Source: Methanolobus vulcani
GTDB lineage: Archaea; Halobacteriota; Methanosarcinia; Methanosarcinales; Methanosarcinaceae
Length of the DNA stretch: 64,000 nt
Direction of reading: 5' to 3'
Assembly: GCF_006546655.1 (NCBI RefSeq)
Contig: NZ_VIAQ01000010.1
Span: 1 to 64,000, forward strand
Shown here: positions 1 to 64,000 of the stretch, piece after piece
Layout: each line of letters opens with the position of its first letter
How positions within the stretch are numbered: the stretch's first letter is position 1
Translations under genes and position numbers: made by a program
The notes under the pieces: generated by a model
What the model was told of the DNA's origin: nothing
The model's input: only the letters and a program-made list of their open reading frames with translations
Databases searched by the model: none

Positions 1-260
1 CGAAGTTCTCTATAGTATTTTTGATTTTATCCGAAAATGTAAAATTGATGTTCTCAAAAGATTAAAATGGATATCGAGAGACATTCCAAATTAAAAGAGT
101 GACAATATTTTAATTAATAAAGTATTTATAGGGACATCAATATGTAGGTGACGAGGAATCTCCGTCATCACATCATTCCCCTCTGATGCATTGATTCTTT
201 TAATGTATCATACCCCAAACTTCACCCAAACCATCATTATGTGAGGTTCCTCGTTTCTTT
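1..260. other. Non-coding left edge of the window
   Basis: No supported gene is visible. The stretch is AT-rich and lies downstream of the minus-strand oxidoreductase gene. It holds weak inverted repeats, for example GATGCATT at 185-192 against AATGTATC at 202-209 with one wobble pair, and an imperfect GTGACGAG/CTCCGTCATCAC repeat near 148-171. These may take part in transcript termination, but no clear T-run terminator is seen. Confidence 0.5.
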
Positions 261-1700
261 TCACTTTTCACAATTCTTCCCTGTATGAGTGAGTATGCCT
301 CTTGCTGCTAGAATTCCTGTAGCTGATGAATTAATTAAGTCACGTGATAAACCTGCACCGTCGCCTGCAACGAACAAACTTTCAATGTTGGTCTGCATGG
401 TTTTGTCCACATCAATTTTCAGGGAATAGAACTTAACTTCAGGAGCGTACAGAAGAGTACAATCCGAATATACACCAGGAATTATCTCATTTAGAACTTC
501 AAGACCTTCCATGATATCCATTACTATCCTGTGAGGCATTGCCATGGATATATCTCCGGGAGTGACATCGGCAAGAGTGTTCACAACAGCATTTCTATAG
601 ATACTTTCAGTTGTTGACCTGCGACCTTTCCTGAGATCACCAATCCTTTGAAGGACAGGCTTTCCACCGCCAATTGTTGTTGCAAGCTTAGCCACTGACC
701 TTGCATATTTTATGGTGTTTTCCATCGGTCTTGTCAGTTCCACATGCACCAGAAAAGCGAAATTGGTATTCTCGGATTCTTTACTATGCATTGAATGACC
801 GTTAGTAGCAACGAACCCTTCATACTCTTCCTTCACAACAAATCCATGTTCATTGGTACAAAAGGTCCTGACAAAATCATCGTGACCTCTGGTATAGATA
901 TGAAATTTAGGGTCATGATTTATCTTTGTTACAGGGTCCATGATTATTGAAGGAACTTCAACACGGACACCAATATCAACACCACTATAAGAGAATTTAA
1001 TTGAATGATGTTCCACAAGATCGTTGACCCATTCGTAGCCAACCCTCCCTGGTGCAAGCAATGTGTATTTTGAGCGTATCTGGCTGTTTTCCAGAACTAT
1101 CCCTTTGCACTTGCTGTTTTCAACAATTATGTCTTTTACTTTGGATTCCAGCAGGAAGGAGATTCCTTTGGATTCCAGATATTTTTTCATGCGTCCTATA
1201 AGCTCAACTGAATTGTCAGAACCAATGTGGCGCTGCTTGATGTCTATGAACCTCGCCCCAACAGAAGCTGCCCTGCGTTTTAGCATTTCAGCATCCTCCC
1301 CTGTTGCGGAATATGTTTTGGTGGGTGCCCCGTATTTAAGGTATATCTCATCCACATAATCCACAAGTTCCCACGCAGAACCTGCGTCCCCGGTCTGCTC
1401 TGCAAGGTTACCACCTACATCAGGTCTGAGATTAAGAGTTCCATCCGAGTAAGCACCTGCTCCTCCAACACCGCATAAAATAGAGCACGGAGAACAATGT
1501 CCGCATGGGGAACTTGACGATACACTGCAATGCCTTTCATTGATATCTTTACCGGCATCTACAACAAGAACTTCTAACCCTTTTCCGGCGAGTTCATAGG
1601 CTGCGAACAAACCTGCCGGTCCGGCACCTACGATGATAACATTATAATCATAGCTTGCGTCAGAAATAGTATCACTCCGTGGTCCCTGTAAAAGAACCAC
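261..1700 (-). CDS. FAD-dependent dehydrogenase (COG2509-like)
   Basis: Predicted flavoprotein oxidoreductase of unknown substrate. The N-terminal part carries a dinucleotide-binding glycine motif (VIIVGAGPAG), followed by a cysteine-rich loop (PCGHCSPCSILCGVGGAG) typical of the uncharacterised FAD-dependent dehydrogenases of COG2509, and a late VAGDGAGLSRDL segment that matches the second FAD contact in this fold. The only conventional start is GTG at 1700, which has no ribosome binding site. A good site, GGAGTGAT (1678-1671), lies inside the reading frame 7 nt before an in-frame ATT at 1667, which would give a protein starting MSDASYDYN just before the FAD motif. Thus the true start may be ATT at 1667. 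It ends 32 nt from purP on the same strand but may be transcribed separately. Confidence 0.85.
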   Translation of the reverse strand: MVLLQGPRSDTISDASYDYNVIIVGAGPAGLFAAYELAGKGLEVLVVDAGKDINERHCSVSSSSPCGHCSPCSILCGVGGAGAYSDGTLNLRPDVGGNLAEQTGDAGSAWELVDYVDEIYLKYGAPTKTYSATGEDAEMLKRRAASVGARFIDIKQRHIGSDNSVELIGRMKKYLESKGISFLLESKVKDIIVENSKCKGIVLENSQIRSKYTLLAPGRVGYEWVNDLVEHHSIKFSYSGVDIGVRVEVPSIIMDPVTKINHDPKFHIYTRGHDDFVRTFCTNEHGFVVKEEYEGFVATNGHSMHSKESENTNFAFLVHVELTRPMENTIKYARSVAKLATTIGGGKPVLQRIGDLRKGRRSTTESIYRNAVVNTLADVTPGDISMAMPHRIVMDIMEGLEVLNEIIPGVYSDCTLLYAPEVKFYSLKIDVDKTMQTNIESLFVAGDGAGLSRDLINSSATGILAARGILTHTGKNCEK

Positions 1701-1732
1701 AGAATATTATTACAGTTACGAAGATAAAAATA

Positions 1733-2800
1733 TTATGACAATATTTTATCGAGTTGACCCATGGAACTTGCAATCTTAATTTCCTGGGCGATTCTCTTAC
1801 CTGTTGAAAGGTCCGGTTCGATCAGATCGGAATATGGAGAACCTGAAAGGTATATGTTCGTACCTGCAACAATACGTGCAGATATTTCAAATACCTTGAT
1901 CTCAAGTTTGTCCGTGACCACGGTCTCAAGACAGAACGGACCGATCATACCGCCAAACAGTTCAAGTGATTGCTCAACAACCCTTTCTCCCAGATTGAAT
2001 ATCTTTGGAAGAAGTGATTCTCTGGCAACAAGTGGAACATTTCCTGTAACCACGTATGAAGGGATAATGTCAGCTTCCTGGAGTTCTTTTGGTGATCCAA
2101 GCCTGAAGATCTCATCTGCATTTGACTCGACCCTGCGGTCCATGCTGAGCATCTCAAGGATACCATTGCTCAGTTTGTAACCATCTTCCCTGAGTGGTGA
2201 ATAGAAGAAGTGAAGGTAATATCTTGTTCCCACAATGAATTCCTGAATTGTGAATTTTTCATTTGGATCTACGTGTTCCTGGAATTCCTCATAGTTCTTG
2301 GCAATAAAGAAACCACGACCACCCTTTGCACCATGGTATTTCACCATTACAGGGCCATCTATATCCTGAGGCTTAACAAGCCTTGGCATTTCAATACCAG
2401 CACCTTCAAGCCATTCGCGTTCCATTTCCCTGTCAGATTCCCACTCAAGAACCGCACGGTTTCCAAAAGTTGGGACTCCGAGTTCGGCAAAAGCCTTCCC
2501 ACCCATGTACTCTACAAATGAACCGTGTGGGATTATAATAGCATTTTTCGCGCGAAGCTCATCAACGATATTCGGAATCTCCTTGTAGCTGTCAACTACA
2601 ATGAACTCATCCGGTTTTGCAAGAGGAAAAGCATCATAGAATCTTGGTGGCTCTTTTACACAGATGCCTATGGTCCTGAAACCTTCCTGCCTTGCACCAT
2701 AGAATATTTGAAGACTGGAGTGAGAACAAACGGTGGCAATGCTCAGATTGTCCAGATCATAATTCTCAACGATTTCCATTATTTCTTCTTTAGTTATCAT
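1733..2800 (-). CDS. purP: FAICAR synthetase PurP (5-formaminoimidazole-4-carboxamide ribotide synthetase)
   Basis: Formate- and ATP-dependent ligase that makes FAICAR from AICAR in archaeal purine biosynthesis, replacing the folate-dependent step of bacterial PurH. The 355-residue length, the N-terminal IATVCSHSSLQIFYGARQEG segment and the ATP-grasp centre (VMVKYHGAKGGRGFFIAKNYEE) are diagnostic of PurP. The C-terminal GPFCLETVVTDKLEIKVFEI region supplies the metal- and ATP-binding acidic residues of ATP-grasp enzymes. The gene is divergent from the membrane-tethered regulator at 2941, with a 140-nt promoter region between them that must serve both. Confidence 0.95.
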   Translation of the reverse strand: MITKEEIMEIVENYDLDNLSIATVCSHSSLQIFYGARQEGFRTIGICVKEPPRFYDAFPLAKPDEFIVVDSYKEIPNIVDELRAKNAIIIPHGSFVEYMGGKAFAELGVPTFGNRAVLEWESDREMEREWLEGAGIEMPRLVKPQDIDGPVMVKYHGAKGGRGFFIAKNYEEFQEHVDPNEKFTIQEFIVGTRYYLHFFYSPLREDGYKLSNGILEMLSMDRRVESNADEIFRLGSPKELQEADIIPSYVVTGNVPLVARESLLPKIFNLGERVVEQSLELFGGMIGPFCLETVVTDKLEIKVFEISARIVAGTNIYLSGSPYSDLIEPDLSTGKRIAQEIKIASSMGQLDKILS

Positions 2801-2940
2801 AGTGTAATAGCCCCTAGAATTTACTTCTTATTGTTCTTGCTATTCTTTAACTTTTCGAGTTACATTTGAAATAGTTATAAGTTCGAATGAAATTGAACTT
2901 AAAGGAAATGATTTAAGCCAACGTTAATATACTGAAACTT

Positions 2941-3963
2941 ATGGGAGAGAACGAAGAAGGTACAGGTTCGGAAAAAGTGCTTATTCTACCTCTTAGCGAG
3001 GATTCTAAAAAGATCACACAATTGCTTTCAAATGAAAAAGCAATGAAAATGCTGGAGATACTTGCAGATAAACCAATGTCAGCCAGCGATGTTGCCGAAA
3101 AGCTTGACCTTCCACTTACAACTGTAAAATATAATCTGGACGGACTCATTGAAGCTGACCTTATCAAAGTCAAGGAAACAAAATGGAGCCGCAAAGGCAG
3201 GGAAGTCAAGATATACGAACCGGTCCAGAAACTGATAGTTGTCGCTCCTGGAAGCATGAAAAAGGACAGATCTTCAATACTCAATATGCTCAAAAAGTAT
3301 CTTGGACTTGTTGCCGGAGCTGTGTTTGCTGCAACAGGACTTGAAGCAATAACAAGAACCTTTGGTACGAAATCCATGTATTCGCAGGAAGCAGGAACTG
3401 CACCCCTGTTTGCTGAAGATGAGGCAACCGATGCCATGAGCAAAGAAGCAAACATGGAAAACATAACTGCAGATGTAATGGAAGAAACTACTGAAGCAGC
3501 GGAAGAAATGCCTGAAATAGAGACTGAAGAAATGGGTGTAACTGAAGTTACAACTGGCGAGGAAGTCGTGGAGGAAGCGGTTATGGAAGAGGCACCCATG
3601 GAAGAAGCTGCTGTGGATGATGCTTCCATAGATTATGAAATGCCAGACGATTCGGCAGTTTCAGATGGTCTTCCCGGCGTTGATGATGTCAGCCCTGAAA
3701 TGCTTGCTTCATCCACTTCAAACGGAACTGAAGCAGCAGATATGGCAAGAGAAGGAATGAATACAGGTTTCGGTAACCAGACCCAACCTACTGAAATTAC
3801 ACAAACCTTTACCGATAACATGTCTGCTATGTCTGAGCCTGTTGGTGGCATATTTCAGGATAGCATCCTGTCCCATGTGAGCGTATGGTTCTTTTTCGGC
3901 TGTATTTTTGTAATTACACTTCTATTTGTAAGAGAAATGTATAATAGAAAAAAGAACATATGA
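2941..3963 (+). CDS. Membrane-tethered winged-helix transcriptional regulator
   Basis: Residues about 25-100 form an ArsR-like winged helix (LLSNEKAMKMLEILADKPMS, then a recognition helix around LPLTTVKYNLDGLI). A hydrophobic stretch at about 119-136 (LGLVAGAVFAATGLEAI) is followed by some 170 residues very rich in Glu, Thr, Ala and Met, and a clear membrane helix at about 313-331 (WFFFGCIFVITLLFV) with a basic tail. The likely picture is a DNA-binding domain held at the membrane with an acidic loop exposed outside. Several Methanosarcinaceae regulators combine a winged helix with a membrane anchor, but I do not recognise the signal. It starts at ATG without a good ribosome site; a TTATAAG element lies near 2874. 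truA begins 17 nt downstream, so the two may be co-transcribed. Confidence 0.75.
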   Translation: MGENEEGTGSEKVLILPLSEDSKKITQLLSNEKAMKMLEILADKPMSASDVAEKLDLPLTTVKYNLDGLIEADLIKVKETKWSRKGREVKIYEPVQKLIVVAPGSMKKDRSSILNMLKKYLGLVAGAVFAATGLEAITRTFGTKSMYSQEAGTAPLFAEDEATDAMSKEANMENITADVMEETTEAAEEMPEIETEEMGVTEVTTGEEVVEEAVMEEAPMEEAAVDDASIDYEMPDDSAVSDGLPGVDDVSPEMLASSTSNGTEAADMAREGMNTGFGNQTQPTEITQTFTDNMSAMSEPVGGIFQDSILSHVSVWFFFGCIFVITLLFVREMYNRKKNI

Positions 3964-3979
3964 AGCCAGAGTGAATTGT

Positions 3980-4789
3980 ATGAGAGTTGCTCTGAAAATT
4001 GCATATGTAGGCACTGGCTATCATGGTTCTCAGGTACAGCCGGATGTAGCTACAATAGAAGGCGAGCTGTTCAATGCACTCACACAGCTTGAGATAATCG
4101 AAGACCCAAAAACCGCACGTTTTTCAAGTTCCGGAAGGACAGATGCAGGAGTTCATGCAAGAGAACAGATTGTTGCTTTTGATACCGACAAGCCCAACCT
4201 TGCAATCCCAAGGGTCATTAATTCCAAATTACCAAATTCAATATGGGCATGGGCCCATGCTGAAGTTCCTGACGATTTTGACCCCAGACGATGGGCAATC
4301 AGCCGTAAATACAGGTACATTATGAGTGGGGAGCAGTATGATATTGCAAAGATCAGGACTGCTTCAAAAATGCTTGTTGGAGAACATGATTTTGCCAATT
4401 TCTGCACAAAGGAAGGAGACAAAAGTACCGTCCGCAATGTGGAAAAAATAGATGTGCGCGTCAGTGGAACCTTAACCAAAATAGACATCCAGGCAAACAG
4501 TTTCCTCTGGAACATGGTAAGGAAAATAGTCACAGCACTTACAATGGTTGGAAGCGGAGTACGTGACGAAGAATGGCTTCTGCAAATGCTTGATCCGGAA
4601 TCATACGAAGAAGGACTGGAGTCATCGGCTGCATACGGACTTACACTTATGGAAGTGGAATATCCCGAACCTATTAACTGGTGCGAGGATGCTTACGCTA
4701 TCAGAAGAGCCACCGATAATGTACACGACTATCTGGTGCGACACAGGGTCATGGCTGAAGTAATGGATCACCTGGTTCCAAACGAATAA
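3980..4789 (+). CDS. truA: tRNA pseudouridine(38-40) synthase TruA
   Basis: Isomerises uridines 38-40 in the tRNA anticodon arm to pseudouridine. The catalytic-aspartate motif is plain (FSSSGRTDAGVHAREQIVAF), as are the Y-GxxYHGSQ N-terminus and the later NSFLWNMVRKIV motif of the TruA family. A GTG at 3971 is in frame, but ATG at 3980 is preferred because GAGTGA lies 6 nt before it and the protein then starts MRVALKIAYVG, as in homologues. It follows the regulator gene by 16 nt and precedes a DUF45 peptidase on the same strand. Confidence 0.95.
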   Translation: MRVALKIAYVGTGYHGSQVQPDVATIEGELFNALTQLEIIEDPKTARFSSSGRTDAGVHAREQIVAFDTDKPNLAIPRVINSKLPNSIWAWAHAEVPDDFDPRRWAISRKYRYIMSGEQYDIAKIRTASKMLVGEHDFANFCTKEGDKSTVRNVEKIDVRVSGTLTKIDIQANSFLWNMVRKIVTALTMVGSGVRDEEWLLQMLDPESYEEGLESSAAYGLTLMEVEYPEPINWCEDAYAIRRATDNVHDYLVRHRVMAEVMDHLVPNE

Positions 4790-4816
4790 TCTTAATCTTT
4801 ATCATTTTTTAAGAAA

Positions 4817-5386
4817 ATGCGTTGTACTGCAAGCATCCGGGATATAGTAATAGACTATGAACTGATCCGAAGAGATGTGAAGAATCCAAGGCTGGAGTTT
4901 CACGGAGGAGAACTATATCTCATTGTTCCAAAATCGTTCATGGAACATGAGACACTAATCCGTAAGCACCAGAGATGGATATATAACCATTATTCTAAAG
5001 TACAGAAAATCCAGGAATTATCACATGAAATTAAACTTGTAAGCGGCAGATCAGTGGATGAACTGAAAAGTCTTGTCAATGAATGTGTGACAATTATTGG
5101 AAAGGAACTAGGCGTTAAACCTGAAAATGTAAGGTTTCGGAAAATGAAAACAAAATGGGGAAGCTGCAGTTCTAAAGGTAACCTCAATTTCAACACTTTT
5201 TTGCAATACCTGCCCGATGAAATGGTAGAATATGTTGTGCATCATGAATTAGTTCACCTCATCGAACTAAACCATAGTCCTAAGTTCTGGAACCATGTCA
5301 AAAAACGATATCCGGATTATAAAGAATCAGAGACAAAGCTTGCAGCCTACTGGTCCCTGATACAGCAAAAATATCATCAATATTAG
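4817..5386 (+). CDS. YgjP-like zinc metallopeptidase (DUF45/M48-related)
   Basis: A 189-residue protein with the HExxH zinc motif in VVHHELVHLIELNHSPKFW, preceded by MKTKWGSCSSKGNLNFN, which is the signature of the YgjP/DUF45 family (SprT/WLM-like peptidase fold). The third zinc ligand is probably the histidine in the LNHSPKFW segment. The physiological substrate is unknown in archaea; in bacteria the gene often lies near type I restriction or repair genes, which is not so here. Its last 4 nt overlap the end of the convergent tRNA methyltransferase gene. Confidence 0.85.
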   Translation: MRCTASIRDIVIDYELIRRDVKNPRLEFHGGELYLIVPKSFMEHETLIRKHQRWIYNHYSKVQKIQELSHEIKLVSGRSVDELKSLVNECVTIIGKELGVKPENVRFRKMKTKWGSCSSKGNLNFNTFLQYLPDEMVEYVVHHELVHLIELNHSPKFWNHVKKRYPDYKESETKLAAYWSLIQQKYHQY

Positions 5387-6414
5387 TCCTTGCGAAGAAC
5401 AGTAAATGTCCTTGTAAGACTCTTGTGTACTTTTTGTGTGAACACATCTATAACTGTAAAGCCAGCTTTTTCTGCAAACTCAACAACTTTCATTTCGGAA
5501 ACCACAACTGCAAGTTTTCCGGTTTTAAGAACTCGATACATCTCTACAAATGAATCCGTATACAGGTGATGAAGAGATTCCGCCCTGATAGCTGCAGACC
5601 TGCCATAAGGAGGGTCAGTTACGATTGCATCCACACATGAATCTTTTAGGGAAACACGACACGCATCCCCTACAAGTAATGAATAATCAGTATCGTATTC
5701 ATCTAAGTTCATCTTTGCACCGTGGGAGATCTTGCGACGAACTTCAATACCGATAACGTGAGCACCTATAAGACCTCCCTCAACCAGAATACCTGCCGTA
5801 CCGCTGAATGGATCAAAAAGTACCTCATCTGAACGGACTTGAGATATGTTCACCAGTGCTCTTGCAACCCTTGGCATGAGCACACCGGGGTAGAAAAATG
5901 GTTTCTTATGTGGCGCACGGTGCTCATAATCACCCCTGTCAACAGTTGCCACAACTGAACCCAGCACTGCCTTGTTAGTCATTATTAAGCGGAAAGTTAC
6001 ATCAGGCTCTTTCATATTTGCCCTGAAGCCTTTGCGATATATGCTGCCACCAAGTCTCCCTTCTATGAACTCCCTTTTGACATCCCCATGGTGTTTTGCC
6101 CTCTTTGCACGGACAACATAGGTCTGACCTTCTGACAGGTGTGCTGAAAGATCGGAAGTATCACACATTTCTATTATCCGGTCAGTTTCAACATCACATA
6201 TCCCTACTACTTTCAGTATGTAATGGGACATTGCCAATCTGCCTGAAATGAAACGAAGTTTTGTATCTACTTCCTCGCCTTCAATATCAACTATCAGGCA
6301 CTGGTCATAGAATGCATGTTCCCTGTATGTCAGCCCTTCCATTGAAAGGCATGCATAGACTTCTTTTACTGGCAGGACAGCGTGCTCACCGGATAACTCA
6401 AAAGCATACAGCAT
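5383..6414 (-). CDS. tRNA (guanine(10)-N2)-dimethyltransferase (THUMP-methyltransferase, Trm-G10)
   Basis: An N-terminal ferredoxin-like/THUMP region (about 1-150) is followed by a Rossmann methyltransferase domain with the AdoMet loop DPFSGTAGILVEGGLIGA and the catalytic motif VTDPPYGRSA, the DPPY form of N2-guanine and N6-adenine methyltransferases. Length and order match the archaeal TIGR01177 family, which methylates G10 of tRNA to stop misfolding. The start is ATG at 6414. The stop overlaps the last codon of the convergent DUF45 gene. Confidence 0.92.
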   Translation of the reverse strand: MLYAFELSGEHAVLPVKEVYACLSMEGLTYREHAFYDQCLIVDIEGEEVDTKLRFISGRLAMSHYILKVVGICDVETDRIIEMCDTSDLSAHLSEGQTYVVRAKRAKHHGDVKREFIEGRLGGSIYRKGFRANMKEPDVTFRLIMTNKAVLGSVVATVDRGDYEHRAPHKKPFFYPGVLMPRVARALVNISQVRSDEVLFDPFSGTAGILVEGGLIGAHVIGIEVRRKISHGAKMNLDEYDTDYSLLVGDACRVSLKDSCVDAIVTDPPYGRSAAIRAESLHHLYTDSFVEMYRVLKTGKLAVVVSEMKVVEFAEKAGFTVIDVFTQKVHKSLTRTFTVLRKD

Positions 6415-6509
6415 AATAACTGCAATAGAGAATAGAAGTAGTATTTAAAGCGTTTCAGTGAAGATTTTAAAACAAAAAGCGAATTGAATATTTGGTAAAA
6501 AAGAAAATA

Positions 6510-6797
6510 TCAGAACATCAGTTCTAATGCTTCTTTTCCCGTCATTCCTACTTTAATTCCAAGGTTAATGGCTTTCTGGGTTGCTCCAACAACAGGTGCT
6601 ACAAGCACATCTTCAAAGCTGTTAACACCTTTGACCTTTACAGCCACGTCCCCAAGAGCAGATGCGGTTTCCATGTCAAGATAACCGCACATCACAAAAC
6701 CCCTATCTGCACGAATTACGAGTAATGATGCATTCTGCATAGCAAAACTCAAACCCATGCATGTTCCGTTTTCAAGTTCGATATTTTCTATCAGCAT
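6510..6797 (-). CDS. DUF1805 (YunC-like) domain protein
   Basis: A 95-residue single-domain protein of the DUF1805/YunC family, function unknown. Family features seen are the LLVIRADRGFVMCGYLDMETASALGD core and the C-terminal GVGMTGKEALE-like end (IKVGMTGKEALELMF), which is common to archaeal members. A longer frame runs to 6845, but ATG at 6797 is chosen since GAGGTGAT lies 6 nt upstream and homologues start MLIENIELENG. The gene follows the secreted protein gene at 6817 by 19 nt and probably shares its transcript. Confidence 0.85.
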   Translation of the reverse strand: MLIENIELENGTCMGLSFAMQNASLLVIRADRGFVMCGYLDMETASALGDVAVKVKGVNSFEDVLVAPVVGATQKAINLGIKVGMTGKEALELMF

Positions 6798-6816
6798 AAT
6801 ATCACCTCGATCTTTT

Positions 6817-7617
6817 TCAGTATTTGTCAGGATTGTTAATACCATCTAATTTCAATTTATCAAGTATATCATCCATGTTGCCAGAAAACAGCCTGTCAAG
6901 AAAAGTCTCTAAACGTGTCTTCTTCGAAGATTCAGAAGAAGTTTTTGTGGTATTGGCAGTTACATTTGTCGCCTTATTTTCTTCAATTACGGTTTTTTCC
7001 TCGGCAATAGAATATTCAATGACCACTTCACCTGTGAAACCAAATTTGCCATCAATTACAGTTCCTTTTGATGTTTCTTTTACAGACTTGTCATCAATAC
7101 CATCGACAGATGTAAGCTCCATCTCTTCGGGCAATTTTATCGTAACATCGGTTTCCGGTTCACCCTGGAACCACAGCACAGAACCAGATTCATCTAGTGG
7201 AACCTTGAAATCGTATGATACCTCATATTCGTTGACAATATCACTCTCTTCGTCGGTGAGACCAAGGAGTTCTGAGGACATGTCTGTTTCAACATCCACT
7301 AAAATGACATTTTTAGAGGATTTATCAATTTTCACGTCCATATTATCTTCAATAGACTGTTTGAATGATTTACTCAGTGCCACATCAGCTTTCAGCAATT
7401 CCCAGGCACTTACAAAACCGTCATCGTTGCCGAATTCCATGTCAACGTATTTTTTGAAAATAATAGACCTGTCACCAGAGTACTCCTCCGTGTAACCCCA
7501 GGTCATACTGTCTTTCTGTAAAGTTATACTGTTATCCCAGTCATAAGCCGCACTTGCCGGAATAACCAGGAATGAAAAAAGAATAAAGGTTAAAGATAAG
7601 AAACTCCCGATTCTCAC
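6817..7617 (-). CDS. Secreted protein of unknown function
   Basis: Begins with a clear signal peptide (RIGSFLSLTFILFSFLVIP followed by ASAAYD, a likely cleavage site near residue 23). The rest is a mainly beta, acidic extracytoplasmic domain with no cysteines or membrane helix, and a C-terminal linker rich in Thr, Ser and Asn (about residues 205-235) ahead of a short amphipathic tail. I do not recognise the family. GTG at 7617 is the start, with AGGAAGAG 8 nt upstream. It sits between map and the DUF1805 gene in the same direction, 20 nt from each, which suggests a small operon. Confidence 0.7.
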   Translation of the reverse strand: MRIGSFLSLTFILFSFLVIPASAAYDWDNSITLQKDSMTWGYTEEYSGDRSIIFKKYVDMEFGNDDGFVSAWELLKADVALSKSFKQSIEDNMDVKIDKSSKNVILVDVETDMSSELLGLTDEESDIVNEYEVSYDFKVPLDESGSVLWFQGEPETDVTIKLPEEMELTSVDGIDDKSVKETSKGTVIDGKFGFTGEVVIEYSIAEEKTVIEENKATNVTANTTKTSSESSKKTRLETFLDRLFSGNMDDILDKLKLDGINNPDKY

Positions 7618-7637
7618 TCAAATCTCTTCCTGGCACG

Positions 7638-8534
7638 TTATTTAGTTGTAACCTGGCATCCGTCTTCTGTTACTATAACCGTATGCTCTTTCTGTGAAAC
7701 CATTCCACCTGCAACTTCTTTAAGAACCGGGTATGAATGAATGATTCCTGCTTTTTCAAGCTGCATGAGAGCAAAGTCAAGTTGCGGGGTCTTCAGCCAT
7801 CTCTTTGCAAACGGAAGAGTCCTGTGTGGAGCAAGTTCCTTAAGAAGAGCCCTTGCGGCTGGTAAACGTACAGGTTTTTTGTTTACTACCTGGAATATCT
7901 CAGTTAGTGTTCCGTCAACAACTTTTCCTGCACCGTCTGTTGCAAAAGGTTCTATTGCAATAATATCTCCGGTATGGAGTACAACTCCACTGCTAACTCT
8001 CCTGTTAGGTACACTTGGAGGAGCGTGTGGAATGTATTGTGCAAGCCCGTGTCCTGTGAGATTACCTACAGGTTTCAGGTCATGTGCAAGAATTGCATCT
8101 TCAATGGCTGCAGCGATATCCGCAGTAGTCACACCATTTTTCACAGTATCAATTGCAGCATCAAGCGCATCACTGGAAGCATTTACAAGTTCAGTGTATT
8201 TTCCGGAAAGGTCAATTGTAATTGCAGAATCCGCAATGTAACCATCAACATGAACACCGAGGTCAAGTTTGATAACGTCTTCACCAAAGACGGTTTCCTC
8301 ACCTGCGCGTGGTGTCGCATGTGCCGCTTCATCGTTGCGGGAAATATTACATGGGAATGCCGAGCCATCCGCACCGAGTTCTACTGCACGGTTCTCCACA
8401 AACTCAGCAATCTCCAGCAGGCTGACACCTACTTTGATCCTGTCCTTTGCCTCACTTCTTACCTGTGAGAGTATCTTTCCTGCTTTGAGATATTTGTCAA
8501 TGATCTCTTCGATCTCCTTTTCTTTGTCAGCCAT
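7638..8534 (-). CDS. map: Methionine aminopeptidase, type II
   Basis: Removes the initiator methionine from nascent proteins. The pita-bread fold metal ligands are visible: D in DLGVHVDGYIADSAITIDLS (two aspartates), H in LTGHGLAQYIPHAPPSVPN, E in IIAIEPFATDG and the last E in QKEHTVIVTEDG. The long insertion before the C-terminus (FAKRWLKTPQLDFALMQLEKAG) marks it as type II, the archaeal and eukaryotic class. AAGGAG 8 nt before ATG supports the start. An M24 peptidase gene lies just upstream on the same strand. Confidence 0.96.
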   Translation of the reverse strand: MADKEKEIEEIIDKYLKAGKILSQVRSEAKDRIKVGVSLLEIAEFVENRAVELGADGSAFPCNISRNDEAAHATPRAGEETVFGEDVIKLDLGVHVDGYIADSAITIDLSGKYTELVNASSDALDAAIDTVKNGVTTADIAAAIEDAILAHDLKPVGNLTGHGLAQYIPHAPPSVPNRRVSSGVVLHTGDIIAIEPFATDGAGKVVDGTLTEIFQVVNKKPVRLPAARALLKELAPHRTLPFAKRWLKTPQLDFALMQLEKAGIIHSYPVLKEVAGGMVSQKEHTVIVTEDGCQVTTK

Positions 8535-8565
8535 GTAAATTCTCCTTTTAGCACATTAGTTGGCA

Positions 8566-9741
8566 CTAATATACAAATTTCTTTTCCATTTCAGTCAGGT
8601 TCTCATGCCCATCTGCAGTTACAAGGATAAGGTCTTCAAGACGAATGCCGCCTACATCCGGATAATAGAGTCCTGGCTCAATGGTGATGATATTTCCTTC
8701 CTCCAGTTCCACATCACTGTTGCCAACAAAGGGAAGTTCATGGATCTCAAGACCGACTCCATGCCCAGTTGAATGAATAAAACCAACTGTTGAGCCTTCC
8801 CTTACTGTGTCATAACCTCTTTCCTTGAAAACATCACATACCTTGTTGTGTATGTCGCTGCATTTAACACTTGGTTTGACCATTTCAATTCCAGCTTTCT
8901 GAGCTTCAAGCACTGCATCGTACATGTCCTTGAGCTTATCAGACGGATTCCCGTTGAGAACAGTGCGGGTCATGTCAGCATAGTATCTTTCCCTTTTACT
9001 GCGAGGGAAAATATCTATGACCACTGGCTCGTCTGCCTTAATCGGGCCTTCACCTTCCCAGTGAGGATTAGCTGAACCTTTGCCGCCTGCAACGATGGTG
9101 CTGTCCGCCTCGCAACCATGTTCCAGAAGAGTGATATCGATTTCCTTGCGGATCATTTCTGATGTCAGGGCAAACCCGCAGTAATTGAGTATGCCTTCCA
9201 CATTTTCAGATTTTCTTATCATTTCCGCAGCTGCTTTCATTGCAGTGTTGCATGCATCCTGTACCTTTCGAACTATTTCTATCTCTGATTCGTCTTTCTT
9301 TGCCCGAAGCTGCAAAAACGGACTTTTAAGAGCCTGTATACTAAAGCCCTCTTCCTTAAGGGTCTGGGCAATATGGTATGGGAAATCTCTGGGTACGGCA
9401 ATGTGCCTTGCTCCTTCTTTTTGCAATATTTCAGCAATACAGTCACAATAAGCAAGACCGGGATCCTGTCTTGTCTTTACCTTTGACCTGTAATCACATC
9501 CCTGCAATGTACGAATGTCAGAAATCCTGGATTCCAGCTCAGCTCTGCCTTTTTCCATGTCAGATATCAGAAGGATTTCTTTTCCGTTCTTTATCTGAAT
9601 GTATGTAAATTCGTCTGATGCGGAAAAACGGGTTGCATAATAGATATCGGCATTGTTCGAGTTTCCTACCATCAGATATGCATCAGACTTGTGGCTTTCC
9701 AGTGTAGTGGAAATATCAATAGGAACGGTTGTTGAGGTCAT
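8566..9741 (-). CDS. M24 family aminopeptidase P / Xaa-Pro peptidase
   Basis: A creatinase-like N-terminal domain (about 1-140) precedes a pita-bread catalytic domain with the metal ligands of M24B peptidases: VVIDIFPRSKRERYYADMTRT (two Asp), GFIHSTGHGVGLEIHELP (His), IITIEPGLYYP (Glu) and GGIRLEDLILVT (Glu). It probably cleaves the bond before proline at peptide N-termini in the cytoplasm. The frame is open to 9855, but the ATG at 9741 (MTSTTVPID) is preferred because residues upstream show no family match and a promoter-like palindrome falls there. It is 31 nt upstream of map. Confidence 0.9.
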   Translation of the reverse strand: MTSTTVPIDISTTLESHKSDAYLMVGNSNNADIYYATRFSASDEFTYIQIKNGKEILLISDMEKGRAELESRISDIRTLQGCDYRSKVKTRQDPGLAYCDCIAEILQKEGARHIAVPRDFPYHIAQTLKEEGFSIQALKSPFLQLRAKKDESEIEIVRKVQDACNTAMKAAAEMIRKSENVEGILNYCGFALTSEMIRKEIDITLLEHGCEADSTIVAGGKGSANPHWEGEGPIKADEPVVIDIFPRSKRERYYADMTRTVLNGNPSDKLKDMYDAVLEAQKAGIEMVKPSVKCSDIHNKVCDVFKERGYDTVREGSTVGFIHSTGHGVGLEIHELPFVGNSDVELEEGNIITIEPGLYYPDVGGIRLEDLILVTADGHENLTEMEKKFVY

Positions 9742-9751
9742 AATATTATAT

Positions 9752-9765
9752 CTAGTAGCTACTAG
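9752..9765. promoter_or_regulatory. 14-bp perfect palindrome upstream of the M24 peptidase
   Basis: CTAGTAGCTACTAG is self-complementary over its full 14 bases and lies 11-24 nt before the chosen ATG of the M24 peptidase gene (9741). The position suits an operator covering the transcription start. No cognate regulator can be named. Confidence 0.45.
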
Positions 9766-9954
9766 TACAAAATTGTTATCAAATGTCTGATTGGAAGCTG
9801 ATAGCATTATATCCTGACAGAAATTGTTATTTTTTGACCATTGCTCCGAGTGCATAATTTGCTATTTTGCCATACATGATTCAGAGTTCTATGAACATAG
9901 AATACTGATATATCTACATTCTGGTTATATACAGCTCCATGAATAGCAAGTATT

Positions 9955-10344
9955 ATGCACAACGCAAACCAGTACGTTTCACAGTCCACAAATGTCTCTG
10001 ATTTCCTCAGGGATAGCAAATATATAATACTGTTTTACGTACTCGGGGATTTCCTGACAACAGCTCATGCGCTTAACTATGGATTCGAAGAGAATAACTT
10101 CCTGGCGGCAGTTATGCAGAACTATGGTGTGGGCTCTCTCCTTATACTTAAAGTCCTGTTCATTGGAATCGTGTACTGGAATTACAGTATGCTCAAAGAG
10201 GCAGATTCAAAGTGGACAGATCTTTTGTGGGGATTGTCAAGGAAAGTTATTGCATTCGTAGGTCTGTTTCTGGTGGTGAACAACCTGATGGTCATATTCA
10301 TGGAATGCAGCCTTGTGCAGATACTCCATACTGTGGCATTATGA
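9955..10344 (+). CDS. DUF5658 family membrane protein
   Basis: A 129-residue protein with about three or four membrane helices (IILFYVLGDFLTTAHAL, SLLILKVLFIGIVYWNY and VIAFVGLFLVVNNLMVIFM). The DxxTT plus downstream GFEENNF pattern in the first helix and loop is the signature of DUF5658, a family of unknown function common in methanogens. A TATA-like GGTTATATACAGC at about 9920-9933 sits roughly 26 nt before the ATG, so the transcript may be nearly leaderless. A tandem hairpin repeat begins just after the stop codon. Confidence 0.8.
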   Translation: MHNANQYVSQSTNVSDFLRDSKYIILFYVLGDFLTTAHALNYGFEENNFLAAVMQNYGVGSLLILKVLFIGIVYWNYSMLKEADSKWTDLLWGLSRKVIAFVGLFLVVNNLMVIFMECSLVQILHTVAL

Positions 10345-10659
10345 TGGTAAAAACGGGAAAACGTCCCAAAAACGACGCAAAACGGAAAAACGTTCCAAAA
10401 ACGATTAAAAACGGGGAGCCACCAATTTTATTACTTTTCTGAAACCGGATTTATTATTATGTTTTTATGTTGGCATAATCCTGCCAGCAGACCAATAGAT
10501 AGCACGATTAAAAGGCAACATCTATATGGCATTTAGATAGTGAAAAGAACGTCTATTGAGTTCATTCGTACCGTATACTTTTACTGACGTTTATCCAGGT
10601 CTTTAAAATTTAGCTGATAACAATGGTGAAAGATTGTTGTTACCTGAAAATTGATGAAA
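10345..10659. other. Gap after the DUF5658 gene
   Basis: Holds the tandem hairpin repeat at 10351-10415 and then AT-rich DNA without a credible gene. An inverted repeat, AACAAT at 10619-10624 against ATTGTT at 10633-10638, lies just beyond the stop codon of the minus-strand microprotein gene and may end its transcript. Confidence 0.5.
10351..10415. repeat. Two-and-a-half copies of a 29-bp repeat with covarying hairpin arms
   Basis: The unit AAAACGGRAAAACGTYCC plus spacer occurs twice at a 29-bp period, with a partial third copy (AAAAACGGGG). In copy one GGGA (10355-10358) faces TCCC (10364-10367) across AAACG; in copy two GGAA (10384-10387) faces TTCC (10393-10396) across the same AAACG. The arms differ by a paired change that keeps complementarity. 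It begins 7 nt after the DUF5658 stop codon. Confidence 0.75.
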
Positions 10660-10767
10660 CTAGTGGATTATAGCCGAGAAAACACCCACTGATAACATCA
10701 GAAGAAAATAAAGGGATGCCAGTAGAATTAACCTTGTTGCAGTGGATTTGCTGGCCTTGGAAAACAT
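10660..10767 (-). CDS. 35-residue single-helix membrane microprotein (copy 1)
   Basis: Reads ATG to TAG on the minus strand. The peptide opens MFSKASKSTATR, a basic Ser/Thr-rich head, and continues with one hydrophobic helix of about 20 residues (LILLASLYFLLMLSVGVFSA). A TATA-like element, TTTATATC on the minus strand (10799-10792), is centred about 29 nt before the ATG, so the mRNA would be leaderless or nearly so. It matches the microprotein at 11344 in length (35 residues each), layout and several positions of the helix. Function unknown; candidates are a small subunit of a membrane complex or a membrane regulator. Coding status rests on the paralogue and promoter, not on a database match. 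Confidence 0.6.
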   Translation of the reverse strand: MFSKASKSTATRLILLASLYFLLMLSVGVFSAIIH

Positions 10768-11343
10768 AACAGTCAATAAAAAGACAGATATGATATAAAT
10801 AGATTCCTGATTAGATCAAACTTCCTATTTTTAAAGAATATGTAAATTACATACGATAAAAAGAAAGCAGGACAGGACAGAGGCGCCAGTGAACACTTAT
10901 AATTACAGGAAGTCGTTTTTGAAGTAGCATTTGGAGAACACTAGAATAATCGAAGGCGTCCATCCGACCTGTCTGACCCCTAGATAGAGTCTATTATATA
11001 TCAATGTTACGAATATAAAAAATAGTAATATTTTGTATGCGTTTTGCATAATTTGTCATAATTATTACTAAACAATCCCGGATACTATACCAACATAAAA
11101 GTAAAAAACCTACATTTACGAATTTGTATTGAATTTTAAAACGATGTGGTTTGAAAAGCATAAAAGTAATTGGCAAATTAAGCTAAACACGGTAAACGGT
11201 CTTTAGACTTGCCATACGGTATTCATGCGGACTCGGAAGTGAATCTGGATAGACCTGGCATTTGGATTTAGGTTTAGTGTTGCTACTCAATAATACGTGA
11301 ACAACATTGTTACACAAAAAGAGCATTTTTGAGATAATACAAA
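10768..11343. other. Gap between the two microprotein genes
   Basis: No gene is supported. The stretch is AT-rich with a more GC-rich patch near 10940-10985. The promoter of microprotein 1 lies at its left end, and a near-palindrome GTGAACAACATTGTTACAC at 11298-11316 lies downstream of microprotein 2 on the minus strand. The longest open frame here has no ribosome site and an unlikely amino-acid composition. Confidence 0.5.
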
Positions 11344-11451
11344 TCATATGCTTGTAACGCCTGCAAAAATCACAATTCCAAAAAGAAGAGCGATATACAG
11401 GATTGCAAGCACCAGTGCTTTAGCAGCAATTATATTGCCGGAATTATTCAT
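11344..11451 (-). CDS. 35-residue single-helix membrane microprotein (copy 2)
   Basis: Reads ATG to TGA on the minus strand. A short polar head (MNNSGNIIAAK) is followed by one membrane helix (ALVLAILYIALLFGIVIFAG) and a four-residue tail. The head-helix layout, the total of 35 residues, the LY pair and the V(I)F(S/A) end of the helix line up without gaps with the microprotein at 10660. A TATA box (ACATATAAATAGC on the minus strand, 11493-11481) lies about 36 nt before the start, giving a leader of roughly 10 nt that contains GTGGT. Function unknown. Confidence 0.65.
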   Translation of the reverse strand: MNNSGNIIAAKALVLAILYIALLFGIVIFAGVTSI

Positions 11452-11613
11452 ATGTACCACATTCTAGCATTAAATGTACAGCTATTTATATGTAGTTAAA
11501 ATATGAAATTTATTAAAACTGTATAATAAATGACATTTGATAAAGTCGCAGATAAGTAATAAATCAAAACAAATGAGAAAAGTTACCCGGAAATTCCGGG
11601 ATTTGTTATTTAA

Positions 11614-11686
11614 CGCCCGAACCGGGATTCGAACCCGGGTCGGAGCCTCGACAGGGCTCCATGATAGGCCTCTACACTATTCGGAC
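11614..11686 (-). tRNA. tRNA-Asp (GUC)
   Basis: A 73-nt cloverleaf on the minus strand. The acceptor arms GTCCGAA and TTCGGGC pair with one G-T wobble; the anticodon stem is GAGCC/GGCTC around the loop CTGTCGA, giving anticodon GUC; the T arm is CCGGG-TTCGAAT-CCCGG; the discriminator base is G, as usual for tRNA-Asp. CCA is not encoded. A TATA box (TTTATATAC on the minus strand, near 11742-11732) lies 46-56 nt before the 5' end, so it has its own promoter and a leader of about 25 nt. Confidence 0.95.
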
Positions 11687-11771
11687 ATTCAAGTTGATTT
11701 CGCTTGTGAGCACCCCTAAAAGGAGGCTCTTGTATATAAAGCTTTTTGTGATTTATTCATGATTTTGAAAG

Positions 11772-11879
11772 TCCCGCCTCCCAGACTCGAACCGGGGACA
11801 TCGCGGTGCCTGCGCGTAATGTGACCATGCACATGAATCAAACTACAGCCGCGCACTCTACCAACTGAGTTAAAGCGGG
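11772..11879 (-). tRNA. tRNA-Tyr (GUA) with a 35-nt intron
   Basis: Acceptor CCCGCTT/AGGCGGG, D stem ACTC/GAGT, anticodon stem CGCGG/CCGCG, T arm CCCGG-TTCGAGT-CTGGG and discriminator A form a complete cloverleaf once an intron is removed. The anticodon loop reads C-T-GTA-G then is broken after position 37. The intron spans plus-strand positions 11808-11842, the canonical archaeal site cut by the splicing endonuclease at a bulge-helix-bulge. Exact cut points are inferred from the cloverleaf. CCA is not encoded. Confidence 0.95.
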
Positions 11880-12103
11880 TCTTACAAATCATGCTTCAGC
11901 ACGACAGTGCCGTGCGATGCAACACTCCAATACGCACAATCATACTTAGCTCTTTCGCCGTAAAATACGTTTGCACATACAGAGTATATAAAGAGAAGCA
12001 TCTAAATCTGGCAGAGTAAAAATCTGGAAATTTGAATAAAATCGTAATAATCTGAAAAACAAAAAAGAAGTGCCTATCAGTAACTGACAGGCACACTTCA
12101 GGA
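11880..12103 (-). promoter_or_regulatory. Promoter and leader of tRNA-Tyr
   Basis: A TATA-like TTTATATACTC on the minus strand (about 11993-11983) is the nearest promoter for tRNA-Tyr, which would give an unusually long leader of about 80 nt. That leader contains an inverted repeat, GCACG at 11899-11903 against CGTGC at 11911-11915, and no believable gene. The rest, toward 12103, is the 3' side of the AdoMet synthetase gene. Confidence 0.4.
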
Positions 12104-13300
12104 TTAGAAAGTATCCAGTTCGCCGTTGACGACCATCTTTGTGATCTTTGTAATATCGGCGAGCCAGTCATCCATAATGACCTCTACTTCTGACTTAATA
12201 GAGTTGAAATTCGCACCATCGCCAGGGATAATCTGTGCACTGGCTACAAACGGCTGGTCTATTGGCTGGCCAATCTGGGAAAGAAGCTTAATGTAAACGT
12301 CCTCTACATCAGGAACAGCCTTCACAATATCCTTTGCCATCTGGGTTGACAGCAGGTTGTATATCTTACCGATATGGTTAATCGGGTTCTTACCACTGGT
12401 TGCTTCCATACTCATTGGCCTGTTAGGAGTGATAAGTCCGTTACAACGGTTTCCACGGCCTACTGAACCATCATCACCCATTTCTGCAGAAGTACCGGTA
12501 ACTGTAAGGAACACAGAGTTTGCCTCAATGTTATCTGCTGCATTGATGTATGTTGTTACTTTGCGGTCTGTACGCTTAAGAGCAAGATCTGTAACATAAT
12601 CAACCATCTCTTCCTTGATATTCAGGTAGTGGTCCATATCATCAACGTAGCTTCCAACCATTCCACAACAGATGGTAAGCTGAATATCATCATTGTCTCT
12701 CAGACCCATTACCTTGATATCCGTACCAATTCCAGGAATCTTCTTCTTGAGATCGGTGATCAGCATCCTCTCTGAATCATAAACTATCTGTTCAAGTTCT
12801 GAGAAGGGAGCATGACCTACACCAAAGGAAGTATCGTTTGCCACAGGAACCCTGTCTCTCTGGAAAACATCTCTCAGGTCTGATGAACCTGTACCAAGCT
12901 TGCAGTCAAGAATTATGTCGCCTTCAAGGTCAAGGTCAACAATAGTGTTCCTGAGATAGTTCTTAGCTGCCTTCAATGCAACAGCCTCTGCAGGAATCTC
13001 AACACCATTGAATTCCTTGGTTGCCCTTCCTACAAGCAGAGTATAAATTGGCTGAATTACCTCTCCACCTCCAAACTGAGGGTTTGACCTTCCTGCCACA
13101 ATCTGAGTCTCATCGGTATTGTGGTGAAGAACTGCACCGCATTTTTCGATATATTCCTTGCATAGTGCACGGCTCATTGCCTCTGCCAGACCGTCTGAGA
13201 TACTGTCAGGGTGACCTACTCCCTTCCTCTCTACAAGCTCGATCTGCTGTTTTTCCACCGGCGTTTCGATCAGGTGTTCAACTTTGATGTTTCGCATCAT
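12104..13300 (-). CDS. mat: Archaeal S-adenosylmethionine synthetase
   Basis: Makes AdoMet from methionine and ATP. The archaeal class is very diverged from bacterial MetK; its marks are seen here: the N-terminal [20 protein letters not shown] (catalytic His and Asp), [21 protein letters not shown] and [18 protein letters not shown]-type motifs, and a length near 400 residues. AGAGGATTAAT precedes the tandem ATG codons at 13300 and 13297, so either may be used. It is divergent from the his operon, with 250 nt of AT-rich DNA between them. Confidence 0.96.
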
Positions 13301-13487
13301 ATTAATCCTCTAGAAATTAATTAAAAGACAAATAAAAGAAGATAAATCAAATTGATTATGTATTCTTCGCTATATCAAGAACGTAATAAGTATATAATAT
13401 TTACCATCTGCAAATATGACTAGAAGTAATAATTTGCAGTTTTTTAAATTAATTATGAATAATCTAAGCTCAGCGTGAACTCTATAT

Positions 13488-13499
13488 GCTATAAAAGTC
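13488..13499 (+). promoter_or_regulatory. TATA box of the hisGAB operon
   Basis: GCTATAAAAGTC is a good archaeal TATA box and stands about 55-60 nt before the hisG ATG at 13551, which predicts a start of transcription near 13518 and a leader of about 33 nt. AGAAGGATCC just before the ATG can serve as the ribosome binding site. The remainder of the 13301-13550 gap is AT-rich and must also hold the promoter of the divergent AdoMet synthetase gene. Confidence 0.6.
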
Positions 13500-13550
13500 T
13501 TTCAAAGAACGTTCAATTGATACTGATTATAATTTCACAGAAGGATCCTC

Positions 13551-14405
13551 ATGATACGTATTGCAATACCCAATAAAGGGCGCTTACATGACCCTACCGT
13601 TAACCTCCTCAAAGAGGCAGGTCTTCCTGTACTTGAAGGAGGGACAAGAAAACTTTTTGCCAAAACAACAGACCCTGAAATTACATACCTTTTTGCAAGA
13701 GCAGCAGATATTCCGGAGTATGTACAGGACGGCGCTGCAGATGTAGGTATCACCGGCCTTGACCTCATCAATGAAACCGAATCTGATGTAGAGGTTTTGC
13801 TTGACCTTAAATTCGGTGGTGCAAGTCTGGTACTTGCAGTGCCTGAAGATTCCAAAATCAGCTCCTCAGCAGAACTTCAGGGAATGCGTGTTGCAACAGA
13901 ATTCCCAAATATCACTGCAAAATATTTTAAAAACCTTGGTGTTGATATCGAAGTAATAAAAGTCAGCGGTGCATGCGAGATGACACCACACGTAGGAATT
14001 GCCGATGCAATCGTCGATATTTCAAGTTCAGGGACAACTCTTGTGACCAATCATCTCAAAATGATAGAGAAAGTATTCACTTCATCAGTTTACCTCATCG
14101 CAAACAAAAAGACAAAAGCTGATAATGAGAAGATCGAACAGATTCAGACAGCTGTTGAAAGTGTACTCAGGGCAAAGGGCAAACGTTACCTTATGATGAA
14201 CGTTCCTGAAACCGAGCTTGAAACTGTAAAGAAGGTACTTCCTGGAATGGCAGGACCAACTGTAATGAAAGTTGAGTCTGATGATTCCATACTTGCAGTA
14301 CATGCTGTTGTCGATGCATCCAGTATTTTTGCAACCGTTGGCGAGCTTAAAAAAGCAGGCGCAAAAGATATTCTTGTAGTGCCAATTGAAAGAATGATGC
14401 CATAA
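13551..14405 (+). CDS. hisG: ATP phosphoribosyltransferase, long form
   Basis: First enzyme of histidine biosynthesis, joining ATP and PRPP. The periplasmic-binding-like catalytic fold is recognised from IRIAIPNKGRLHDP at the N-terminus, DVGITGLDLINE and the PRPP-binding VDISSSGTTLVTNHL motif. The 284-residue length and the C-terminal ACT-like domain (about 210-284, VPETELETVKKVLPGMAGPT onward) mark the long form, which is hexameric and feedback-inhibited by histidine and needs no HisZ. It leads a three-gene his operon. Confidence 0.96.
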   Translation: MIRIAIPNKGRLHDPTVNLLKEAGLPVLEGGTRKLFAKTTDPEITYLFARAADIPEYVQDGAADVGITGLDLINETESDVEVLLDLKFGGASLVLAVPEDSKISSSAELQGMRVATEFPNITAKYFKNLGVDIEVIKVSGACEMTPHVGIADAIVDISSSGTTLVTNHLKMIEKVFTSSVYLIANKKTKADNEKIEQIQTAVESVLRAKGKRYLMMNVPETELETVKKVLPGMAGPTVMKVESDDSILAVHAVVDASSIFATVGELKKAGAKDILVVPIERMMP

Positions 14406-14415
14406 CTGAGGTAAT

Positions 14416-15156
14416 ATGTCATTCGAAGTGATTCCTGCTGTTGATATGAGAAACGGCAAATGCGTACAACTCGTACAGGGTGTCCCCGGAAGTGAAATGG
14501 TTTCCATCGACGATCCGGTTGCTGTAGCAAAGGACTGGGTTTCCCAGGGTGCAAAGACCCTTCACCTCATTGACCTTGATGGTGCTATTGACGGAAAACG
14601 CAAGAATGCGCCAATTATCGAGAACATCGTGAAGGAATGCAAACCCCTTGGAATGAAAATCCAGGTAGGTGGCGGAATCCGTTCTTTTGAAAATGCTGCT
14701 GAACTTCTGAATATTGGTGTTGATAGAGTAATACTTAGTACTGCTGCCATCAACAACCCACAGCTTGTAAAAGAGCTTGCTGATGAGTTTGGAAGTGAAC
14801 ACATTAACGTGGCTCTGGATTCCAAGAATGGCAAAGTGGCCATTGATGGATGGAAAAAAGAATCCGAATTTACAGCCGTTGAAATGGGAATCAAATTTGA
14901 GGAACTTGGCGCAGGAAGTATACTATTTACTAACATAGACACCGAAGGACTGCTTCAGGGAGTGAATACTGCTCCTACCGAAGATCTGGTCAAATCCGTA
15001 AATATTCCTGTAATTGCATCAGGTGGAGTAACCAAACTTGAAGACCTTATTGCACTGAAGAATACCGGAGCAAAGGCAGTAGTTGTTGGAAGTGCATTAT
15101 ACACAGGAAAATTCACACTTCCAGAAGCAATAAATATTATCAATGAAGATTTATAA
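14416..15156 (+). CDS. hisA: ProFAR isomerase (phosphoribosylformimino-5-aminoimidazole carboxamide ribotide isomerase)
   Basis: A 246-residue beta/alpha barrel that carries out the Amadori isomerisation in histidine synthesis. The N-terminal VIPAVDMRNGKCVQLVQG-type strand with the catalytic Asp, the half-barrel phosphate motif VGGGIRS and the second one ASGGVTKLEDL are typical. The second catalytic Asp is expected in FTNIDTEGLLQG. GAGGTAAT lies just before the ATG; the gene starts 10 nt after hisG. Confidence 0.95.
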   Translation: MSFEVIPAVDMRNGKCVQLVQGVPGSEMVSIDDPVAVAKDWVSQGAKTLHLIDLDGAIDGKRKNAPIIENIVKECKPLGMKIQVGGGIRSFENAAELLNIGVDRVILSTAAINNPQLVKELADEFGSEHINVALDSKNGKVAIDGWKKESEFTAVEMGIKFEELGAGSILFTNIDTEGLLQGVNTAPTEDLVKSVNIPVIASGGVTKLEDLIALKNTGAKAVVVGSALYTGKFTLPEAINIINEDL

Positions 15157-15195
15157 AGCAGTCAATTATAGAGAAGATAATCAACAGGTGCACCC

Positions 15196-15771
15196 ATGAG
15201 AAAAGCAGAAATTTCACGGAAAACCAGCGAAACTGACATCTCCATTGAGCTTAACCTTGACGGAAAAGGTGTTGCAGACATAAGTACTGGAGTAGGGTTT
15301 TTTGACCATATGCTGACTGCTTTTACAAAACATGGGAACTTCGACCTCACTGTAAAAGCTAGCGGAGATCTCATTGTAGATGACCATCACCTGGTTGAAG
15401 ATACTGGCATAGTACTTGGACAGGTTCTGGCTGAAGCGCTTGGAAACAAGGCAGGCATTGCAAGATTTGGAGAAGCACGCATCCCCATGGATGAAGCACT
15501 TGCAACCGTTGCACTGGACCTTGGAGGACGCAGTTATCTTGTAATAGATGCAGAGTTCAAAGCTCCTAAAGTTGGTGAGTTCAGCACCCAGATGGTAGAT
15601 CATTTCTTTGAAGCTGTTGCCCAGAATGCAAAAATGAACATGCACGCTCATGTTTATGGTGACAACGACCACCACAAGATAGAAGCACTCTTCAAAGCCT
15701 TCGCCTATGCTCTCAGAAGAGCAGTGGTCGTCGAAGGAAATGAGATCAAAAGCACCAAAGGAGTGCTTTGA
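15196..15771 (+). CDS. hisB: Imidazoleglycerol-phosphate dehydratase
   Basis: Monofunctional HisB, 191 residues. The paired manganese motifs are present: [15 protein letters not shown] with [11 protein letters not shown] in the first half, and [16 protein letters not shown] with [14 protein letters not shown] in the second. The start ATG follows AGGTGC. It closes the hisG-hisA-hisB group, 39 nt after hisA. A hairpin lies 36 nt after the stop and probably ends the transcript. Confidence 0.96.
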
Positions 15772-15806
15772 TCCTTTACTAAGACTCAGAACCTAATCTG
15801 TTTTGC

Positions 15807-15832
15807 AATTCCAATTTCATATTATTGGAATT
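15807..15832. terminator. Hairpin between convergent hisB and the MutS-like gene
   Basis: AATTCCAAT (15807-15815) is followed after 8 nt by its exact complement ATTGGAATT (15824-15832). The right arm covers the stop codon of the minus-strand MutS-like gene. A and T tracts on both sides fit a bidirectional terminator. Confidence 0.55.
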
Positions 15833-17945
15833 TATTCCTCAATTTTTCGTAAAAGTCCTGTTCTTTACCACAAGTTTTCTTTGAAAGTCTCTCTACTATC
15901 AATTCAGGAGTGCTTTTTGCAACATAATTATACCGGGGAGTTCTGTCAACCACAAGATTCAATTCTGAATCCAGGCCACTGGCTTCAATTCCATCAACCC
16001 GGATATTGCATACAGTATTTTCCAATATCTGCTCGGAAAGATGTGAAACGAATATTGACATTGTATTATCATTCTCCATTAGCACTTCAAGTATCCCTGC
16101 CATGATCTTTGCTGATGCACCCGGTTCTGTGATAGATTCCAACTCGTCAGCCAGAACGAACTTAGCAGATTCATCTGCCACCACTGAGAACTCTGTAAGA
16201 GTAGTTTCAAAAGCACCTGCATCCAATGTACCTTTTGATTTGGCAAAGTAATACATGGATTCTGTGAGAGAGATTTCCATATTTTCTGCAGGAACTGGGA
16301 AGCCCATGTGAGCAAGAATAATACTTTGTGCCAGCAATTCAAGCAAAGAGGTCTTACCTCCTGAATTTACTCCACTTAAAAGTACAACGCGATTATCATC
16401 ATTTTCAGGCCCGAATGAATTTGTACCTATAGAATAATCCACTGGAATTACATCCCCATGCCTTGAAACAAGGAAAAGGTTCCTTCCACCTTCAAAGCCA
16501 ATACCTGCATCATCTATGATATCAGGCATTGTAAGACCATATGATCTTGAGAACAGGCCAATAGCAAAACCTACATCGAAATCTAGAACCGAGCGCACCA
16601 TTTCCCGGGAGAGTTCCCTGTAAGCAGATAATATACGGGAAACTTCACGTTTATGATTGAACTTTCTTTTCTGTGACTTTTTATCCAGGTGCTGCCTGAG
16701 GTTATTAAGACTATCAACATCAGCTTCAATTGGATGAACTATTTCCTCCGGGAAAAGAGAATCCACAAGTAACCTTTCCTTTTTCTCCAGGTGAAGTTCA
16801 TTGCATATCCTTTCAATAGCATCTTTCACAATTGAACTGTAATTCTTGTGCAGTTTCTTGCCCAGTATCTCTTTCAATTCCATTGAACCATTCATGACCT
16901 TGAGCATATCCTGGCCACTCAATGTCATCTGGCTATTTTCAAGGGATGAATTCAGTTCTTTGTTTACAGAACTGACTGTTTCAGCAACAACAGAGTTGAG
17001 ACTGGAAATTGCATCGGATATCCTGTCAAGTTCAGAATCCATTCCATGAACAATGTCGCCATCCTCATCTATGAGTGCCAGGGTTGATGACAACATTTCA
17101 ATGGCATCATCATCAATTTTCTCAAAAAAGCTCACTCCTTTTGAGCGCAGCAACCTCACAAAATTAACAGAGGATTCAAGGGATCTGAGATTACGGGAAA
17201 ATAAGAATATCTCTTTTTCCGGTATGATCTTATCATCACCGAGATCATCGAGATCAGATACAAATTCCGGCTCAACATCTTCGGGAAAGTCAAAAGCCAG
17301 GAATTTGTCACCCACTACTATTACCTGAGAAAAACCCCTGGAAATATCTATTACCTCTGAAAGAGACCTGGCAAAATGAACATCAACTAATCTGGAAAAG
17401 CGTTTTCTTGCTGATTCATAGCATTCCTGATCGGACGTGATAATCACACGGTCTCGTATTTTTGGACATTGGTGCCTGAAGTTGAGCTGGGAGACTGTTG
17501 ACAGAAGATCAGCAATGCTTTCATCGTCCTCCAGCAGACTTGCAGTATGCATATAATATGAAACAGAGTCTCTCACCTGCATGATCTTTTCTGCTTTTGT
17601 GGAAGGGTAAGGAAAAAACACGTGTAATTTATCCCTGGAATACCGGGTATGTGCAAACTCACACACAAGGTCAAGCAATTTCTCGTAGACATCCATTGCT
17701 TCCCTTGTTCTCAGAAAATCATCTACAGTGACACCTTCTACCCTGGATGCAACATCCTGGATCAATGATATGGCATAACGTTGCCCTATTCCTTCAACTT
17801 CTGAAATGCTGGCAATATCTCCTGCCAGTATTGCATCAAGCGCCTGAACCTCACTACCAAAATGTTCCACAAAACGTTTTGACATCTTATCCCCTATACC
17901 GGGAATGTCCTGTAATGTTCTTACTTCTGCCAGCATTAGAGTCAT
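15822..17945 (-). CDS. Helix-hairpin-helix MutS-family ATPase (archaeal MutS-like)
   Basis: A 707-residue protein. Residues about 5-70 hold helix-hairpin-helix motifs (LQDIPGIGDKMSKRFVEHFG and ISEVEGIGQRYAISLI). The C-terminal third is a MutS ATPase: Walker A GVNSGGKTSLLELLAQ near residue 524, a KGTLDAGAFETTLTEF switch region, Walker B FVLADELESITEPGASAK and SIFVSHLSEQIL. The middle contains coiled-coil lever helices. The mismatch-binding N-terminal domain of MutS is absent, so it resembles the MutS2/MutS5 branch, of which an archaeal member has been reported to bind Holliday junctions. Its ATG overlaps the stop of the DUF4130 gene (ATGA), which implies translational coupling and a shared DNA-repair role. 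Confidence 0.85.
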   Translation of the reverse strand: MTLMLAEVRTLQDIPGIGDKMSKRFVEHFGSEVQALDAILAGDIASISEVEGIGQRYAISLIQDVASRVEGVTVDDFLRTREAMDVYEKLLDLVCEFAHTRYSRDKLHVFFPYPSTKAEKIMQVRDSVSYYMHTASLLEDDESIADLLSTVSQLNFRHQCPKIRDRVIITSDQECYESARKRFSRLVDVHFARSLSEVIDISRGFSQVIVVGDKFLAFDFPEDVEPEFVSDLDDLGDDKIIPEKEIFLFSRNLRSLESSVNFVRLLRSKGVSFFEKIDDDAIEMLSSTLALIDEDGDIVHGMDSELDRISDAISSLNSVVAETVSSVNKELNSSLENSQMTLSGQDMLKVMNGSMELKEILGKKLHKNYSSIVKDAIERICNELHLEKKERLLVDSLFPEEIVHPIEADVDSLNNLRQHLDKKSQKRKFNHKREVSRILSAYRELSREMVRSVLDFDVGFAIGLFSRSYGLTMPDIIDDAGIGFEGGRNLFLVSRHGDVIPVDYSIGTNSFGPENDDNRVVLLSGVNSGGKTSLLELLAQSIILAHMGFPVPAENMEISLTESMYYFAKSKGTLDAGAFETTLTEFSVVADESAKFVLADELESITEPGASAKIMAGILEVLMENDNTMSIFVSHLSEQILENTVCNIRVDGIEASGLDSELNLVVDRTPRYNYVAKSTPELIVERLSKKTCGKEQDFYEKLRNKFQ

Positions 17946-18787
17946 ACCTCCGACCCGGGTGCAAAATTGTCAAGAGTACAATTTGCGATTCCCCTTTCAA
18001 CTTTGTACCTGTCCCTTTCAGACATTTTGCTCATTGAAGCTGATGCCTTTGGTTGTAATTGCTTTGCATGAATCTTGTTTCTCCTCTTGTGGATTGCCTG
18101 TGAATCATAATACATATCCCACAGGTCATCGATCTCATCCGTTGCGGATGTGAATTTCAGGCTCCCTGCAAGTGAAGCAGGAACATTTGTATAATGCTCC
18201 AGTCCCACATATCTTCCATTGCCTATCCATGCAACATCCCTTTCGATCACTGCAACCGGAAGATCAGGATTCTTTCTGGCAAGCCAGCGACAGAACATAT
18301 CTCCAATATGGTGCGGAGAATCAACTTTTACAGAAAGCACCCCATTTACAGAATATGGACGTGCAAACATGCACAAACGATGATATGAACGGCTCACATC
18401 ACGCATGTAGTTATAGTATTTCTTTCCGATTCTGGTCTTACCGGAATATAGCAACCCAACATTTCCTTCACATGAAGCCATAAAATGAACAAGTTCAATT
18501 GGTCTGCAACTGTGATGTCTTAGAACCAGCGAGATATAACCCTCTACATCAGGATCCCGCTGGAACATTCGGGGACGCTGTGAGCCAAATATATGACGAA
18601 CCAGCTTTGAAGTATCAACCGTAGCCCTGAAACCCAGTTGCTTAACATCACTGATACCTGTAAAATCCATTTTCTTCTTCAGCGCATCCCTGTCCTTTGC
18701 ACTGACAAGTTCGCAGTCTTTATTCTGCATAAGTTCTGCACATGCAAGCAGAACACCTTCCACATTTTCCCTGAATGCTAGTATCAT
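17942..18787 (-). CDS. DUF4130 protein (TIGR03915-like DNA metabolism protein)
   Basis: A 281-residue member of the family that accompanies the putative DNA-repair radical SAM protein. Recognisable stretches are SLVLRHHSCRPIELVHFMA, MRDVSRSYHRLCMFARPYSV and VAVIERDVAWIGNGRYVGLE. In bacteria the domain can be fused to the uracil-DNA-binding protein UdgX, which points to DNA repair, but no activity has been shown. The C-terminus (about 235-275) is basic. It overlaps its neighbours by 4 nt on each side, so the three genes are almost certainly one operon in the order radical SAM, DUF4130, MutS-like. Confidence 0.85.
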   Translation of the reverse strand: MILAFRENVEGVLLACAELMQNKDCELVSAKDRDALKKKMDFTGISDVKQLGFRATVDTSKLVRHIFGSQRPRMFQRDPDVEGYISLVLRHHSCRPIELVHFMASCEGNVGLLYSGKTRIGKKYYNYMRDVSRSYHRLCMFARPYSVNGVLSVKVDSPHHIGDMFCRWLARKNPDLPVAVIERDVAWIGNGRYVGLEHYTNVPASLAGSLKFTSATDEIDDLWDMYYDSQAIHKRRNKIHAKQLQPKASASMSKMSERDRYKVERGIANCTLDNFAPGSEV

Positions 18788-19926
18788 GCTCCCACACCTG
18801 TAAAAGAGAAAAGGTTTGTCTGTCTTTTTCCATTAAGCTCAATAAAAGGCCTGGCGCGGCTGATAACCACACCCATACGTGAAAGTTCCTTTTCAGAACT
18901 TACTGGCCTTGACTGAATGATCCTGTTTGCACCCACCGGTCCGATTCCCGGCACTTTGAGCAGGTCTTCCCTGCTTGCTGTGTTCACATTGATCGGGAAC
19001 ATATCAGGATTGCAGGATGCAAGAAGCATCTTCGGATCCATATCCAGAAGAAAACCATTGTCATCAAGAACAGAATCCAGATCATTGGCAGTCATGCTAT
19101 AATCCTTCAGCAGATAAGAAGTCTGGTACAGTCTTATCTCCCTCCACATCGGGGAAGGATCATTATTTTCAAGAGGGGTAAATGGAACCGGATCAAAACT
19201 CATGAAATATGGTCTTCTTAGCTCATATCGGTTCATGAATTTCTCAACGGTCCCGATTATCTCTCGGTCTGATTCCTGAACTGCACCCACCACGAATTGC
19301 GTATCGTTTGCACCGATAATACGGCCTCTAAACCCTTCTTTTTTTCTTTTGTTGTTGATGAGATCGCGGGTCCATTGCAACCGCTGAAGTACGTCGTTCT
19401 TATAATCAAAATTCGGGCAGATCTCCGAGTAATTAATTGTACTTGTAGTCTCTGCATTTACTCCGAACTTGTTTGCACATTCAGCAATCTCCTCCAGCAG
19501 ATACTTAGGTGTTCCCGGCATCACACGAATGTGTATGTAGCCTGTGAATCCCTGACTTCTCAGAAGTCTTGCTACCTCCAGTTGCTTCTCAGCAGTCCTT
19601 TCAGCATCACCCATAACACCTGATGACAGGAACAATCCCTCTATAGCATTTCTGCGATAGAATGACCACGTGATTTTCGTAATCTCTTCCGGACTTAATG
19701 ATGCCTTCACAGAATCCCTGCCGCACCTGTTCGGACAATATGTGCACTCCCCGGAGCAGGCATTTGTCATCAGAGTTTTGTAGAGCTGTATGCAACGGCC
19801 GTCCGGTCCGAAAGCATGACAGACTGCGCTCTGGTTGCAACTATCATATTTCGTGCCTTCGGACAATACTCTCATCCTTTCCATAAGCGTCATATGGTGC
19901 TCATTAGCAGGACTTCTGTGGGTCAT
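18784..19926 (-). CDS. Putative DNA modification/repair radical SAM protein (TIGR03916-like)
   Basis: A radical AdoMet enzyme with the CxxxCxxC cluster motif in NACSGECTYCPNRCGRD (Cys57, 61, 64), further cysteines nearby (Cys30, 36, 45 and 68), and a C-terminal helix-hairpin-helix (NVNTASREDLLKVPGIGPVG, about 310-345) suited to DNA binding. The pairing with a DUF4130 protein is the hallmark of the TIGR03916 family, whose reaction is unknown. A spore photoproduct lyase-like repair role is only an idea. The start is ATG at 19926; a TATA-like TTTATATAA lies about 60 nt upstream. First gene of the three-gene unit. Confidence 0.88.
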   Translation of the reverse strand: MTHRSPANEHHMTLMERMRVLSEGTKYDSCNQSAVCHAFGPDGRCIQLYKTLMTNACSGECTYCPNRCGRDSVKASLSPEEITKITWSFYRRNAIEGLFLSSGVMGDAERTAEKQLEVARLLRSQGFTGYIHIRVMPGTPKYLLEEIAECANKFGVNAETTSTINYSEICPNFDYKNDVLQRLQWTRDLINNKRKKEGFRGRIIGANDTQFVVGAVQESDREIIGTVEKFMNRYELRRPYFMSFDPVPFTPLENNDPSPMWREIRLYQTSYLLKDYSMTANDLDSVLDDNGFLLDMDPKMLLASCNPDMFPINVNTASREDLLKVPGIGPVGANRIIQSRPVSSEKELSRMGVVISRARPFIELNGKRQTNLFSFTGVGA

Positions 19927-20097
19927 CAGTGAAGGATACGACAGTTATGAATATAAGCTGCCGGCAAGCAAGGTGAAAGTATTATATAAATAAGCTGACA
20001 TGCTTGAATAAAAACTTAAAAACAGAAGCGAAAGAGGAGAGGAAACAAAAATAAAATACAAGAGAGAAGAACAATTTATCGTTCTTCGGGGATAAGA

Positions 20098-20652
20098 TTA
20101 TTCTTCCTGGACCTTTACCTTAACTTTCAAAATGCTGATAGGTTCAAGCTTTTTCCACATAACTGTGGAACTCTTGTCAAAAACGAATTCGTTGACATTC
20201 TTATCAGAGAAGACGCCATCAACTTCGTAGACAAAGAAACCTTCCTCACCGTTAGTAGAAACAATATTGTCCTGGCCGTGGACATCCTTTACTTCAACAA
20301 CTGCTGCCTTCTTAAGTGCTTGCAGCAATGTAGCCCCCTTTTCAACCTCAACGGTCCTGGAAGGTGCAAATATGTCGAGTGCATTGAAAATATTCTTATT
20401 GTTAAGCTGCAGGACATGGGTCTTTCCATAAACCTTGCGGTGTATAAGTTCTGCGTCTTCCAGTATGTTTGCATGCTTTGCAGCAACCGGTACAGAGATG
20501 CTGAGTTCCCTTGCAAGTTCTGATATGTGCATTTCACCCTCAGTCAGCCTTTGAAGCATCCTGAGTCGGGTTTCACTTCCAAGAGCGCTAAACAGTTTCA
20601 GACGGTCAATGTTCTCTGGATTCTCGGGATCGTTGTTATCGAGAGTGCTCAT
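20098..20652 (-). CDS. ArsR-type regulator fused to a DUF4430/transcobalamin-like domain
   Basis: Residues about 15-95 are an ArsR winged helix (FSALGSETRLRMLQRLTEGE, recognition helix near ISVPVAAKHANILEDAEL). Residues about 99-182 look like the DUF4430/transcobalamin C-like fold: a strand, GATLLQALKKA, then GFFVYEVDGV and a terminal VMWKKLEPI strand. That assignment comes from pattern recall and is tentative. The fold binds the lower face of corrinoids in transcobalamin, which is suggestive next to cbiZ. ATG at 20652 (MSTLDN) is chosen over an upstream codon that would add a spurious hydrophobic head. Gene lies 134 nt downstream of the TIM-barrel gene, same strand. Confidence 0.7.
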   Translation of the reverse strand: MSTLDNNDPENPENIDRLKLFSALGSETRLRMLQRLTEGEMHISELARELSISVPVAAKHANILEDAELIHRKVYGKTHVLQLNNKNIFNALDIFAPSRTVEVEKGATLLQALKKAAVVEVKDVHGQDNIVSTNGEEGFFVYEVDGVFSDKNVNEFVFDKSSTVMWKKLEPISILKVKVKVQEE

Positions 20653-20786
20653 AATTAGAAGTAGAACCAGAGTACCATATATAGTTTTCTGCAATAATGG
20701 CTCATTAAACAGTCCATAAATCGTAAAAATAAAAAAACAAAACTAAAAATATCAATAATTATAAAAAAAGTAATAAAAAATACAAC

Positions 20787-21770
20787 TTATCTGCGTAATG
20801 CACGTGTCTGCAGACACAATTTCTCGTCAAGAGAGCGCAAGTCAGTTGCAACAAACTCGTGCGTCAGATACTTAGGTGACACAATATCGACAATATGAGA
20901 ACAACTCTCGCTGGAAAATGGCATATGCTGATCCATCTGGTTCAGTATTCCCATTACAGACATCAGACGCTCGTGAAAAGACAGATCATCAAAACCTTCC
21001 GGAGTTTGCAGATCCATTGATCTGCGCATGAACTCCCCTGACAGACTGCAATGAAAATGCATACCTTCAATTCTTTTAATAAAATCCTCAGAATGCCTTG
21101 AAAGCACATCAAGCACCACATTGATAGAACAATTTTCATCCTCGCACTTCATGGTGGCGTTCATCAGGTGACCTGTATCAAGAACAAAAGCCCAGTTTTC
21201 AAAATCAAGCAGTGAAGCAAAATATTCGACATTCATAGGATCAAGAAACGTAAGTCCCGGCCACCACAGGTTCTCAAAGAACAAACGAACCGGAGGCTCA
21301 CCACCGGGATAAACAGAAACTGCTTCGTTCAAAAAATCTGCAGTCGTTTCAAGCACATCATAATCCGTGCAATCAAAACAGCGAGTGTAAACCTGTTCAA
21401 GTTCGGCATAGGACACATGGAAAACCGCATATTCAGCCTCCAGAGTATGAGCATTATCCAGAGCCTTTCTGAAAGTCCCGATTACCTCATCCCGGCTTCC
21501 ACCACCAAAAACATAGATCCTTTCAAACTCCTCCATGTCCTGTGTGAATACAGATGGATCAACCCATGCCCTGTGCCTTCCCATCCAGTAAGGCAAATGA
21601 ACCCCTACAATCAGGTCCTTTGGAACATCATCCGGGAGAGGAGAGGAATCTACAAAAAGCTCCAGCCCATCAAGGTCATGACGCACAAGGAAATTTCTTA
21701 TCATTCCCCAGTCGGAGTCGAAAAGCTTCATATCATCTTCATACAAAGAGAGGTTCACCATCTCTTTCAT
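20787..21770 (-). CDS. TIM-barrel protein, xylose isomerase/AP endonuclease IV-like
   Basis: About 327 residues with the metal-site pattern of the sugar isomerase/endonuclease IV barrel: VGVHLPYWMG, AEYAVFHVSYAE, FENLWWPGLTFLDP (Glu), FVLDTGHLMNA (Asp, His) and IEGMHFHCSL (His). The substrate is unknown. The frame extends to 21806 inside cbiZ, but ATG at 21770 is preceded by AAGGTGA at the right distance, leaving 11 nt between the cbiZ stop and this start. Such close spacing suggests co-expression with cbiZ and a possible part in corrinoid or sugar-nucleotide salvage, which is inference. Confidence 0.75.
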   Translation of the reverse strand: MKEMVNLSLYEDDMKLFDSDWGMIRNFLVRHDLDGLELFVDSSPLPDDVPKDLIVGVHLPYWMGRHRAWVDPSVFTQDMEEFERIYVFGGGSRDEVIGTFRKALDNAHTLEAEYAVFHVSYAELEQVYTRCFDCTDYDVLETTADFLNEAVSVYPGGEPPVRLFFENLWWPGLTFLDPMNVEYFASLLDFENWAFVLDTGHLMNATMKCEDENCSINVVLDVLSRHSEDFIKRIEGMHFHCSLSGEFMRRSMDLQTPEGFDDLSFHERLMSVMGILNQMDQHMPFSSESCSHIVDIVSPKYLTHEFVATDLRSLDEKLCLQTRALRR

Positions 21771-21781
21771 AGCTTCACCTT

Positions 21782-22981
21782 CTACTCCTGAGGTAGTTGA
21801 GAACATAAACCCTTATGGTCACAGTTTTTTGCCATCCATGCAGTAACACGGACCCAGTTATCCACAATCAGGTCCTTTTCATCCGTCAGTTCATCAAACG
21901 GTAAGAAATCATCCATTCCAAGCATAGCAGGAAGACCTTTCATCACAGAAACCGCAACTTTCCTCCCTGCGGTTTCAGGAATAAGACCCCATGAGATCTC
22001 ATCAACGATATGTAATACCGTGGCTGTTGCGCCCACAAGTACAGGATTCTTGGACATTTCTCTTAAGACTTTCAGGAAAGCTGCTTTACGATTAGCTCCA
22101 TTAAGTCCTGAGGCAACCTTCCAGTAATCTGCTTCGGATATCCCGAAACGCTCAAGTCTTACAAGCATATCCCGCTGTGAAAAAGCAGTAAGATCGGATT
22201 GCAGCTCAAGTGCTTTCTGAGTACACTCAATAACAGCATTGCCAATAAGTTCTCCCAGCTTGGAATGCTGTCCCGCATCAGTTAAAAAAAGAGAGCTTGT
22301 CCCATCACAGGCCACTGCGATCATATCAGTTCCAGACCCGGTGGCAATTCCATATGAATAGCGACTCGGTGCCATCAGTTGTTGTAAAGCAGCAGTCTTC
22401 GCCTCGCTTGCAGTTATAATTGCTTTTGCCATTGCATATTCTGGAAGATCAGCACCAATAACAAGAATCATATTTATAGTACCCTGGATGAACTGGGAAG
22501 AACCATCCTCCTGATAATATGAGGCAGGATCACCGGCTCGTCCTCCATTAACTTCTATACCAGCGGTCATGATAGCAGTAACCTCAACCCCGCGGAAAGA
22601 TTTCGTAACTATAGCAACGTTGTCCATGTTGGCAGCTGTTATAAGCCCGGAAGAAGTATCAGGGTCTGCTCCAATTCTTTCTGCAATTATGCGAAGATAA
22701 GCAGGAACACTGCCACCTTCAAGTTCTTTTGGTGCATGTTTGCCTTTAGGGATCATATGATTGAAAACTGCCCTGATATCTTCACGGTATCCACCGTTTA
22801 ACCATGAAGTTGTGAGGGTTTTGCGTCCCTGCGGCAAACTAACAAGAATAGAATCGCTGAATCGGTAAACCTTCTCCTTGCCTGTGGTCTCAAAAAGGAG
22901 GGTGCTTTTCCTATCTGCACCGCTGCCAGCCTTTGCAGGATCGGCATCCATATCAGCCCCGTTTGTGTTTCTGGAAGTCAT
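21782..22981 (-). CDS. cbiZ: Adenosylcobinamide amidohydrolase CbiZ
   Basis: Hydrolyses the aminopropanol linkage of adenosylcobinamide to adenosylcobyric acid, letting archaea salvage incomplete corrinoids. Methylotrophic methanogens need much corrinoid for their methyltransferases. Diagnostic segments are LTTSWLNGGYREDIRAVFNH, GLITAANMDNVAIVTKSFRG and IMTAGIEVNGGRAGDPASYY. About 399 residues, longer than the CbiZ core: the part after residue 255 is an added alpha-helical region (ISEADYWKVASGLNGANRKA onward). The start is ATG at 22981 with GGGGA 8 nt upstream; an upstream extension to 23044 lacks support. A long leader with hairpins precedes it. Confidence 0.9.
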   Translation of the reverse strand: MTSRNTNGADMDADPAKAGSGADRKSTLLFETTGKEKVYRFSDSILVSLPQGRKTLTTSWLNGGYREDIRAVFNHMIPKGKHAPKELEGGSVPAYLRIIAERIGADPDTSSGLITAANMDNVAIVTKSFRGVEVTAIMTAGIEVNGGRAGDPASYYQEDGSSQFIQGTINMILVIGADLPEYAMAKAIITASEAKTAALQQLMAPSRYSYGIATGSGTDMIAVACDGTSSLFLTDAGQHSKLGELIGNAVIECTQKALELQSDLTAFSQRDMLVRLERFGISEADYWKVASGLNGANRKAAFLKVLREMSKNPVLVGATATVLHIVDEISWGLIPETAGRKVAVSVMKGLPAMLGMDDFLPFDELTDEKDLIVDNWVRVTAWMAKNCDHKGLCSQLPQE

Positions 22982-23086
22982 GGAATATTCCCCGGGATAG
23001 TATAGAATCAACAATAAATGAAACACATGACACGCAGCAAACAACGATTGCAGAGTGCCGTGTCAGTATATGTGATACACATGATC

Positions 23087-23135
23087 TGTCCTGCGACTAA
23101 ATCCGATTACACGGAGGATTTGGTTGCACAGGACA
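23087..23135 (-). promoter_or_regulatory. Hairpin in the cbiZ leader / MATE-cbiZ intergenic region
   Basis: TGTCCTG (23087-23093) pairs with CAGGACA (23129-23135), and inside it AAATCC (23099-23104) pairs with GGATTT (23116-23121); the bases between also pair with two mismatches and a 2-nt bulge, so the stem is nearly continuous over about 16 bp with an 11-nt loop. A TATA-like GGTATTTAAAAC near 23168-23157 would start a cbiZ transcript close to its 5' foot. A second small hairpin (ATGTG/CACAT, about 23070-23082) follows. It may be a cis-regulatory leader of cbiZ or the terminator of the MATE gene; no T-run follows it. Confidence 0.5.
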
Positions 23136-23195
23136 TTAATGAATATATCACTGAGTGTTTTAAATACCTTTTCAAATACAACAAAACAAGGAAAA

Positions 23196-24650
23196 TCATG
23201 CCCTGAATTCCTCGTGCTCGTGTGGAGCAGAAGTCCTGTTTCGGTTTCCATACTTCAGGAGCCTTGAAACATAAAACCTTGCCCATCCGAAGATAAACAA
23301 GGAACCCAGTATATTTCCTGTTACCATTCCCCACCATACTCCTATGAGCCCCATATTCAGGTTGAAGGCAAAGATCACAGCAAACAGCGGAACGAATATC
23401 AAAGCACGCAATATGCTTGCAAAAAGCGCATTCATACCTTTACCAACTCCCTGGAACAGAGAGGAAGAAAGCAAACCGAGGGATACTGTCGGATAGAATA
23501 TGCAGATAATCCTCAGGAATACAGTAAGATCATTTGTGATGTGTGACGCGCTTTCTGATTGTGTGAATATCCATGCAATCTGAGGTGCCAGAACAAAAGT
23601 GAAAATGGCTATCAATGCTTCCACTACCAGACCTACTTTCATGGCATATATGTGTGTGAAAGACACTTTATCATAAGAACCTTCACCATATGAAAAACCG
23701 GCAAGTGTGACGACTGCTGTGGCAATTCCTATCAGGGGAGCAATGGCAATAGTAACAACACGCCACCCTACAGTGTAAACAGCAACACCATCAGTATTGC
23801 TGACAGCGATTATAATGACATTCATTATAAGCATCATAAGGGCCATTGACGACTGCTGTACTGATGCAGGAACTCCAACACGGAAAATATCCCTGAGAAT
23901 TTCTTTTTCAAAATGGAAACCCCTGAAAACAAATGTAATGTAGGTATCTTTCCTGAAGAACAGCCAGTTAACCATCATAACTGCAGTAACTCCCATTGAA
24001 ATTACAGTTGCCCAGGCAGCACCGGAAACGCCGAAATCCAGTTTATAGATGAATATCGGGTCAAGAATAATGTTCAGCACTGAACCGAATATCATGGCTT
24101 CCATAGCTCTTTTAGTGTCACCCTCGCTGCGCAGGATAGCGTTTGCAACGTTGGTGAAGAATAGAAGAATACTTCCGCCAAAGATAATCTTTCCATATGC
24201 ACTTGCCATTGCAGCCGTTTTTCCTGCACCTATGAGAACAAATATTGGTTCAGCAAAAATGTATAGAGGGATCGTAAAAAGAGCTGAAAGAATCAGCATT
24301 AATATAATAGTATGAACTGCAACGTTATCCGCTCCTTTTTTGTCCCTTGACCCAAGTCTGCGGGATATTGCAGAACCTGCACCTACACCAAGACCGTTGG
24401 ACAATGCAATTATCATAAAGAAGAACGGGAACACAAAACCCACGGCTGCAAGAGCATCTGCACCCAAGCCGGAAACCCAGAAGGTATCTACCAGATTGTA
24501 AAGTGTCTGGATAGACATCCCAAGCATCATTGGCAAAGCCAGTTTGAGCATTGCCTTTTTAGGATCGCCAAGCATGGCCTTCATGCCGGAAGTCGTTTTG
24601 CCAAGACCTGCTTTTGGCTCGCTGCTATCGTCAAAGTTATTATCAGTCAT
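23196..24650 (-). CDS. MATE family efflux transporter
   Basis: A 484-residue multidrug and toxic-compound exporter with two six-helix halves. Family segments seen are PMMLGMSIQTLYNLVDTFWV near the N-terminus, AISRRLGSRDKKGADNVA in the first cytoplasmic loop and LGLLSSSLFQGVGKGMNAL in the second half. It exchanges drugs or metabolites for Na+ or H+ across the membrane. Its first codons overlap the end of the MarR gene by 8 nt, so both are probably translated from one mRNA, and MarR is the likely regulator of the pair. Confidence 0.92.
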   Translation of the reverse strand: MTDNNFDDSSEPKAGLGKTTSGMKAMLGDPKKAMLKLALPMMLGMSIQTLYNLVDTFWVSGLGADALAAVGFVFPFFFMIIALSNGLGVGAGSAISRRLGSRDKKGADNVAVHTIILMLILSALFTIPLYIFAEPIFVLIGAGKTAAMASAYGKIIFGGSILLFFTNVANAILRSEGDTKRAMEAMIFGSVLNIILDPIFIYKLDFGVSGAAWATVISMGVTAVMMVNWLFFRKDTYITFVFRGFHFEKEILRDIFRVGVPASVQQSSMALMMLIMNVIIIAVSNTDGVAVYTVGWRVVTIAIAPLIGIATAVVTLAGFSYGEGSYDKVSFTHIYAMKVGLVVEALIAIFTFVLAPQIAWIFTQSESASHITNDLTVFLRIICIFYPTVSLGLLSSSLFQGVGKGMNALFASILRALIFVPLFAVIFAFNLNMGLIGVWWGMVTGNILGSLFIFGWARFYVSRLLKYGNRNRTSAPHEHEEFRA

Positions 24651-25146
24651 TTGAAGCCTTCTTTATTTCGTTTTCAGTAGCAATGTTCATTGCAGCCTTT
24701 TCCACAAGAGAGATGAACATAACCTTATCCTCATCACTAAAACCCTGAAGCAGTACATTGTTGAGATTTGCACCTATTTCCATCAGAATGGGACCCATCT
24801 TCTGCCCTTCTTCAGTAAGGTAGACGCAATAGGCACGTTTGTCTTTAGGGTCGCGTTTCCTGATCACGTAACCCTGATCCTCAAGCTTGTTCAGCGAACG
24901 GGTAATAGTTGCCCTGTCGTATCTCAGCATATTCGCAAGTGATTCCTGACTGACACCGTCCTGATGAAGCAGGCGCATGAAAAATGGGAACTGGCCACTT
25001 CCCAGACCGTATGCTTCCAGCTCATTTGAAAGATAGATATTGATAGACCTGAAAAGATGCGATATATCCCGACCTATACATTCGTTTTTTCCAATACATT
25101 TGCAGGAATTATCATCAGGAGCAGCGGATTTGAGATCAGGATTCAT
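24643..25146 (-). CDS. MarR family transcriptional regulator
   Basis: About 167 residues with the winged helix of the MarR family: FPFFMRLLHQDGVSQESLAN, MLRYDRATITRSLNKLEDQG (recognition helix) and VIRKRDPKDKRAYCVYLTEE (wing). The N-terminal part has three cysteines in DDNSCKCIGKNECIG, which could sense oxidants or metals. ATG at 25146 is chosen since GGTGA lies 6 nt before it; the ATG at 25158 would place that site inside the gene. It heads a two-gene operon with the MATE exporter and probably represses it through the palindromes just upstream. Confidence 0.88.
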   Translation of the reverse strand: MNPDLKSAAPDDNSCKCIGKNECIGRDISHLFRSINIYLSNELEAYGLGSGQFPFFMRLLHQDGVSQESLANMLRYDRATITRSLNKLEDQGYVIRKRDPKDKRAYCVYLTEEGQKMGPILMEIGANLNNVLLQGFSDEDKVMFISLVEKAAMNIATENEIKKASND

Positions 25147-25170
25147 TAAGGTCACCATAATGTTGTGATT

Positions 25171-25204
25171 GCAATTATTGCATAGACAATTGTTGCGTAT
25201 GCAA
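25171..25204 (-). promoter_or_regulatory. Palindromic operator of the MarR-MATE operon
   Basis: Three nested symmetries are packed here: GCAATTATTGC (25171-25181), ACAATTGT (25186-25193) and TTGCATA (25178-25184) facing TATGCAA (25198-25204). A minus-strand TATA box (TTTATAGAT, 25217-25209) predicts transcription starting near 25188, inside the palindromes, so binding would block initiation. Autorepression by the MarR protein is the simplest reading. Confidence 0.6.
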
Positions 25205-25247
25205 GTAATCTATAAAAGCGTATGCTGTATGAAAAAGAGAAAGAAGA

Positions 25248-26165
25248 TCAATCAACAAAAAGTTCAACGCCCATAAGCTCAAGGAAAATCTCTTCAAGTG
25301 ACGGGACTATGGTACGCATTTCAACAATGTCCCCGCCTTTGGAAGCTACCCATTTAGTTGTCTGGTTAACCACATCAATATCATTTGTAATGACAACAAA
25401 ACTCTCATCAACTTCCCTGACCACTTCAGAGATAGTATAGCCTGTAATGTCATCAACCTTGAACTCAAGGCGATACTGAATCTTACCATACTCTTTCCTG
25501 ATCTCTTCGGCCGTGCCAAGTGTCACAACTTTTCCGCCTTTTAAGATAAGTATCCTGTCACAAAGACTTTCCACCTGGTACAGGTTGTGGGCACTGAAGA
25601 TGATGGTTTTACCGGATTGCTTCAGGGAGCGCACATAATCCGTAATGTACCTGGAAGTCATAGGGTCCAGACCCGATGCAGGTTCATCGTAGATAAGAAT
25701 ATCAGGGTCATTGATAAGTGAACGAGCAATAGCGACCTTACGCTTCATACCTTTTGAAAGGTCACCTATCTTCTTGCCGTCAGGGTTGAGCGCAAGATCA
25801 AAAAGAAGCTCACGTATCCTTTTCTTTGCCCGGTCTTTAGGAACACTGTATAACTCAGCAAAGTACAGAAGGTAATCGTCTACTTCCATGCCCTCATAAA
25901 GTGGGGACTCTTCAGGAAGAAAACCAAGAAATGACTTAATTTCAACTGCGTCGGTGGCTATATCCAGACCTTGCATGTGAATCGAACCGGCTGTTGGCCT
26001 GATCAGACTGCTGAGCATTTTTAAGGTGGTGGTTTTACCTGCACCGTTTGGCCCAACTATACCAAATATCTGTCCCTTTTCTACAGAGAATGAAAGGTTG
26101 TCAACGGCTACAAAGTCGCCATATTCCTTGCGAAGTCCTTTTACTTCAATTATGCCGGGTTCCAC
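25248..26165 (-). CDS. ABC-2 type transporter ATP-binding protein
   Basis: A 305-residue exporter ATPase with Walker A GPNGAGKTTTLKML, signature LSKGMKRKVAIAR (Lys in place of the usual Gly-Gly), Walker B DILIYDEPASGLDP and the H-loop FSAHNLYQVE, plus a C-terminal accessory domain (about 215-305). It starts at GTG 26165, and a TATA box (TTTATATATAG, minus strand, near 26196-26186) lies about 26 nt before, so the mRNA is probably leaderless. It is a likely partner of the two ABC-2 permeases on the other strand at 27189 and 29030, from which MscS separates it. Confidence 0.9.
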   Translation of the reverse strand: MEPGIIEVKGLRKEYGDFVAVDNLSFSVEKGQIFGIVGPNGAGKTTTLKMLSSLIRPTAGSIHMQGLDIATDAVEIKSFLGFLPEESPLYEGMEVDDYLLYFAELYSVPKDRAKKRIRELLFDLALNPDGKKIGDLSKGMKRKVAIARSLINDPDILIYDEPASGLDPMTSRYITDYVRSLKQSGKTIIFSAHNLYQVESLCDRILILKGGKVVTLGTAEEIRKEYGKIQYRLEFKVDDITGYTISEVVREVDESFVVITNDIDVVNQTTKWVASKGGDIVEMRTIVPSLEEIFLELMGVELFVD

Positions 26166-26249
26166 ACATAGACTATGAACCTGACTATATATAAATTCAA
26201 TTATAAAATAAAACAGAGCATAGTTGAATACAACTATGCCAGCAAGACT

Positions 26250-27059
26250 TTAGTTCTTGTACATGTGCACGTCCATCTGTGGGAATGGAATCTCAATATC
26301 CTGTGCACCGAATTCTGCATGAATAGCTATTGTAAGATCGTTCTTAACAGCCCAGAAATCTCCGGTATTCACCCATGCACGAAGCTGCAGATTTACAGAG
26401 GAGTCTGCAAGTTCTGTTGTTACAACTGCAGGTGCCGGATCAGCAAGCACACGTGAATCCTTTTTGATCACATCCATTGCAATTGCCACAGCTTTAGGAA
26501 TATCAGTAGAATAACTTACACCTACGTCAACAGCAACTCTTCTGGTTGGCATGCGGGTCACATTGATAATTGGACTGCCCCACACAAGTTTGTTTGGAAT
26601 GGTTATGAACTGGTTGTCAGGTGTGAGAAGTTCCGTAGCCATAATACCCACTGCATGTACATTACCTGACATTCCATTGACTGTTACAAATTCTCCTTTG
26701 TCAAGTGGCCTGAGGGATGCTATCCACACACCTGCAGCCAGATTGTTCAGGGAATCCTGCATACCGAATCCAAGAACCAAACCTATCACTGCAGAAAGTC
26801 CTACAACCACGGAACTGATGTCAATTCCAAGTGCACTGACAACTGCCAGAAGTACAGCCACGTATAATAAGGCGCGCAGGAAACGCACAAGGAATTCAAT
26901 AACTAACGCAGGAAGTTTTGTCTTTTTCAATCCGTTGCGGAACATACCGGAAAGTATTCCCGCAATAATAATTCCGGCAACAAGAACCACCAAAGCAAAT
27001 AAAATATTTGCCACTGTGATATCTGTGTAAGGAATAGCCTGAGATAAAATATCTGCCAT
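26250..27059 (-). CDS. Small-conductance mechanosensitive channel (MscS family)
   Basis: About 269 residues with three membrane helices (IANILFALVVLVAGIIIAGI, LVRFLRALLYVAVLLAVVSA and the pore-lining VVGLSAVIGLVLGFGMQDSL), then the beta domain with FVTVNGMSGNVHAVGIMATE and the IPNKLVWGSPIINVTR motif of MscS. It opens under membrane tension to release osmolytes. ATG at 27059 is preferred over a GTG 9 nt upstream because GGAGTGA stands 5-8 nt before it. Confidence 0.93.
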   Translation of the reverse strand: MADILSQAIPYTDITVANILFALVVLVAGIIIAGILSGMFRNGLKKTKLPALVIEFLVRFLRALLYVAVLLAVVSALGIDISSVVVGLSAVIGLVLGFGMQDSLNNLAAGVWIASLRPLDKGEFVTVNGMSGNVHAVGIMATELLTPDNQFITIPNKLVWGSPIINVTRMPTRRVAVDVGVSYSTDIPKAVAIAMDVIKKDSRVLADPAPAVVTTELADSSVNLQLRAWVNTGDFWAVKNDLTIAIHAEFGAQDIEIPFPQMDVHMYKN

Positions 27060-27188
27060 TTGAATCACTCCAGAAAATAGTAGAGATGTACCATTAAGTA
27101 GTGGGTACTTTGATGCATATAACTCTTTTCAATTAATATACACTGTATTTTTATGAAATAGATATTAATATAATAGATCCCTAATAAA

Positions 27189-29003
27189 ATGTATATGCCT
27201 GGCTGGTTAACTATCGCTAAATGGGAACTAATGCGATCAAAACTCAAATTTGACGCACGCTCAATAATCATGCTCATAATATCGCTAATACTGGTAATAG
27301 CGGCATCCTACGCAGCATCACAAACAGGAATGAGCATGAACCAGAAGATATACATGGTAGCTTTTTCCCAGCCAGACGTGCAACCAATTATCCAGACTGA
27401 CCAGCGCTTTGACTACATGCTGGTAGACAGATACAAGACTACTGTGTACTATGAATATGGCGCTGACATGGCTATTATCGGCAACAATGTCTACCTGAGT
27501 GATACAAGAAAAGCTGCCTCTGCAGCCGATGCACTGGAGAACACATTCATAGAATACAGGGAGATCGTACTCACGTCTTACAATGACGTGAACAACAGTC
27601 ACCCTGTATGGGTCACTGTTCATGACCTTGAAAGACCCCAGGACTTCCAGCTTGCAGGAACCGAAAGCACAATAGATGAGATCAGCAGAGGATACAACAG
27701 TACAGCAGCACTTGAGAGTGTACCCGGGGGAAGCGAAGGAGCAAGCGGTGACGGCAGTGTTAGAACCGGTTCATCAACAATATCTCCCGAAGATATTGAG
27801 GCTCTTGATGCCATAGAAGGAAAGACATTCTTTGAAAAGCAGACCCTTTCAACCCCATCGAACTTCAACCCACCTGTTCCTTTTACAGCAATACTTTACG
27901 CATTCCTGTTCATATTCCCTATATATTTCGTATCTCAGTTCTACTCCACCAGCCTCATGGATGAACGAACTAACAGGAAAGGAGAACTCATACTTATAGC
28001 TCCACTGAGAAGCAGAGACGTTGTGATTGGCAAGACTGTACCATACCTTGTTATAACAATGGCAATACAGGCAGCTATAACCCTGTACATACTCAAGATG
28101 CCATCTACACTTGCTGATGTGGAAAGAATAATCCTGGTTCTGGCTGCTATATTTCCGGTAATACTACTCTTCTTTGCACTTTCATTTTACAGCGCTATTC
28201 TTTCAAGAAGTTTCAAGGAACTCACGTTTGCAAGTGTCTTCCTTTCAGTAGTGATATCAGGATACCTGTTCTTCCCGGCAATGTTTGCAAACATCCATGC
28301 CATAAGTTCCATTTCCCCAATTACACTTATAGTCAGGCTCATAGAGGGAGAATCCGTACCAATGAGCACATACCTGTTCTCCACACTGCCGTTCTATCTT
28401 GTAGCAGGTGCAGTGTATGTATTTGGAACTTCCATTTTCAGGGAAGAGGATCTGTTCACTCAGAAATCAATCGGCTCAAAGATAATAGATTGCTTTGAGA
28501 TGTTCCTTTCATACCGCTACGGATCAGTCTTTTTCCTGAGCATCATCTTCATCCCGGTAGTATATATGACACAGCTTATGCTCATTGTCATGCTTTTCAA
28601 CCTCCCGGTGCCATATTCAATACTTGCAATGATCGTACTGTCGGCACTGGCTGAAGAGATAGTCAAATCCATTGGCATTTATACACTTTTCAAGAGAAAG
28701 CTAAAAGAAATAACATTCAAAAATGCCGTCAGACTGTCAATACTATCCGGTGCAGGATTCTTTGTTGGAGAAAAAGCTGTTGCAGTCCTTACACTTGCAC
28801 CTATTGCAAGTTCAGCCTTTGGAACGGTAATGACCATGGGTGCAATGCTGCTGATACCACTGCTACTGCATGTAACAACCGTAGCAATCAGTTCACTGGT
28901 GATGTACTGGAAAGGACCTGATGCTTACAAATATGCAGTGATACTGGCAACTATCTTCCACAGCCTGTATAACATGACAATTCTCAGGGGGCTGTTATTC
29001 TGA
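27189..29003 (+). CDS. ABC-2 permease fused to a PrsW-like intramembrane protease domain
   Basis: A 604-residue membrane protein. Residues 1-430 form an ABC-2 permease of the Na+-exporter type: a first helix (about 26-44), a large outer loop (45-225) and five further helices after 230. Residues about 440-604 form a second membrane domain carrying the spaced motif set of PrsW/CAAX-type metalloproteases: EExxK (Glu489, Glu490, Lys493), GFFVGEK (Glu528), His561 and HSLYN (His591, Asn595). The order and spacing fit PrsW well. A protease joined to an export permease suggests that it cleaves an exported peptide or a membrane substrate. Followed by a second permease after 26 nt. Confidence 0.82.
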   Translation: MYMPGWLTIAKWELMRSKLKFDARSIIMLIISLILVIAASYAASQTGMSMNQKIYMVAFSQPDVQPIIQTDQRFDYMLVDRYKTTVYYEYGADMAIIGNNVYLSDTRKAASAADALENTFIEYREIVLTSYNDVNNSHPVWVTVHDLERPQDFQLAGTESTIDEISRGYNSTAALESVPGGSEGASGDGSVRTGSSTISPEDIEALDAIEGKTFFEKQTLSTPSNFNPPVPFTAILYAFLFIFPIYFVSQFYSTSLMDERTNRKGELILIAPLRSRDVVIGKTVPYLVITMAIQAAITLYILKMPSTLADVERIILVLAAIFPVILLFFALSFYSAILSRSFKELTFASVFLSVVISGYLFFPAMFANIHAISSISPITLIVRLIEGESVPMSTYLFSTLPFYLVAGAVYVFGTSIFREEDLFTQKSIGSKIIDCFEMFLSYRYGSVFFLSIIFIPVVYMTQLMLIVMLFNLPVPYSILAMIVLSALAEEIVKSIGIYTLFKRKLKEITFKNAVRLSILSGAGFFVGEKAVAVLTLAPIASSAFGTVMTMGAMLLIPLLLHVTTVAISSLVMYWKGPDAYKYAVILATIFHSLYNMTILRGLLF

Positions 29004-29029
29004 GCAGTAAGGGAATTTCATGCAGGAAA

Positions 29030-30100
29030 ATGAAAACTGTTGCAAAAAAGGAGTTCAAAGACCTCCTTACAGAAAAAACTTTCATACTTGCCATTATAAT
29101 CCAGCTTTTCATAGCATCATTCTCAACCTTCCTTGTAATAGGGCTGACATCTTTCTATGACCCTACTGCACTTGGAGATGTTGACTTCGAAGGCATAAAT
29201 ATCGGAGTTGTCGGAACTGAGAACGATGAGCTATATCAGATACTTATTGAAAACAACGTGCATACGTATCTTTACGATGACTTCATTCCGGCTTATGGAG
29301 ATTTTTATGACAGAAAGATAGATGCCATCATAGTTACGCCACTTGGAACAGCCGAAGGCACAGACCTGCTCAACGTTGACATATACCTGCCAAAATCGGA
29401 GATAAAGGCAACTGTCATATCGCTCCAGCTGAAGGAGTCACTGGAAGAATATGAACAGCGTGTCAGGGATGTCAGAACACAAAGACTTCCCGGTTATTCA
29501 CCTATAGATTTCAATATCATTGAGAGAGGAGTTCGAGCGTCCTCTACATTCTTTGAATTCGTTTATGTGGCACTTCTGCCATTACTTGTATTCACACCTG
29601 CTTTCATTTCAGGCGGTCTTGTCATAGATTTCATAACTGAAGAATATGAACGCAAGACAATGGACCTGCTTCTGGCATCTCCGGCATCCCTGCTTGAGAT
29701 CATAAGTGGTAAAGCCATACTTGCCATCCTGATAGTACCTCTGCAATCGTTTGTATGGATGCTGCTTTTGTCAATGAACCGGATATCCATAAGTCATTCA
29801 CTTCAGATATTGCTTATAGTCACACTGATAGCTGGTGTGCTGGTTTTTTCAAGTACCATTATAGCAGTGTTTTTCAAAGACAGGGGCGTAGCACAGCTAC
29901 TGTACTCGCTTGTACTGATCTTCCTTTTCATGTCATCATACCTCTTTACGAACTCCCCGCTTAACCTTGTAACAAGACTTTCCATCAATAGTATCACTGC
30001 TGTTGAAAGCTGGACATGGACCGGTATTTACCTGTTTCTGGCACTTTTCCTTTATATGGCAACAATGCTTGTGATCAAAAAAGACCCACATAACATTTAA
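29030..30100 (+). CDS. ABC-2 type permease
   Basis: A 356-residue permease of the same exporter: one helix near the N-terminus (FILAIIIQLFIASFSTFLV), an outer domain of about 140 residues, then five helices beginning with YVALLPLLVFTPAFISGGLV and the cytoplasmic EEYERKTMDLLLASP motif of ABC-2 permeases. The two permeases would form a heterodimer driven by the ATPase at 25248. The gene sits 26 nt after the protease-permease fusion and 15 nt before a surface protein gene, so all belong to one transcript. Confidence 0.88.
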   Translation: MKTVAKKEFKDLLTEKTFILAIIIQLFIASFSTFLVIGLTSFYDPTALGDVDFEGINIGVVGTENDELYQILIENNVHTYLYDDFIPAYGDFYDRKIDAIIVTPLGTAEGTDLLNVDIYLPKSEIKATVISLQLKESLEEYEQRVRDVRTQRLPGYSPIDFNIIERGVRASSTFFEFVYVALLPLLVFTPAFISGGLVIDFITEEYERKTMDLLLASPASLLEIISGKAILAILIVPLQSFVWMLLLSMNRISISHSLQILLIVTLIAGVLVFSSTIIAVFFKDRGVAQLLYSLVLIFLFMSSYLFTNSPLNLVTRLSINSITAVESWTWTGIYLFLALFLYMATMLVIKKDPHNI

Positions 30101-30115
30101 CAGAAAAATAAACGG

Positions 30116-31945
30116 ATGAGAATAATGCGACTGATCAAGCTGCTTTTACTGACCATAATCATAACTGTATTCATAAATCCTGTAAATTCTACTGCGGTAA
30201 AAGATGAGGACATATGGATATACCAGGGTTCTTTTGAACTTGGGACAGGAGAAAGAGCCTACCTTGAAGGTTACACGGTCAAAGTGGATGAGATCGACAA
30301 CGCAAACGTACCAACTGCAACCCTGCTGATATATACTAATTCAGTATTTATGAAGTCTTTTGAAGTCGACTCCGGAGTCAACAACGAATATATCTATGAT
30401 GGTGAGTTGAAGATTTGTGTTGAATCTATAGAGAACAGTAAAATTTCCATGGAGATATACAAACATAAATCCGAACTTGTATGGGTCACTGATATCCCAA
30501 AAACAGCATTTAAAACAGGAGATTCCCTGAGCGGAAATGATTACCGCATTACCCTGAAAGGGATTGATGAAAGAGTAGCAAATGTAGTTGTCGAACTGGA
30601 CGGAGAAGAATACGAAAGAACATACAATAGCGGAGATTATGAAAAATTCACAGAGGATTTCATGATCAATATTGTATATATCAATAAGAACACGCAGGAA
30701 GTTTTCATTGAAACACTTAAACCTGGTGAACCTCAGATCCAGATAGATATTGGCAGTCTTCAGGAAAGCTATGAGCAAAATGAGTATGTGGAATATGAAC
30801 TCGTGGTAACTAATAATGGGTCAATACCATTGCATGGCATCATACTTACAACTGAATGTGACGAGGGAGAAGCGGAACTTGTAACACAGCAGCATTCCAT
30901 ACTGGAACCGGGAAAGAAGAAAAAGTTCCAGATACAGGTAAAACCTGATGCTGAACCTGTTACAAGGGATATTACGATCACTGCAAGCGTAGAAGGTTAC
31001 GATTACAGAGGAAATGAATACAATAATGAGAAAGACACCGAAGCAACTATCAATTCATATATTTCCATTGAAAAGAATGTTATATCCAGAGAAAAGGCAT
31101 CTTCAGACCCAGAATTTGGAACCGAGCAGTATTTCCAGATTAGCATTACAGTTGGAAATAAAGCAGATTTCCAGACAGTAGTTACAGTCACCGATGTCCT
31201 GCCTCCAGAATTCATACCAGACGACATTGATAGTACTGAGTGGACAATGGCACTCGCAGCAGGAGAAACAAAGACCATCAATTATTTTGCATCCTCAACT
31301 GAACCGGGAGATTTCACTTTTGAGCCTGCCACTGTAGTATGGAAAGATAGCGGTGAAACTTACACAATGCAATCCAACCAGATAGAAGGAATATTCCACG
31401 TAAGCGGTTCCAGGGTTATACTCCAGAAAGAAATAAGTTCCAGCTACATGGTTGTCGGTGAAACTATTGACGTAATACTCAAAGTTACAAATGACGGAGA
31501 TAGGGATATTGATATCTCTTTCAGAGAAGACATCTCTGATGAGCTCAGTTATGTAAGCGGAGATAGTGAATGGAAAGGGACCCTGAAAGCAGGAACAACA
31601 AAAGAATTCACATATACGGTGAAGGCTGAAAGAGCAGGAGAATATTACCTGCCTGAAACAGAACTAAGTCTTACCGATGAGGATGGTAGAAAGGATAATG
31701 TGGTTTCGGATGAGCTTTTCCTTTACATTGACGATGAAGCTACAGAGATAGAAGAAAACTACGAAGATACTTACAACCAGATTGATGCCTCAGCAACGTA
31801 CTCTGGTGATACATCCGTTGCAGACCCTGATATTACAAGAACAGAGGCAATTGGATTCATGGTTTCATCCTTTGCAAGCCTTTTCGTAATAATAGCAATC
31901 GTACCAACCTTTGCATATTTATTTATATCCAGAGTATATAAGTAA
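30116..31945 (+). CDS. Membrane-anchored surface protein with CARDB/DUF11-like repeats
   Basis: Signal peptide at residues 5-25 (IKLLLLTIIITVFINPVNS), then about 540 residues of beta-rich modules, and one C-terminal membrane helix (about 582-603, FMVSSFASLFVIIAIVPTFA). Three or more Ig-like units of the CARDB/DUF11 kind are visible, each with the phrase V-x-NNGS or V-x-NDGD and a closing AGETKTINY- or AGTTKEFTYTV-like strand. Probably a surface protein. Its place in the ABC exporter operon suggests it helps or is served by that exporter. Confidence 0.75.
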   Translation: MRIMRLIKLLLLTIIITVFINPVNSTAVKDEDIWIYQGSFELGTGERAYLEGYTVKVDEIDNANVPTATLLIYTNSVFMKSFEVDSGVNNEYIYDGELKICVESIENSKISMEIYKHKSELVWVTDIPKTAFKTGDSLSGNDYRITLKGIDERVANVVVELDGEEYERTYNSGDYEKFTEDFMINIVYINKNTQEVFIETLKPGEPQIQIDIGSLQESYEQNEYVEYELVVTNNGSIPLHGIILTTECDEGEAELVTQQHSILEPGKKKKFQIQVKPDAEPVTRDITITASVEGYDYRGNEYNNEKDTEATINSYISIEKNVISREKASSDPEFGTEQYFQISITVGNKADFQTVVTVTDVLPPEFIPDDIDSTEWTMALAAGETKTINYFASSTEPGDFTFEPATVVWKDSGETYTMQSNQIEGIFHVSGSRVILQKEISSSYMVVGETIDVILKVTNDGDRDIDISFREDISDELSYVSGDSEWKGTLKAGTTKEFTYTVKAERAGEYYLPETELSLTDEDGRKDNVVSDELFLYIDDEATEIEENYEDTYNQIDASATYSGDTSVADPDITRTEAIGFMVSSFASLFVIIAIVPTFAYLFISRVYK

Positions 31946-31973
31946 TGTTAAAAAATTAAGATGGGACCAGAGT

Positions 31974-32387
31974 ATGAATTTTGCAGCGTTTATCGGATCT
32001 TCAATGCTTTTTGCCTTGTTTGCTATTGTAGTGCTCTTTGTCCTGATCAATATGTCATCAAGGCTTGCACTTATTATTTTGCTGGTAATCCCTATTGCAT
32101 TTATTTTAGTAATCCCGGATATCTCAATAGCTTTTCTTTCCATTGAGCAGATGTCACTGGCAAACGGACTTGTACCGGTGAATAATTTCCATATATTGCT
32201 TATGATCTGGTCCACACTCATAGGTGTTATCCTGTATACGGAATTCCTTACCTGGTATCTTGGAAAGGGTAAGAGAATGAAGAATAATCCGGATGGTACA
32301 ATGAAAGTCGGAGTTTCTGCAACCCTGGATAAGAGTGTGTACGATGCGATAGGAAAAGCCAGGGATCTCCTTAATCGCAAAAAATGA
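31974..32387 (+). CDS. Small membrane protein of unknown function
   Basis: About 137 residues. Two or three membrane helices are followed by a cytoplasmic tail of about 40 residues. The tail end (SATLDKSVYDAIGKARDLLN) could form an amphipathic helix. ATG at 31974 is chosen because GGGACCAGAG precedes it and the longer frame overlaps the upstream gene's membrane segment. I do not recognise the family. It follows the surface protein by 28 nt and is probably part of the same operon. Confidence 0.65.
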   Translation: MNFAAFIGSSMLFALFAIVVLFVLINMSSRLALIILLVIPIAFILVIPDISIAFLSIEQMSLANGLVPVNNFHILLMIWSTLIGVILYTEFLTWYLGKGKRMKNNPDGTMKVGVSATLDKSVYDAIGKARDLLNRKK

Positions 32388-32443
32388 TTGGCGTAAAGGT
32401 GTTATGCATACAGCACATCTTTTAACATAGACTAATAAGGGGT

Positions 32444-32758
32444 GTGTGTCTGAACACCGAAGAGATAATAGAAAGCAATGATGAGATAGCAACCGCCGTC
32501 CATGAATTCAAACCACAGGCATGGAGAGCCGGACTATATTCTGCAATATTTCCAGGACTTGGCCAGATGTATAATGGAGACTTTGGCAGAGGGTCTTTTT
32601 ATTTTGTACTGGCTTTCATACTGATAATCACATTTTATCTCGTAGTACCGTTCTTCATTTTCATTGTATTCTGGATGTATAACATATACCAGGCTTACAG
32701 CTACGCCAGAAATTTCGGAAAAGATTTCAACAACAATGAGCAGGAATGTGAAGACTGA
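32444..32758 (+). CDS. TM2-like small membrane protein
   Basis: A 104-residue protein with two closely spaced membrane helices, the first opening with the TM2-type phrase AIFPGLGQMYNGDFGRGSFYF, followed by FIFIVFWMYNIYQAYSYARN. The short turn and the W-x-x-x-x-x-Y ending fit the TM2 family, of unknown function. The start is taken as GTG 32444, immediately after AAGGGG; the spacing is tight, so the start is uncertain. Last gene in the run that begins with the ABC permeases. Confidence 0.65.
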   Translation: MCLNTEEIIESNDEIATAVHEFKPQAWRAGLYSAIFPGLGQMYNGDFGRGSFYFVLAFILIITFYLVVPFFIFIVFWMYNIYQAYSYARNFGKDFNNNEQECED

Positions 32759-32811
32759 AATGTAATATGCTTAAAATTATCTGAAAAAAAGAGGGGAGTA
32801 AATCACTCCTC

Positions 32812-33495
32812 TTATGCAGGATTATTCCTGTTATATGGTGCTGCTGCAAGTGATGAAACACCGCTTGCTCCGATAGAACCGTAAACCGGCTGTGTTGGTG
32901 CAAGCCATACAGCACCTGTTCCCTCAAATGTCTGAAGAAGGCCTTCTCCTGATGTAAGCTTTCCTGCAATTCCTTTTCCAGATCTTTCGACACTGAATTT
33001 CACGGAATCGGATCTTAGAAGAGCAAAGTTACCATCGACCTGAAGACGTTCGTTGTCAAGGTTATATTTCAGAATTTCAGACATGGGTACCGGGCTTTCA
33101 AGTATGCATGTACCTGTTCCGCTTATCTTTGTCTGGAACCATCCTTCTCCACCAAAAAGACCTGCAGAGATGTTCTTCTGGGAGGCGACTCCAACTTCAA
33201 GGCTTGATTCTGCGCAGTAGAAAATACCCTTGTCCACGATTATAGAACCATTGTCAAGGCTTACAACGATGAAATGACTGAAACTTGGTTCAAGGAATAT
33301 CTCACCGGAGCCTTTGTAAAGTGGATTGAAAGTAGATTCATTTGTGAGCTTGTTCTTGATCATCTTCTTTGCAAGACCACCGACACCGCCTATGTTTGCA
33401 TCACATGTGATGTTACCTTTCTGGAAATAAAGAGCTCCAGGTTCTACGATTACACCGCTATTGTTCAATGTGACCTTTACCTGCTTTAAGGTCAT
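32812..33495 (-). CDS. AIM24 family protein; the annotated ATG probably misses about 50 N-terminal residues
   Basis: A beta-rich AIM24/TIGR00266-type protein: VTLNNSGVIVEPGALYFQKG, FLEPSFSHFIVVSLDNGSII-like and SGEGLLQTFEGTGAVWLAPT segments are family marks. The first conventional start is ATG 33495, yet the frame stays open upstream to a TAA near 33675 and reads there, without a break, NPSLARHLYYIQQAG just before the ATG, a stretch that belongs to this family. That extension has no ATG, GTG or TTG. The only plausible starts are ATC 33648 or ATA 33645, behind GGATGTGGT. With either start the protein has about 278 residues. A TATA-like element near 33700 fits this longer gene. AIM24 proteins are of uncertain role. 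Confidence 0.82.
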   Translation of the reverse strand: MTLKQVKVTLNNSGVIVEPGALYFQKGNITCDANIGGVGGLAKKMIKNKLTNESTFNPLYKGSGEIFLEPSFSHFIVVSLDNGSIIVDKGIFYCAESSLEVGVASQKNISAGLFGGEGWFQTKISGTGTCILESPVPMSEILKYNLDNERLQVDGNFALLRSDSVKFSVERSGKGIAGKLTSGEGLLQTFEGTGAVWLAPTQPVYGSIGASGVSSLAAAPYNRNNPA

Positions 33496-33756
33496 ACCTG
33501 CCTGCTGTATATAGTACAGGTGCCTTGCAAGGGAAGGATTCTTGCTTCCTGTTAGAGATTTGTACTCTATGATCTCTGCTTTGAAATTTCCTTTATCGAC
33601 ACTGTCAAGAACGTTAATGTTGTTATAGAATTTACTTTCCGCTATGATACCACATCCAGGTGAAAAATCACATTAAGGTAGATTAACTTTGCTTTTTGCA
33701 ATTGAATAATATACTAATATTGACATATAAATATACCTAAACTGTCGGATGACAAA

Positions 33757-34551
33757 ATGTACTCAAACCCGATAAAACACGGACATGAACCTTACCAGAT
33801 TGCAGTCATACACGGTGGTCCCGGTGCACCCGGAACTGTAACTGACATGGCCGAACAACTTTCAGACAAATTCAGTGTTCTGGAACCTTTACAGACTGCT
33901 ATGAGTGTTGACGGGCAGATCCGTGAACTCAGGGCTATGTTAAAAAAGCATGCAAAACTACCAGTGACACTGATAGGTCATTCCTGGGGTGCATGGCTGG
34001 CTTTTATGTTCACTGCGCGTTATCCGGCATATGTCAGTAAGCTGATTCTTGTGTCCAGCGGACCATTTGAGGAGAACTATGCCAGATCTATCATGGCCAC
34101 CAGACTTGAAAGACTCGGAGAAGACGGAAGGCAGGAATACCTGCACCTGAGTACAAGCATGAATAATCCTGCTGTACGCAATAAGAACGCTGCTTTTGCA
34201 AAATTTGGAAAGCTTATTTCCGATGCGGATTCCTTTGAACTTGAATCAATGTGGGAGATTAATCCGGTATTCGGTCATGATTGCTATGACCTCAATAAAA
34301 GAGTATGGGAAGAAGCTGATTACCTCAGAAGGTCAAAAAAACTCCTGAACATGGGAAAAGATATCCATTGTCCTGTGGTTGCCATACATGGAAATTATGA
34401 CCCGCATCCATACGAAGGAGTGAAGGAACCCCTCTCACAAATACTGGATAACTTCAGGTCAATCCTGCTTGAGAACTGCGGGCATTATCCGTGGCTTGAA
34501 AGGCATGCATCCAGAGAGTTCTATCAGGTACTTGAAAAAGAGCTTGAATGA
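33757..34551 (+). CDS. Alpha/beta hydrolase
   Basis: A 264-residue hydrolase of the proline-iminopeptidase-like group. The oxyanion HGGPGAPG motif, the nucleophile elbow GHSWGAW (Ser), a likely acid in VAIHGNYDPHPYEG and the catalytic His in LENCGHYPWLE are all in place. The lid between is helical. The substrate is unknown: esterase or peptidase activity is equally likely. A TATA-like ACATATAAATATACC lies about 25 nt before the ATG (near 33722-33737), so a very short leader is expected. Confidence 0.88.
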   Translation: MYSNPIKHGHEPYQIAVIHGGPGAPGTVTDMAEQLSDKFSVLEPLQTAMSVDGQIRELRAMLKKHAKLPVTLIGHSWGAWLAFMFTARYPAYVSKLILVSSGPFEENYARSIMATRLERLGEDGRQEYLHLSTSMNNPAVRNKNAAFAKFGKLISDADSFELESMWEINPVFGHDCYDLNKRVWEEADYLRRSKKLLNMGKDIHCPVVAIHGNYDPHPYEGVKEPLSQILDNFRSILLENCGHYPWLERHASREFYQVLEKELE

Positions 34552-34683
34552 TTTAAAAAGAAAGAGAATACCCTGGAAACTAAGAATAAGTAGAATTAGG
34601 ACTCTGTGGAAATCCTGCCATTTAAACTTTAAGATAAGTAAATCGGTTTTTGCAGGTCAATAGTCTGGAAGGCCCGGTGAAAC

Positions 34684-34895
34684 TGGCGTTTTCCCACAAG
34701 AAGAAACAAAATAATCAGTACGACTGCATAATCTTAGGGATTATCTTCTGTATAGCAACATCGAAATGTGCCGCCTTCGGCGGATGGTTACTTTGTTTTT
34801 AGCTTGCAGATTGTTTTTGTGATATGAAAAAAACAAAGTTTGTGTCACTCATTTAAACAGGAATTCTACAGAGCCAAAATTAGAAAAAAAGACTG
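34684..34895. repeat. Dispersed structured repeat, copy A
   Basis: This gap between convergent genes shares several blocks in the same order with 55983-56268. GGCGTTTTCCCACAAG (34685-34700) is identical in both, as are 39 bases from 34769 to 34807, which include the hairpin CCGCC-TTC-GGCGG. A TCTTCTGTA block and an AAAATTAGAAA block are also shared. In this copy ACTTTGTTTTT (from 34789) is matched downstream by AAAAACAAAGT (to 34838), giving an 11-bp stem. No protein is encoded. The rest of 34552-34903 holds nothing else of note. Confidence 0.8.
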
Positions 34896-34914
34896 ATGAA
34901 TAATCATTCATCAG
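34876..34914 (-). terminator. Terminator of the ABCE1 gene
   Basis: CTGATGAAT (34893-34901) and ATTCATCAG (34906-34914) form a perfect 9-bp stem with a 4-nt loop that covers the stop codon. On the minus strand it is followed by TCTTTTTTTCTAATTTT, a good T-rich tail. Confidence 0.75.
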
Positions 34915-36676
34915 CAATGTCGTGGTAGTAATATTCGCCCTTGGATTTCTGTTCCCTGTCAAGTCTTGAATCTTTTTTGTTGACCCTTGGACGGGAAGTA
35001 TCTTCATCACGCCTGAATGTGATATCCAGATTTGCAAGGAACTTGTTCATACCATCCTGCATACTGGAAGGCTCATGTGCTTTACCATAGACTGCCGGCT
35101 CACCTTCAAAGACTATGAGACGCTCACTGAGCATGTCTATCATGTAAATATCGTGATCAACCACCATTGCAGTCTTACTGTTGTTCTCGGCGAATCTTTT
35201 GATGACCTTTGTTGCCATTGAACGCTGTTCTACGTCAAGGTGGGCGCTTGGTTCGTCAAGAATATACATATCAGCATCCTGGCAGAGACATGCGGCAATA
35301 GCAACTCTCTGGAGTTCACCACCACTGAGCTCTGTGAGCATGCGGTCATAGAGCCTCTCAATGTTCAGTGGCTTTGCAATCTCAGTCTGGAAATAACTGC
35401 TATTGAACTTGTTGGAAAGACCGCCCAGGAAATAGCGAACCTGCATCGGACTGTCAGCTTTGATGTACTGTGGCTTGTATGCGATCTTGATATCGTGGTC
35501 AAGTTTTCCTTCATCAGGCTCTATCTCGCCTGCGAGTATCTTGACAAATGTGGACTTACCGATACCGTTAGGACCGACAATTCCCAGAACCTCACCCTCT
35601 TTCAGTGAACCGCCATCGGTTGAAAGTGAGAAGCCTTCACCATATTTCTTGGAGAAAGCATCATAGTCAAGAAGTGTGTTGATATCTGTTTCAACTCTTG
35701 GAGGGTGAACCTCGAACTTGATAGCTTCAGGTCTTATACGCACGTTCTCTTCAGGCAGGAATCCTTTAAGATACTGGTTAATGGCAACACGCACACCCTT
35801 TGGATGTGTGATCACACCGTATCCACCTGGCTCACCGTATGCCACATGCACTGCATCAGCAAGCATGTCAAGTATCGCAAGGTCGTGTTCTACAACAAGA
35901 ACCGCCTTGTCCTCGGCAATCTCCTGAATGAGTTGTGCGGAGTTGATACGCTGGTAAATATCAAGATATGGACTTATTTCATCAAAGAAGTAGAAATCTG
36001 CATCTTTGGCTGCACAGGCTGCAATGGCAACTCTCTGGAGTTCACCACCACTAAGCTCTGTTATCTTGCGATCCATTACATGTGAAAGGTTGAGACGTTC
36101 AACAAGCTCTGGGAGCACGCCTCTTTCGTCGGTCTTGTCAAGGAGTTCACTGGTCTTGCCCTTGAAAGCCTTGGGGATCATATCCACATACTGGGGCTTC
36201 TGTGAGACTTTTATGTCACCGTCAACTACGTCACTGAAATAATCATAAAGAGCTGTACCTGCATAGTGTTCAAGAACCTTTTCCCAGTTGCTGTTATCCT
36301 CTGAGAAGTTAGGAACAAGAGTTCCTGACAGGATCTGTACTGCGGTACTTTTACCAATACCATTAGGACCCAGGATACCGGTTACTTTCCCAACCTGTGG
36401 AACCGGCAGGCCATACAGTGCAAAGCCATTGGGACCATACCTGTGGGTTGGTTCGGTAAGTGCCTCAGGAAGACCGATGATCATTATAGCTTCAAAAGGA
36501 CATTTGTGGACACATATACCACAACCTACGCACATCTCTTCGGAGATTATTGGCTTTCCGTCCTCTCCAAAGATGATGGTCTCGTCACCCGTTCTCACAC
36601 GGGGACAATATTTTTCACATTCATGACTGCAGCGTCTTGGTTGACACCTGTCTTTGTTCAATATGGCAATTCGCAT
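34904..36676 (-). CDS. Ribosome recycling ATPase ABCE1 (RNase L inhibitor homologue)
   Basis: Splits terminated ribosomes together with aRF1 or Pelota. Architecture is complete: an N-terminal pair of 4Fe-4S clusters (CQPRRCSHECEKYCP and CVGCGICVHKCPFEA), nucleotide-binding domain 1 with Walker A GPNGIGKSTAVQ and signature LSGGELQRVAIA, a hinge, and domain 2 with GPNGIGKSTFVK, LSGGELQRVAIA and Walker B MYILDEPSAHLD. The 590-residue length is standard. ATG at 36676 follows GGGATC. A membrane protein gene lies 50 nt upstream on the same strand. Confidence 0.97.
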   Translation of the reverse strand: MRIAILNKDRCQPRRCSHECEKYCPRVRTGDETIIFGEDGKPIISEEMCVGCGICVHKCPFEAIMIIGLPEALTEPTHRYGPNGFALYGLPVPQVGKVTGILGPNGIGKSTAVQILSGTLVPNFSEDNSNWEKVLEHYAGTALYDYFSDVVDGDIKVSQKPQYVDMIPKAFKGKTSELLDKTDERGVLPELVERLNLSHVMDRKITELSGGELQRVAIAACAAKDADFYFFDEISPYLDIYQRINSAQLIQEIAEDKAVLVVEHDLAILDMLADAVHVAYGEPGGYGVITHPKGVRVAINQYLKGFLPEENVRIRPEAIKFEVHPPRVETDINTLLDYDAFSKKYGEGFSLSTDGGSLKEGEVLGIVGPNGIGKSTFVKILAGEIEPDEGKLDHDIKIAYKPQYIKADSPMQVRYFLGGLSNKFNSSYFQTEIAKPLNIERLYDRMLTELSGGELQRVAIAACLCQDADMYILDEPSAHLDVEQRSMATKVIKRFAENNSKTAMVVDHDIYMIDMLSERLIVFEGEPAVYGKAHEPSSMQDGMNKFLANLDITFRRDEDTSRPRVNKKDSRLDREQKSKGEYYYHDIADE

Positions 36677-36726
36677 GTAAGATCCCTGTCAATAAAATAA
36701 AGTGAATAAAGGATAAAAATAGAAGA

Positions 36727-37143
36727 TCAATTCAGAAGCAATGTCCATGTTACAAGACAGAAGTCAACAACTATGAACTCAACGTAGAACCAGTCCTTGA
36801 AACCAAACTCTTTGGGCTTTATCTTGAATATCGGGAATGAGAATTTCATGACATAGAAGGAGATACCGACTATGAACATTAGTATAACATACCACTCATA
36901 ACCAGTTTCACCGGGAATACCTTCACCAAGCTGCATATAAGCAATTATGCCTGCTACCATTCCTATAATAGCAGCAACTGCCGTTTTGATGATTCCCTCC
37001 TTATGAGCCTCCTTCTTTTCCTCCGGGCTTTTCATCTTAAACTGTGATCTACCATGGGATTGAGTAGGAGCTGGTTGCGCCTCATCAGCGGGTTTTACTT
37101 CGTTTTTGGCCACTGACGGCTTTTTCTTGGATGATTTTGACAA
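36727..37143 (-). CDS. EMC6-like membrane protein (tentative)
   Basis: A 138-residue protein: a charged, Lys/Pro/Gln-rich cytoplasmic head (1-50), then three membrane helices (IIKTAVAAIIGMVAGIIAYM, EWYVILMFIVGISFYVMKFS and VEFIVVDFCLVTWTLLLN). The GFKDWFY loop followed by a final helix ending in W-x-LLLN resembles archaeal EMC6-like proteins, relatives of the eukaryotic membrane protein insertase subunit. This is by memory of the family and not certain. The frame opens with TTG at 37143, with AGGAG rather far upstream; an in-frame ATC lies between. Location beside the ribosome-recycling factor suits a role near translation and membrane insertion. Confidence 0.6.
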   Translation of the reverse strand: MSKSSKKKPSVAKNEVKPADEAQPAPTQSHGRSQFKMKSPEEKKEAHKEGIIKTAVAAIIGMVAGIIAYMQLGEGIPGETGYEWYVILMFIVGISFYVMKFSFPIFKIKPKEFGFKDWFYVEFIVVDFCLVTWTLLLN

Positions 37144-37231
37144 ATTGATCTGATCTCCTGGTACAACTTGGATAGTGTGGGTACTATAAAATCAAGTACT
37201 TATATAAATGTTTATCCTGCCAGAATAAACT

Positions 37232-38245
37232 TCATACAAATTCATTGCTCAGGACATTTTCTATCTGATCAATGGAAAGTGAATTAAAACCAATAGAATC
37301 GAGGTGTTTTGCAAATCTTCCGGGACGATGACCGTTGGGATGATAGACAACCGTGAACTCTGGATCGATGTTCTTTACCATATCAACAAGCCCGCGTGCG
37401 TCAAGATGGTCACTTATCTGGATTGCAGGGTAGCGATAATCGCTGCGTCCTGTCATTACGAATTTAGAAATATTGGACGGTAGTTTGTCCAGATCCCAGG
37501 GAGGTACTATACATATACTGTCACCGCAGCAATTTCCGAGATATTCCAGTTCCCCGGCATCCTCAAGAAGAGTACGCGTAAGGGAAAGTGATTTCTCATC
37601 CATTTCGATGACGCCATCATAGCCAAAACCCCTTAAAAGTTCCACGGCTCTTTGTGCTTTGCCGAATGCATAGGCTCCAAAAGCAATTGAAGGATTATCC
37701 CTGACAGCATTCTCAAAGCCTTCCAGATCATCATCAAAGAAGCAGGTTGTATCACCGGGGTCACCATAGTTGGCTTCGGTTATCAACAGATCACATTTCG
37801 GAAGCATGGAAGCATCTTTCACATCACCTGTGACAAGTATGCGTGTTCCTACTTCATTCTCCCATAGAAAGGATGTTGAACCTACAGTATGGAAATTCGG
37901 GAATGTGTGAACTTTTACGCCACTGACATCAATGGTTTCTCCTACCTTGAACGTCCTGCCTGCATATTTGCGGTCATGACGTATCTCAAGTGCAATAGCA
38001 GTCTTTTCAGAACAGACTGAACGATCTGAAAGCATTGCAGATTTGCCGTTATGATCTGAATGAGCGTGGGTGATAAGATAAGCATCAGGTTGCTGGTATT
38101 TTGCAGGAGTACGTGTTGTATCGATAGAAAAAGTTACAAGTTTTCCTTCGGTTGATCTGAATTTTATGGAAAGATGCGGTTTGAACGAACCGCGGGAATT
38201 CTTTTCCCTGAAAACCATTACACCAAGATCAACCAGTTCTTTCAA
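37232..38245 (-). CDS. MBL-fold metallohydrolase
   Basis: A 337-residue metallo-beta-lactamase fold protein with the zinc motif HAHSDH (DAYLITHAHSDHNGKSAML), a second His in NFHTVGSTSFLW, and Asp in LVTGDVKDASML. The C-terminal FTVVYHPNGHRPGRF also carries histidines. The layout recalls exonuclease-like relatives of the SNM1/CPSF group, but the CPSF beta-CASP insertion is not clear, so DNA, RNA or small-molecule substrates remain possible. It starts at TTG 38245 or at ATG 38218; neither has ideal ribosome site spacing. Confidence 0.8.
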   Translation of the reverse strand: MKELVDLGVMVFREKNSRGSFKPHLSIKFRSTEGKLVTFSIDTTRTPAKYQQPDAYLITHAHSDHNGKSAMLSDRSVCSEKTAIALEIRHDRKYAGRTFKVGETIDVSGVKVHTFPNFHTVGSTSFLWENEVGTRILVTGDVKDASMLPKCDLLITEANYGDPGDTTCFFDDDLEGFENAVRDNPSIAFGAYAFGKAQRAVELLRGFGYDGVIEMDEKSLSLTRTLLEDAGELEYLGNCCGDSICIVPPWDLDKLPSNISKFVMTGRSDYRYPAIQISDHLDARGLVDMVKNIDPEFTVVYHPNGHRPGRFAKHLDSIGFNSLSIDQIENVLSNEFV

Positions 38246-38362
38246 TTCCTGTAACCCTCGAAACTGGAATGACCTTAAGGTATTTACGCTTTTTTGAAAA
38301 AAGGTAAAAACAGAATGTTATGAATGGACTAAAAACAAGAATAAAAAACATGAATCAGGTGC

Positions 38363-38632
38363 TTAAAGCACCTTTTTAAGCTCTTCAAGGAGTATGCCTG
38401 AAGTAGTAAGACCTGTGAAGCGCTTTACCATTTCCCCGTCCTTGAGAATGATAAGTGTTGGCACTGCCTGAATACCATATTGCGCTGCAAGGCTCTGGTT
38501 CTGGTCTACATCAACAACCTTTACATCGATCTGACCTGCAAGTTCAGCTTCAACCTTTTCAAGATGAGGCTTCTGCATCTTACAAGGTCCGCACCATGTT
38601 GCACTGAAATCCAAAAGTTCTACTTTGCTCAT
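38363..38632 (-). CDS. trxA: Thioredoxin
   Basis: An 89-residue minimal thioredoxin with the active-site phrase FSATWCGPCKMQKP, the cis-proline loop AVPTLIILKDG and a conserved Gly near the end (GLTTSGI). It reduces disulfides in the cytoplasm and is shorter than the usual 105-110 residues, as is common in methanogens. ATG at 38632 follows AGAGGTATTC. Its upstream region (38633-38825) is AT-rich, with no gene. Confidence 0.92.
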   Translation of the reverse strand: MSKVELLDFSATWCGPCKMQKPHLEKVEAELAGQIDVKVVDVDQNQSLAAQYGIQAVPTLIILKDGEMVKRFTGLTTSGILLEELKKVL

Positions 38633-38825
38633 ATGAATACCTCTAATAATTTGTAATATTGCTTAATATGAAGGAACAATGATATTTATTTGCATCCATC
38701 ACAATTAAGCGGAAAATGCCTTCTTGTTGTTAAAAAATCCAAAACATAGAAGTCGTCATGCATCGGTAATGCAAGACATATACACAACCATGTTGTCACT
38801 CATATATAAGCGTTTCGCTTCGGAA

Positions 38826-39623
38826 TTATATAGAAATCCTTCTAATCCTGGAAGTCAGATCCAACGGTTTGGCATAATAAGGAGCAGTAGTCACAATAAA
38901 GTCCACATGTTTTGCATAATCAGAAACCATGTTAAGATCAATTCCACCGACTGCAATCTCAAGATGTGGATTCAAAGCTTTCAGTTCAGGTATAAATGTT
39001 TCAAGCTCCTGCGGACTGTAATGATCAAGCAAAAGAACATCTGCAACCGGAGCAGCTTCCAGAGCTTCTTCCCTGGTTCTTGGTTCAATCTCAATCTTGC
39101 GCATGGCTCTGAGCTTTACACGCTTTTCCATGACATCAAGATGATTCTGTGTGACAAGAATGGAATCACTGAGAGAGTTGCGATGATGGTCTCCTCCACC
39201 GATCTTTACCGCCTTGAGCTCATATTTCCTGAATCCCGGATGGGTCTTGCGGCTTGTTGCCACCATTATGTCAGGATTTAATTTTCTTGCAAGTTCAACA
39301 GTAAAACGTGTTTTTGATGCAATGGCACAGACCATTGAAAGGAATGTCTGTGATATTCTCCAGAGCTTGAAAATAGTAGGTAGATCACCCTGAGCTTCAA
39401 AAATAACATCGTTGGAATTGAACTCATCCCCATTTGGAACCATGTTCACGACTTCAAGACCATTTTTCCTGTAGAAAGCTGCAAGATCATCCATGCAAGC
39501 AGCAACCCCATGTTCCCTTGATTTTATACGAATCCGGCCATTGCCTTCTATCTCAAGAAACTCAGTAGTCTCATCTCCGTATGGGCAATCTTCTGTAAGG
39601 TAAAGGTCAAAAAAGTCTATCAT
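38826..39623 (-). CDS. modD: ModD-like protein (quinolinate phosphoribosyltransferase family)
   Basis: A 265-residue protein with the two-domain fold of nicotinate-nucleotide pyrophosphorylase. Family motifs are CPYGDETTEFL near the N-terminus, RKTHPGFRKYELKAVKIGGG (the phosphoribosyl-site loop), HHRNSLSDSILVTQNHLDV and the C-terminal IAVGGIDLNMVSDYAKHVDF. The His in KTHPG, where NadC has TTPG, and the HHRNSLSDS stretch fit ModD, a homologue found with molybdate transport genes, rather than NadC. No molybdate genes are near it here. AGGTGAC supports the ATG. A small AAGCG/CGCTT hairpin (38808-38820) lies just past the stop. Confidence 0.75.
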   Translation of the reverse strand: MIDFFDLYLTEDCPYGDETTEFLEIEGNGRIRIKSREHGVAACMDDLAAFYRKNGLEVVNMVPNGDEFNSNDVIFEAQGDLPTIFKLWRISQTFLSMVCAIASKTRFTVELARKLNPDIMVATSRKTHPGFRKYELKAVKIGGGDHHRNSLSDSILVTQNHLDVMEKRVKLRAMRKIEIEPRTREEALEAAPVADVLLLDHYSPQELETFIPELKALNPHLEIAVGGIDLNMVSDYAKHVDFIVTTAPYYAKPLDLTSRIRRISI

Positions 39624-39707
39624 TTTGTCACCTGCGTGACTAATTGTAGCCGATTATTCATAACTATTGCTATTTTAAAGGAATAAAAAAGAAAATAAAA
39701 GGAGGAA

Positions 39708-41597
39708 TTAGTCCTCCAGTGAAGAAATGTCTCCGGGGTCCTGGCCAAGTTCCTGTGCCTTGAGAAGACGTCTCATTATTTTTCCGCTTCGGGTCTTTGG
39801 CAGGGATTCAACGAATTCGATTTCAGAAGGAATGGCTATCGGACCGAGGTTCATTCTTACGTGATAGACAAGCTCCAGTTTAAGTTTATCACTGGCTGTG
39901 TAACCCATACGCAGTATGATGAAAGCCTTGATTGAATCTCCCTTGAGTGGATCTGGTTTTCCGATTACTGCTGCTTCTGCAACAGCTTCGTGGGAAACAA
40001 GAGCACTTTCAACTTCTGCACTGCCGATGTTGTGACCGGCAACGATCAGTACATCATCAGAACGTCCAAGGATCATGATGTATCCATCCTCATCCTTTAC
40101 AGCAAGGTCACCTGCTGCATAGTAGTTCCCGACGGTGCTCCAGTACTGGCGATACCTCTCATCGTTGTTGTAAACCGTTCTCATCATAGAAGGCCATGGT
40201 TCCTTAATAACAAGGATACCACCTGTACCGGCAGGAACCGGTTCTCCATTCTCATCAACTACATCTGCAACGATGCCCGGAACCGGACGACCGGCAAAAC
40301 CTGGCTTCATCGGCTCACCAACAGCAGTTGTGAGCATGTGCATTCCGGTTTCAGTCTGCCACCATGTATCAAGGATCGGACACTTCTCCTTACCAATTAC
40401 ACGATAGTACCATTCGAACGCCTCTGGATTTAGAGGTTCACCGACAGAACCCAGTATTCTCAATGAACTGAGGTTGTACTTTTCAGGCCACTCCTCGCCC
40501 ATTCTCATGAACATTCTGATAGCTGTAGGTGCTGTGTAGAATATTGTGACGTCGAACTCCTCTATCATACTCCACCAGACACCGGGGTCAGGATAATCAG
40601 GAGTTGTCTCGGATATCAGGATAGTTGCACCCATGGAAAGCGGACCATAAACAATGTAACTGTGACCAGTGATCCATCCGGGATCTGCCGTACACCACAT
40701 AACATCGCTCTCCTGAAGGTCGAACATGTTCTTTGTAGTGTAATATGTACCGACCATGTAACCGCCACAGGCATGTACAATTCCCTTTGCGGGGCCTGTT
40801 GTACCACTGGTGTAAAGAATGAACAGCGGATCCTCGGAATCCATTACCTCTGGTTCACATTCCTTGTCAACATCTTCCATGATCTCGTAGAAATCAACCT
40901 CTATCTCAGAGAAAAGCTCCATCTGCGGCGTCATTCTCCTGAGAACAACGATTTTCTCTACACTGGAAGCGTTAACTACAGCCTCATCTACAAGAGTCTT
41001 AAGGTCGATCCTCTTTCCACGTCGCAGACTTGCATCAGCAGTAATGACTACCTTTGCCTGTGCATCCTTGATTCTTGAGTGAAGTGCAATAGCACCGAAT
41101 CCACCAAAAACAACACTGTGTACAGCACCTATACGTGCACATGCAAGCATTGCTATGATCTGCTCAGGGACAAAAGGCATGTAAATACAGACACGATCGC
41201 CTTTCTCAACTCCAAGAGACTTCAGACCATTGGCAAATCTCATAACCTCACGGTAAAGCTGACGATATGTGAGAACAACTTCCTCACCATCGTCTCCTAC
41301 CCAGATGATAGCTACCTTGTTCCTCTTACCGTTCATCACATGCCTGTCAAGACAATTGTGAGTGATATTCATTTTAGCATTGGTAAACCACTTTACGTAT
41401 GGGTGGTTCCATTCTCTTACCTTATCCCACTTCTCAAACCACTCAAGTTCTTCAGCAACGTTTTCCCAGTGTTTTTCAGGGTCTTTGAGGAATTCATTGT
41501 AAGCAGTTTCGTAATCGCCGATCCATGAATTTTCTTTTACGGAAGGATCAGGAAGATAGCTTTTCCCATCCAATTTGACATCAAAATTTTCAGACAT
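39708..41597 (-). CDS. acs: Acetyl-CoA synthetase, AMP-forming
   Basis: About 629 residues. Converts acetate, ATP and CoA to acetyl-CoA, AMP and pyrophosphate. Adenylation motifs are clear: [20 protein letters not shown] (A3), [12 protein letters not shown] (A5), [23 protein letters not shown] (A7-A8) and the acetylatable lysine in RSGKIMRR near the end. In an aceticlastic or methylotrophic methanogen it allows acetate assimilation. ATG 41597 follows GGAGTGA; the in-frame GTG 6 nt before it lies within that site. A long structured leader precedes it. Confidence 0.95.
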
Positions 41598-41991
41598 GTT
41601 CACTCCATATATAAGTAATAATCATTATGTTTCTTTAGTGACCCTGAACTATCTCAAGGTCTTAAACCAATATCTGCAGAGCAACCGTCTCATGTCATTT
41701 TGAAGAACAAACAAAGATTCCATGTGGAACCCCGGGACATGAAAGGGACCGCATTGAAAGAGTGACCTTGGGTGGTCACACCTCAACCATCATGTATAAT
41801 CATGATATTACTATATACCTATTTTGGTCTCCATAAAGATACCATATCATAAAATAATAAACAAAAGTATGAATTAATAAGGAAATCTGAAGTATTTATC
41901 CTACAAAATACATATACAATCGAATCTGAAAAATAGAATCCAGAGAGATCCGTCTCCGGATAAAACCAATATCTAAAAAATGGAAAAAGGA
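41598..41991 (-). promoter_or_regulatory. Leader/promoter region of acs with two perfect inverted repeats
   Basis: About 390 nt lie between acs and the NAC gene upstream, without a gene. TTCCATGTGGAA (41718-41729) is a perfect 12-bp palindrome, and GTGACC (41762-41767) faces GGTCAC (41774-41779); a further GTGACC lies at 41638-41643. A TATA-like GGTATATAG near 41820-41810 would yield a leader of about 190 nt holding both elements. Alternatively ACTTATATATGG near 41616-41605 is too close to the start codon to act for acs. The left end may contain the 3' side of the NAC transcript. Confidence 0.45.
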
Positions 41992-42342
41992 TTATGATGA
42001 AAGTGCCAGAATCGCTTCTGCCAGGTCACCGTTAGCACCTTTCAATGCTTCACGTGCCTGATCCTCAGAAACTCCGGTCTGCTCTGCAACGAGCCTCACA
42101 TCATCATCAGGTATCTGGACTTCCCTGGCGACCTCTTCCGGAGTACCGACTATCTGATAAGTATCCACACCCTGAGCATTCATAATGGAGACATTGGCAT
42201 CATTAAAAACGATATCCTTTGCAGGCGTCCTAATAATAACCTGTTCAACGTCGTCGATCTCAGTGATGTTTATACCCATCTGTTTCATCATCTGTTTTAC
42301 TTTTGCAGGGTTCATTCCCCTGCCACCTATTCCCGGAAACAT
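41992..42342 (-). CDS. Nascent polypeptide-associated complex (NAC) protein
   Basis: A 116-residue archaeal NAC that binds nascent chains at the ribosome exit. The N-terminal MNPAKVKQMMKQMGI helix with its basic residues, the NAC beta-barrel (about 25-75) and the C-terminal UBA domain (RLVAEQTGVSEDQAREALKG) are all present. AAGGTGAT precedes the ATG. It lies 45 nt downstream of the IscA-like gene on the same strand. Confidence 0.95.
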   Translation of the reverse strand: MFPGIGGRGMNPAKVKQMMKQMGINITEIDDVEQVIIRTPAKDIVFNDANVSIMNAQGVDTYQIVGTPEEVAREVQIPDDDVRLVAEQTGVSEDQAREALKGANGDLAEAILALSS

Positions 42343-42387
42343 GTAATCACCTTATATGAAATTGTTAATTATCCAGATAAATGTTAC

Positions 42388-42717
42388 TTAACAGCAACCG
42401 CCACCACAGGATGAGCTGTTGCAGCCACCGCCGTTCTTGTTGTCGATTACAAAGCCCTTGCCGGAAGGACCATCTACATAATCGATCTTTGCTTCTAAAA
42501 GACCATCTGCATCATCCTTGTTCATGACGATCTTAAGTCCTTTGTCCTCAACTACGAGGTCATGTTCTTCGCTGATCTCGTCCTCAAGTGACATTCCATA
42601 CTGCACACCGCAGCAGCTCATGCCTGCAACGAAAACCCTAAGAGCGAGACCCTGTTTATCCTGTTCCTCAAGCAGTGCTTTTAATTCGACTGCTGCATTG
42701 TCAGTTACTTCTACCAT
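42388..42717 (-). CDS. HesB/IscA/ErpA-like iron-sulfur carrier protein
   Basis: A 109-residue A-type Fe-S protein: FVAGMSCCGVQYGMSLED carries the first conserved Cys of the family (usually G-G-C-S-G) as an adjacent pair, and the C-terminus ends in GGGCNSSSCGGGCC, a Gly/Cys tail with the remaining ligands and extra cysteines. It likely carries or inserts iron-sulfur clusters. The duplicated and tail cysteines differ from bacterial IscA and are typical of methanogen homologues. Confidence 0.88.
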   Translation of the reverse strand: MVEVTDNAAVELKALLEEQDKQGLALRVFVAGMSCCGVQYGMSLEDEISEEHDLVVEDKGLKIVMNKDDADGLLEAKIDYVDGPSGKGFVIDNKNGGGCNSSSCGGGCC

Positions 42718-42857
42718 TGTTGATTCCTCATTATTTGTTTAAAATTGATACAAGGTGACTACCGGGTAATCCCTTATATGTGTTTTTGATATATAAGTTT
42801 ATTCGCATTGATACGAACTTTTCGTGCAGCTGTTAAATATAAAAGTTCAGGCAAAGT

Positions 42858-44093
42858 TCAGACAAATTCTACGTCATTATCAACTGGATTTCGCAGAACT
42901 TCACCGCTTGAAGCATTGATTTCTACTGAATTTCTCTGACCTTTGACTTCCCATACAGGCACATAGACAAGTTCTACATCAAGATTGATGTCTGATGCAT
43001 CTGGCTTAAACTTTTTGTGTTCGGAAATTATTGTTTCTCCCTGTGTAGCATCAAAACGCAGATCACGGGTATATTCATCAATAATATCATCAAGCAATTT
43101 CGTTGTGGCCTCTTGCTCAGATGTCGCAGGCATTTTGACATCATATTCCACATTTGGAACAGAAACTGTATTCTGTACATTCTGAAGGTTCACTTCTTCA
43201 GGATTCCCATTCAGGGCATTAACATAACCGGAACCATCACCGGAGATATCTATTATCTTAGAACGATAGTGATGCTCCACATTCAGGGAGTAATTGTACC
43301 TCCAGAAAGGAACGAATTTCAGAACAGCCGCATTAGCTCCACGGATATGAGGAGCCGCTATTGAATATGCACGGTCCTCGGATACATTTACAGGTGGGGA
43401 GTGAAGGCTCATAACAATTGGTTCTTCAGATGCAAGGTTTACCGGAGCTGAAGGAGCTTCCACAAATGATTCTTCCTCTGAAATTGTTTCCGGCTCCTCG
43501 AATGTTTCGGGTACATAAGATTCCTCGGGAGCAGGCTCTACAGACGGGGCAGCGCCACGAGGGCGATAATACTGAACCTCCATGGGTTTATTGTCAGGAA
43601 TCACCGGAGCTCTTGGCGGACGTGATGCCAGAGATGCTTCAAGAACTTTTTCTTCCACATGTGAGGAAGAACCGGTACCAAATATCGCATTGATAGCTTC
43701 TTTTGCGACTTCATCAACACTGCTGGAAGCAGGTTTCTTAGTACTCAGCACATCAAGAAGTTGAAGGTCTTTGGTACTTCCTTCCATATCTGCAAGTATT
43801 GCCCTTCCAATCCTTACAGCCATATCGTCACGTGTCCACACAGTCAGGCCGACGTCATGTGCATTTAGTAAGAATGACTCGCTTACGTCACTTGCCAGTA
43901 TGTAAAGACCTTGTCCTTCTGTAACCTGACTTTTAAAGTCCCTTATATCCTCAAGGTCAGGATTGTATGAAAGTCTGATAAATGTCTTTAAGCCGTCCTT
44001 TTCGGCTATCAGATCAAACCTGAATGATTCGGACATGTCATAGCCCGCTGATATGAAAATATCCCTCAAAATTCGCACTAGTTCCTGTTTCAT
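42858..44093 (-). CDS. Unknown protein with a restriction-nuclease-like N-terminus
   Basis: About 411 residues in three parts. Residues 1-110 (IFISAGYDMSESFRFDLIAE followed by a strand, GLYILASDVSESFLLNAHDV and VWTRDDM) have a rhythm like a PD-(D/E)XK or Mrr-type fold, but the catalytic lysine is not evident, so it may be inactive. Residues about 115-250 are a low-complexity linker rich in Glu, Pro, Ser and Ala. Residues 250-411 form a separate domain containing VPFWRYNYSLNVEHHYRSKI and ELVYVPVWEVKGQRNSVEIN, repeated phrases that suggest a two-repeat beta fold. Not recognised with confidence. It follows the RAD55-like gene by 88 nt. Confidence 0.7.
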   Translation of the reverse strand: MKQELVRILRDIFISAGYDMSESFRFDLIAEKDGLKTFIRLSYNPDLEDIRDFKSQVTEGQGLYILASDVSESFLLNAHDVGLTVWTRDDMAVRIGRAILADMEGSTKDLQLLDVLSTKKPASSSVDEVAKEAINAIFGTGSSSHVEEKVLEASLASRPPRAPVIPDNKPMEVQYYRPRGAAPSVEPAPEESYVPETFEEPETISEEESFVEAPSAPVNLASEEPIVMSLHSPPVNVSEDRAYSIAAPHIRGANAAVLKFVPFWRYNYSLNVEHHYRSKIIDISGDGSGYVNALNGNPEEVNLQNVQNTVSVPNVEYDVKMPATSEQEATTKLLDDIIDEYTRDLRFDATQGETIISEHKKFKPDASDINLDVELVYVPVWEVKGQRNSVEINASSGEVLRNPVDNDVEFV

Positions 44094-44181
44094 TATGATC
44101 ATTATCCATTTTGCCGGTTAATTAAAATAGCTTTCTGTGAATAAAAAAGTAAAGGTAAAAATGACCCTGAAATGGGCCGTA

Positions 44182-44946
44182 TCAGAGGACACGAGTAGTT
44201 GTTTCAAGCTCAATTCCTTTATGTGTAACCATGTAAGAAATTGTCCTGTTAGGAACCAGCATTCCACGCATCTTCCGTATCATGATCGTTCTCTCTATCT
44301 CACTTCCACGTTCTTTTATCCTGAATTCGACAACCCCGTCACATATGTGGCGTAAGGTGTTCTCGGTAATAGAATCATGCATGCCGCTTGTCATCAGTAT
44401 TAAGTGAATTGCTCCTGTGGCTTTTCCAATCGAAGAGATCATTTCAATAGCATCAACCACACTAGCCAGGTTATAAGCACGCAGGAAATATGATATTGAA
44501 TCTATAACACCACGATATTTTTCAGTCCTCGGCTGTTTCACTGTTGCTTTAAGAAGACCCATAGAATCTATTCCCTTTTTAAGGAAATCCTTAGCCGAGA
44601 TATCGCTGGTGAACTCTTTAGGGAGAACACTGTAGAATCTTGGGAGATATGCGTCCACAAATTGTAGCTGCCCATCCTCCATAAATTTCTCTACATCCCA
44701 TTTCATATCCTCCATCTCATGGACTATCTCCTGAGCCGGATGCTCTGATGTGAAATAAAAGACATCTTCATTGTTCAGAAGACCACCGTAAACAAACTGC
44801 TGGGCAAACATCTCAGAGTTTGCTCCCGGTTCTGCAAGAATAAGAATAGTTGTTCCCGGAGGAACCCCTCCTCCAAGCTGTACATCAAGTCCGCCTATAC
44901 CTGTAGGGATTTTGAATCCACCTGTACCATCAAAACTGTAATCCAT
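44182..44946 (-). CDS. RAD55/KaiC-like protein with a degenerate Walker A
   Basis: A 254-residue RecA-fold protein of the RAD55 group that archaea carry in many copies. The opening GFKIPTGIGGLDVQLGGGVP is typical, but the Walker A position reads ILAEPGANSEMFAQQFVYGG, lacking the Lys-Thr/Ser that grips nucleotide phosphates. The Walker B strand is recognisable as AIHLILMTSGMHDSITENTL with no obvious catalytic acid. It is therefore probably a non-hydrolysing regulatory relative. It lies upstream of the unknown gene at 42858 on the same strand. ATG 44946 follows AGGGGTCAAACT. Confidence 0.85.
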   Translation of the reverse strand: MDYSFDGTGGFKIPTGIGGLDVQLGGGVPPGTTILILAEPGANSEMFAQQFVYGGLLNNEDVFYFTSEHPAQEIVHEMEDMKWDVEKFMEDGQLQFVDAYLPRFYSVLPKEFTSDISAKDFLKKGIDSMGLLKATVKQPRTEKYRGVIDSISYFLRAYNLASVVDAIEMISSIGKATGAIHLILMTSGMHDSITENTLRHICDGVVEFRIKERGSEIERTIMIRKMRGMLVPNRTISYMVTHKGIELETTTRVL

Positions 44947-45050
44947 AGTTTGACCCCTGATAATAAAAATATTTAGATATAATTTGCGATTAATTATATT
45001 AATACAGATAGATAATAGTATTTTATAGTATATAGCAATTAGTGGTGCAC

Positions 45051-45413
45051 ATGATAAATCTCGATGACCTCAAATATGACAATGGTCTTATCCAAGCCAT
45101 TGCACAGGACAGTAATACCAAAGAAGTGCTTATGTGCGCCTTCATGAACAGGGAAGCACTTGAGAAAACAATTGAGACCGGTATTGCTCACTACTGGAGC
45201 CGCAGCAGGCAAAATCTCTGGAAGAAAGGAGAAAGTTCAGGTCATACCCAGAAAATCGTTGAAATACGCGTTGATTGTGACATGGATGCCATACTTATGC
45301 TGGTCGAGCAAACAGGAGGAGCATGTCATACAGGATTCCGTTCATGTTTTTACAGAACAATAGACGGAAAAGAAGTCGGAGAGAAAGTTTTCAACCCGGA
45401 AGATGTTTACTGA
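45051..45413 (+). CDS. hisI: Phosphoribosyl-AMP cyclohydrolase
   Basis: Third step of histidine synthesis. The small monofunctional HisI shows the family motifs [42 protein letters not shown] and the zinc ligands in [22 protein letters not shown] (Asp and Cys clusters). Start ATG at 45051 is preferred over two GTG codons upstream; GTGGTG serves as the binding site. It stands alone, 30 kb from hisGAB. About 106 nt separate it from the PIN-ATPase gene. Confidence 0.95.
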
Positions 45414-45519
45414 AAAACATACGTAATTGACTGCTAACACAAACAGCAGTTACTTTTTTTGCGCTGCCTGAAGCAGGGTGGCAATATAATATTATAGAAT
45501 CAACAGCTTATTCGTAATT

Positions 45520-47361
45520 ATGGAAGAGAGTTCACAAAACAGGCAAATAATAGTTCCTGATACCAGTGCGGTAATAGACGGTATCCTTTCAGGAAGGATA
45601 CGCGATGAGGGACTCAGGGATGTAGATATATATGTACCTGAAGCAGTTATGGCTGAACTGGAAGCCCAGGCAAACCGCGGGCTTGAGATCGGATACAAGG
45701 GTCTTGAAGAGGTTCAGGAACTCCAGAAGTTCGCTGAAAGCGGCGATATCAGATTATTTTTCACAGGTATCAGACCTAATTCTGACCAGGTTAAACTTGC
45801 AAAGGGCGGGGAGATAGATGCCCTTATTAGAGAGACAGCAGTTGAGCTTAAAGCTAAATTTGTCACAGGAGACAAAGTCCAGTCACTTGTTGCAAAAGCA
45901 AAGGGACTTGATGTGGATTTTGTTAAGCCTCCAATAGAGGAATTCGGACCGCTTCTCATTGATGAGTTTTTCACACCAGACACAATGTCAGTGCACCTGA
46001 AACACAAGGTCTGCCCTATGGCAAAGAGAGGTTCCATAGGAAATGTGCAGTACATGAAGATCAGGGATGAGCCCTGCACGTACTATGAACTGAAAATGAT
46101 TTCACGGGAGTTACTTGACAGGGCACGCTCTGATCAGGAATCATTCACAGAAATGTCATTCAGTGGTGCAACGGTACTCCAGATAAGGAACATGAGGATA
46201 GCTATTTCCACACCACCGTTCTCTGATGATGTTGAAATTACAATTGTAAGGCCTATTGCATCTGTTTCACTTGAAGAGTATCGTCTTAGCGATGTGCTTA
46301 AGGAAAGAATAATGACCCAGAGAGGAATCCTCTTCGCAGGACCTCCTGGTGCAGGTAAATCCACTTTTGCAGCAGGAGTTGCAATCTACCTGAAAGACAG
46401 GGGATTCGTTGTCAAGACCATGGAATCTCCTCGTGACCTGCAGGTTCCGGGAGAGATCACCCAGTACGCACCTCTTGACGGAAGTCTGGAGAATACAGCC
46501 GATGTGCTGCTGCTTGTGCGTCCTGATTATACTATATATGACGAGGTGCGCAAAACCAGAGACTTTGAGACTTTTGGAGACATGAGACTTGCCGGTGTGG
46601 GTATGATAGGAGTGGTCCATGCAAACCGCGCAGTAGACGCAATCCAGAGACTTATCGGAAGGGTGGAACTTGGTGTTATTCCCCAGGTTGTTGATACGGT
46701 TATTTTCATCGACAAGGGAGAGATCGCAAAGGTACAGGTACTTGAGTTCACGGTGAAGGTGCCTGCCGGAATGATGGAGGCTGACCTTGCAAGACCGGTG
46801 ATTCTTGTTTCTGATCTTGAGACTGGAAAGAACGAGTTTGAGATATACACCTACGGTGAGCAGGTTGTTGTAATGCCACTTGGTGGTGAACAACAGAGAA
46901 GCCCTTCATGGAAACTTGCAGAAGGGGAACTAAAGGATTATATCAGTAACTATGCCAGCGGTCCGATAGAAGTGGAAATGGTCTCAGATAACCGTGCTTT
47001 TGTACGTGTAGGAGATAAAGAACTTCCAAGAGTGATCGGTAAGGGTGGAAAGACCATTGATGAGATTGAAAGGTCACTGGGAATTCATATAGATGTGCGC
47101 AAGTTTGAGGAGGGGGAAGAGCGCAGGCCCCGTGAAAAGAAGGAATATCACCCTATCATTGAACGCAGCAAAAAGCATGTTATACTCAATGTCCCTGAGG
47201 CTGCAGCAAGAGATGTTGAAGTCTATGCAGGTGAAGGATTCCTGTTCTCAGCAACTGTTGGCAGACATGGAGATATCAAGGTGCGATCTGATTCAGAGGT
47301 TGCACACGATATTATGTATGCCTTGCAGGAAGGAGAAGTTATCTGGGTTAAAGAGATCTGA
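45520..47361 (+). CDS. PIN-PilT ATPase-KH protein (PINc/VapC family ATPase)
   Basis: A 613-residue protein conserved in archaea. An N-terminal PIN domain (IIVPDTSAVIDGILSGRI at 10-30, then acidic residues Glu and Asp in the middle) suggests ribonuclease action, followed by a PilT/VirB11-type ATPase (about 250-440) with Walker A FAGPPGAGKSTFAAGVAIYL and DYTIYDEVRKTRDFETFGDM, and a C-terminal KH RNA-binding motif (RVIGKGGKTIDEIERSLGIH, about 510-530). The combination indicates an ATP-driven RNA nuclease acting in the cytoplasm. A terminator hairpin follows at once. Confidence 0.93.
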   Translation: MEESSQNRQIIVPDTSAVIDGILSGRIRDEGLRDVDIYVPEAVMAELEAQANRGLEIGYKGLEEVQELQKFAESGDIRLFFTGIRPNSDQVKLAKGGEIDALIRETAVELKAKFVTGDKVQSLVAKAKGLDVDFVKPPIEEFGPLLIDEFFTPDTMSVHLKHKVCPMAKRGSIGNVQYMKIRDEPCTYYELKMISRELLDRARSDQESFTEMSFSGATVLQIRNMRIAISTPPFSDDVEITIVRPIASVSLEEYRLSDVLKERIMTQRGILFAGPPGAGKSTFAAGVAIYLKDRGFVVKTMESPRDLQVPGEITQYAPLDGSLENTADVLLLVRPDYTIYDEVRKTRDFETFGDMRLAGVGMIGVVHANRAVDAIQRLIGRVELGVIPQVVDTVIFIDKGEIAKVQVLEFTVKVPAGMMEADLARPVILVSDLETGKNEFEIYTYGEQVVVMPLGGEQQRSPSWKLAEGELKDYISNYASGPIEVEMVSDNRAFVRVGDKELPRVIGKGGKTIDEIERSLGIHIDVRKFEEGEERRPREKKEYHPIIERSKKHVILNVPEAAARDVEVYAGEGFLFSATVGRHGDIKVRSDSEVAHDIMYALQEGEVIWVKEI

Positions 47362-47395
47362 TGACGCCGTCATCATGCATCTTTTCTATTTTTAC
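47360..47395 (+). terminator. Terminator after the PIN-ATPase gene
   Basis: GATGAC (47360-47365) and GTCATC (47369-47374) form a perfect 6-bp stem on a 3-nt loop directly at the stop codon, followed by a T-rich tail (CTTTTCTATTTTT at about 47381-47393). Confidence 0.65.
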
Positions 47396-47487
47396 AGACT
47401 TTTTATCATACATTAACGAATTTTACAAACAGCCATTGAAGAGTTCAAAACCTATTTATATGCAAAAATAATTAATTTTTAATTAGA

Positions 47488-49074
47488 ATGGATGTTGATA
47501 TAAAACGTGGCTATGAGATCCTCCCGAACAACACTATAATCTTCGGGATCAGGATTACCAATAATACAGATATTGCTATTTCTGATGTGCAGGTTATTCT
47601 TGATTATAATGAATCTGTTTTCGAGTTACAGGAAGATAGAATACTGAAACTGGGAAACATCCCGCCAACCATTGCAAAAACTGCAAAATTTGTCCTGAAG
47701 CCCACGACATGTATCCATAACGAAAAGATAGAAGCGAGTATAATATATCGTGATACTAACCGCGAAAAGCATATGGTTGCCATGCAGGCAAAAGAAGTTC
47801 ATTGTATTGTCCCTTTCCTGAACGCAAAGCCATTTACAAGAGAGGACTTTCTTCAATTATCCGGCACATGGAACACTGTTGACCTTGGAATTAATTTTGA
47901 AGATATTAGTGCAGAACAGATAATATCTTTCCTGATGCAGACCTGTGCAAGAAATCTCTATGCTGTAGATGGATATGCAATCAAAGAAGGTAGCGTACTC
48001 CATTTTTCAAGTGAAGCAACAGACAGTAATACTCATTACCTGCTGACATCCCTGATAAAAGAAAATGCAGGACTGACCCAGATTATGTTCAGGGCAGCTT
48101 CTGACAGGAAGTCAGGGTTAGATGGTTTTCTCAATGAGATCGTGTCCGGGCTCAAAAATCTTGTCAGTACAGTCAATTCTGCAAATGATATAGGGTTCAT
48201 CAAAAAAAAGCTGATAACCAATATTATAGATACAGTAGTTCCGAGAAGCAATTTATCGACTGGAAACAATGGATTTTCGGTAAATACTAAAAGAGATCTA
48301 ATGCAAAAAAGCAGGTCAAATGACCTTAAAGGGGATAAGCAAAATTACCTGAAACCTGAAGATGTCGATGTTGCCAGAATGTATGATTCTTATTTGAAAG
48401 AGGTTAAAAATAAGCCTGATACCAAAATAGCTGCCAGCACGGATTCAGACATTTCAGATTCTTCATATCCCCAGGAACTTTTTACTTCTGAAAGAGAGCT
48501 AAGAAACGTCCGCAGCACCAGCCCTACCAGAAAAGAAAAAGCGACTGAAAAGAGACCTGAAAGATCAAAGAAAAAAATGCTAAGACAGGCATTGGTCATT
48601 GCTTTTGTTTTGTTAAGTGCTGTGCTTCTGATACAAAATACAGGATTAAAAGAAAGAATCGCAGGAGAATACGCTTCATCGTCATCCGCTTCTGCGGAGA
48701 ATGTTGTTATAACCTTTTTCAATGCTACAAATGAAGGTGATTTTACCACTGCTTTCAATCTATGCGAGGGACAGGATTTCCTTGTGCCTGCAAGTATCAA
48801 GATGATTTTAGCCAACAATGGAATAGAAGCAGGTGGAATCAAAGAGTTCAATATAGTGTCAACAACTGTTGCAGATGACCTTGCGTTTATTGAAAGTAAT
48901 TGTACCGCAGTCACCTTTGACACCGTGGGAAATGAGAATGATCCGATTGTCATTTCCGTATATTTCCAGTTGCAAAAAAGCGATTCGAGCTGGGTTATTA
49001 CAGGAATAGCATTCGACCAGCCTTATGGAACTGGTGCAGGTGAAAATGAAACTGGTGAAGATGAGCAAGAATGA
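47488..49074 (+). CDS. Membrane protein with appendage-like N-terminal region and outer NTF2-like domain
   Basis: A 528-residue protein of unknown function. Residues 1-105 look like an Ig/adaptin-appendage beta-sandwich (IRITNNTDIAISDVQVILDY then a turn, CIHNEKIEASIIYRD). Residues about 108-205 then form an alpha/beta platform (EDISAEQIISFLMQTCARNL and SNTHYLLTSLIKENAGLTQI). This order and the central helix resemble the gamma-COP/AP appendage, by eye only. A disordered, basic linker follows (255-362), then one membrane helix (364-383) and a C-terminal domain (400-520) with the NTF2/DUF4878-like phrase VVITFFNATNEGDFTTAFNL. The cytoplasmic head and outer domain suggest a receptor or sensor. 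Confidence 0.65.
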   Translation: MDVDIKRGYEILPNNTIIFGIRITNNTDIAISDVQVILDYNESVFELQEDRILKLGNIPPTIAKTAKFVLKPTTCIHNEKIEASIIYRDTNREKHMVAMQAKEVHCIVPFLNAKPFTREDFLQLSGTWNTVDLGINFEDISAEQIISFLMQTCARNLYAVDGYAIKEGSVLHFSSEATDSNTHYLLTSLIKENAGLTQIMFRAASDRKSGLDGFLNEIVSGLKNLVSTVNSANDIGFIKKKLITNIIDTVVPRSNLSTGNNGFSVNTKRDLMQKSRSNDLKGDKQNYLKPEDVDVARMYDSYLKEVKNKPDTKIAASTDSDISDSSYPQELFTSERELRNVRSTSPTRKEKATEKRPERSKKKMLRQALVIAFVLLSAVLLIQNTGLKERIAGEYASSSSASAENVVITFFNATNEGDFTTAFNLCEGQDFLVPASIKMILANNGIEAGGIKEFNIVSTTVADDLAFIESNCTAVTFDTVGNENDPIVISVYFQLQKSDSSWVITGIAFDQPYGTGAGENETGEDEQE

Positions 49075-49110
49075 ATGATTATCTTTTAATTGCAATCATA
49101 TCAAAACGCA

Positions 49111-49557
49111 TCAAATTGTTCCCTTTTCTGTAATTCTTTCAAGAAAATGCTTGTTATACCTGTCCTCATAGTATTTCCAGTCAAGATACATTGACATGAT
49201 GTAGCACTCTACATCCACACGCATACCTTCATGCCGTGAAAATATCAGGACATTTGGCCTTATTATCTCAAAATTTAGAACATAACCTGTGTCATTGATC
49301 ACGATAAGGTCCAGTTTATCACTTTTCAGCAGGTCGGAAAGCTCATTTATCAGGTCAATCCGTTTGTAGATCCTTTCTTTTTCCGTTAGTGTCTCAGAAA
49401 GATAAACACCGATGTCCACATCACTCAACGGACCTGCCGTGTCCTCTGCAACCGAACCAAAAAGGTAGGCAAGCTCAACAGATTCTTCTTTACGAAAGAA
49501 TTCTCTCAGAAGAGGAAGAAGTTCTTCTTTGTTAAGACACGGAGCTCTTTCTATCAT
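49111..49557 (-). CDS. MNT-type minimal nucleotidyltransferase (orphan MntA-like)
   Basis: A 148-residue protein with the GSx10DxD motif of minimal nucleotidyltransferases: AYLFGSVAEDTAGPLSDVDIGVYLSE. These are usually antitoxins that AMPylate a HEPN toxin (MntA-HepT). The C-terminal half (FEIIRPNVLIFSRHEGMRVD, then a helix) is present and fits such antitoxins. No HEPN gene is found beside it: downstream is the convergent membrane protein and upstream is the palindrome cluster. It may be a lone survivor, or act on a distant partner. Confidence 0.85.
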   Translation of the reverse strand: MIERAPCLNKEELLPLLREFFRKEESVELAYLFGSVAEDTAGPLSDVDIGVYLSETLTEKERIYKRIDLINELSDLLKSDKLDLIVINDTGYVLNFEIIRPNVLIFSRHEGMRVDVECYIMSMYLDWKYYEDRYNKHFLERITEKGTI

Positions 49558-49703
49558 GATAAAAACGACAAGGATTTCTAAATTTTTCTATGTGTTTTTA
49601 AGTAATAAAGATTGAGTGATGTTGAGTTTATGGGTGACCACATTTTATGTGGGGTTTTGTAGTCACCTGCGTATAAGTTTACAATAGAGCATTTTCAGGG
49701 TTT

Positions 49704-49817
49704 ATCGTTAAGCAAAATCGTTAACTGGGGTTAACGATAGAATTTGCCGTGAATTAGGCCTATTGACAAGTATTTTTGTCCTGAATTTTGCTATCGTTAA
49801 ATCGTAAAGTTAACGAT
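49704..49817. repeat. Cluster of five ATCGTTAA-type palindromic repeats
   Basis: The octamer ATCGTTAA or its complement occurs five times in 114 bp: 49704-49711, 49717-49724, 49731-49738 (complement), 49793-49800 and 49810-49817 (complement). Two pairs face each other: ATCGTTAAC and GTTAACGAT across 4 nt (49717-49738), and TATCGTTAA and TTAACGATA across 9 nt (49792-49818). AAAAT or TTTTG runs next to them add further symmetry. It lies 147-260 nt upstream of the MNT gene and after the methyltransferase gene; no gene lies in 49558-49886. Roles as operator, terminator or replication-type binding site are all possible. Confidence 0.7.
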
Positions 49818-49886
49818 AACTCACCTTATGAAGAAGAATCGTAAACTTTGTGGGAACTTTCAATCAAAATATTCCAGCATCATAAC

Positions 49887-50444
49887 TCAAGCTTTTCCCA
49901 ACAACACAACCTTATTAGGAAACATCTTCGGCCTGTCCACTACCACAAACCCGACCTTACCGGCAATATCAAGCATCTCACCAAATGCCTGTTTTGAAAC
50001 ATGCATCGGTGGCTCAACTATGAGAATACTGCCATCTTTTCTAATCAAGGAAGACAGTTCCCTGAAGAAACTCTCCTTATCCGGCAGTTCGTGAACAACG
50101 TAGAAAAGAAAAACAAAGTCAAACTCCCCGGATACTCCTATTCTGTCACTTTCGCATTTGTGAAGCTCTATATTCAGTTCTTCCCCAGACAGCTTGATCT
50201 TCTCTTTTACCTTCTGAAGCATGCCTTCCTGAAGATCAACTGCCACCACACGACCGCTTTTTCCGACCATCCGACCCATGTCCATTGTGAAAAATCCCGG
50301 ACCGCAGCCAATTTCCAGAACTTCCATCCCTTCCCTGACATAGGGACCGAGTATCTTCTGCGGATTCTGCAGCCATCTGCGAATCCTGTTATCGAGGCTG
50401 CCGGACTTTTCTACAGGGCATACGTTGGTTTTGTCGTGGGACAT
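49887..50444 (-). CDS. Class I SAM-dependent methyltransferase
   Basis: A 185-residue enzyme with the classical AdoMet loop VLEIGCGPGFFTMDMGRMVG, an acidic end of strand two (VVAVDLQEGMLQKV), and the fourth strand FDFVFLFYVVHELPDKESFF. The family is the small-molecule or membrane-linked methyltransferases of the UbiE/COQ5 fold. The substrate is unknown. It is 81 nt downstream of the DUF3427 helicase gene on the same strand. Confidence 0.9.
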   Translation of the reverse strand: MSHDKTNVCPVEKSGSLDNRIRRWLQNPQKILGPYVREGMEVLEIGCGPGFFTMDMGRMVGKSGRVVAVDLQEGMLQKVKEKIKLSGEELNIELHKCESDRIGVSGEFDFVFLFYVVHELPDKESFFRELSSLIRKDGSILIVEPPMHVSKQAFGEMLDIAGKVGFVVVDRPKMFPNKVVLLGKA

Positions 50445-50525
50445 GTGAGGGTGCTCTTTTGGAGGGATTATTAGGAAGTTGGGTTTGTGGGGATAAATAA
50501 GCTTTCTATAGAGAAATAAAAAATA

Positions 50526-53500
50526 TCATCCAACTATGAGCCTTGCTGTTTCTCTTAATAAGTGTGCAGGCATTGGATACTTTAGCGACCATACAAAATT
50601 GATAGGTTTTTCACCTTCATGACTTACGTATTCCACCGGCCCCAAGAAATAATAAGGTTGAGATAAAGAATTGATACTTTTGTTTACTCTCACAAAAAGA
50701 AGAATTGTTTGACCCATATCTTTGTGATTAATATATCTCTGTCCAGTTTTAGAATCAACCTTAGTTGATGCTTGACTTTGCCAATGGAAGAGATTTTCAT
50801 TAATTGCATAATCATTGTACATCGTAGTTGGAGAATAATCCTTTTCATTCTTGTTTAATGTGATGAAAAACACATCTGTCTTTTTATCTTTGATTGGCAG
50901 TACACCAGCCTGTACGGTATGATTATTTTGCAAATCAAAATACCCAAGTCCAGCAAGAGCTTCTGCTTGTGTGTATTTAGAATGCAAACTTAGAGATGAA
51001 ACATATGGCAATGTTATTTCAGGAGAAACATTTCTTATGATACTCTTTTTGAATTCTAACAGCATGATAATTTCATCATAGATTGTAGAATTATCTAGCA
51101 ACTTAGAAAACGCATCTTTTAATAAAGCAAACTTTTCCTTGTTCCAGATCGTTAGAACAAACATTGTCAAATAGTATCTTTCTTTTTCAGAGACAGCTGC
51201 TTCATCTATATTTTTGCCAGATAGATACCTAAGAACACAATCGATGTAAGAGATATCATCTATATGTTGAATTCTTCTCAAGCCACTAGTTAATTTATCT
51301 TCATCGGGTTCATTGAAATCATCTATGATTTGAGCTTCTGCTAGTGCTCTTGACCAGCACATCTTTTTGTAGATGTCATCAAGGTCTAAATTATAGTAAT
51401 TTATGAAATTCTCAAAAGATAATTCCATTCCCGTGTCAGCAACAAAACTAGAAATTCTATTCACAATTGTTTGTCGCCTTAGATTAAGAGCTTGACTAAT
51501 GTTATCTAATATGTATTCCTTAGATTTCCTTTCTAATTCGATACTACAACCAGCAGGTAAATGTGGGAATCCTTGCTCGATTTCTAAAGCAATGTCTTGA
51601 CCTATATTTTCAATCAATGTTTTGAACTTCAAATCAAATCTATAGTTTTTGTTCGCTTGACCCACAAAATCTAGTACTGTTAAGCAGTCTTTGTCATCGC
51701 TTAATCTAAGTCCACGTCCTAATTGTTGCAAGAATATTGTTAAACTTTCAGTGGGACGTAAAAAGAGAACGGTGTCGATTTCTGGAATGTCAACTCCTTC
51801 ATTGTACAAATCTACAACAAAAATAAAGTTAATCTCTTTGTTTAACAGCTTCTTTTGAACAGAGCTTCTTACATCTTTGGTAGAATCAGAAGTTAGATGC
51901 TCGCTTGGAATACCATATTTATTGAAGATTCCAGACATGTATTCTGCATGTGCTTTTGAAACACAGAAACCTAAACCTTTAGTGTTTCTGATATCCAATA
52001 CCGTCTGTACAGTTTTCTCACAAATCATTTCTGCACGATGATTATCTGCAGTGTAAAGTTTGCTGAGTTCACTTTGAACATAACCACCACGTTGCCACTT
52101 CAACTTGGAATAATCAACACTATCAGTAATACCAAAATATTGGAAAGGACACAACAACTTCCTATCTATCGCATCTGGTAAACGAATTTCTGCAGTTATG
52201 TGGTTATCAAAAAACGTTTTAACATCTAAATTATCAGCACGTTCTGGAGTTGCAGTTAAACCTAACAGACAGCTTGGATTTACATGATCTAAAAGGGATT
52301 TATAACTCGGCGCTGCTGCATGATGGAACTCATCTACTATAATATAATCAAAATATTCTGAATCTAAAAGATCATGAATTTCTTTTGAGTTATATGTTTG
52401 AATTGATGAAAATATCTGTTCCGTATTTGCGGGAATATTTCCACCAACCATCATATCCCCAAAATTGTGATCTCTTAGAACCATTCTAAATGTGTACAGA
52501 GATTGCTTTAATATCTCTTCTCTATGTGCTATGAACAATAAGCGTGGCTCTCTTTTGTGGGTTTCAAAAAACTCCTTCCTGAATTTCTTGAAATCAAAAG
52601 CTGCAATCATAGTTTTTCCAGTGCCTGTTGCAGCTACAATTAAGTGTTTGTTTCTATGTAGCTGACGTTCTGCCCATATTGATTCAAGAATTTCTTTTTG
52701 GAATGGATATGGCGTTAAATCAAAATTTGGCATCACAAATTCAGTGTTGCTATCGTATTTTTCTGCTTGTAACGCCTTTATCAATCTAGACTTGTCATCT
52801 TTATTATAGGTTTCAAATTCCCTATCATTCCAATAAGTATCAAAAGTAGCTTTTATTTTAACCCACTGAAAAGGCTGCTCATACTGACTAATTTTGATGT
52901 TCCATTCCAATCCATCAGTAAGTGCTGCATTAGAGATGTTAGAAGAACCAATATATGCAGAAGAAAAACCAGTTTGCCTTTCAAACAGATAGGCTTTTGC
53001 GTGTAATCTTGTCCTTCTAGTATCATAACTTACTTTTAAAGTTGTATTTGGCAAATTTTCTAAAAATTCAATTGCCTTTGAATCCGTTGCACCCATATAA
53101 CTGGTTGTTATAACTCTTAATTCACTTCCTTTTCTTGAAGTGAACTCCTTTAGCTCTTCTTGGAGTATTCTGATGCCACTCCATTTAATGAATGAACAGA
53201 GGATATCCACTCGATCAGACGACAAAATCTCTTTTTTAAGTTGAGAAACTAACGAAGGATCCTGCCTTGTGCCTGTGAGTAATGCACCTAAAGAAAGTGG
53301 AGTATCGGGACGTGAGAAATCAACACTCAGGTTTTCATCTAAAACTGCCATGAGTTTTTCAGCAGTTTCAGAGACATCTAAACCTTGAGTTTCGATACCA
53401 TACCGATTTAAAATATCTACTATTTCATTGCATAGTTCTATCTGTTTATCGATTTTTGATTTTCCATCCTTATCGCCTTTAATCTCAGATAAAGCATGAG

Positions 53501-53645
53501 AAAGGACTCGATACAGATATTGTGCTAAATAATCGTTGCTGTCAGCATCATTTAGCCGTGATAAATGTTTATGTTTGTCATCAATGTTGAACAAGTTTTC
53601 AGAAAGAAATTCATTTACAATATGTTCATACAATCCTGATTTCAT
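50526..53645 (-). CDS. PLD nuclease-DEAD/DEAH helicase-DUF3427 protein
   Basis: A large (about 1,040-residue) multidomain protein: a helical head, a phospholipase-D-type domain with a single HxK motif (HAKAYLFERQTGFSSAYIGSS, near 222-240), a helicase superfamily 2 core with Walker A VAATGTGKTMIAAFDF (about 345-355), Walker B VDEFHHAAAPSYKSLLDHV, motif III LTATPER, motif VI LRPTESLTIFLQQLGRGLRL, and a C-terminal DUF3427 domain. Relatives occur in defence islands and may cut or restrict foreign DNA. Start is taken as ATG 53645; an open frame begins with TTG at 53666. Its base composition is clearly more AT-rich than the surrounding genes and no partner gene lies next to it, so it looks acquired. 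Confidence 0.85.
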   Translation of the reverse strand: MKSGLYEHIVNEFLSENLFNIDDKHKHLSRLNDADSNDYLAQYLYRVLSHALSEIKGDKDGKSKIDKQIELCNEIVDILNRYGIETQGLDVSETAEKLMAVLDENLSVDFSRPDTPLSLGALLTGTRQDPSLVSQLKKEILSSDRVDILCSFIKWSGIRILQEELKEFTSRKGSELRVITTSYMGATDSKAIEFLENLPNTTLKVSYDTRRTRLHAKAYLFERQTGFSSAYIGSSNISNAALTDGLEWNIKISQYEQPFQWVKIKATFDTYWNDREFETYNKDDKSRLIKALQAEKYDSNTEFVMPNFDLTPYPFQKEILESIWAERQLHRNKHLIVAATGTGKTMIAAFDFKKFRKEFFETHKREPRLLFIAHREEILKQSLYTFRMVLRDHNFGDMMVGGNIPANTEQIFSSIQTYNSKEIHDLLDSEYFDYIIVDEFHHAAAPSYKSLLDHVNPSCLLGLTATPERADNLDVKTFFDNHITAEIRLPDAIDRKLLCPFQYFGITDSVDYSKLKWQRGGYVQSELSKLYTADNHRAEMICEKTVQTVLDIRNTKGLGFCVSKAHAEYMSGIFNKYGIPSEHLTSDSTKDVRSSVQKKLLNKEINFIFVVDLYNEGVDIPEIDTVLFLRPTESLTIFLQQLGRGLRLSDDKDCLTVLDFVGQANKNYRFDLKFKTLIENIGQDIALEIEQGFPHLPAGCSIELERKSKEYILDNISQALNLRRQTIVNRISSFVADTGMELSFENFINYYNLDLDDIYKKMCWSRALAEAQIIDDFNEPDEDKLTSGLRRIQHIDDISYIDCVLRYLSGKNIDEAAVSEKERYYLTMFVLTIWNKEKFALLKDAFSKLLDNSTIYDEIIMLLEFKKSIIRNVSPEITLPYVSSLSLHSKYTQAEALAGLGYFDLQNNHTVQAGVLPIKDKKTDVFFITLNKNEKDYSPTTMYNDYAINENLFHWQSQASTKVDSKTGQRYINHKDMGQTILLFVRVNKSINSLSQPYYFLGPVEYVSHEGEKPINFVWSLKYPMPAHLLRETARLIVG

Positions 53646-53792
53646 AGCATCCACATTCACAATCAATATTTGTTAAGAGACTTATGTTAAGAATATATTA
53701 ATAAATTGCTTTTGAAAGATAAGTTTACAAAAATCATATCCCAAATCCTAATATACACTCCCAAACAATTTACACCTCAGGAGAATCTTATC

Positions 53793-55088
53793 ATGAAAGT
53801 ATCCATTATTGGTTCAGGCTACGTGGGTTCCGTCTCAGCCGCTTGTTTTGCAGAACTCGGGCATGAAGTTATCTGCATCGACATTGATGAGGAAAAAGTA
53901 AAACAAATCAATGCTGGAACCGCACCTATCTGGGAAGAGGGATTGGATGAACTGCTGGCAAAGTACAGCCAGAAGACACTCATTGCCACATCGGATTATG
54001 ATTATGCTGTTGAGAACTCCGATGCATCATTTATCTGCGTGGGAACTCCATCAGGGGAAGATGGAAGCATTGACCTCTCAATAGTCAAAGCTGCAAGTGC
54101 CAGCCTTGGGAAAGCTATTGCAAAGAAAGATCACTATCATGTAGTGGTTGTAAAGAGCACGGTCGTGCCTGAAACAACCGAGAAGGTCGTACTTCCGATA
54201 GTAGAAGAATACTCCGGCAAAAAAGCAGGAAAGGACTTTGGCGTTGTGATGAACCCGGAGTTCCTCAGGGAAGGCAAGGCTGTCTATGACTTCATGCACC
54301 CTGACAAGATCGTGGTTGGTGCTATCGATGAGAGGTCCTATTTTGTTGTATCAGAACTCTATCGCAAGCTGGAATGTGAGATCACTCACACCAATCCAAG
54401 GACAGCAGAAATGATCAAATACGTCAACAACTCCTTTTTGGCAACCAAGATATCCTTTGCCAACGAGGTAGGGAACATCTGCAAGCAGCTTGGAATCGAT
54501 ACATACGAGGTCATGGATGCCGTGGGAACAGACTTCAGGATTGAGCGCCAGTTCCTTAACTGCGGAGCGGGATTCGGCGGCTCATGCTTCCCTAAGGACG
54601 TAAAGGCACTCATCGGCAAAGCGAACCAGATCGGATACGCCCCGGATCTTCTCCAGTCCGTTGTTGATGTAAATAACAGACAGCCCCTGAAGATGATCGA
54701 ACTGCTTCAGGAAAAGATCGGTGAGCTCAAGAACAAGAGAATAGCCGTACTTGGTCTGGCCTTCAAGAACGACACCGATGATATAAGGGAATCCAGATCT
54801 ATTCCGGTTATCGATAAACTGCTGGAACTTGGGGCTGATATCGCTGCATACGACCCGATGGCTGAAGAGGGCATGAAAAAACTCTTCCACGATGTTGCAT
54901 ATTGTAAGAGCGCATCCGAAGCCCTGACAGAAGCTGATGGTTGTCTCATCATGACCGAATGGAACGAATTCAGGAACCTTGACAAAGAATTCGACCTCAT
55001 GGGAAACCGTGTTGTCATCGACGGCAGGAAGCTTATCAATCCGGATAAACTTAGCACCGAGATCGACTACGTGGGCATCTGCTGGTAA
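53793..55088 (+). CDS. Nucleotide-sugar dehydrogenase (UDP-glucose 6-dehydrogenase family)
   Basis: A 431-residue NAD-dependent dehydrogenase that oxidises a sugar nucleotide to its uronic acid, supplying surface polysaccharide or glycoprotein sugars. Rossmann motif IGSGYVGSVSAACFAELGH starts the protein; the catalytic cysteine lies in CGAGFGGSCFPKDVKALIGK and the central helix bears the NPEFLREGKAVYDF motif. ATG at 53793 follows AGGAGAA; an upstream extension to 53706 is not supported. The exact sugar cannot be told. Confidence 0.92.
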   Translation: MKVSIIGSGYVGSVSAACFAELGHEVICIDIDEEKVKQINAGTAPIWEEGLDELLAKYSQKTLIATSDYDYAVENSDASFICVGTPSGEDGSIDLSIVKAASASLGKAIAKKDHYHVVVVKSTVVPETTEKVVLPIVEEYSGKKAGKDFGVVMNPEFLREGKAVYDFMHPDKIVVGAIDERSYFVVSELYRKLECEITHTNPRTAEMIKYVNNSFLATKISFANEVGNICKQLGIDTYEVMDAVGTDFRIERQFLNCGAGFGGSCFPKDVKALIGKANQIGYAPDLLQSVVDVNNRQPLKMIELLQEKIGELKNKRIAVLGLAFKNDTDDIRESRSIPVIDKLLELGADIAAYDPMAEEGMKKLFHDVAYCKSASEALTEADGCLIMTEWNEFRNLDKEFDLMGNRVVIDGRKLINPDKLSTEIDYVGICW

Positions 55089-55268
55089 GCAGATATTATC
55101 TCTTTTTTCAAAAGGTTATCAGGGACATGCACTGAACCTTTATTTCCCTAAAAAATCGCACCTATCACCCTGAACAAACAAAAATACTATGTCGTTGATG
55201 TTAATTCTGAAAATATAACTCTTCAATTATCCGACTAAAATCGAAGATTTTTAATACTCTGAGTAAAA

Positions 55269-55949
55269 ATGACAGGTCTGTTGGTGCAGACCATGAAAAA
55301 CGACAAACAGGTAAAAGACGATATCAACGGCAGGTTACACTCTCTTGACCAGACCGTAAGAAGTGTGGAAAAACGACTGCGTGCAGTGGAACGCAGGCTA
55401 TCTGTTGACGTGCCCGTGGAAGATACCATCCCGGAGTACGAGATAAATTTTGAGGAAGCACTTGAGAGCACAATGACTGAAATTGTCTCAATACGTACCG
55501 AGATGAACAACCTGATACTAAACAGTTCCCATAACCACGAATATGAAACCAGACTTCAGGAACTCAACTCTGAGATAAGTAACCTTAATTCACAGATCAT
55601 GGAACTGCGGGAAGAGAATAGCAAACTAACAGAGCAGTTCATGATAAAAGACTACTCGGAAACAGAAGAAATGCAGAATCTCTCTGTAGAAATCAGGAAT
55701 GAGATATCAAAACTGAACATGCGCCTGGAAAAAGCCGAAAATCACAACCGTATCAATATCGGTTCTGTAAAAGTACCTGTGGAACTCTCAGGCATCGTGG
55801 GAGCTGTCATCCTGGCACTTACCGGATTCCTCATCATGAATGGACAATGGAATGTCATAAAGTCAGCTTATTTCTCATTCGGCATTGCCCTTGTGTTTGC
55901 TGTTGCAGTGCTCATGAAGTTCTATCTGGTCAACAGAAGGACAACATGA
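55269..55949 (+). CDS. Coiled-coil membrane protein of unknown function
   Basis: A 226-residue protein. Residues about 10-165 are a long, charged helix with heptad-like spacing (LHSLDQTVRSVEKRLRAVER, and ETRLQELNSEISNLNSQIME), and residues about 180-220 form two membrane helices (VELSGIVGAVILALTGFLIM and SFGIALVFAVAVLMKFYLV). The coil is probably cytoplasmic or outside, forming oligomers. I do not recognise the family. An internal ATG at 55293 is an alternative start. Copy B of the dispersed repeat begins 34 nt past its stop. Confidence 0.65.
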   Translation: MTGLLVQTMKNDKQVKDDINGRLHSLDQTVRSVEKRLRAVERRLSVDVPVEDTIPEYEINFEEALESTMTEIVSIRTEMNNLILNSSHNHEYETRLQELNSEISNLNSQIMELREENSKLTEQFMIKDYSETEEMQNLSVEIRNEISKLNMRLEKAENHNRINIGSVKVPVELSGIVGAVILALTGFLIMNGQWNVIKSAYFSFGIALVFAVAVLMKFYLVNRRTT

Positions 55950-55982
55950 AACTTGAATTATCTCGAAGGGTACGGCGAAGCC

Positions 55983-56268
55983 GGCGTTTTCCCACAAGAC
56001 GAAACAAAAAGGTCTTAACAATGCCCAGAAATACTTTCTTCGCAGGACTTCTGTAGAATTGTCATTATAAATAAAATAATCATTGGAACAATCTTCTGTA
56101 CAGAAGCATAGGAATATGCCGCCTTCGGCGGATGGTTACTTTGTTTTTAGCTTGCCGGTTGTTTTTGGGTAAATGAAAAAGAGCAATGTTTGTATCACTC
56201 ATATCGACATAACCAATTTTTGTATAATAGAAGAATGACTAAATGGTTACAAAATTAGAAAGAAGACT
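55983..56268. repeat. Dispersed structured repeat, copy B
   Basis: Partner of copy A, in another gap between convergent genes. GGCGTTTTCCCACAAG (55983-55998) and 39 bases at 56117-56155, with the CCGCC-TTC-GGCGG hairpin, are identical to copy A. TATCACTCAT and AAAATTAGAAA blocks follow, also shared. It is about 70 nt longer than copy A because of material between the first block and the TCTTCTGTA block (56093-56101). No gene lies in this 340-nt gap. Confidence 0.8.
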
Positions 56269-56291
56269 GAGAAAACCAGATAGATTTTCTC
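56254..56291 (-). terminator. Terminator of the small pilin-like gene
   Basis: GAGAAAA (56269-56275) pairs with TTTTCTC (56285-56291) over the stop codon of the minus-strand gene and is followed on that strand by TCTTCTTTCTAATTTT. Confidence 0.6.
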
Positions 56292-56721
56292 ACACTTTCT
56301 TTACTTTCAGGAAATAATCGTTACTATAATCAAGATAGCCTTCCTGCATAACCTTGACAGAAAGGTATCCTTCGGTCTTACCCTGCGGGAGAGAGATGTT
56401 CAGCAACCTGTACTGAAACTCACCGTCAGCATCTGTAATCCCGCCTGCAACTTTTTCTCTTGAAGGTCCCCATACAATGATATTTGCATCACCTATCAGC
56501 CTTCCGTCATTATCAAAAACGTTTACCGTGAGATACGGGGAATCTCCCGTCCCGTTTGTAAGATTGAAACTGCTGCAATTGGAAGATGCAAACATAGTAT
56601 CAGGAACAAACGGCGTACTTGTAACAGCCGAGAGAATAGTATAGATACCTATCATTCCGATGATAGTGAGAATAACGATTCTTATGGGAAGGCCCACGGA
56701 TGCAGATTCATTATTAAACAT
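56290..56721 (-). CDS. Pilin-like protein with an Ig/carboxypeptidase-regulatory-like domain
   Basis: About 143 residues. A short polar head then a hydrophobic helix (VGLPIRIVILTIIGMIGIYT, about 9-30) precede an outer domain (about 50-143) with beta strands of the carboxypeptidase-regulatory kind (DSPYLTVNVFDNDGRLIGDA then GGITDADGEFQYRLLNISLP). The head plus GLP-I-x-IV helix is shared with the next gene. The likely role is a small membrane-anchored or pilus-like surface component; no prepilin cleavage site can be fixed. Start ATG 56721 lacks a clear ribosome site. Confidence 0.6.
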   Translation of the reverse strand: MFNNESASVGLPIRIVILTIIGMIGIYTILSAVTSTPFVPDTMFASSNCSSFNLTNGTGDSPYLTVNVFDNDGRLIGDANIIVWGPSREKVAGGITDADGEFQYRLLNISLPQGKTEGYLSVKVMQEGYLDYSNDYFLKVKKV

Positions 56722-56751
56722 AAAAATCAAAAAAATAAAAAGATAGCAGGA

Positions 56752-57264
56752 TCATGAAGTCCTGACTATCATTACAGCGCCTGCTTTTTCAAAGTCGTAG
56801 AATCCATCTGCAGATATGGTAAGGTCCATGCTTCCTTCGTTCTGGTTAGGACCAAGGCTTACCTGGGAACCAGCCGGGGAAGCTGTGGTAAGAGTACAAT
56901 TTCCGTAATCATCGGTTGTACCTGTTGCCACACCACCAAGGCCCCTGAGTACTACATTGGCAGCCCGCACGGGATAACCATCAGGATCAACCACTGAAAC
57001 CAAAACATCTACTGTGAATGGGGAGTTTGCTGTTGTTGAATCTACAATGACAGTGTTTCCGGCAGTAGGGCCTGCACTTTGTTCACCTGACTCTACTATA
57101 TTAACAGACATATTCTTAGTTGGGGGAGGGATAATAGCTACAAGTGCCGCAAGGGCAACCATACCAACCACCAACATGACGACTATATTGATAGGAAGCT
57201 CAATGGCCCTATCATCATCAAATAGTTTTTCAGTCTTTTGCAAAAAATCACCGAATGCTAACAA
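56752..57264 (-). CDS. Pilin-like protein, paralogue of the preceding gene
   Basis: A 170-residue protein of the same layout: charged head ending DDDRAIELP, hydrophobic helix (INIVVMLVVGMVALAALVAI), then a beta domain with VSVVDPDGYPVRAANVVLRG and GTTDDYGNCTLTTASPAGSQ. The head and helix align with ESASVGLPIRIVILTIIG of the neighbour, and the domains share the D-x-DG-x-x-G/R-A-x-V phrase, so the two arose by duplication. The frame opens with TTG at 57264. The pair is 30 nt apart and is presumably one operon. Confidence 0.62.
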   Translation of the reverse strand: MLAFGDFLQKTEKLFDDDRAIELPINIVVMLVVGMVALAALVAIIPPPTKNMSVNIVESGEQSAGPTAGNTVIVDSTTANSPFTVDVLVSVVDPDGYPVRAANVVLRGLGGVATGTTDDYGNCTLTTASPAGSQVSLGPNQNEGSMDLTISADGFYDFEKAGAVMIVRTS

Positions 57265-57405
57265 ATAAACATTGAATATAAATTTATTGATTTGCTCCTG
57301 ATTTTTATATAGTGTGCAGAATAATTAATGTCATAATTAATGAAATACCCAAACAAAATCCCACATCGTTACATTCATGTACCAAAACCATTCTTTAATT
57401 CTCAC

Positions 57406-58014
57406 ATGAAGAAGATCGTTATCATCGATTACGGACTTGGTAACCTCAGAAGTGTTCGCAAGGGGCTGGAACACGCAGGTGCCAACGTAATCATTTCAAG
57501 TGACCCTGAAGAGATAAAAAGTGCAGATGGAGTTATCCTTCCGGGAGTCGGTGCTTTCAGGGATGCAATGAAGAACGTGGAATCTCTCAGAAGTACCATC
57601 GATGAGTATGTGGCATCAGGAAAGCCAATGCTTGGGATATGCCTTGGCCAGCAGATGATGCTAAGCACATCAGAAGAAGGAGGACTCACTGAAGGACTTA
57701 ACCTTGTAAAAGGACAGGTACTCAGATTCCCACACTCCGATCTCAAAGTCCCTCACATGGGATGGAACTCAATCAAAATTACACAGCAACATCCAATATT
57801 TAATGGAATAAATGATGGTTCATTTGTCTATTTTGTACACTCATACTATGTGGACACTACAGATAAGAACACGCTGATTTCATGCGAATACGGAACAGAA
57901 TTTGCAGCCGCCATTGTCAATGATGCAGGCAATGTGGTCGGAACTCAGTTCCACCCTGAAAAAAGCGGTGATACCGGCCTTAAAATACTGAAGAACTTTG
58001 TTGCTATGTGCTGA
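57406..58014 (+). CDS. hisH: Imidazole glycerol phosphate synthase glutaminase subunit
   Basis: The glutamine amidotransferase that feeds ammonia to HisF. The Cys of the triad is in LGICLGQQMMLSTSEE, His and Glu in VGTQFHPEKSGD; IDYGLGNLRSVRKGLEHAG opens the protein. ATG at 57406 is chosen because the frame upstream (to 57340) is not like the family. It stands apart from hisGAB and hisI, so histidine genes in this window are split over three places. The PurM-like gene starts 13 nt downstream. Confidence 0.95.
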   Translation: MKKIVIIDYGLGNLRSVRKGLEHAGANVIISSDPEEIKSADGVILPGVGAFRDAMKNVESLRSTIDEYVASGKPMLGICLGQQMMLSTSEEGGLTEGLNLVKGQVLRFPHSDLKVPHMGWNSIKITQQHPIFNGINDGSFVYFVHSYYVDTTDKNTLISCEYGTEFAAAIVNDAGNVVGTQFHPEKSGDTGLKILKNFVAMC

Positions 58015-58026
58015 AGGAATGAAAAT

Positions 58027-59346
58027 ATGGATATTGAAGGCTACGCAAAACGAGGGATCAGGAAAAACGATTCCGACCTCGAAGACAAACTTACCGCCAG
58101 AATTCTTGAAGTCAAGAACACAAATCCCGAACATGCACGCAAGCTTGCACAGGCAACCATTACCGAAGCAAAGGCAACCCTTGTTCTGAAAGGTGACGTG
58201 CTCGAACCCACCGTATCCGGTGTTACAATGGGAGAATTCGGCGTCGGTTCCAGAGGTCTTGGAGATTTCTACACACATGAGAAGATCGCAGAAGTCATCG
58301 GCAAGACAAAAGCGGTAGTAGACACAACACACCTTGATGACTCAGGAGTTGTAAAATCCGATGGAGGAGAATATGTCATTCTCACCGTCGACGGCATGCA
58401 CTCCAGACTTAGCGATTATTCATTCCTTGCAGGATTCCACGTTGCAAGGGCGGCACTTCGTGATGTATATGTTATGGGTGCAAGACCTGTAGCAATGCTT
58501 TCTGACATACACGTAGCAGATGACGGAGATGTCGGCAAGGTCTTTGATCACATTGCAGGTATCACAGCAGTGGCAGATCTTTCAGGCATCCCACTCATAA
58601 CCGGAAGCACCCTCAGAATCGGCGGTGACATGGTAATCGGTGAACGCATGACCGGAGGAGTCGGTGCTGTTGGAGTATCAACCGACCTGACATCACGTGA
58701 GCAGACACAGGTAGGAGATGTCATCCTCATGACAGAAGGAGCAGGCGGCGGAACAATATCTACAACCGCTCTCTACTATGAGATGCATGATATCGTTGAC
58801 GAGACCATCAATATCAAATTCCTCGAAGCATGCGAGAAACTTCTGGATTCCGGTCTTGTGAAATACATCCACGCAATGACAGATGTCACAAACGGTGGCA
58901 TTCGCGGAGATGCTAAAGAAATATCCAGAACAGCAGGTGTCAAGCTCATTTTTGAAGAAAAGGAAATGAGAAAACTTGTCAACCCAAGAGTCCTTGAGAT
59001 GCTTGAATCACTTGAGATCGACTATCTTGGAGTATCCCTTGATGCTCTGCTTATCATCGCACCTGAAGAGTATGCGGAAGACATCATGAAAACAGTCAGA
59101 AGCGCAGATGTGGATATTTCTGTTATTGGAAAAGTCGTAGAAGGAACCGGAGCAGAAGTCATAATTGACGGAGAAGCAAGAGACTTCACACCACGCTTCA
59201 GGGAATCAGCATACACACCTATCAAGAAGATGATAGGTGACGAGAATCCGCGTGACTTTGAAGAAATGAAAAAAGCCATTGACAGGGCAGCGTTAAATGC
59301 TATTGAAAAGAAACGCCGCGTTGTGGAAATGGTCAGGAGAAAGTAG
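58027..59346 (+). CDS. AIR synthase-related (PurM/HypE-like) protein
   Basis: A 439-residue PurM-superfamily protein. Residues about 70-330 hold the ATP-binding strands: FGVGSRGLGDFYTHEKIAEV, the acidic VVDTTHLDDSGV, VLRDVYVMGARPVAMLSDIH-like (ALRDVYVMGARPVAMLSDIH) and a Gly-rich GAGGGTISTTALYYEM loop; residues 345-400 form a second domain. The first 70 residues (MDIEGYAKRGIRKNDSDLED onward) are not part of PurM itself. It is not the purine enzyme and is probably a maturation or selenophosphate-synthetase-like ATPase. It follows hisH by 12 nt. Confidence 0.8.
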   Translation: MDIEGYAKRGIRKNDSDLEDKLTARILEVKNTNPEHARKLAQATITEAKATLVLKGDVLEPTVSGVTMGEFGVGSRGLGDFYTHEKIAEVIGKTKAVVDTTHLDDSGVVKSDGGEYVILTVDGMHSRLSDYSFLAGFHVARAALRDVYVMGARPVAMLSDIHVADDGDVGKVFDHIAGITAVADLSGIPLITGSTLRIGGDMVIGERMTGGVGAVGVSTDLTSREQTQVGDVILMTEGAGGGTISTTALYYEMHDIVDETINIKFLEACEKLLDSGLVKYIHAMTDVTNGGIRGDAKEISRTAGVKLIFEEKEMRKLVNPRVLEMLESLEIDYLGVSLDALLIIAPEEYAEDIMKTVRSADVDISVIGKVVEGTGAEVIIDGEARDFTPRFRESAYTPIKKMIGDENPRDFEEMKKAIDRAALNAIEKKRRVVEMVRRK

Positions 59347-59398
59347 AAAGGACATCCTTTCTACCTAAAACTTAAAATTCCACATTCAATTTTTAATC

Positions 59399-60742
59399 TT
59401 ACGTATTATTAGTCTTGTTTTCAGACTCTGATTCGCTTTTCAGTTTCTCAACCACAAGCACAACACCGTCTTTTTCAAGAATACTTACCTTGTCATCTTT
59501 CTCGATCATGTCAGATGAACGTGCCTTCCAGTGTTGCCCCCTGTGAAGAACATATCCTGTTTCTCCGTTTCCAATAGGTTCAAGTGCAACAGCCATGTCA
59601 CCGATTAGTTCACCAAAGAGCGGTTTCTTTCTCCTGACCTCAAATACCTTGTAAATGATGAACACAAAGAAAAGTCCGATCAATATTGTTGGCGTCGCCA
59701 CAGATACTATCAGCGTACGCTGGAATTCTGCCGGAGTATAGTTATTTGGGAAATCAGTTGGAACCAGCAATATACTGCCTGCAATTATGCATACCAGACC
59801 CGCAATCCCGAAAACCCCGAATCCCGGAGCCTGGAATTCAAGTACCAGCAACGCTACACCGGCAACAACCAGGAACAATGCACCGATATTCACATCAAAG
59901 CCAGTTCCTATAAGCCCGAGTGCAATAGCGATCACACCAAAGAGTTCAGCACCAAAACCCGGATGTGAAATTCCAAGTATAATGGCATAAACACCAAGAA
60001 GCAGAAGCATCGAGGAAACCAGTGGATTGGAGATTATGCCCATGAAAGCCAGCCTGAGAGAAGGCTCATAGTAAGTGATATCCGCACCATCCGTTTCAAG
60101 AACCTTGTCCTTTACTTCGGTACCATCTACCTGGGAGAGCAGGTCATCGATATCAGATGCAACATACTCAATAACCCCATACTCAAGAGCTGTTTCAGCA
60201 TCAAGGTTCAGGTTTTCTGTAATGAACTGTTCTGCTGCTGTCTCGTTACGACTGTGCATTTTTGCATTCTCGGTAGCTCTCTTGACAATGGCATTGATTA
60301 TCTTGTCCTCTTCTACAGGCTCGCTTCCGGTGGCAGTCACTGTGACTGGCTGCGCGGAACCAATTATAGTATAAGGTGCCATTGCAGCAACGTCAGTACT
60401 GATAAGAATTAAAGTACCAGCGGACCATGCTTTTGTTCCTTCCGGGTAGACATATCCTATTACCGGAACATCAGTTGAAGCAATCTGCTCCATAATTGAA
60501 AGTGTTTCATCAAGATTGCCGCCAGGTGTGTTAAGAGTGATAACAAGAGCTTCGTAGTCATCGCTTTCTGCAAAGGCTATAGCATCAGCTACAATATCAT
60601 CAGTAACAGGGGTGATCGAATCCGAGATATCAACAACCAGAACCTTCTGTTGTCCTGCAGCACATGCATTACCTGAAAGCAGTGAAAAGAGCAATATAAA
60701 AAAAAGAAAAGTGCTCAGGTATGACCGGCACTTATGTAGCAT
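59399..60742 (-). CDS. NfeD-family membrane serine protease
   Basis: About 447 residues. A signal peptide or anchor (LFFILLFSLLSGNACAAG-type segment) precedes a ClpP-like serine protease domain (about 25-200) with ALVITLNTPGGNLDETLSIM, the nucleophile region KAWSAGTLILISTDVAAMAP and a Lys in the helix that follows; then four membrane helices (about 240-370) and a C-terminal NfeD OB-fold (about 385-447). This is the long form of stomatin-operon partner, thought to cut stomatin-like proteins. GGAGGAATT before ATG 60742 fixes the start; it trails the slipin by 10 nt. Confidence 0.93.
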   Translation of the reverse strand: MLHKCRSYLSTFLFFILLFSLLSGNACAAGQQKVLVVDISDSITPVTDDIVADAIAFAESDDYEALVITLNTPGGNLDETLSIMEQIASTDVPVIGYVYPEGTKAWSAGTLILISTDVAAMAPYTIIGSAQPVTVTATGSEPVEEDKIINAIVKRATENAKMHSRNETAAEQFITENLNLDAETALEYGVIEYVASDIDDLLSQVDGTEVKDKVLETDGADITYYEPSLRLAFMGIISNPLVSSMLLLLGVYAIILGISHPGFGAELFGVIAIALGLIGTGFDVNIGALFLVVAGVALLVLEFQAPGFGVFGIAGLVCIIAGSILLVPTDFPNNYTPAEFQRTLIVSVATPTILIGLFFVFIIYKVFEVRRKKPLFGELIGDMAVALEPIGNGETGYVLHRGQHWKARSSDMIEKDDKVSILEKDGVVLVVEKLKSESESENKTNNT

Positions 60743-60752
60743 AATTCCTCCA

Positions 60753-61517
60753 TCACTCTTTTTTGGTAAATGCCTTTGAAAAGGCTGCAACTTCCGCAAC
60801 ATCTGTGGAATTAGCCACAACAATCATGTTCTTTTCCCTTGCTATTTCGGCATATGTCTGCAATTCCCTGAGTTTGATTGAAACAGGTACTTCCTCATAA
60901 AGGCGTGCAGCATCTTTCATCTTTGTAGCAGCAATGAACTCACCGTCTGCAAGTATGATACGTGAACGCTTCTCACGTTCTGCCTCTGCCTGTTTTGCGA
61001 TCGCACGCAGCATCGTGTCATCAATGCTTACATCTCGCAGAGTTACACCGGTAACCTTGATACCCCATGGATCAGTGGAAATATCAAGCTGCTCCTGGAT
61101 GTTCCTGTTGACATCTTCCCTGTTTGAAAGCACGTCATCAAGTTCAAGCTGGCCGATAACATCCCTGAGTGTTGTTTGAGAAAGCATTGCAGTTGCATAC
61201 TTGAAATTCTCAACCTCATTAACTGCCTTTGTAGGATCAATAACCTGATAATAAACGACAGCATCCACAGCTACAGTTACATTGTCTTTTGTGATTACTG
61301 CCTGTTTTGGAACGTCAATTGCGACCACACGAAGGTCTATCTTTACAACCGTATCGATTATCGGGATGATAAGAAACAGACCCGGACCTTTAACTCCACT
61401 TAACCTTCCCAGACGGAAGATAACTACACGTTCATATTCATTAACGATCTTAATAGCTTTGGACAATATGATAACTGCCACTATAGCTAACGGAAAAAGA
61501 ATATCAGTCAAAACCAT
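60753..61517 (-). CDS. Stomatin-like protein (slipin, SPFH/Band 7)
   Basis: A 254-residue membrane scaffold. One N-terminal helix (ILFPLAIVAVIILSKAIKIV) leads to the Band 7 domain (YERVVIFRLGRLSGVKGPGL, then IDVPKQAVITKDNVTVAVDA) and the C-terminal helical repeat AIAKQAEAEREKRSRIILAD. It forms membrane rings and pairs with NfeD next door, the classic stomatin operon. ATG at 61517 follows GGAGAGTGG. Confidence 0.95.
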   Translation of the reverse strand: MVLTDILFPLAIVAVIILSKAIKIVNEYERVVIFRLGRLSGVKGPGLFLIIPIIDTVVKIDLRVVAIDVPKQAVITKDNVTVAVDAVVYYQVIDPTKAVNEVENFKYATAMLSQTTLRDVIGQLELDDVLSNREDVNRNIQEQLDISTDPWGIKVTGVTLRDVSIDDTMLRAIAKQAEAEREKRSRIILADGEFIAATKMKDAARLYEEVPVSIKLRELQTYAEIAREKNMIVVANSTDVAEVAAFSKAFTKKE

Positions 61518-61928
61518 ATTTTGCCACTCTCCTGAAGAAGAAATAGAGAACTTGTTAAATAGATATAAGGAGCCTACTTTTTAAAAATATACCGGTGGAA
61601 ACTAATAAAAGCCCATCTCTCCAGGACATTAAAAACAATAGAAAAGATATAGAAGGCTGGGTCTGAGTACTTGTTTGAGGGGATGTACACGAAAGCATGA
61701 AAGCATTGTTATTATTGAAATAACATTTCAGACCCAACAAATAATAGAACTCATTTATTGTTTATTAATGTGATTGATTTTGACGTTAATAATTTCAAAC
61801 AACTTTGTCAAAAACGCAATGCTGCAAAGATCATATAAATACCTATTATAAATATGTCGCTTTTTTCAATCACTCTGGATAACAAGCAAACACATAAATC
61901 CAATATATACTATCTAAGACTAGATACA
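61518..61928. other. Intergenic gap with a terminal-inverted-repeat element
   Basis: This 411-nt gap lies between the divergent slipin and DHH genes. TGGGTCTGA at 61658-61666 is matched exactly by TCAGACCCA at 61728-61736, enclosing 61 nt; inside, GTTAT (61708-61712) faces ATAAC (61720-61724). The enclosed stretch is therefore a possible stem-loop RNA or small element. TATA-like sequences near 61845-61855 could drive the DHH gene. No protein gene is seen. Confidence 0.5.
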
Positions 61929-64000
61929 ATGAGCGAGAAATGTAAAGAATGCAACGGGAAAGGCTATAGTGTTACAGGCACTTCCAAATGCCCCGAGTGC
62001 AAAGGAACGGGAAAATCAAAGTCAGTAGACTTTATGAAGCTTTCTGAAAAGGATATGGCAAATTTCCTGAAAAATGGTTCTTCCTGTAGCAACTGTAGCG
62101 GGACAGGGGAAATTGAAGAGAGGGAGAAATGCGTGGCATGCTCCGGCAAAGGTGTATTTTATAAGTGCAAGGTCTGTGGAACAGAAATGGACCGTCTTTA
62201 TAATGGAGATGAGGTATGCCAGTCATGCGCAAAGAAGCAAATCGTCTACAAACTTGACAACTCATGCACCCTTGATGAACTTGAAGTCGGTAAGATGTAC
62301 CATTCAACAGTAAGGAACATTGCTGATTTCGGGGTATTCGTTGATCTTAATTCTAATCTTAGAGGCCTTATTCATTCCAGCAACATGAATGGAACCCTGG
62401 AAGTTGGTGAAGCTGTCATTGTCAGCTTAAAGGAGATAAAACCAAGAGGAAAAATGGATCTGGTTCCACGGAAGTTGAAAGAATACCAGACCATTGAACT
62501 TGAAAAGAAGCTCCCGATCATACTTGCCAGCGAAATGCCACAAATGGTAGGCAAGAAGGTAAAAGTGCAGGGTGAGGTCATTCAGGTCAAGCAGACAGCA
62601 GGACCTACGATATTTACAATTGCAGATGAAACCGGACAGGTTTCCGGTGCCGCCTTTGAGAGCGCAGGTGAGAGAGCATATCCGGAAATTGAAGCAGATA
62701 TGATTGTTGCAGCTACCGGTGAGATTACTGCCCGTGCTGGCAGTTTCCAGCTTGAGATACAGAGTCTTAAAAGACTGAGCGGATCACAGGAAGCTGAGAT
62801 CCTTAACCGCATAGAAGCCGCTATTGATAAACGAGCGGAGCCTTATGAGATCGAATATATGGTTGAGAGTGAGGTTCTTGAAAATCTCAGACCTATCATG
62901 AAGAAGGCTGCAAAGGAAATTAGAAAGGCAATCATCAAATCCACACCTATTCTATTGCGCCACCATGCCGATGCTGATGGTATGACTGCAGCACTGGCTA
63001 TTGAGAAGGCAATCATTCCGCTCATAAAAGAAGTAAACGGGGCAGACGGAGAATATTACTTCTACAAGCGTGCACCTTCAAAGGCACCGTTCTATGAAGT
63101 GACCGATGTTGTCCGTGACATTAACTTTGCACTGGAAGATGTAGTCAGACATGGACAAAAGATGCCACTAATTATAAGTGTGGACAACGGATCATCCAAC
63201 GAGAACGTGGCTGCAATGAAGCAGGCACAGGTGTACGGCATCCAGATGATAGTCATGGACCACCACCAGCCTGACGATGTGGTCGATGAATTCCTGTTAA
63301 CTCATGTTAACCCGGCACATGTCGGAGGTGATTTCGGTATGACAGCAGGTATGCTCTGTACCGAGGTCGCACGTATGATAAATGTCAACGTTGAAAACGA
63401 AATAAAACACCTCCCTGCAGTAGCTGCCCTTGGTGACCGCTCAGAAGCCGAAGAAGCAAGGAGATACATAGAACTGGTATCTGACAGGTATACCGAGCAA
63501 AACTTGAGGGACATGGCACTTGCCCTTGACTTTGCAGCATACTGGCTTAAGTTCAACACCGGAAAAGGCATGCTTGACGATATCCTGGATTTCGGTGACC
63601 ATACTATACACAAGAACCTTGTCACTGTGCTTTGTGAACAGGCTAATGGGATGATAGCCGAACAGATGGATGTCTGTATGGCCCACGTGAAATCTCAGGA
63701 CCTGCCAAATGGTGCGATCCTCAATGTTCTTGATGTGGAGAATCATGCCCACACATTCACATTCCCACCACCCGGAAAGACATCAGGTGAAGTCCACGAC
63801 AAATTGTGCAAGAAATACGAAGGCAAACCTGTAGTAACCATAGGATATGGACCGGACTTCGCTGTAATCCGCTCAAAGGGAGTTCTTATGAACATACCAC
63901 AGATGGTAAGAGAACTCTACGAAGAAGTACAAGGTGGCGGAGTTAACGGCGGAGGACACCTTGTCGTTGGAAGTATCAAATTCGTACAGGGTATGCGTAC
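61929..64000 (+). CDS. DHH-family nuclease with DnaJ zinc finger, S1 and OB domains (partial, runs off the window)
   Basis: Starts at ATG 61929 and is cut off by the window end after 690 residues. Order of domains: two CxxCxGxG repeats of a DnaJ-type zinc finger (CKECNGKGY, CPECKGTGK and later CSNCSGTGE, CVACSGKGV), an S1-like RNA-binding domain (about 120-175), an OB-fold (about 190-270), and then the RecJ-like DHH domain with LRHHADADGMTAALAIEKAI, LIISVDNGSSNE and VMDHHQPDDVVDEF, and part of the DHHA1 domain at the end. This is the archaeal COG1107 family, probably a 5'-3' exonuclease or nano-RNase. The stop codon is not seen. Confidence 0.92.
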   Translation, partial: MSEKCKECNGKGYSVTGTSKCPECKGTGKSKSVDFMKLSEKDMANFLKNGSSCSNCSGTGEIEEREKCVACSGKGVFYKCKVCGTEMDRLYNGDEVCQSCAKKQIVYKLDNSCTLDELEVGKMYHSTVRNIADFGVFVDLNSNLRGLIHSSNMNGTLEVGEAVIVSLKEIKPRGKMDLVPRKLKEYQTIELEKKLPIILASEMPQMVGKKVKVQGEVIQVKQTAGPTIFTIADETGQVSGAAFESAGERAYPEIEADMIVAATGEITARAGSFQLEIQSLKRLSGSQEAEILNRIEAAIDKRAEPYEIEYMVESEVLENLRPIMKKAAKEIRKAIIKSTPILLRHHADADGMTAALAIEKAIIPLIKEVNGADGEYYFYKRAPSKAPFYEVTDVVRDINFALEDVVRHGQKMPLIISVDNGSSNENVAAMKQAQVYGIQMIVMDHHQPDDVVDEFLLTHVNPAHVGGDFGMTAGMLCTEVARMINVNVENEIKHLPAVAALGDRSEAEEARRYIELVSDRYTEQNLRDMALALDFAAYWLKFNTGKGMLDDILDFGDHTIHKNLVTVLCEQANGMIAEQMDVCMAHVKSQDLPNGAILNVLDVENHAHTFTFPPPGKTSGEVHDKLCKKYEGKPVVTIGYGPDFAVIRSKGVLMNIPQMVRELYEEVQGGGVNGGGHLVVGSIKFVQGMR

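Follow-up and report, generated by a model that had tools for sequence, protein, structure and literature searches.

Two minus-strand reading frames in the analysed window, a 64,000-nt stretch of Methanolobus vulcani DNA, are almost certainly genuine, selected and homologous protein genes. As judged from their sequences, both belong to a family of membrane microproteins of about 35 residues, each with a single predicted helix, that occurs in Methanolobus and one related genus and is real, multicopy and apparently undescribed. Gene A (copy 1) occupies positions 10660-10767 and gene B (copy 2) positions 11344-11451. Translation of the minus strand yields MFSKASKSTATRLILLASLYFLLMLSVGVFSAIIH for gene A and MNNSGNIIAAKALVLAILYIALLFGIVIFAGVTSI for gene B. 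As an earlier sequence-only reading had stated, each product comprises 35 residues (counted from the ATG in the case of gene B) and contains one predicted transmembrane (TM) helix. The AlphaFold2 model of the gene A product consists of a single helix spanning residues 4-34, with a mean pLDDT of 83.

The two genes are situated in a gap flanked on one side by a gene that, from its sequence, we take to encode S-adenosylmethionine (SAM) synthetase (12104-13300) and bounded on the other by the gene for a DUF5658 membrane protein (9955-10344). On the SAM synthetase side, the gap harbours a tRNA-Asp gene (11613-11687) and a 108-nt tRNA gene (11772-11879). The latter is found by Rfam and missed by ARAGORN, for which reason it probably contains an intron; judged by eye, it is likely a tRNA-Tyr (GTA). 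In relatives, the order across the gap is SAM synthetase, tRNAs, B, A, a third family member (C) and, on the opposite strand, DUF5658. Several larger genes lie between the microprotein genes in two genomes (G008 and G014; loci L139 and L140), within the same interval from SAM synthetase to DUF5658, as if the enlarged gap of some species were an insertion hot spot. The gap of M. vulcani also contains a 29-nt tandem element of 2.3 copies (10348-10414), T-rich on the minus strand, which G001, G020 and G025 also carry, in 2-3 copies, at this position and which is confined to its one site in whole-genome scans of this genome, G001 and G025. Since it folds no better than shuffled sequence, a structured RNA was ruled out; a terminator for minus-strand transcripts is a possible role.

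To establish the coding status of the two frames, each peptide was searched against 60 related genomes. Orthologs of gene A were identified in 13 other genomes of the same genus (E <= 0.0011), and orthologs of gene B, with 83-89% identity, in six; among named genomes, an alignment search with group B returned matches in M. vulcani and M. bombayensis. Stops or frameshifts in both frames of relatives, which would speak against coding genes, were looked for and not found: with this genome included, all 14 group A genes and all 7 group B genes extend over the full 108 nt with an intact frame. Synonymous change exceeds non-synonymous change, as expected of the genes initially proposed, with pN < pS in 91/91 A pairs and 21/21 B pairs, and in 258 of 259 pairs across groups A, B, D, E and F. 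The pooled pN/pS values of these five groups were 0.44, 0.17, 0.34, 0.26 and 0.27, respectively. Furthermore, variation is highest at codon position 3, followed by positions 1 and 2, and the sense frame exhibits the lowest pN/pS of the six frames. Antisense frame +1 is largely open; an antisense reading was rejected on the lower pN/pS of the sense frame (0.17 vs 0.31 in B, 0.46 vs 0.54 in A) and on the same 3>1>2 codon pattern. The orthologs of A and B also keep the same syntenic slot, where each gene and about 75 bp of promoter form an island of conservation: identity amounts to 72% (A) and 79% (B) between -75 and -1, and to 71% (A) and 84% (B) in the coding sequence, with outer flanks that are only 37-52% identical. 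Orthologs, synonymous excess and conserved neighbours all agree that A and B encode proteins.

Both are lone genes, each with its own TATA promoter and, as predicted from the position of the box, a leader of roughly 0-12 nt. In gene A, 26 nt separate the box (TATTTATA; 10801-10794, minus strand) from the ATG, and group A orthologs carry TTTATA at the same distance, at -32. The box of gene B (TATAAATA) lies at 11490-11483, also on the minus strand. The centres of the boxes precede the ATG by about 30 nt (A) and 36 nt (B), in good agreement with the initial estimates of about 29 and 36 nt, and the claim that each copy has a promoter of its own is strengthened by a TATA position that is fixed across orthologs. 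For M. psychrophilus, a published study gives a distance of 19-22 nt from TATA box to start site and leaders shorter than 10 nt for about 16% of mRNAs (PMC5378194). On this spacing, gene A would carry a leader of about 5-8 nt, with which its initial description as leaderless is compatible.

The same spacing would place the start of gene B on an in-frame GTG (11460) or immediately upstream of it; with this GTG begins a candidate 5' extension (GTG GTA CAT; 11452-11460, minus strand) that precedes the ATG. The GTG follows the TATA box by 23 nt and is kept in 7/7 close orthologs, and the nine nucleotides are identical in six of the seven, the seventh differing by one G/C change. Gene B may start at this GTG, which would yield a 38-residue product beginning MVHMNNSGN; a possible alternative is that the nine nucleotides belong to a short leader carrying GUGGU. 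On the 5' side of the gene B TATA box there is an AT-rich element, TTTTAATAAwTTTTgAATTTTAACTACATA (11489-11518, minus strand), a candidate regulator site that is kept in 7/7 close relatives and recognisable in the distant relatives G002, G015 and G017. Its use as a genome-wide operator was rejected, as a scan allowing up to 3 mismatches returned one site in this genome.

The sequence-only reading had counted two copies; both stand, and the count proved too low. The third member, C (10446-10565, minus strand), lies adjacent in decayed form, and an intact fourth is located on another contig of this genome (G000:C15:585136-585240). C is intact in five relatives (G001, G007, G010, G020 and G025). 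Here, it opens with an ATG at 10565 and reads MNSIDVLFTI up to a stop at codon 11, followed by an out-of-register remnant (LIVLSIGLLAG); a 6-nt deletion has occurred in the helix, and the TATA box is gone. Beside it, A and B have lost neither frame nor promoter. The decay of C is an internal control: where constraint is lifted, sequence at this locus decays.

The paralogy of A and B had been proposed from an alignment made by eye, which does not suffice, as BLASTP of A against B finds no match. Homology was for this reason tested with profiles, at which level it holds. A profile of group A alone ranked 62 family members, including B, above the first unrelated frame among 15,133 ORFs, and a profile of group B alone, whose set had been gathered with B as the sole query, recovered D, A and C first; the member labels in these single-group tests came from a mixed profile, so that the tests are not fully independent. 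A family profile built from 28 members, and then a broader one from 29, delimited a family of 95 members at E <= 1e-3, distributed over 20 of the 27 Methanolobus genomes and six genomes from g25, a further genus of Methanosarcinaceae, with up to eight copies per genome. As the members used to build a profile match it by construction, the informative part of this result is its specificity. Beyond Methanolobus and g25, no match at E <= 1e-3 was obtained among 186 genomes of the order, nor was the family detected in the other Methanosarcinaceae genera searched, and 393 genomes across the phylum added only two matches, both inside frames of 361-372 residues. Within Methanolobus, the family is absent from 7 of the 27 genomes.

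The members share a signature, [KR]-x7-Y-x2-[LM]-x2-[SAG]-x4-[AS]-[GA], located in the single TM helix. Among 98 members, K/R is present in 91, Tyr in 96, [LM] in 97, the small residue in 83, A/S in 88 and G/A in 80. The corresponding residues are R12, Y20, L23, S26, S31 and A32 in the gene A product (P0001) and K11, Y19, L22, G25, A30 and G31 in the gene B product (P0002). A and B combine the signature in one predicted TM helix with a lone gene whose TATA box stands at a short, constant distance. The heads are group-specific, and the helix signature is common to all groups. No convincing match emerged when Pfam, NCBIfam, PHROGs and PDB were searched with profiles; the best weak match outside PDB was a PHROG without function (E 0.0064, group F), and PDB matches with E values of 0.005-0.04 were dismissed as designed repeat proteins aligned over the head only. 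No viral relative was found in our searches, and the limited set of literature that we searched contained no description of the family.

Each group occupies a conserved locus of its own as a lone gene, and no neighbour family common to all groups was found. A, B and C lie between SAM synthetase, the tRNAs and the DUF5658 protein. Group D has as neighbour an AIM24 protein, rubrerythrin or a cytochrome c, and group E adjoins NAPRTase, a soluble protein. Group F has a CbbQ/GvpN-type ATPase nearby and, in a subset of genomes, a heme-copper oxidase as well; group G is found close to a PAS/GAF protein and to MscS-like channels. A g25 member adjoins the same DUF5658 gene, which indicates that this position is older than the split of g25 and Methanolobus; when the same slot was inspected in other genera, the family was found only in g25. 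In G020 and G025, group F is divergent from a ccoN-ccoO-cytochrome c fusion. Group F occurs in 7 genomes, COX1 in 4 and both in 3, and a role of F as a heme-copper oxidase subunit was rejected, as G001, G010, G017 and G024 contain F without the oxidase and G015 shows the reverse. The fusion itself, a cbb3-type protein of about 950 residues, is present in four Methanolobus genomes (L094, L101 and L108 in G020, G025 and G005, and G015:C35:5619-6875) and is unexpected in a methanogen.

From the shared helix signature, the varied heads, the separate promoters and the scattered loci, we infer alternative regulatory subunits with one target. The reading that we tentatively favour, while holding it for something less than probable, is that the copies are regulatory subunits of one common membrane complex, each consisting of a single helix and each induced separately. 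According to the positive-inside rule, the peptide would insert so that the polar, basic head at its N-terminus faces the cytoplasm and its short C-terminus lies outside. The almost invariant Tyr, along with the small residues by the outer end of the helix, would then dock on a common membrane complex or on sister peptides, and the group-specific heads and promoters would set the timing of each copy and the tuning of the complex, the copies being otherwise interchangeable. The decay of C alone and the absence of the family from seven Methanolobus genomes fit dispensable accessory factors, and these seven genomes imply that the supposed target works without the family. The conserved positions do not cluster significantly on one face of the helix (moment at 100 degrees, p=0.30), which leaves a common docking face hypothetical, and the gene neighbourhood indicates no target complex. 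Judging from their neighbourhoods, groups E and F could have local partners instead.

Such partners are the essence of a competing explanation that we regard as rather improbable, in which each member is a dedicated small subunit stabilising a different membrane complex encoded nearby, in the manner of KdpF or CydX. A single TM segment in about 35 residues is typical of small dedicated subunits and fits the peptides described here, and the conserved neighbourhoods of the groups, among them F beside the oxidase fusion in G020 and G025, are in line with it. Against this, F and the oxidase do not track each other (four genomes with F only, G015 with the oxidase only), E stands beside the soluble NAPRTase, A, B and C stand beside SAM synthetase, tRNAs and DUF5658, and the helix signature is common to all groups. 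The loci have no type of partner in common, and each gene stands by itself, with its own promoter, outside operons, which makes dedicated subunits the less likely reading.

Unlikely, too, are membrane-active stress or toxin peptides resembling those of type I systems (DinQ, TisB), which on induction would depolarise the membrane or change its shape. Among type I toxins, multicopy peptides of about 30 residues with a single TM segment are typical, a description that suits a multicopy, single-TM family of similar length, of which one copy (C) has decayed here. DinQ, for instance, has one TM segment, causes membrane depolarisation and reduces ATP (PMC3567139). The family departs from this pattern in that leaders of about 0-12 nt, as given by TATA position, leave no room for antisense control by way of a long 5' UTR, and in that orthologs hold fixed chromosomal positions under strong purifying selection (pN/pS of 0.17 in B); for these reasons, type I toxins are the less likely reading. 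The lack of a detected viral relative, and of any RNA of the known Rfam families beside the genes except tRNAs, points in the same direction. Equally unlikely in our judgement are self-assembling or lipid-packing helices that would act on the bilayer under salt, temperature or other stress, with no protein target: peptides predicted to be helical over nearly their whole length, small outer-end residues that could pack helices and a separate promoter for each member are all consistent with this, but a buried Tyr in 96/98 members and a fixed helix register exceed the needs of bulk packing. It is highly improbable that the frames arose by chance on conserved DNA of a non-coding or regulatory kind, or that they represent small RNAs, for although the A and B peptides alone give no significant alignment and the group A promoter region is as conserved as the coding sequence, the codon-position pattern, pN/pS, constant length, cross-locus profile homology and the lack of Rfam matches except tRNAs argue against it.

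With its diagnostic signature and conserved promoters, the family amounts to a countable set of genes that have probably been overlooked in a methanogen genus, and the Methanolobus genomes with and without it constitute a natural contrast set. If the copies do tune a shared complex, they would add a new control layer on methane-producing metabolism. In M. psychrophilus R15, nine intergenic 'sRNAs' are reported that are conserved, induced by cold and preceded by a common cold box (PMC5378194). Some short intergenic transcripts of Methanolobus may be microprotein mRNAs.

Several known systems bear comparison with the family. KdpF, CydX, AcrZ and MgtS have about 30-50 residues and one TM helix and are usually missed by annotation; they are mostly single-copy, with one partner each, and the family differs from such E. 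coli-type small membrane proteins in having up to 8 paralogs per genome with a common TM signature. To our knowledge, it is unusual in prokaryotes, toxin families aside, for a membrane protein of fewer than 40 residues to expand within one lineage into many copies under separate control. The type I toxins (DinQ, TisB, Ibs, Ldr) are likewise multicopy, hydrophobic single-TM peptides of similar length, whereas the family is archaeal and is distinguished by short leaders, fixed synteny, strong purifying selection and no antisense partner detected by Rfam. Small proteins of the same archaeal family are known from M. mazei, in which MtrR (49 aa) and MtrI (68 aa) act on the membrane-bound Mtr complex (PMC13370731, PMC12774963) and sORF_05 is membrane-associated and encoded inside a methylamine operon (PMC11456600). 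However, MtrR has no TM segment, MtrI combines a zinc ribbon with four helices that lie on MtrCDE, and sORF_05 belongs to an operon, unlike the lone genes described here; MtrR and MtrI show that small proteins act on membrane complexes in this archaeal family, and neither resembles the peptides. In way of working, the family can be likened to the regulins of SERCA, namely phospholamban, sarcolipin, myoregulin, endoregulin, another-regulin and DWORF (PMC8396278). These, too, are several short single-helix membrane peptides per genome, expressed separately and built from a short N-terminal head, a TM helix and a very short C-terminus (sarcolipin has 31 aa). They are eukaryotic and have a known target, SERCA, and the likeness is confined to the way of working, with no sequence relation claimed. 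In the regulin-like system that this comparison brings to mind, which we consider doubtful for Methanolobus, up to eight interchangeable microproteins, each induced by a condition of its own, would compete for one site on an energy-conserving or transport complex that they share in the archaeal membrane, and would retune it.
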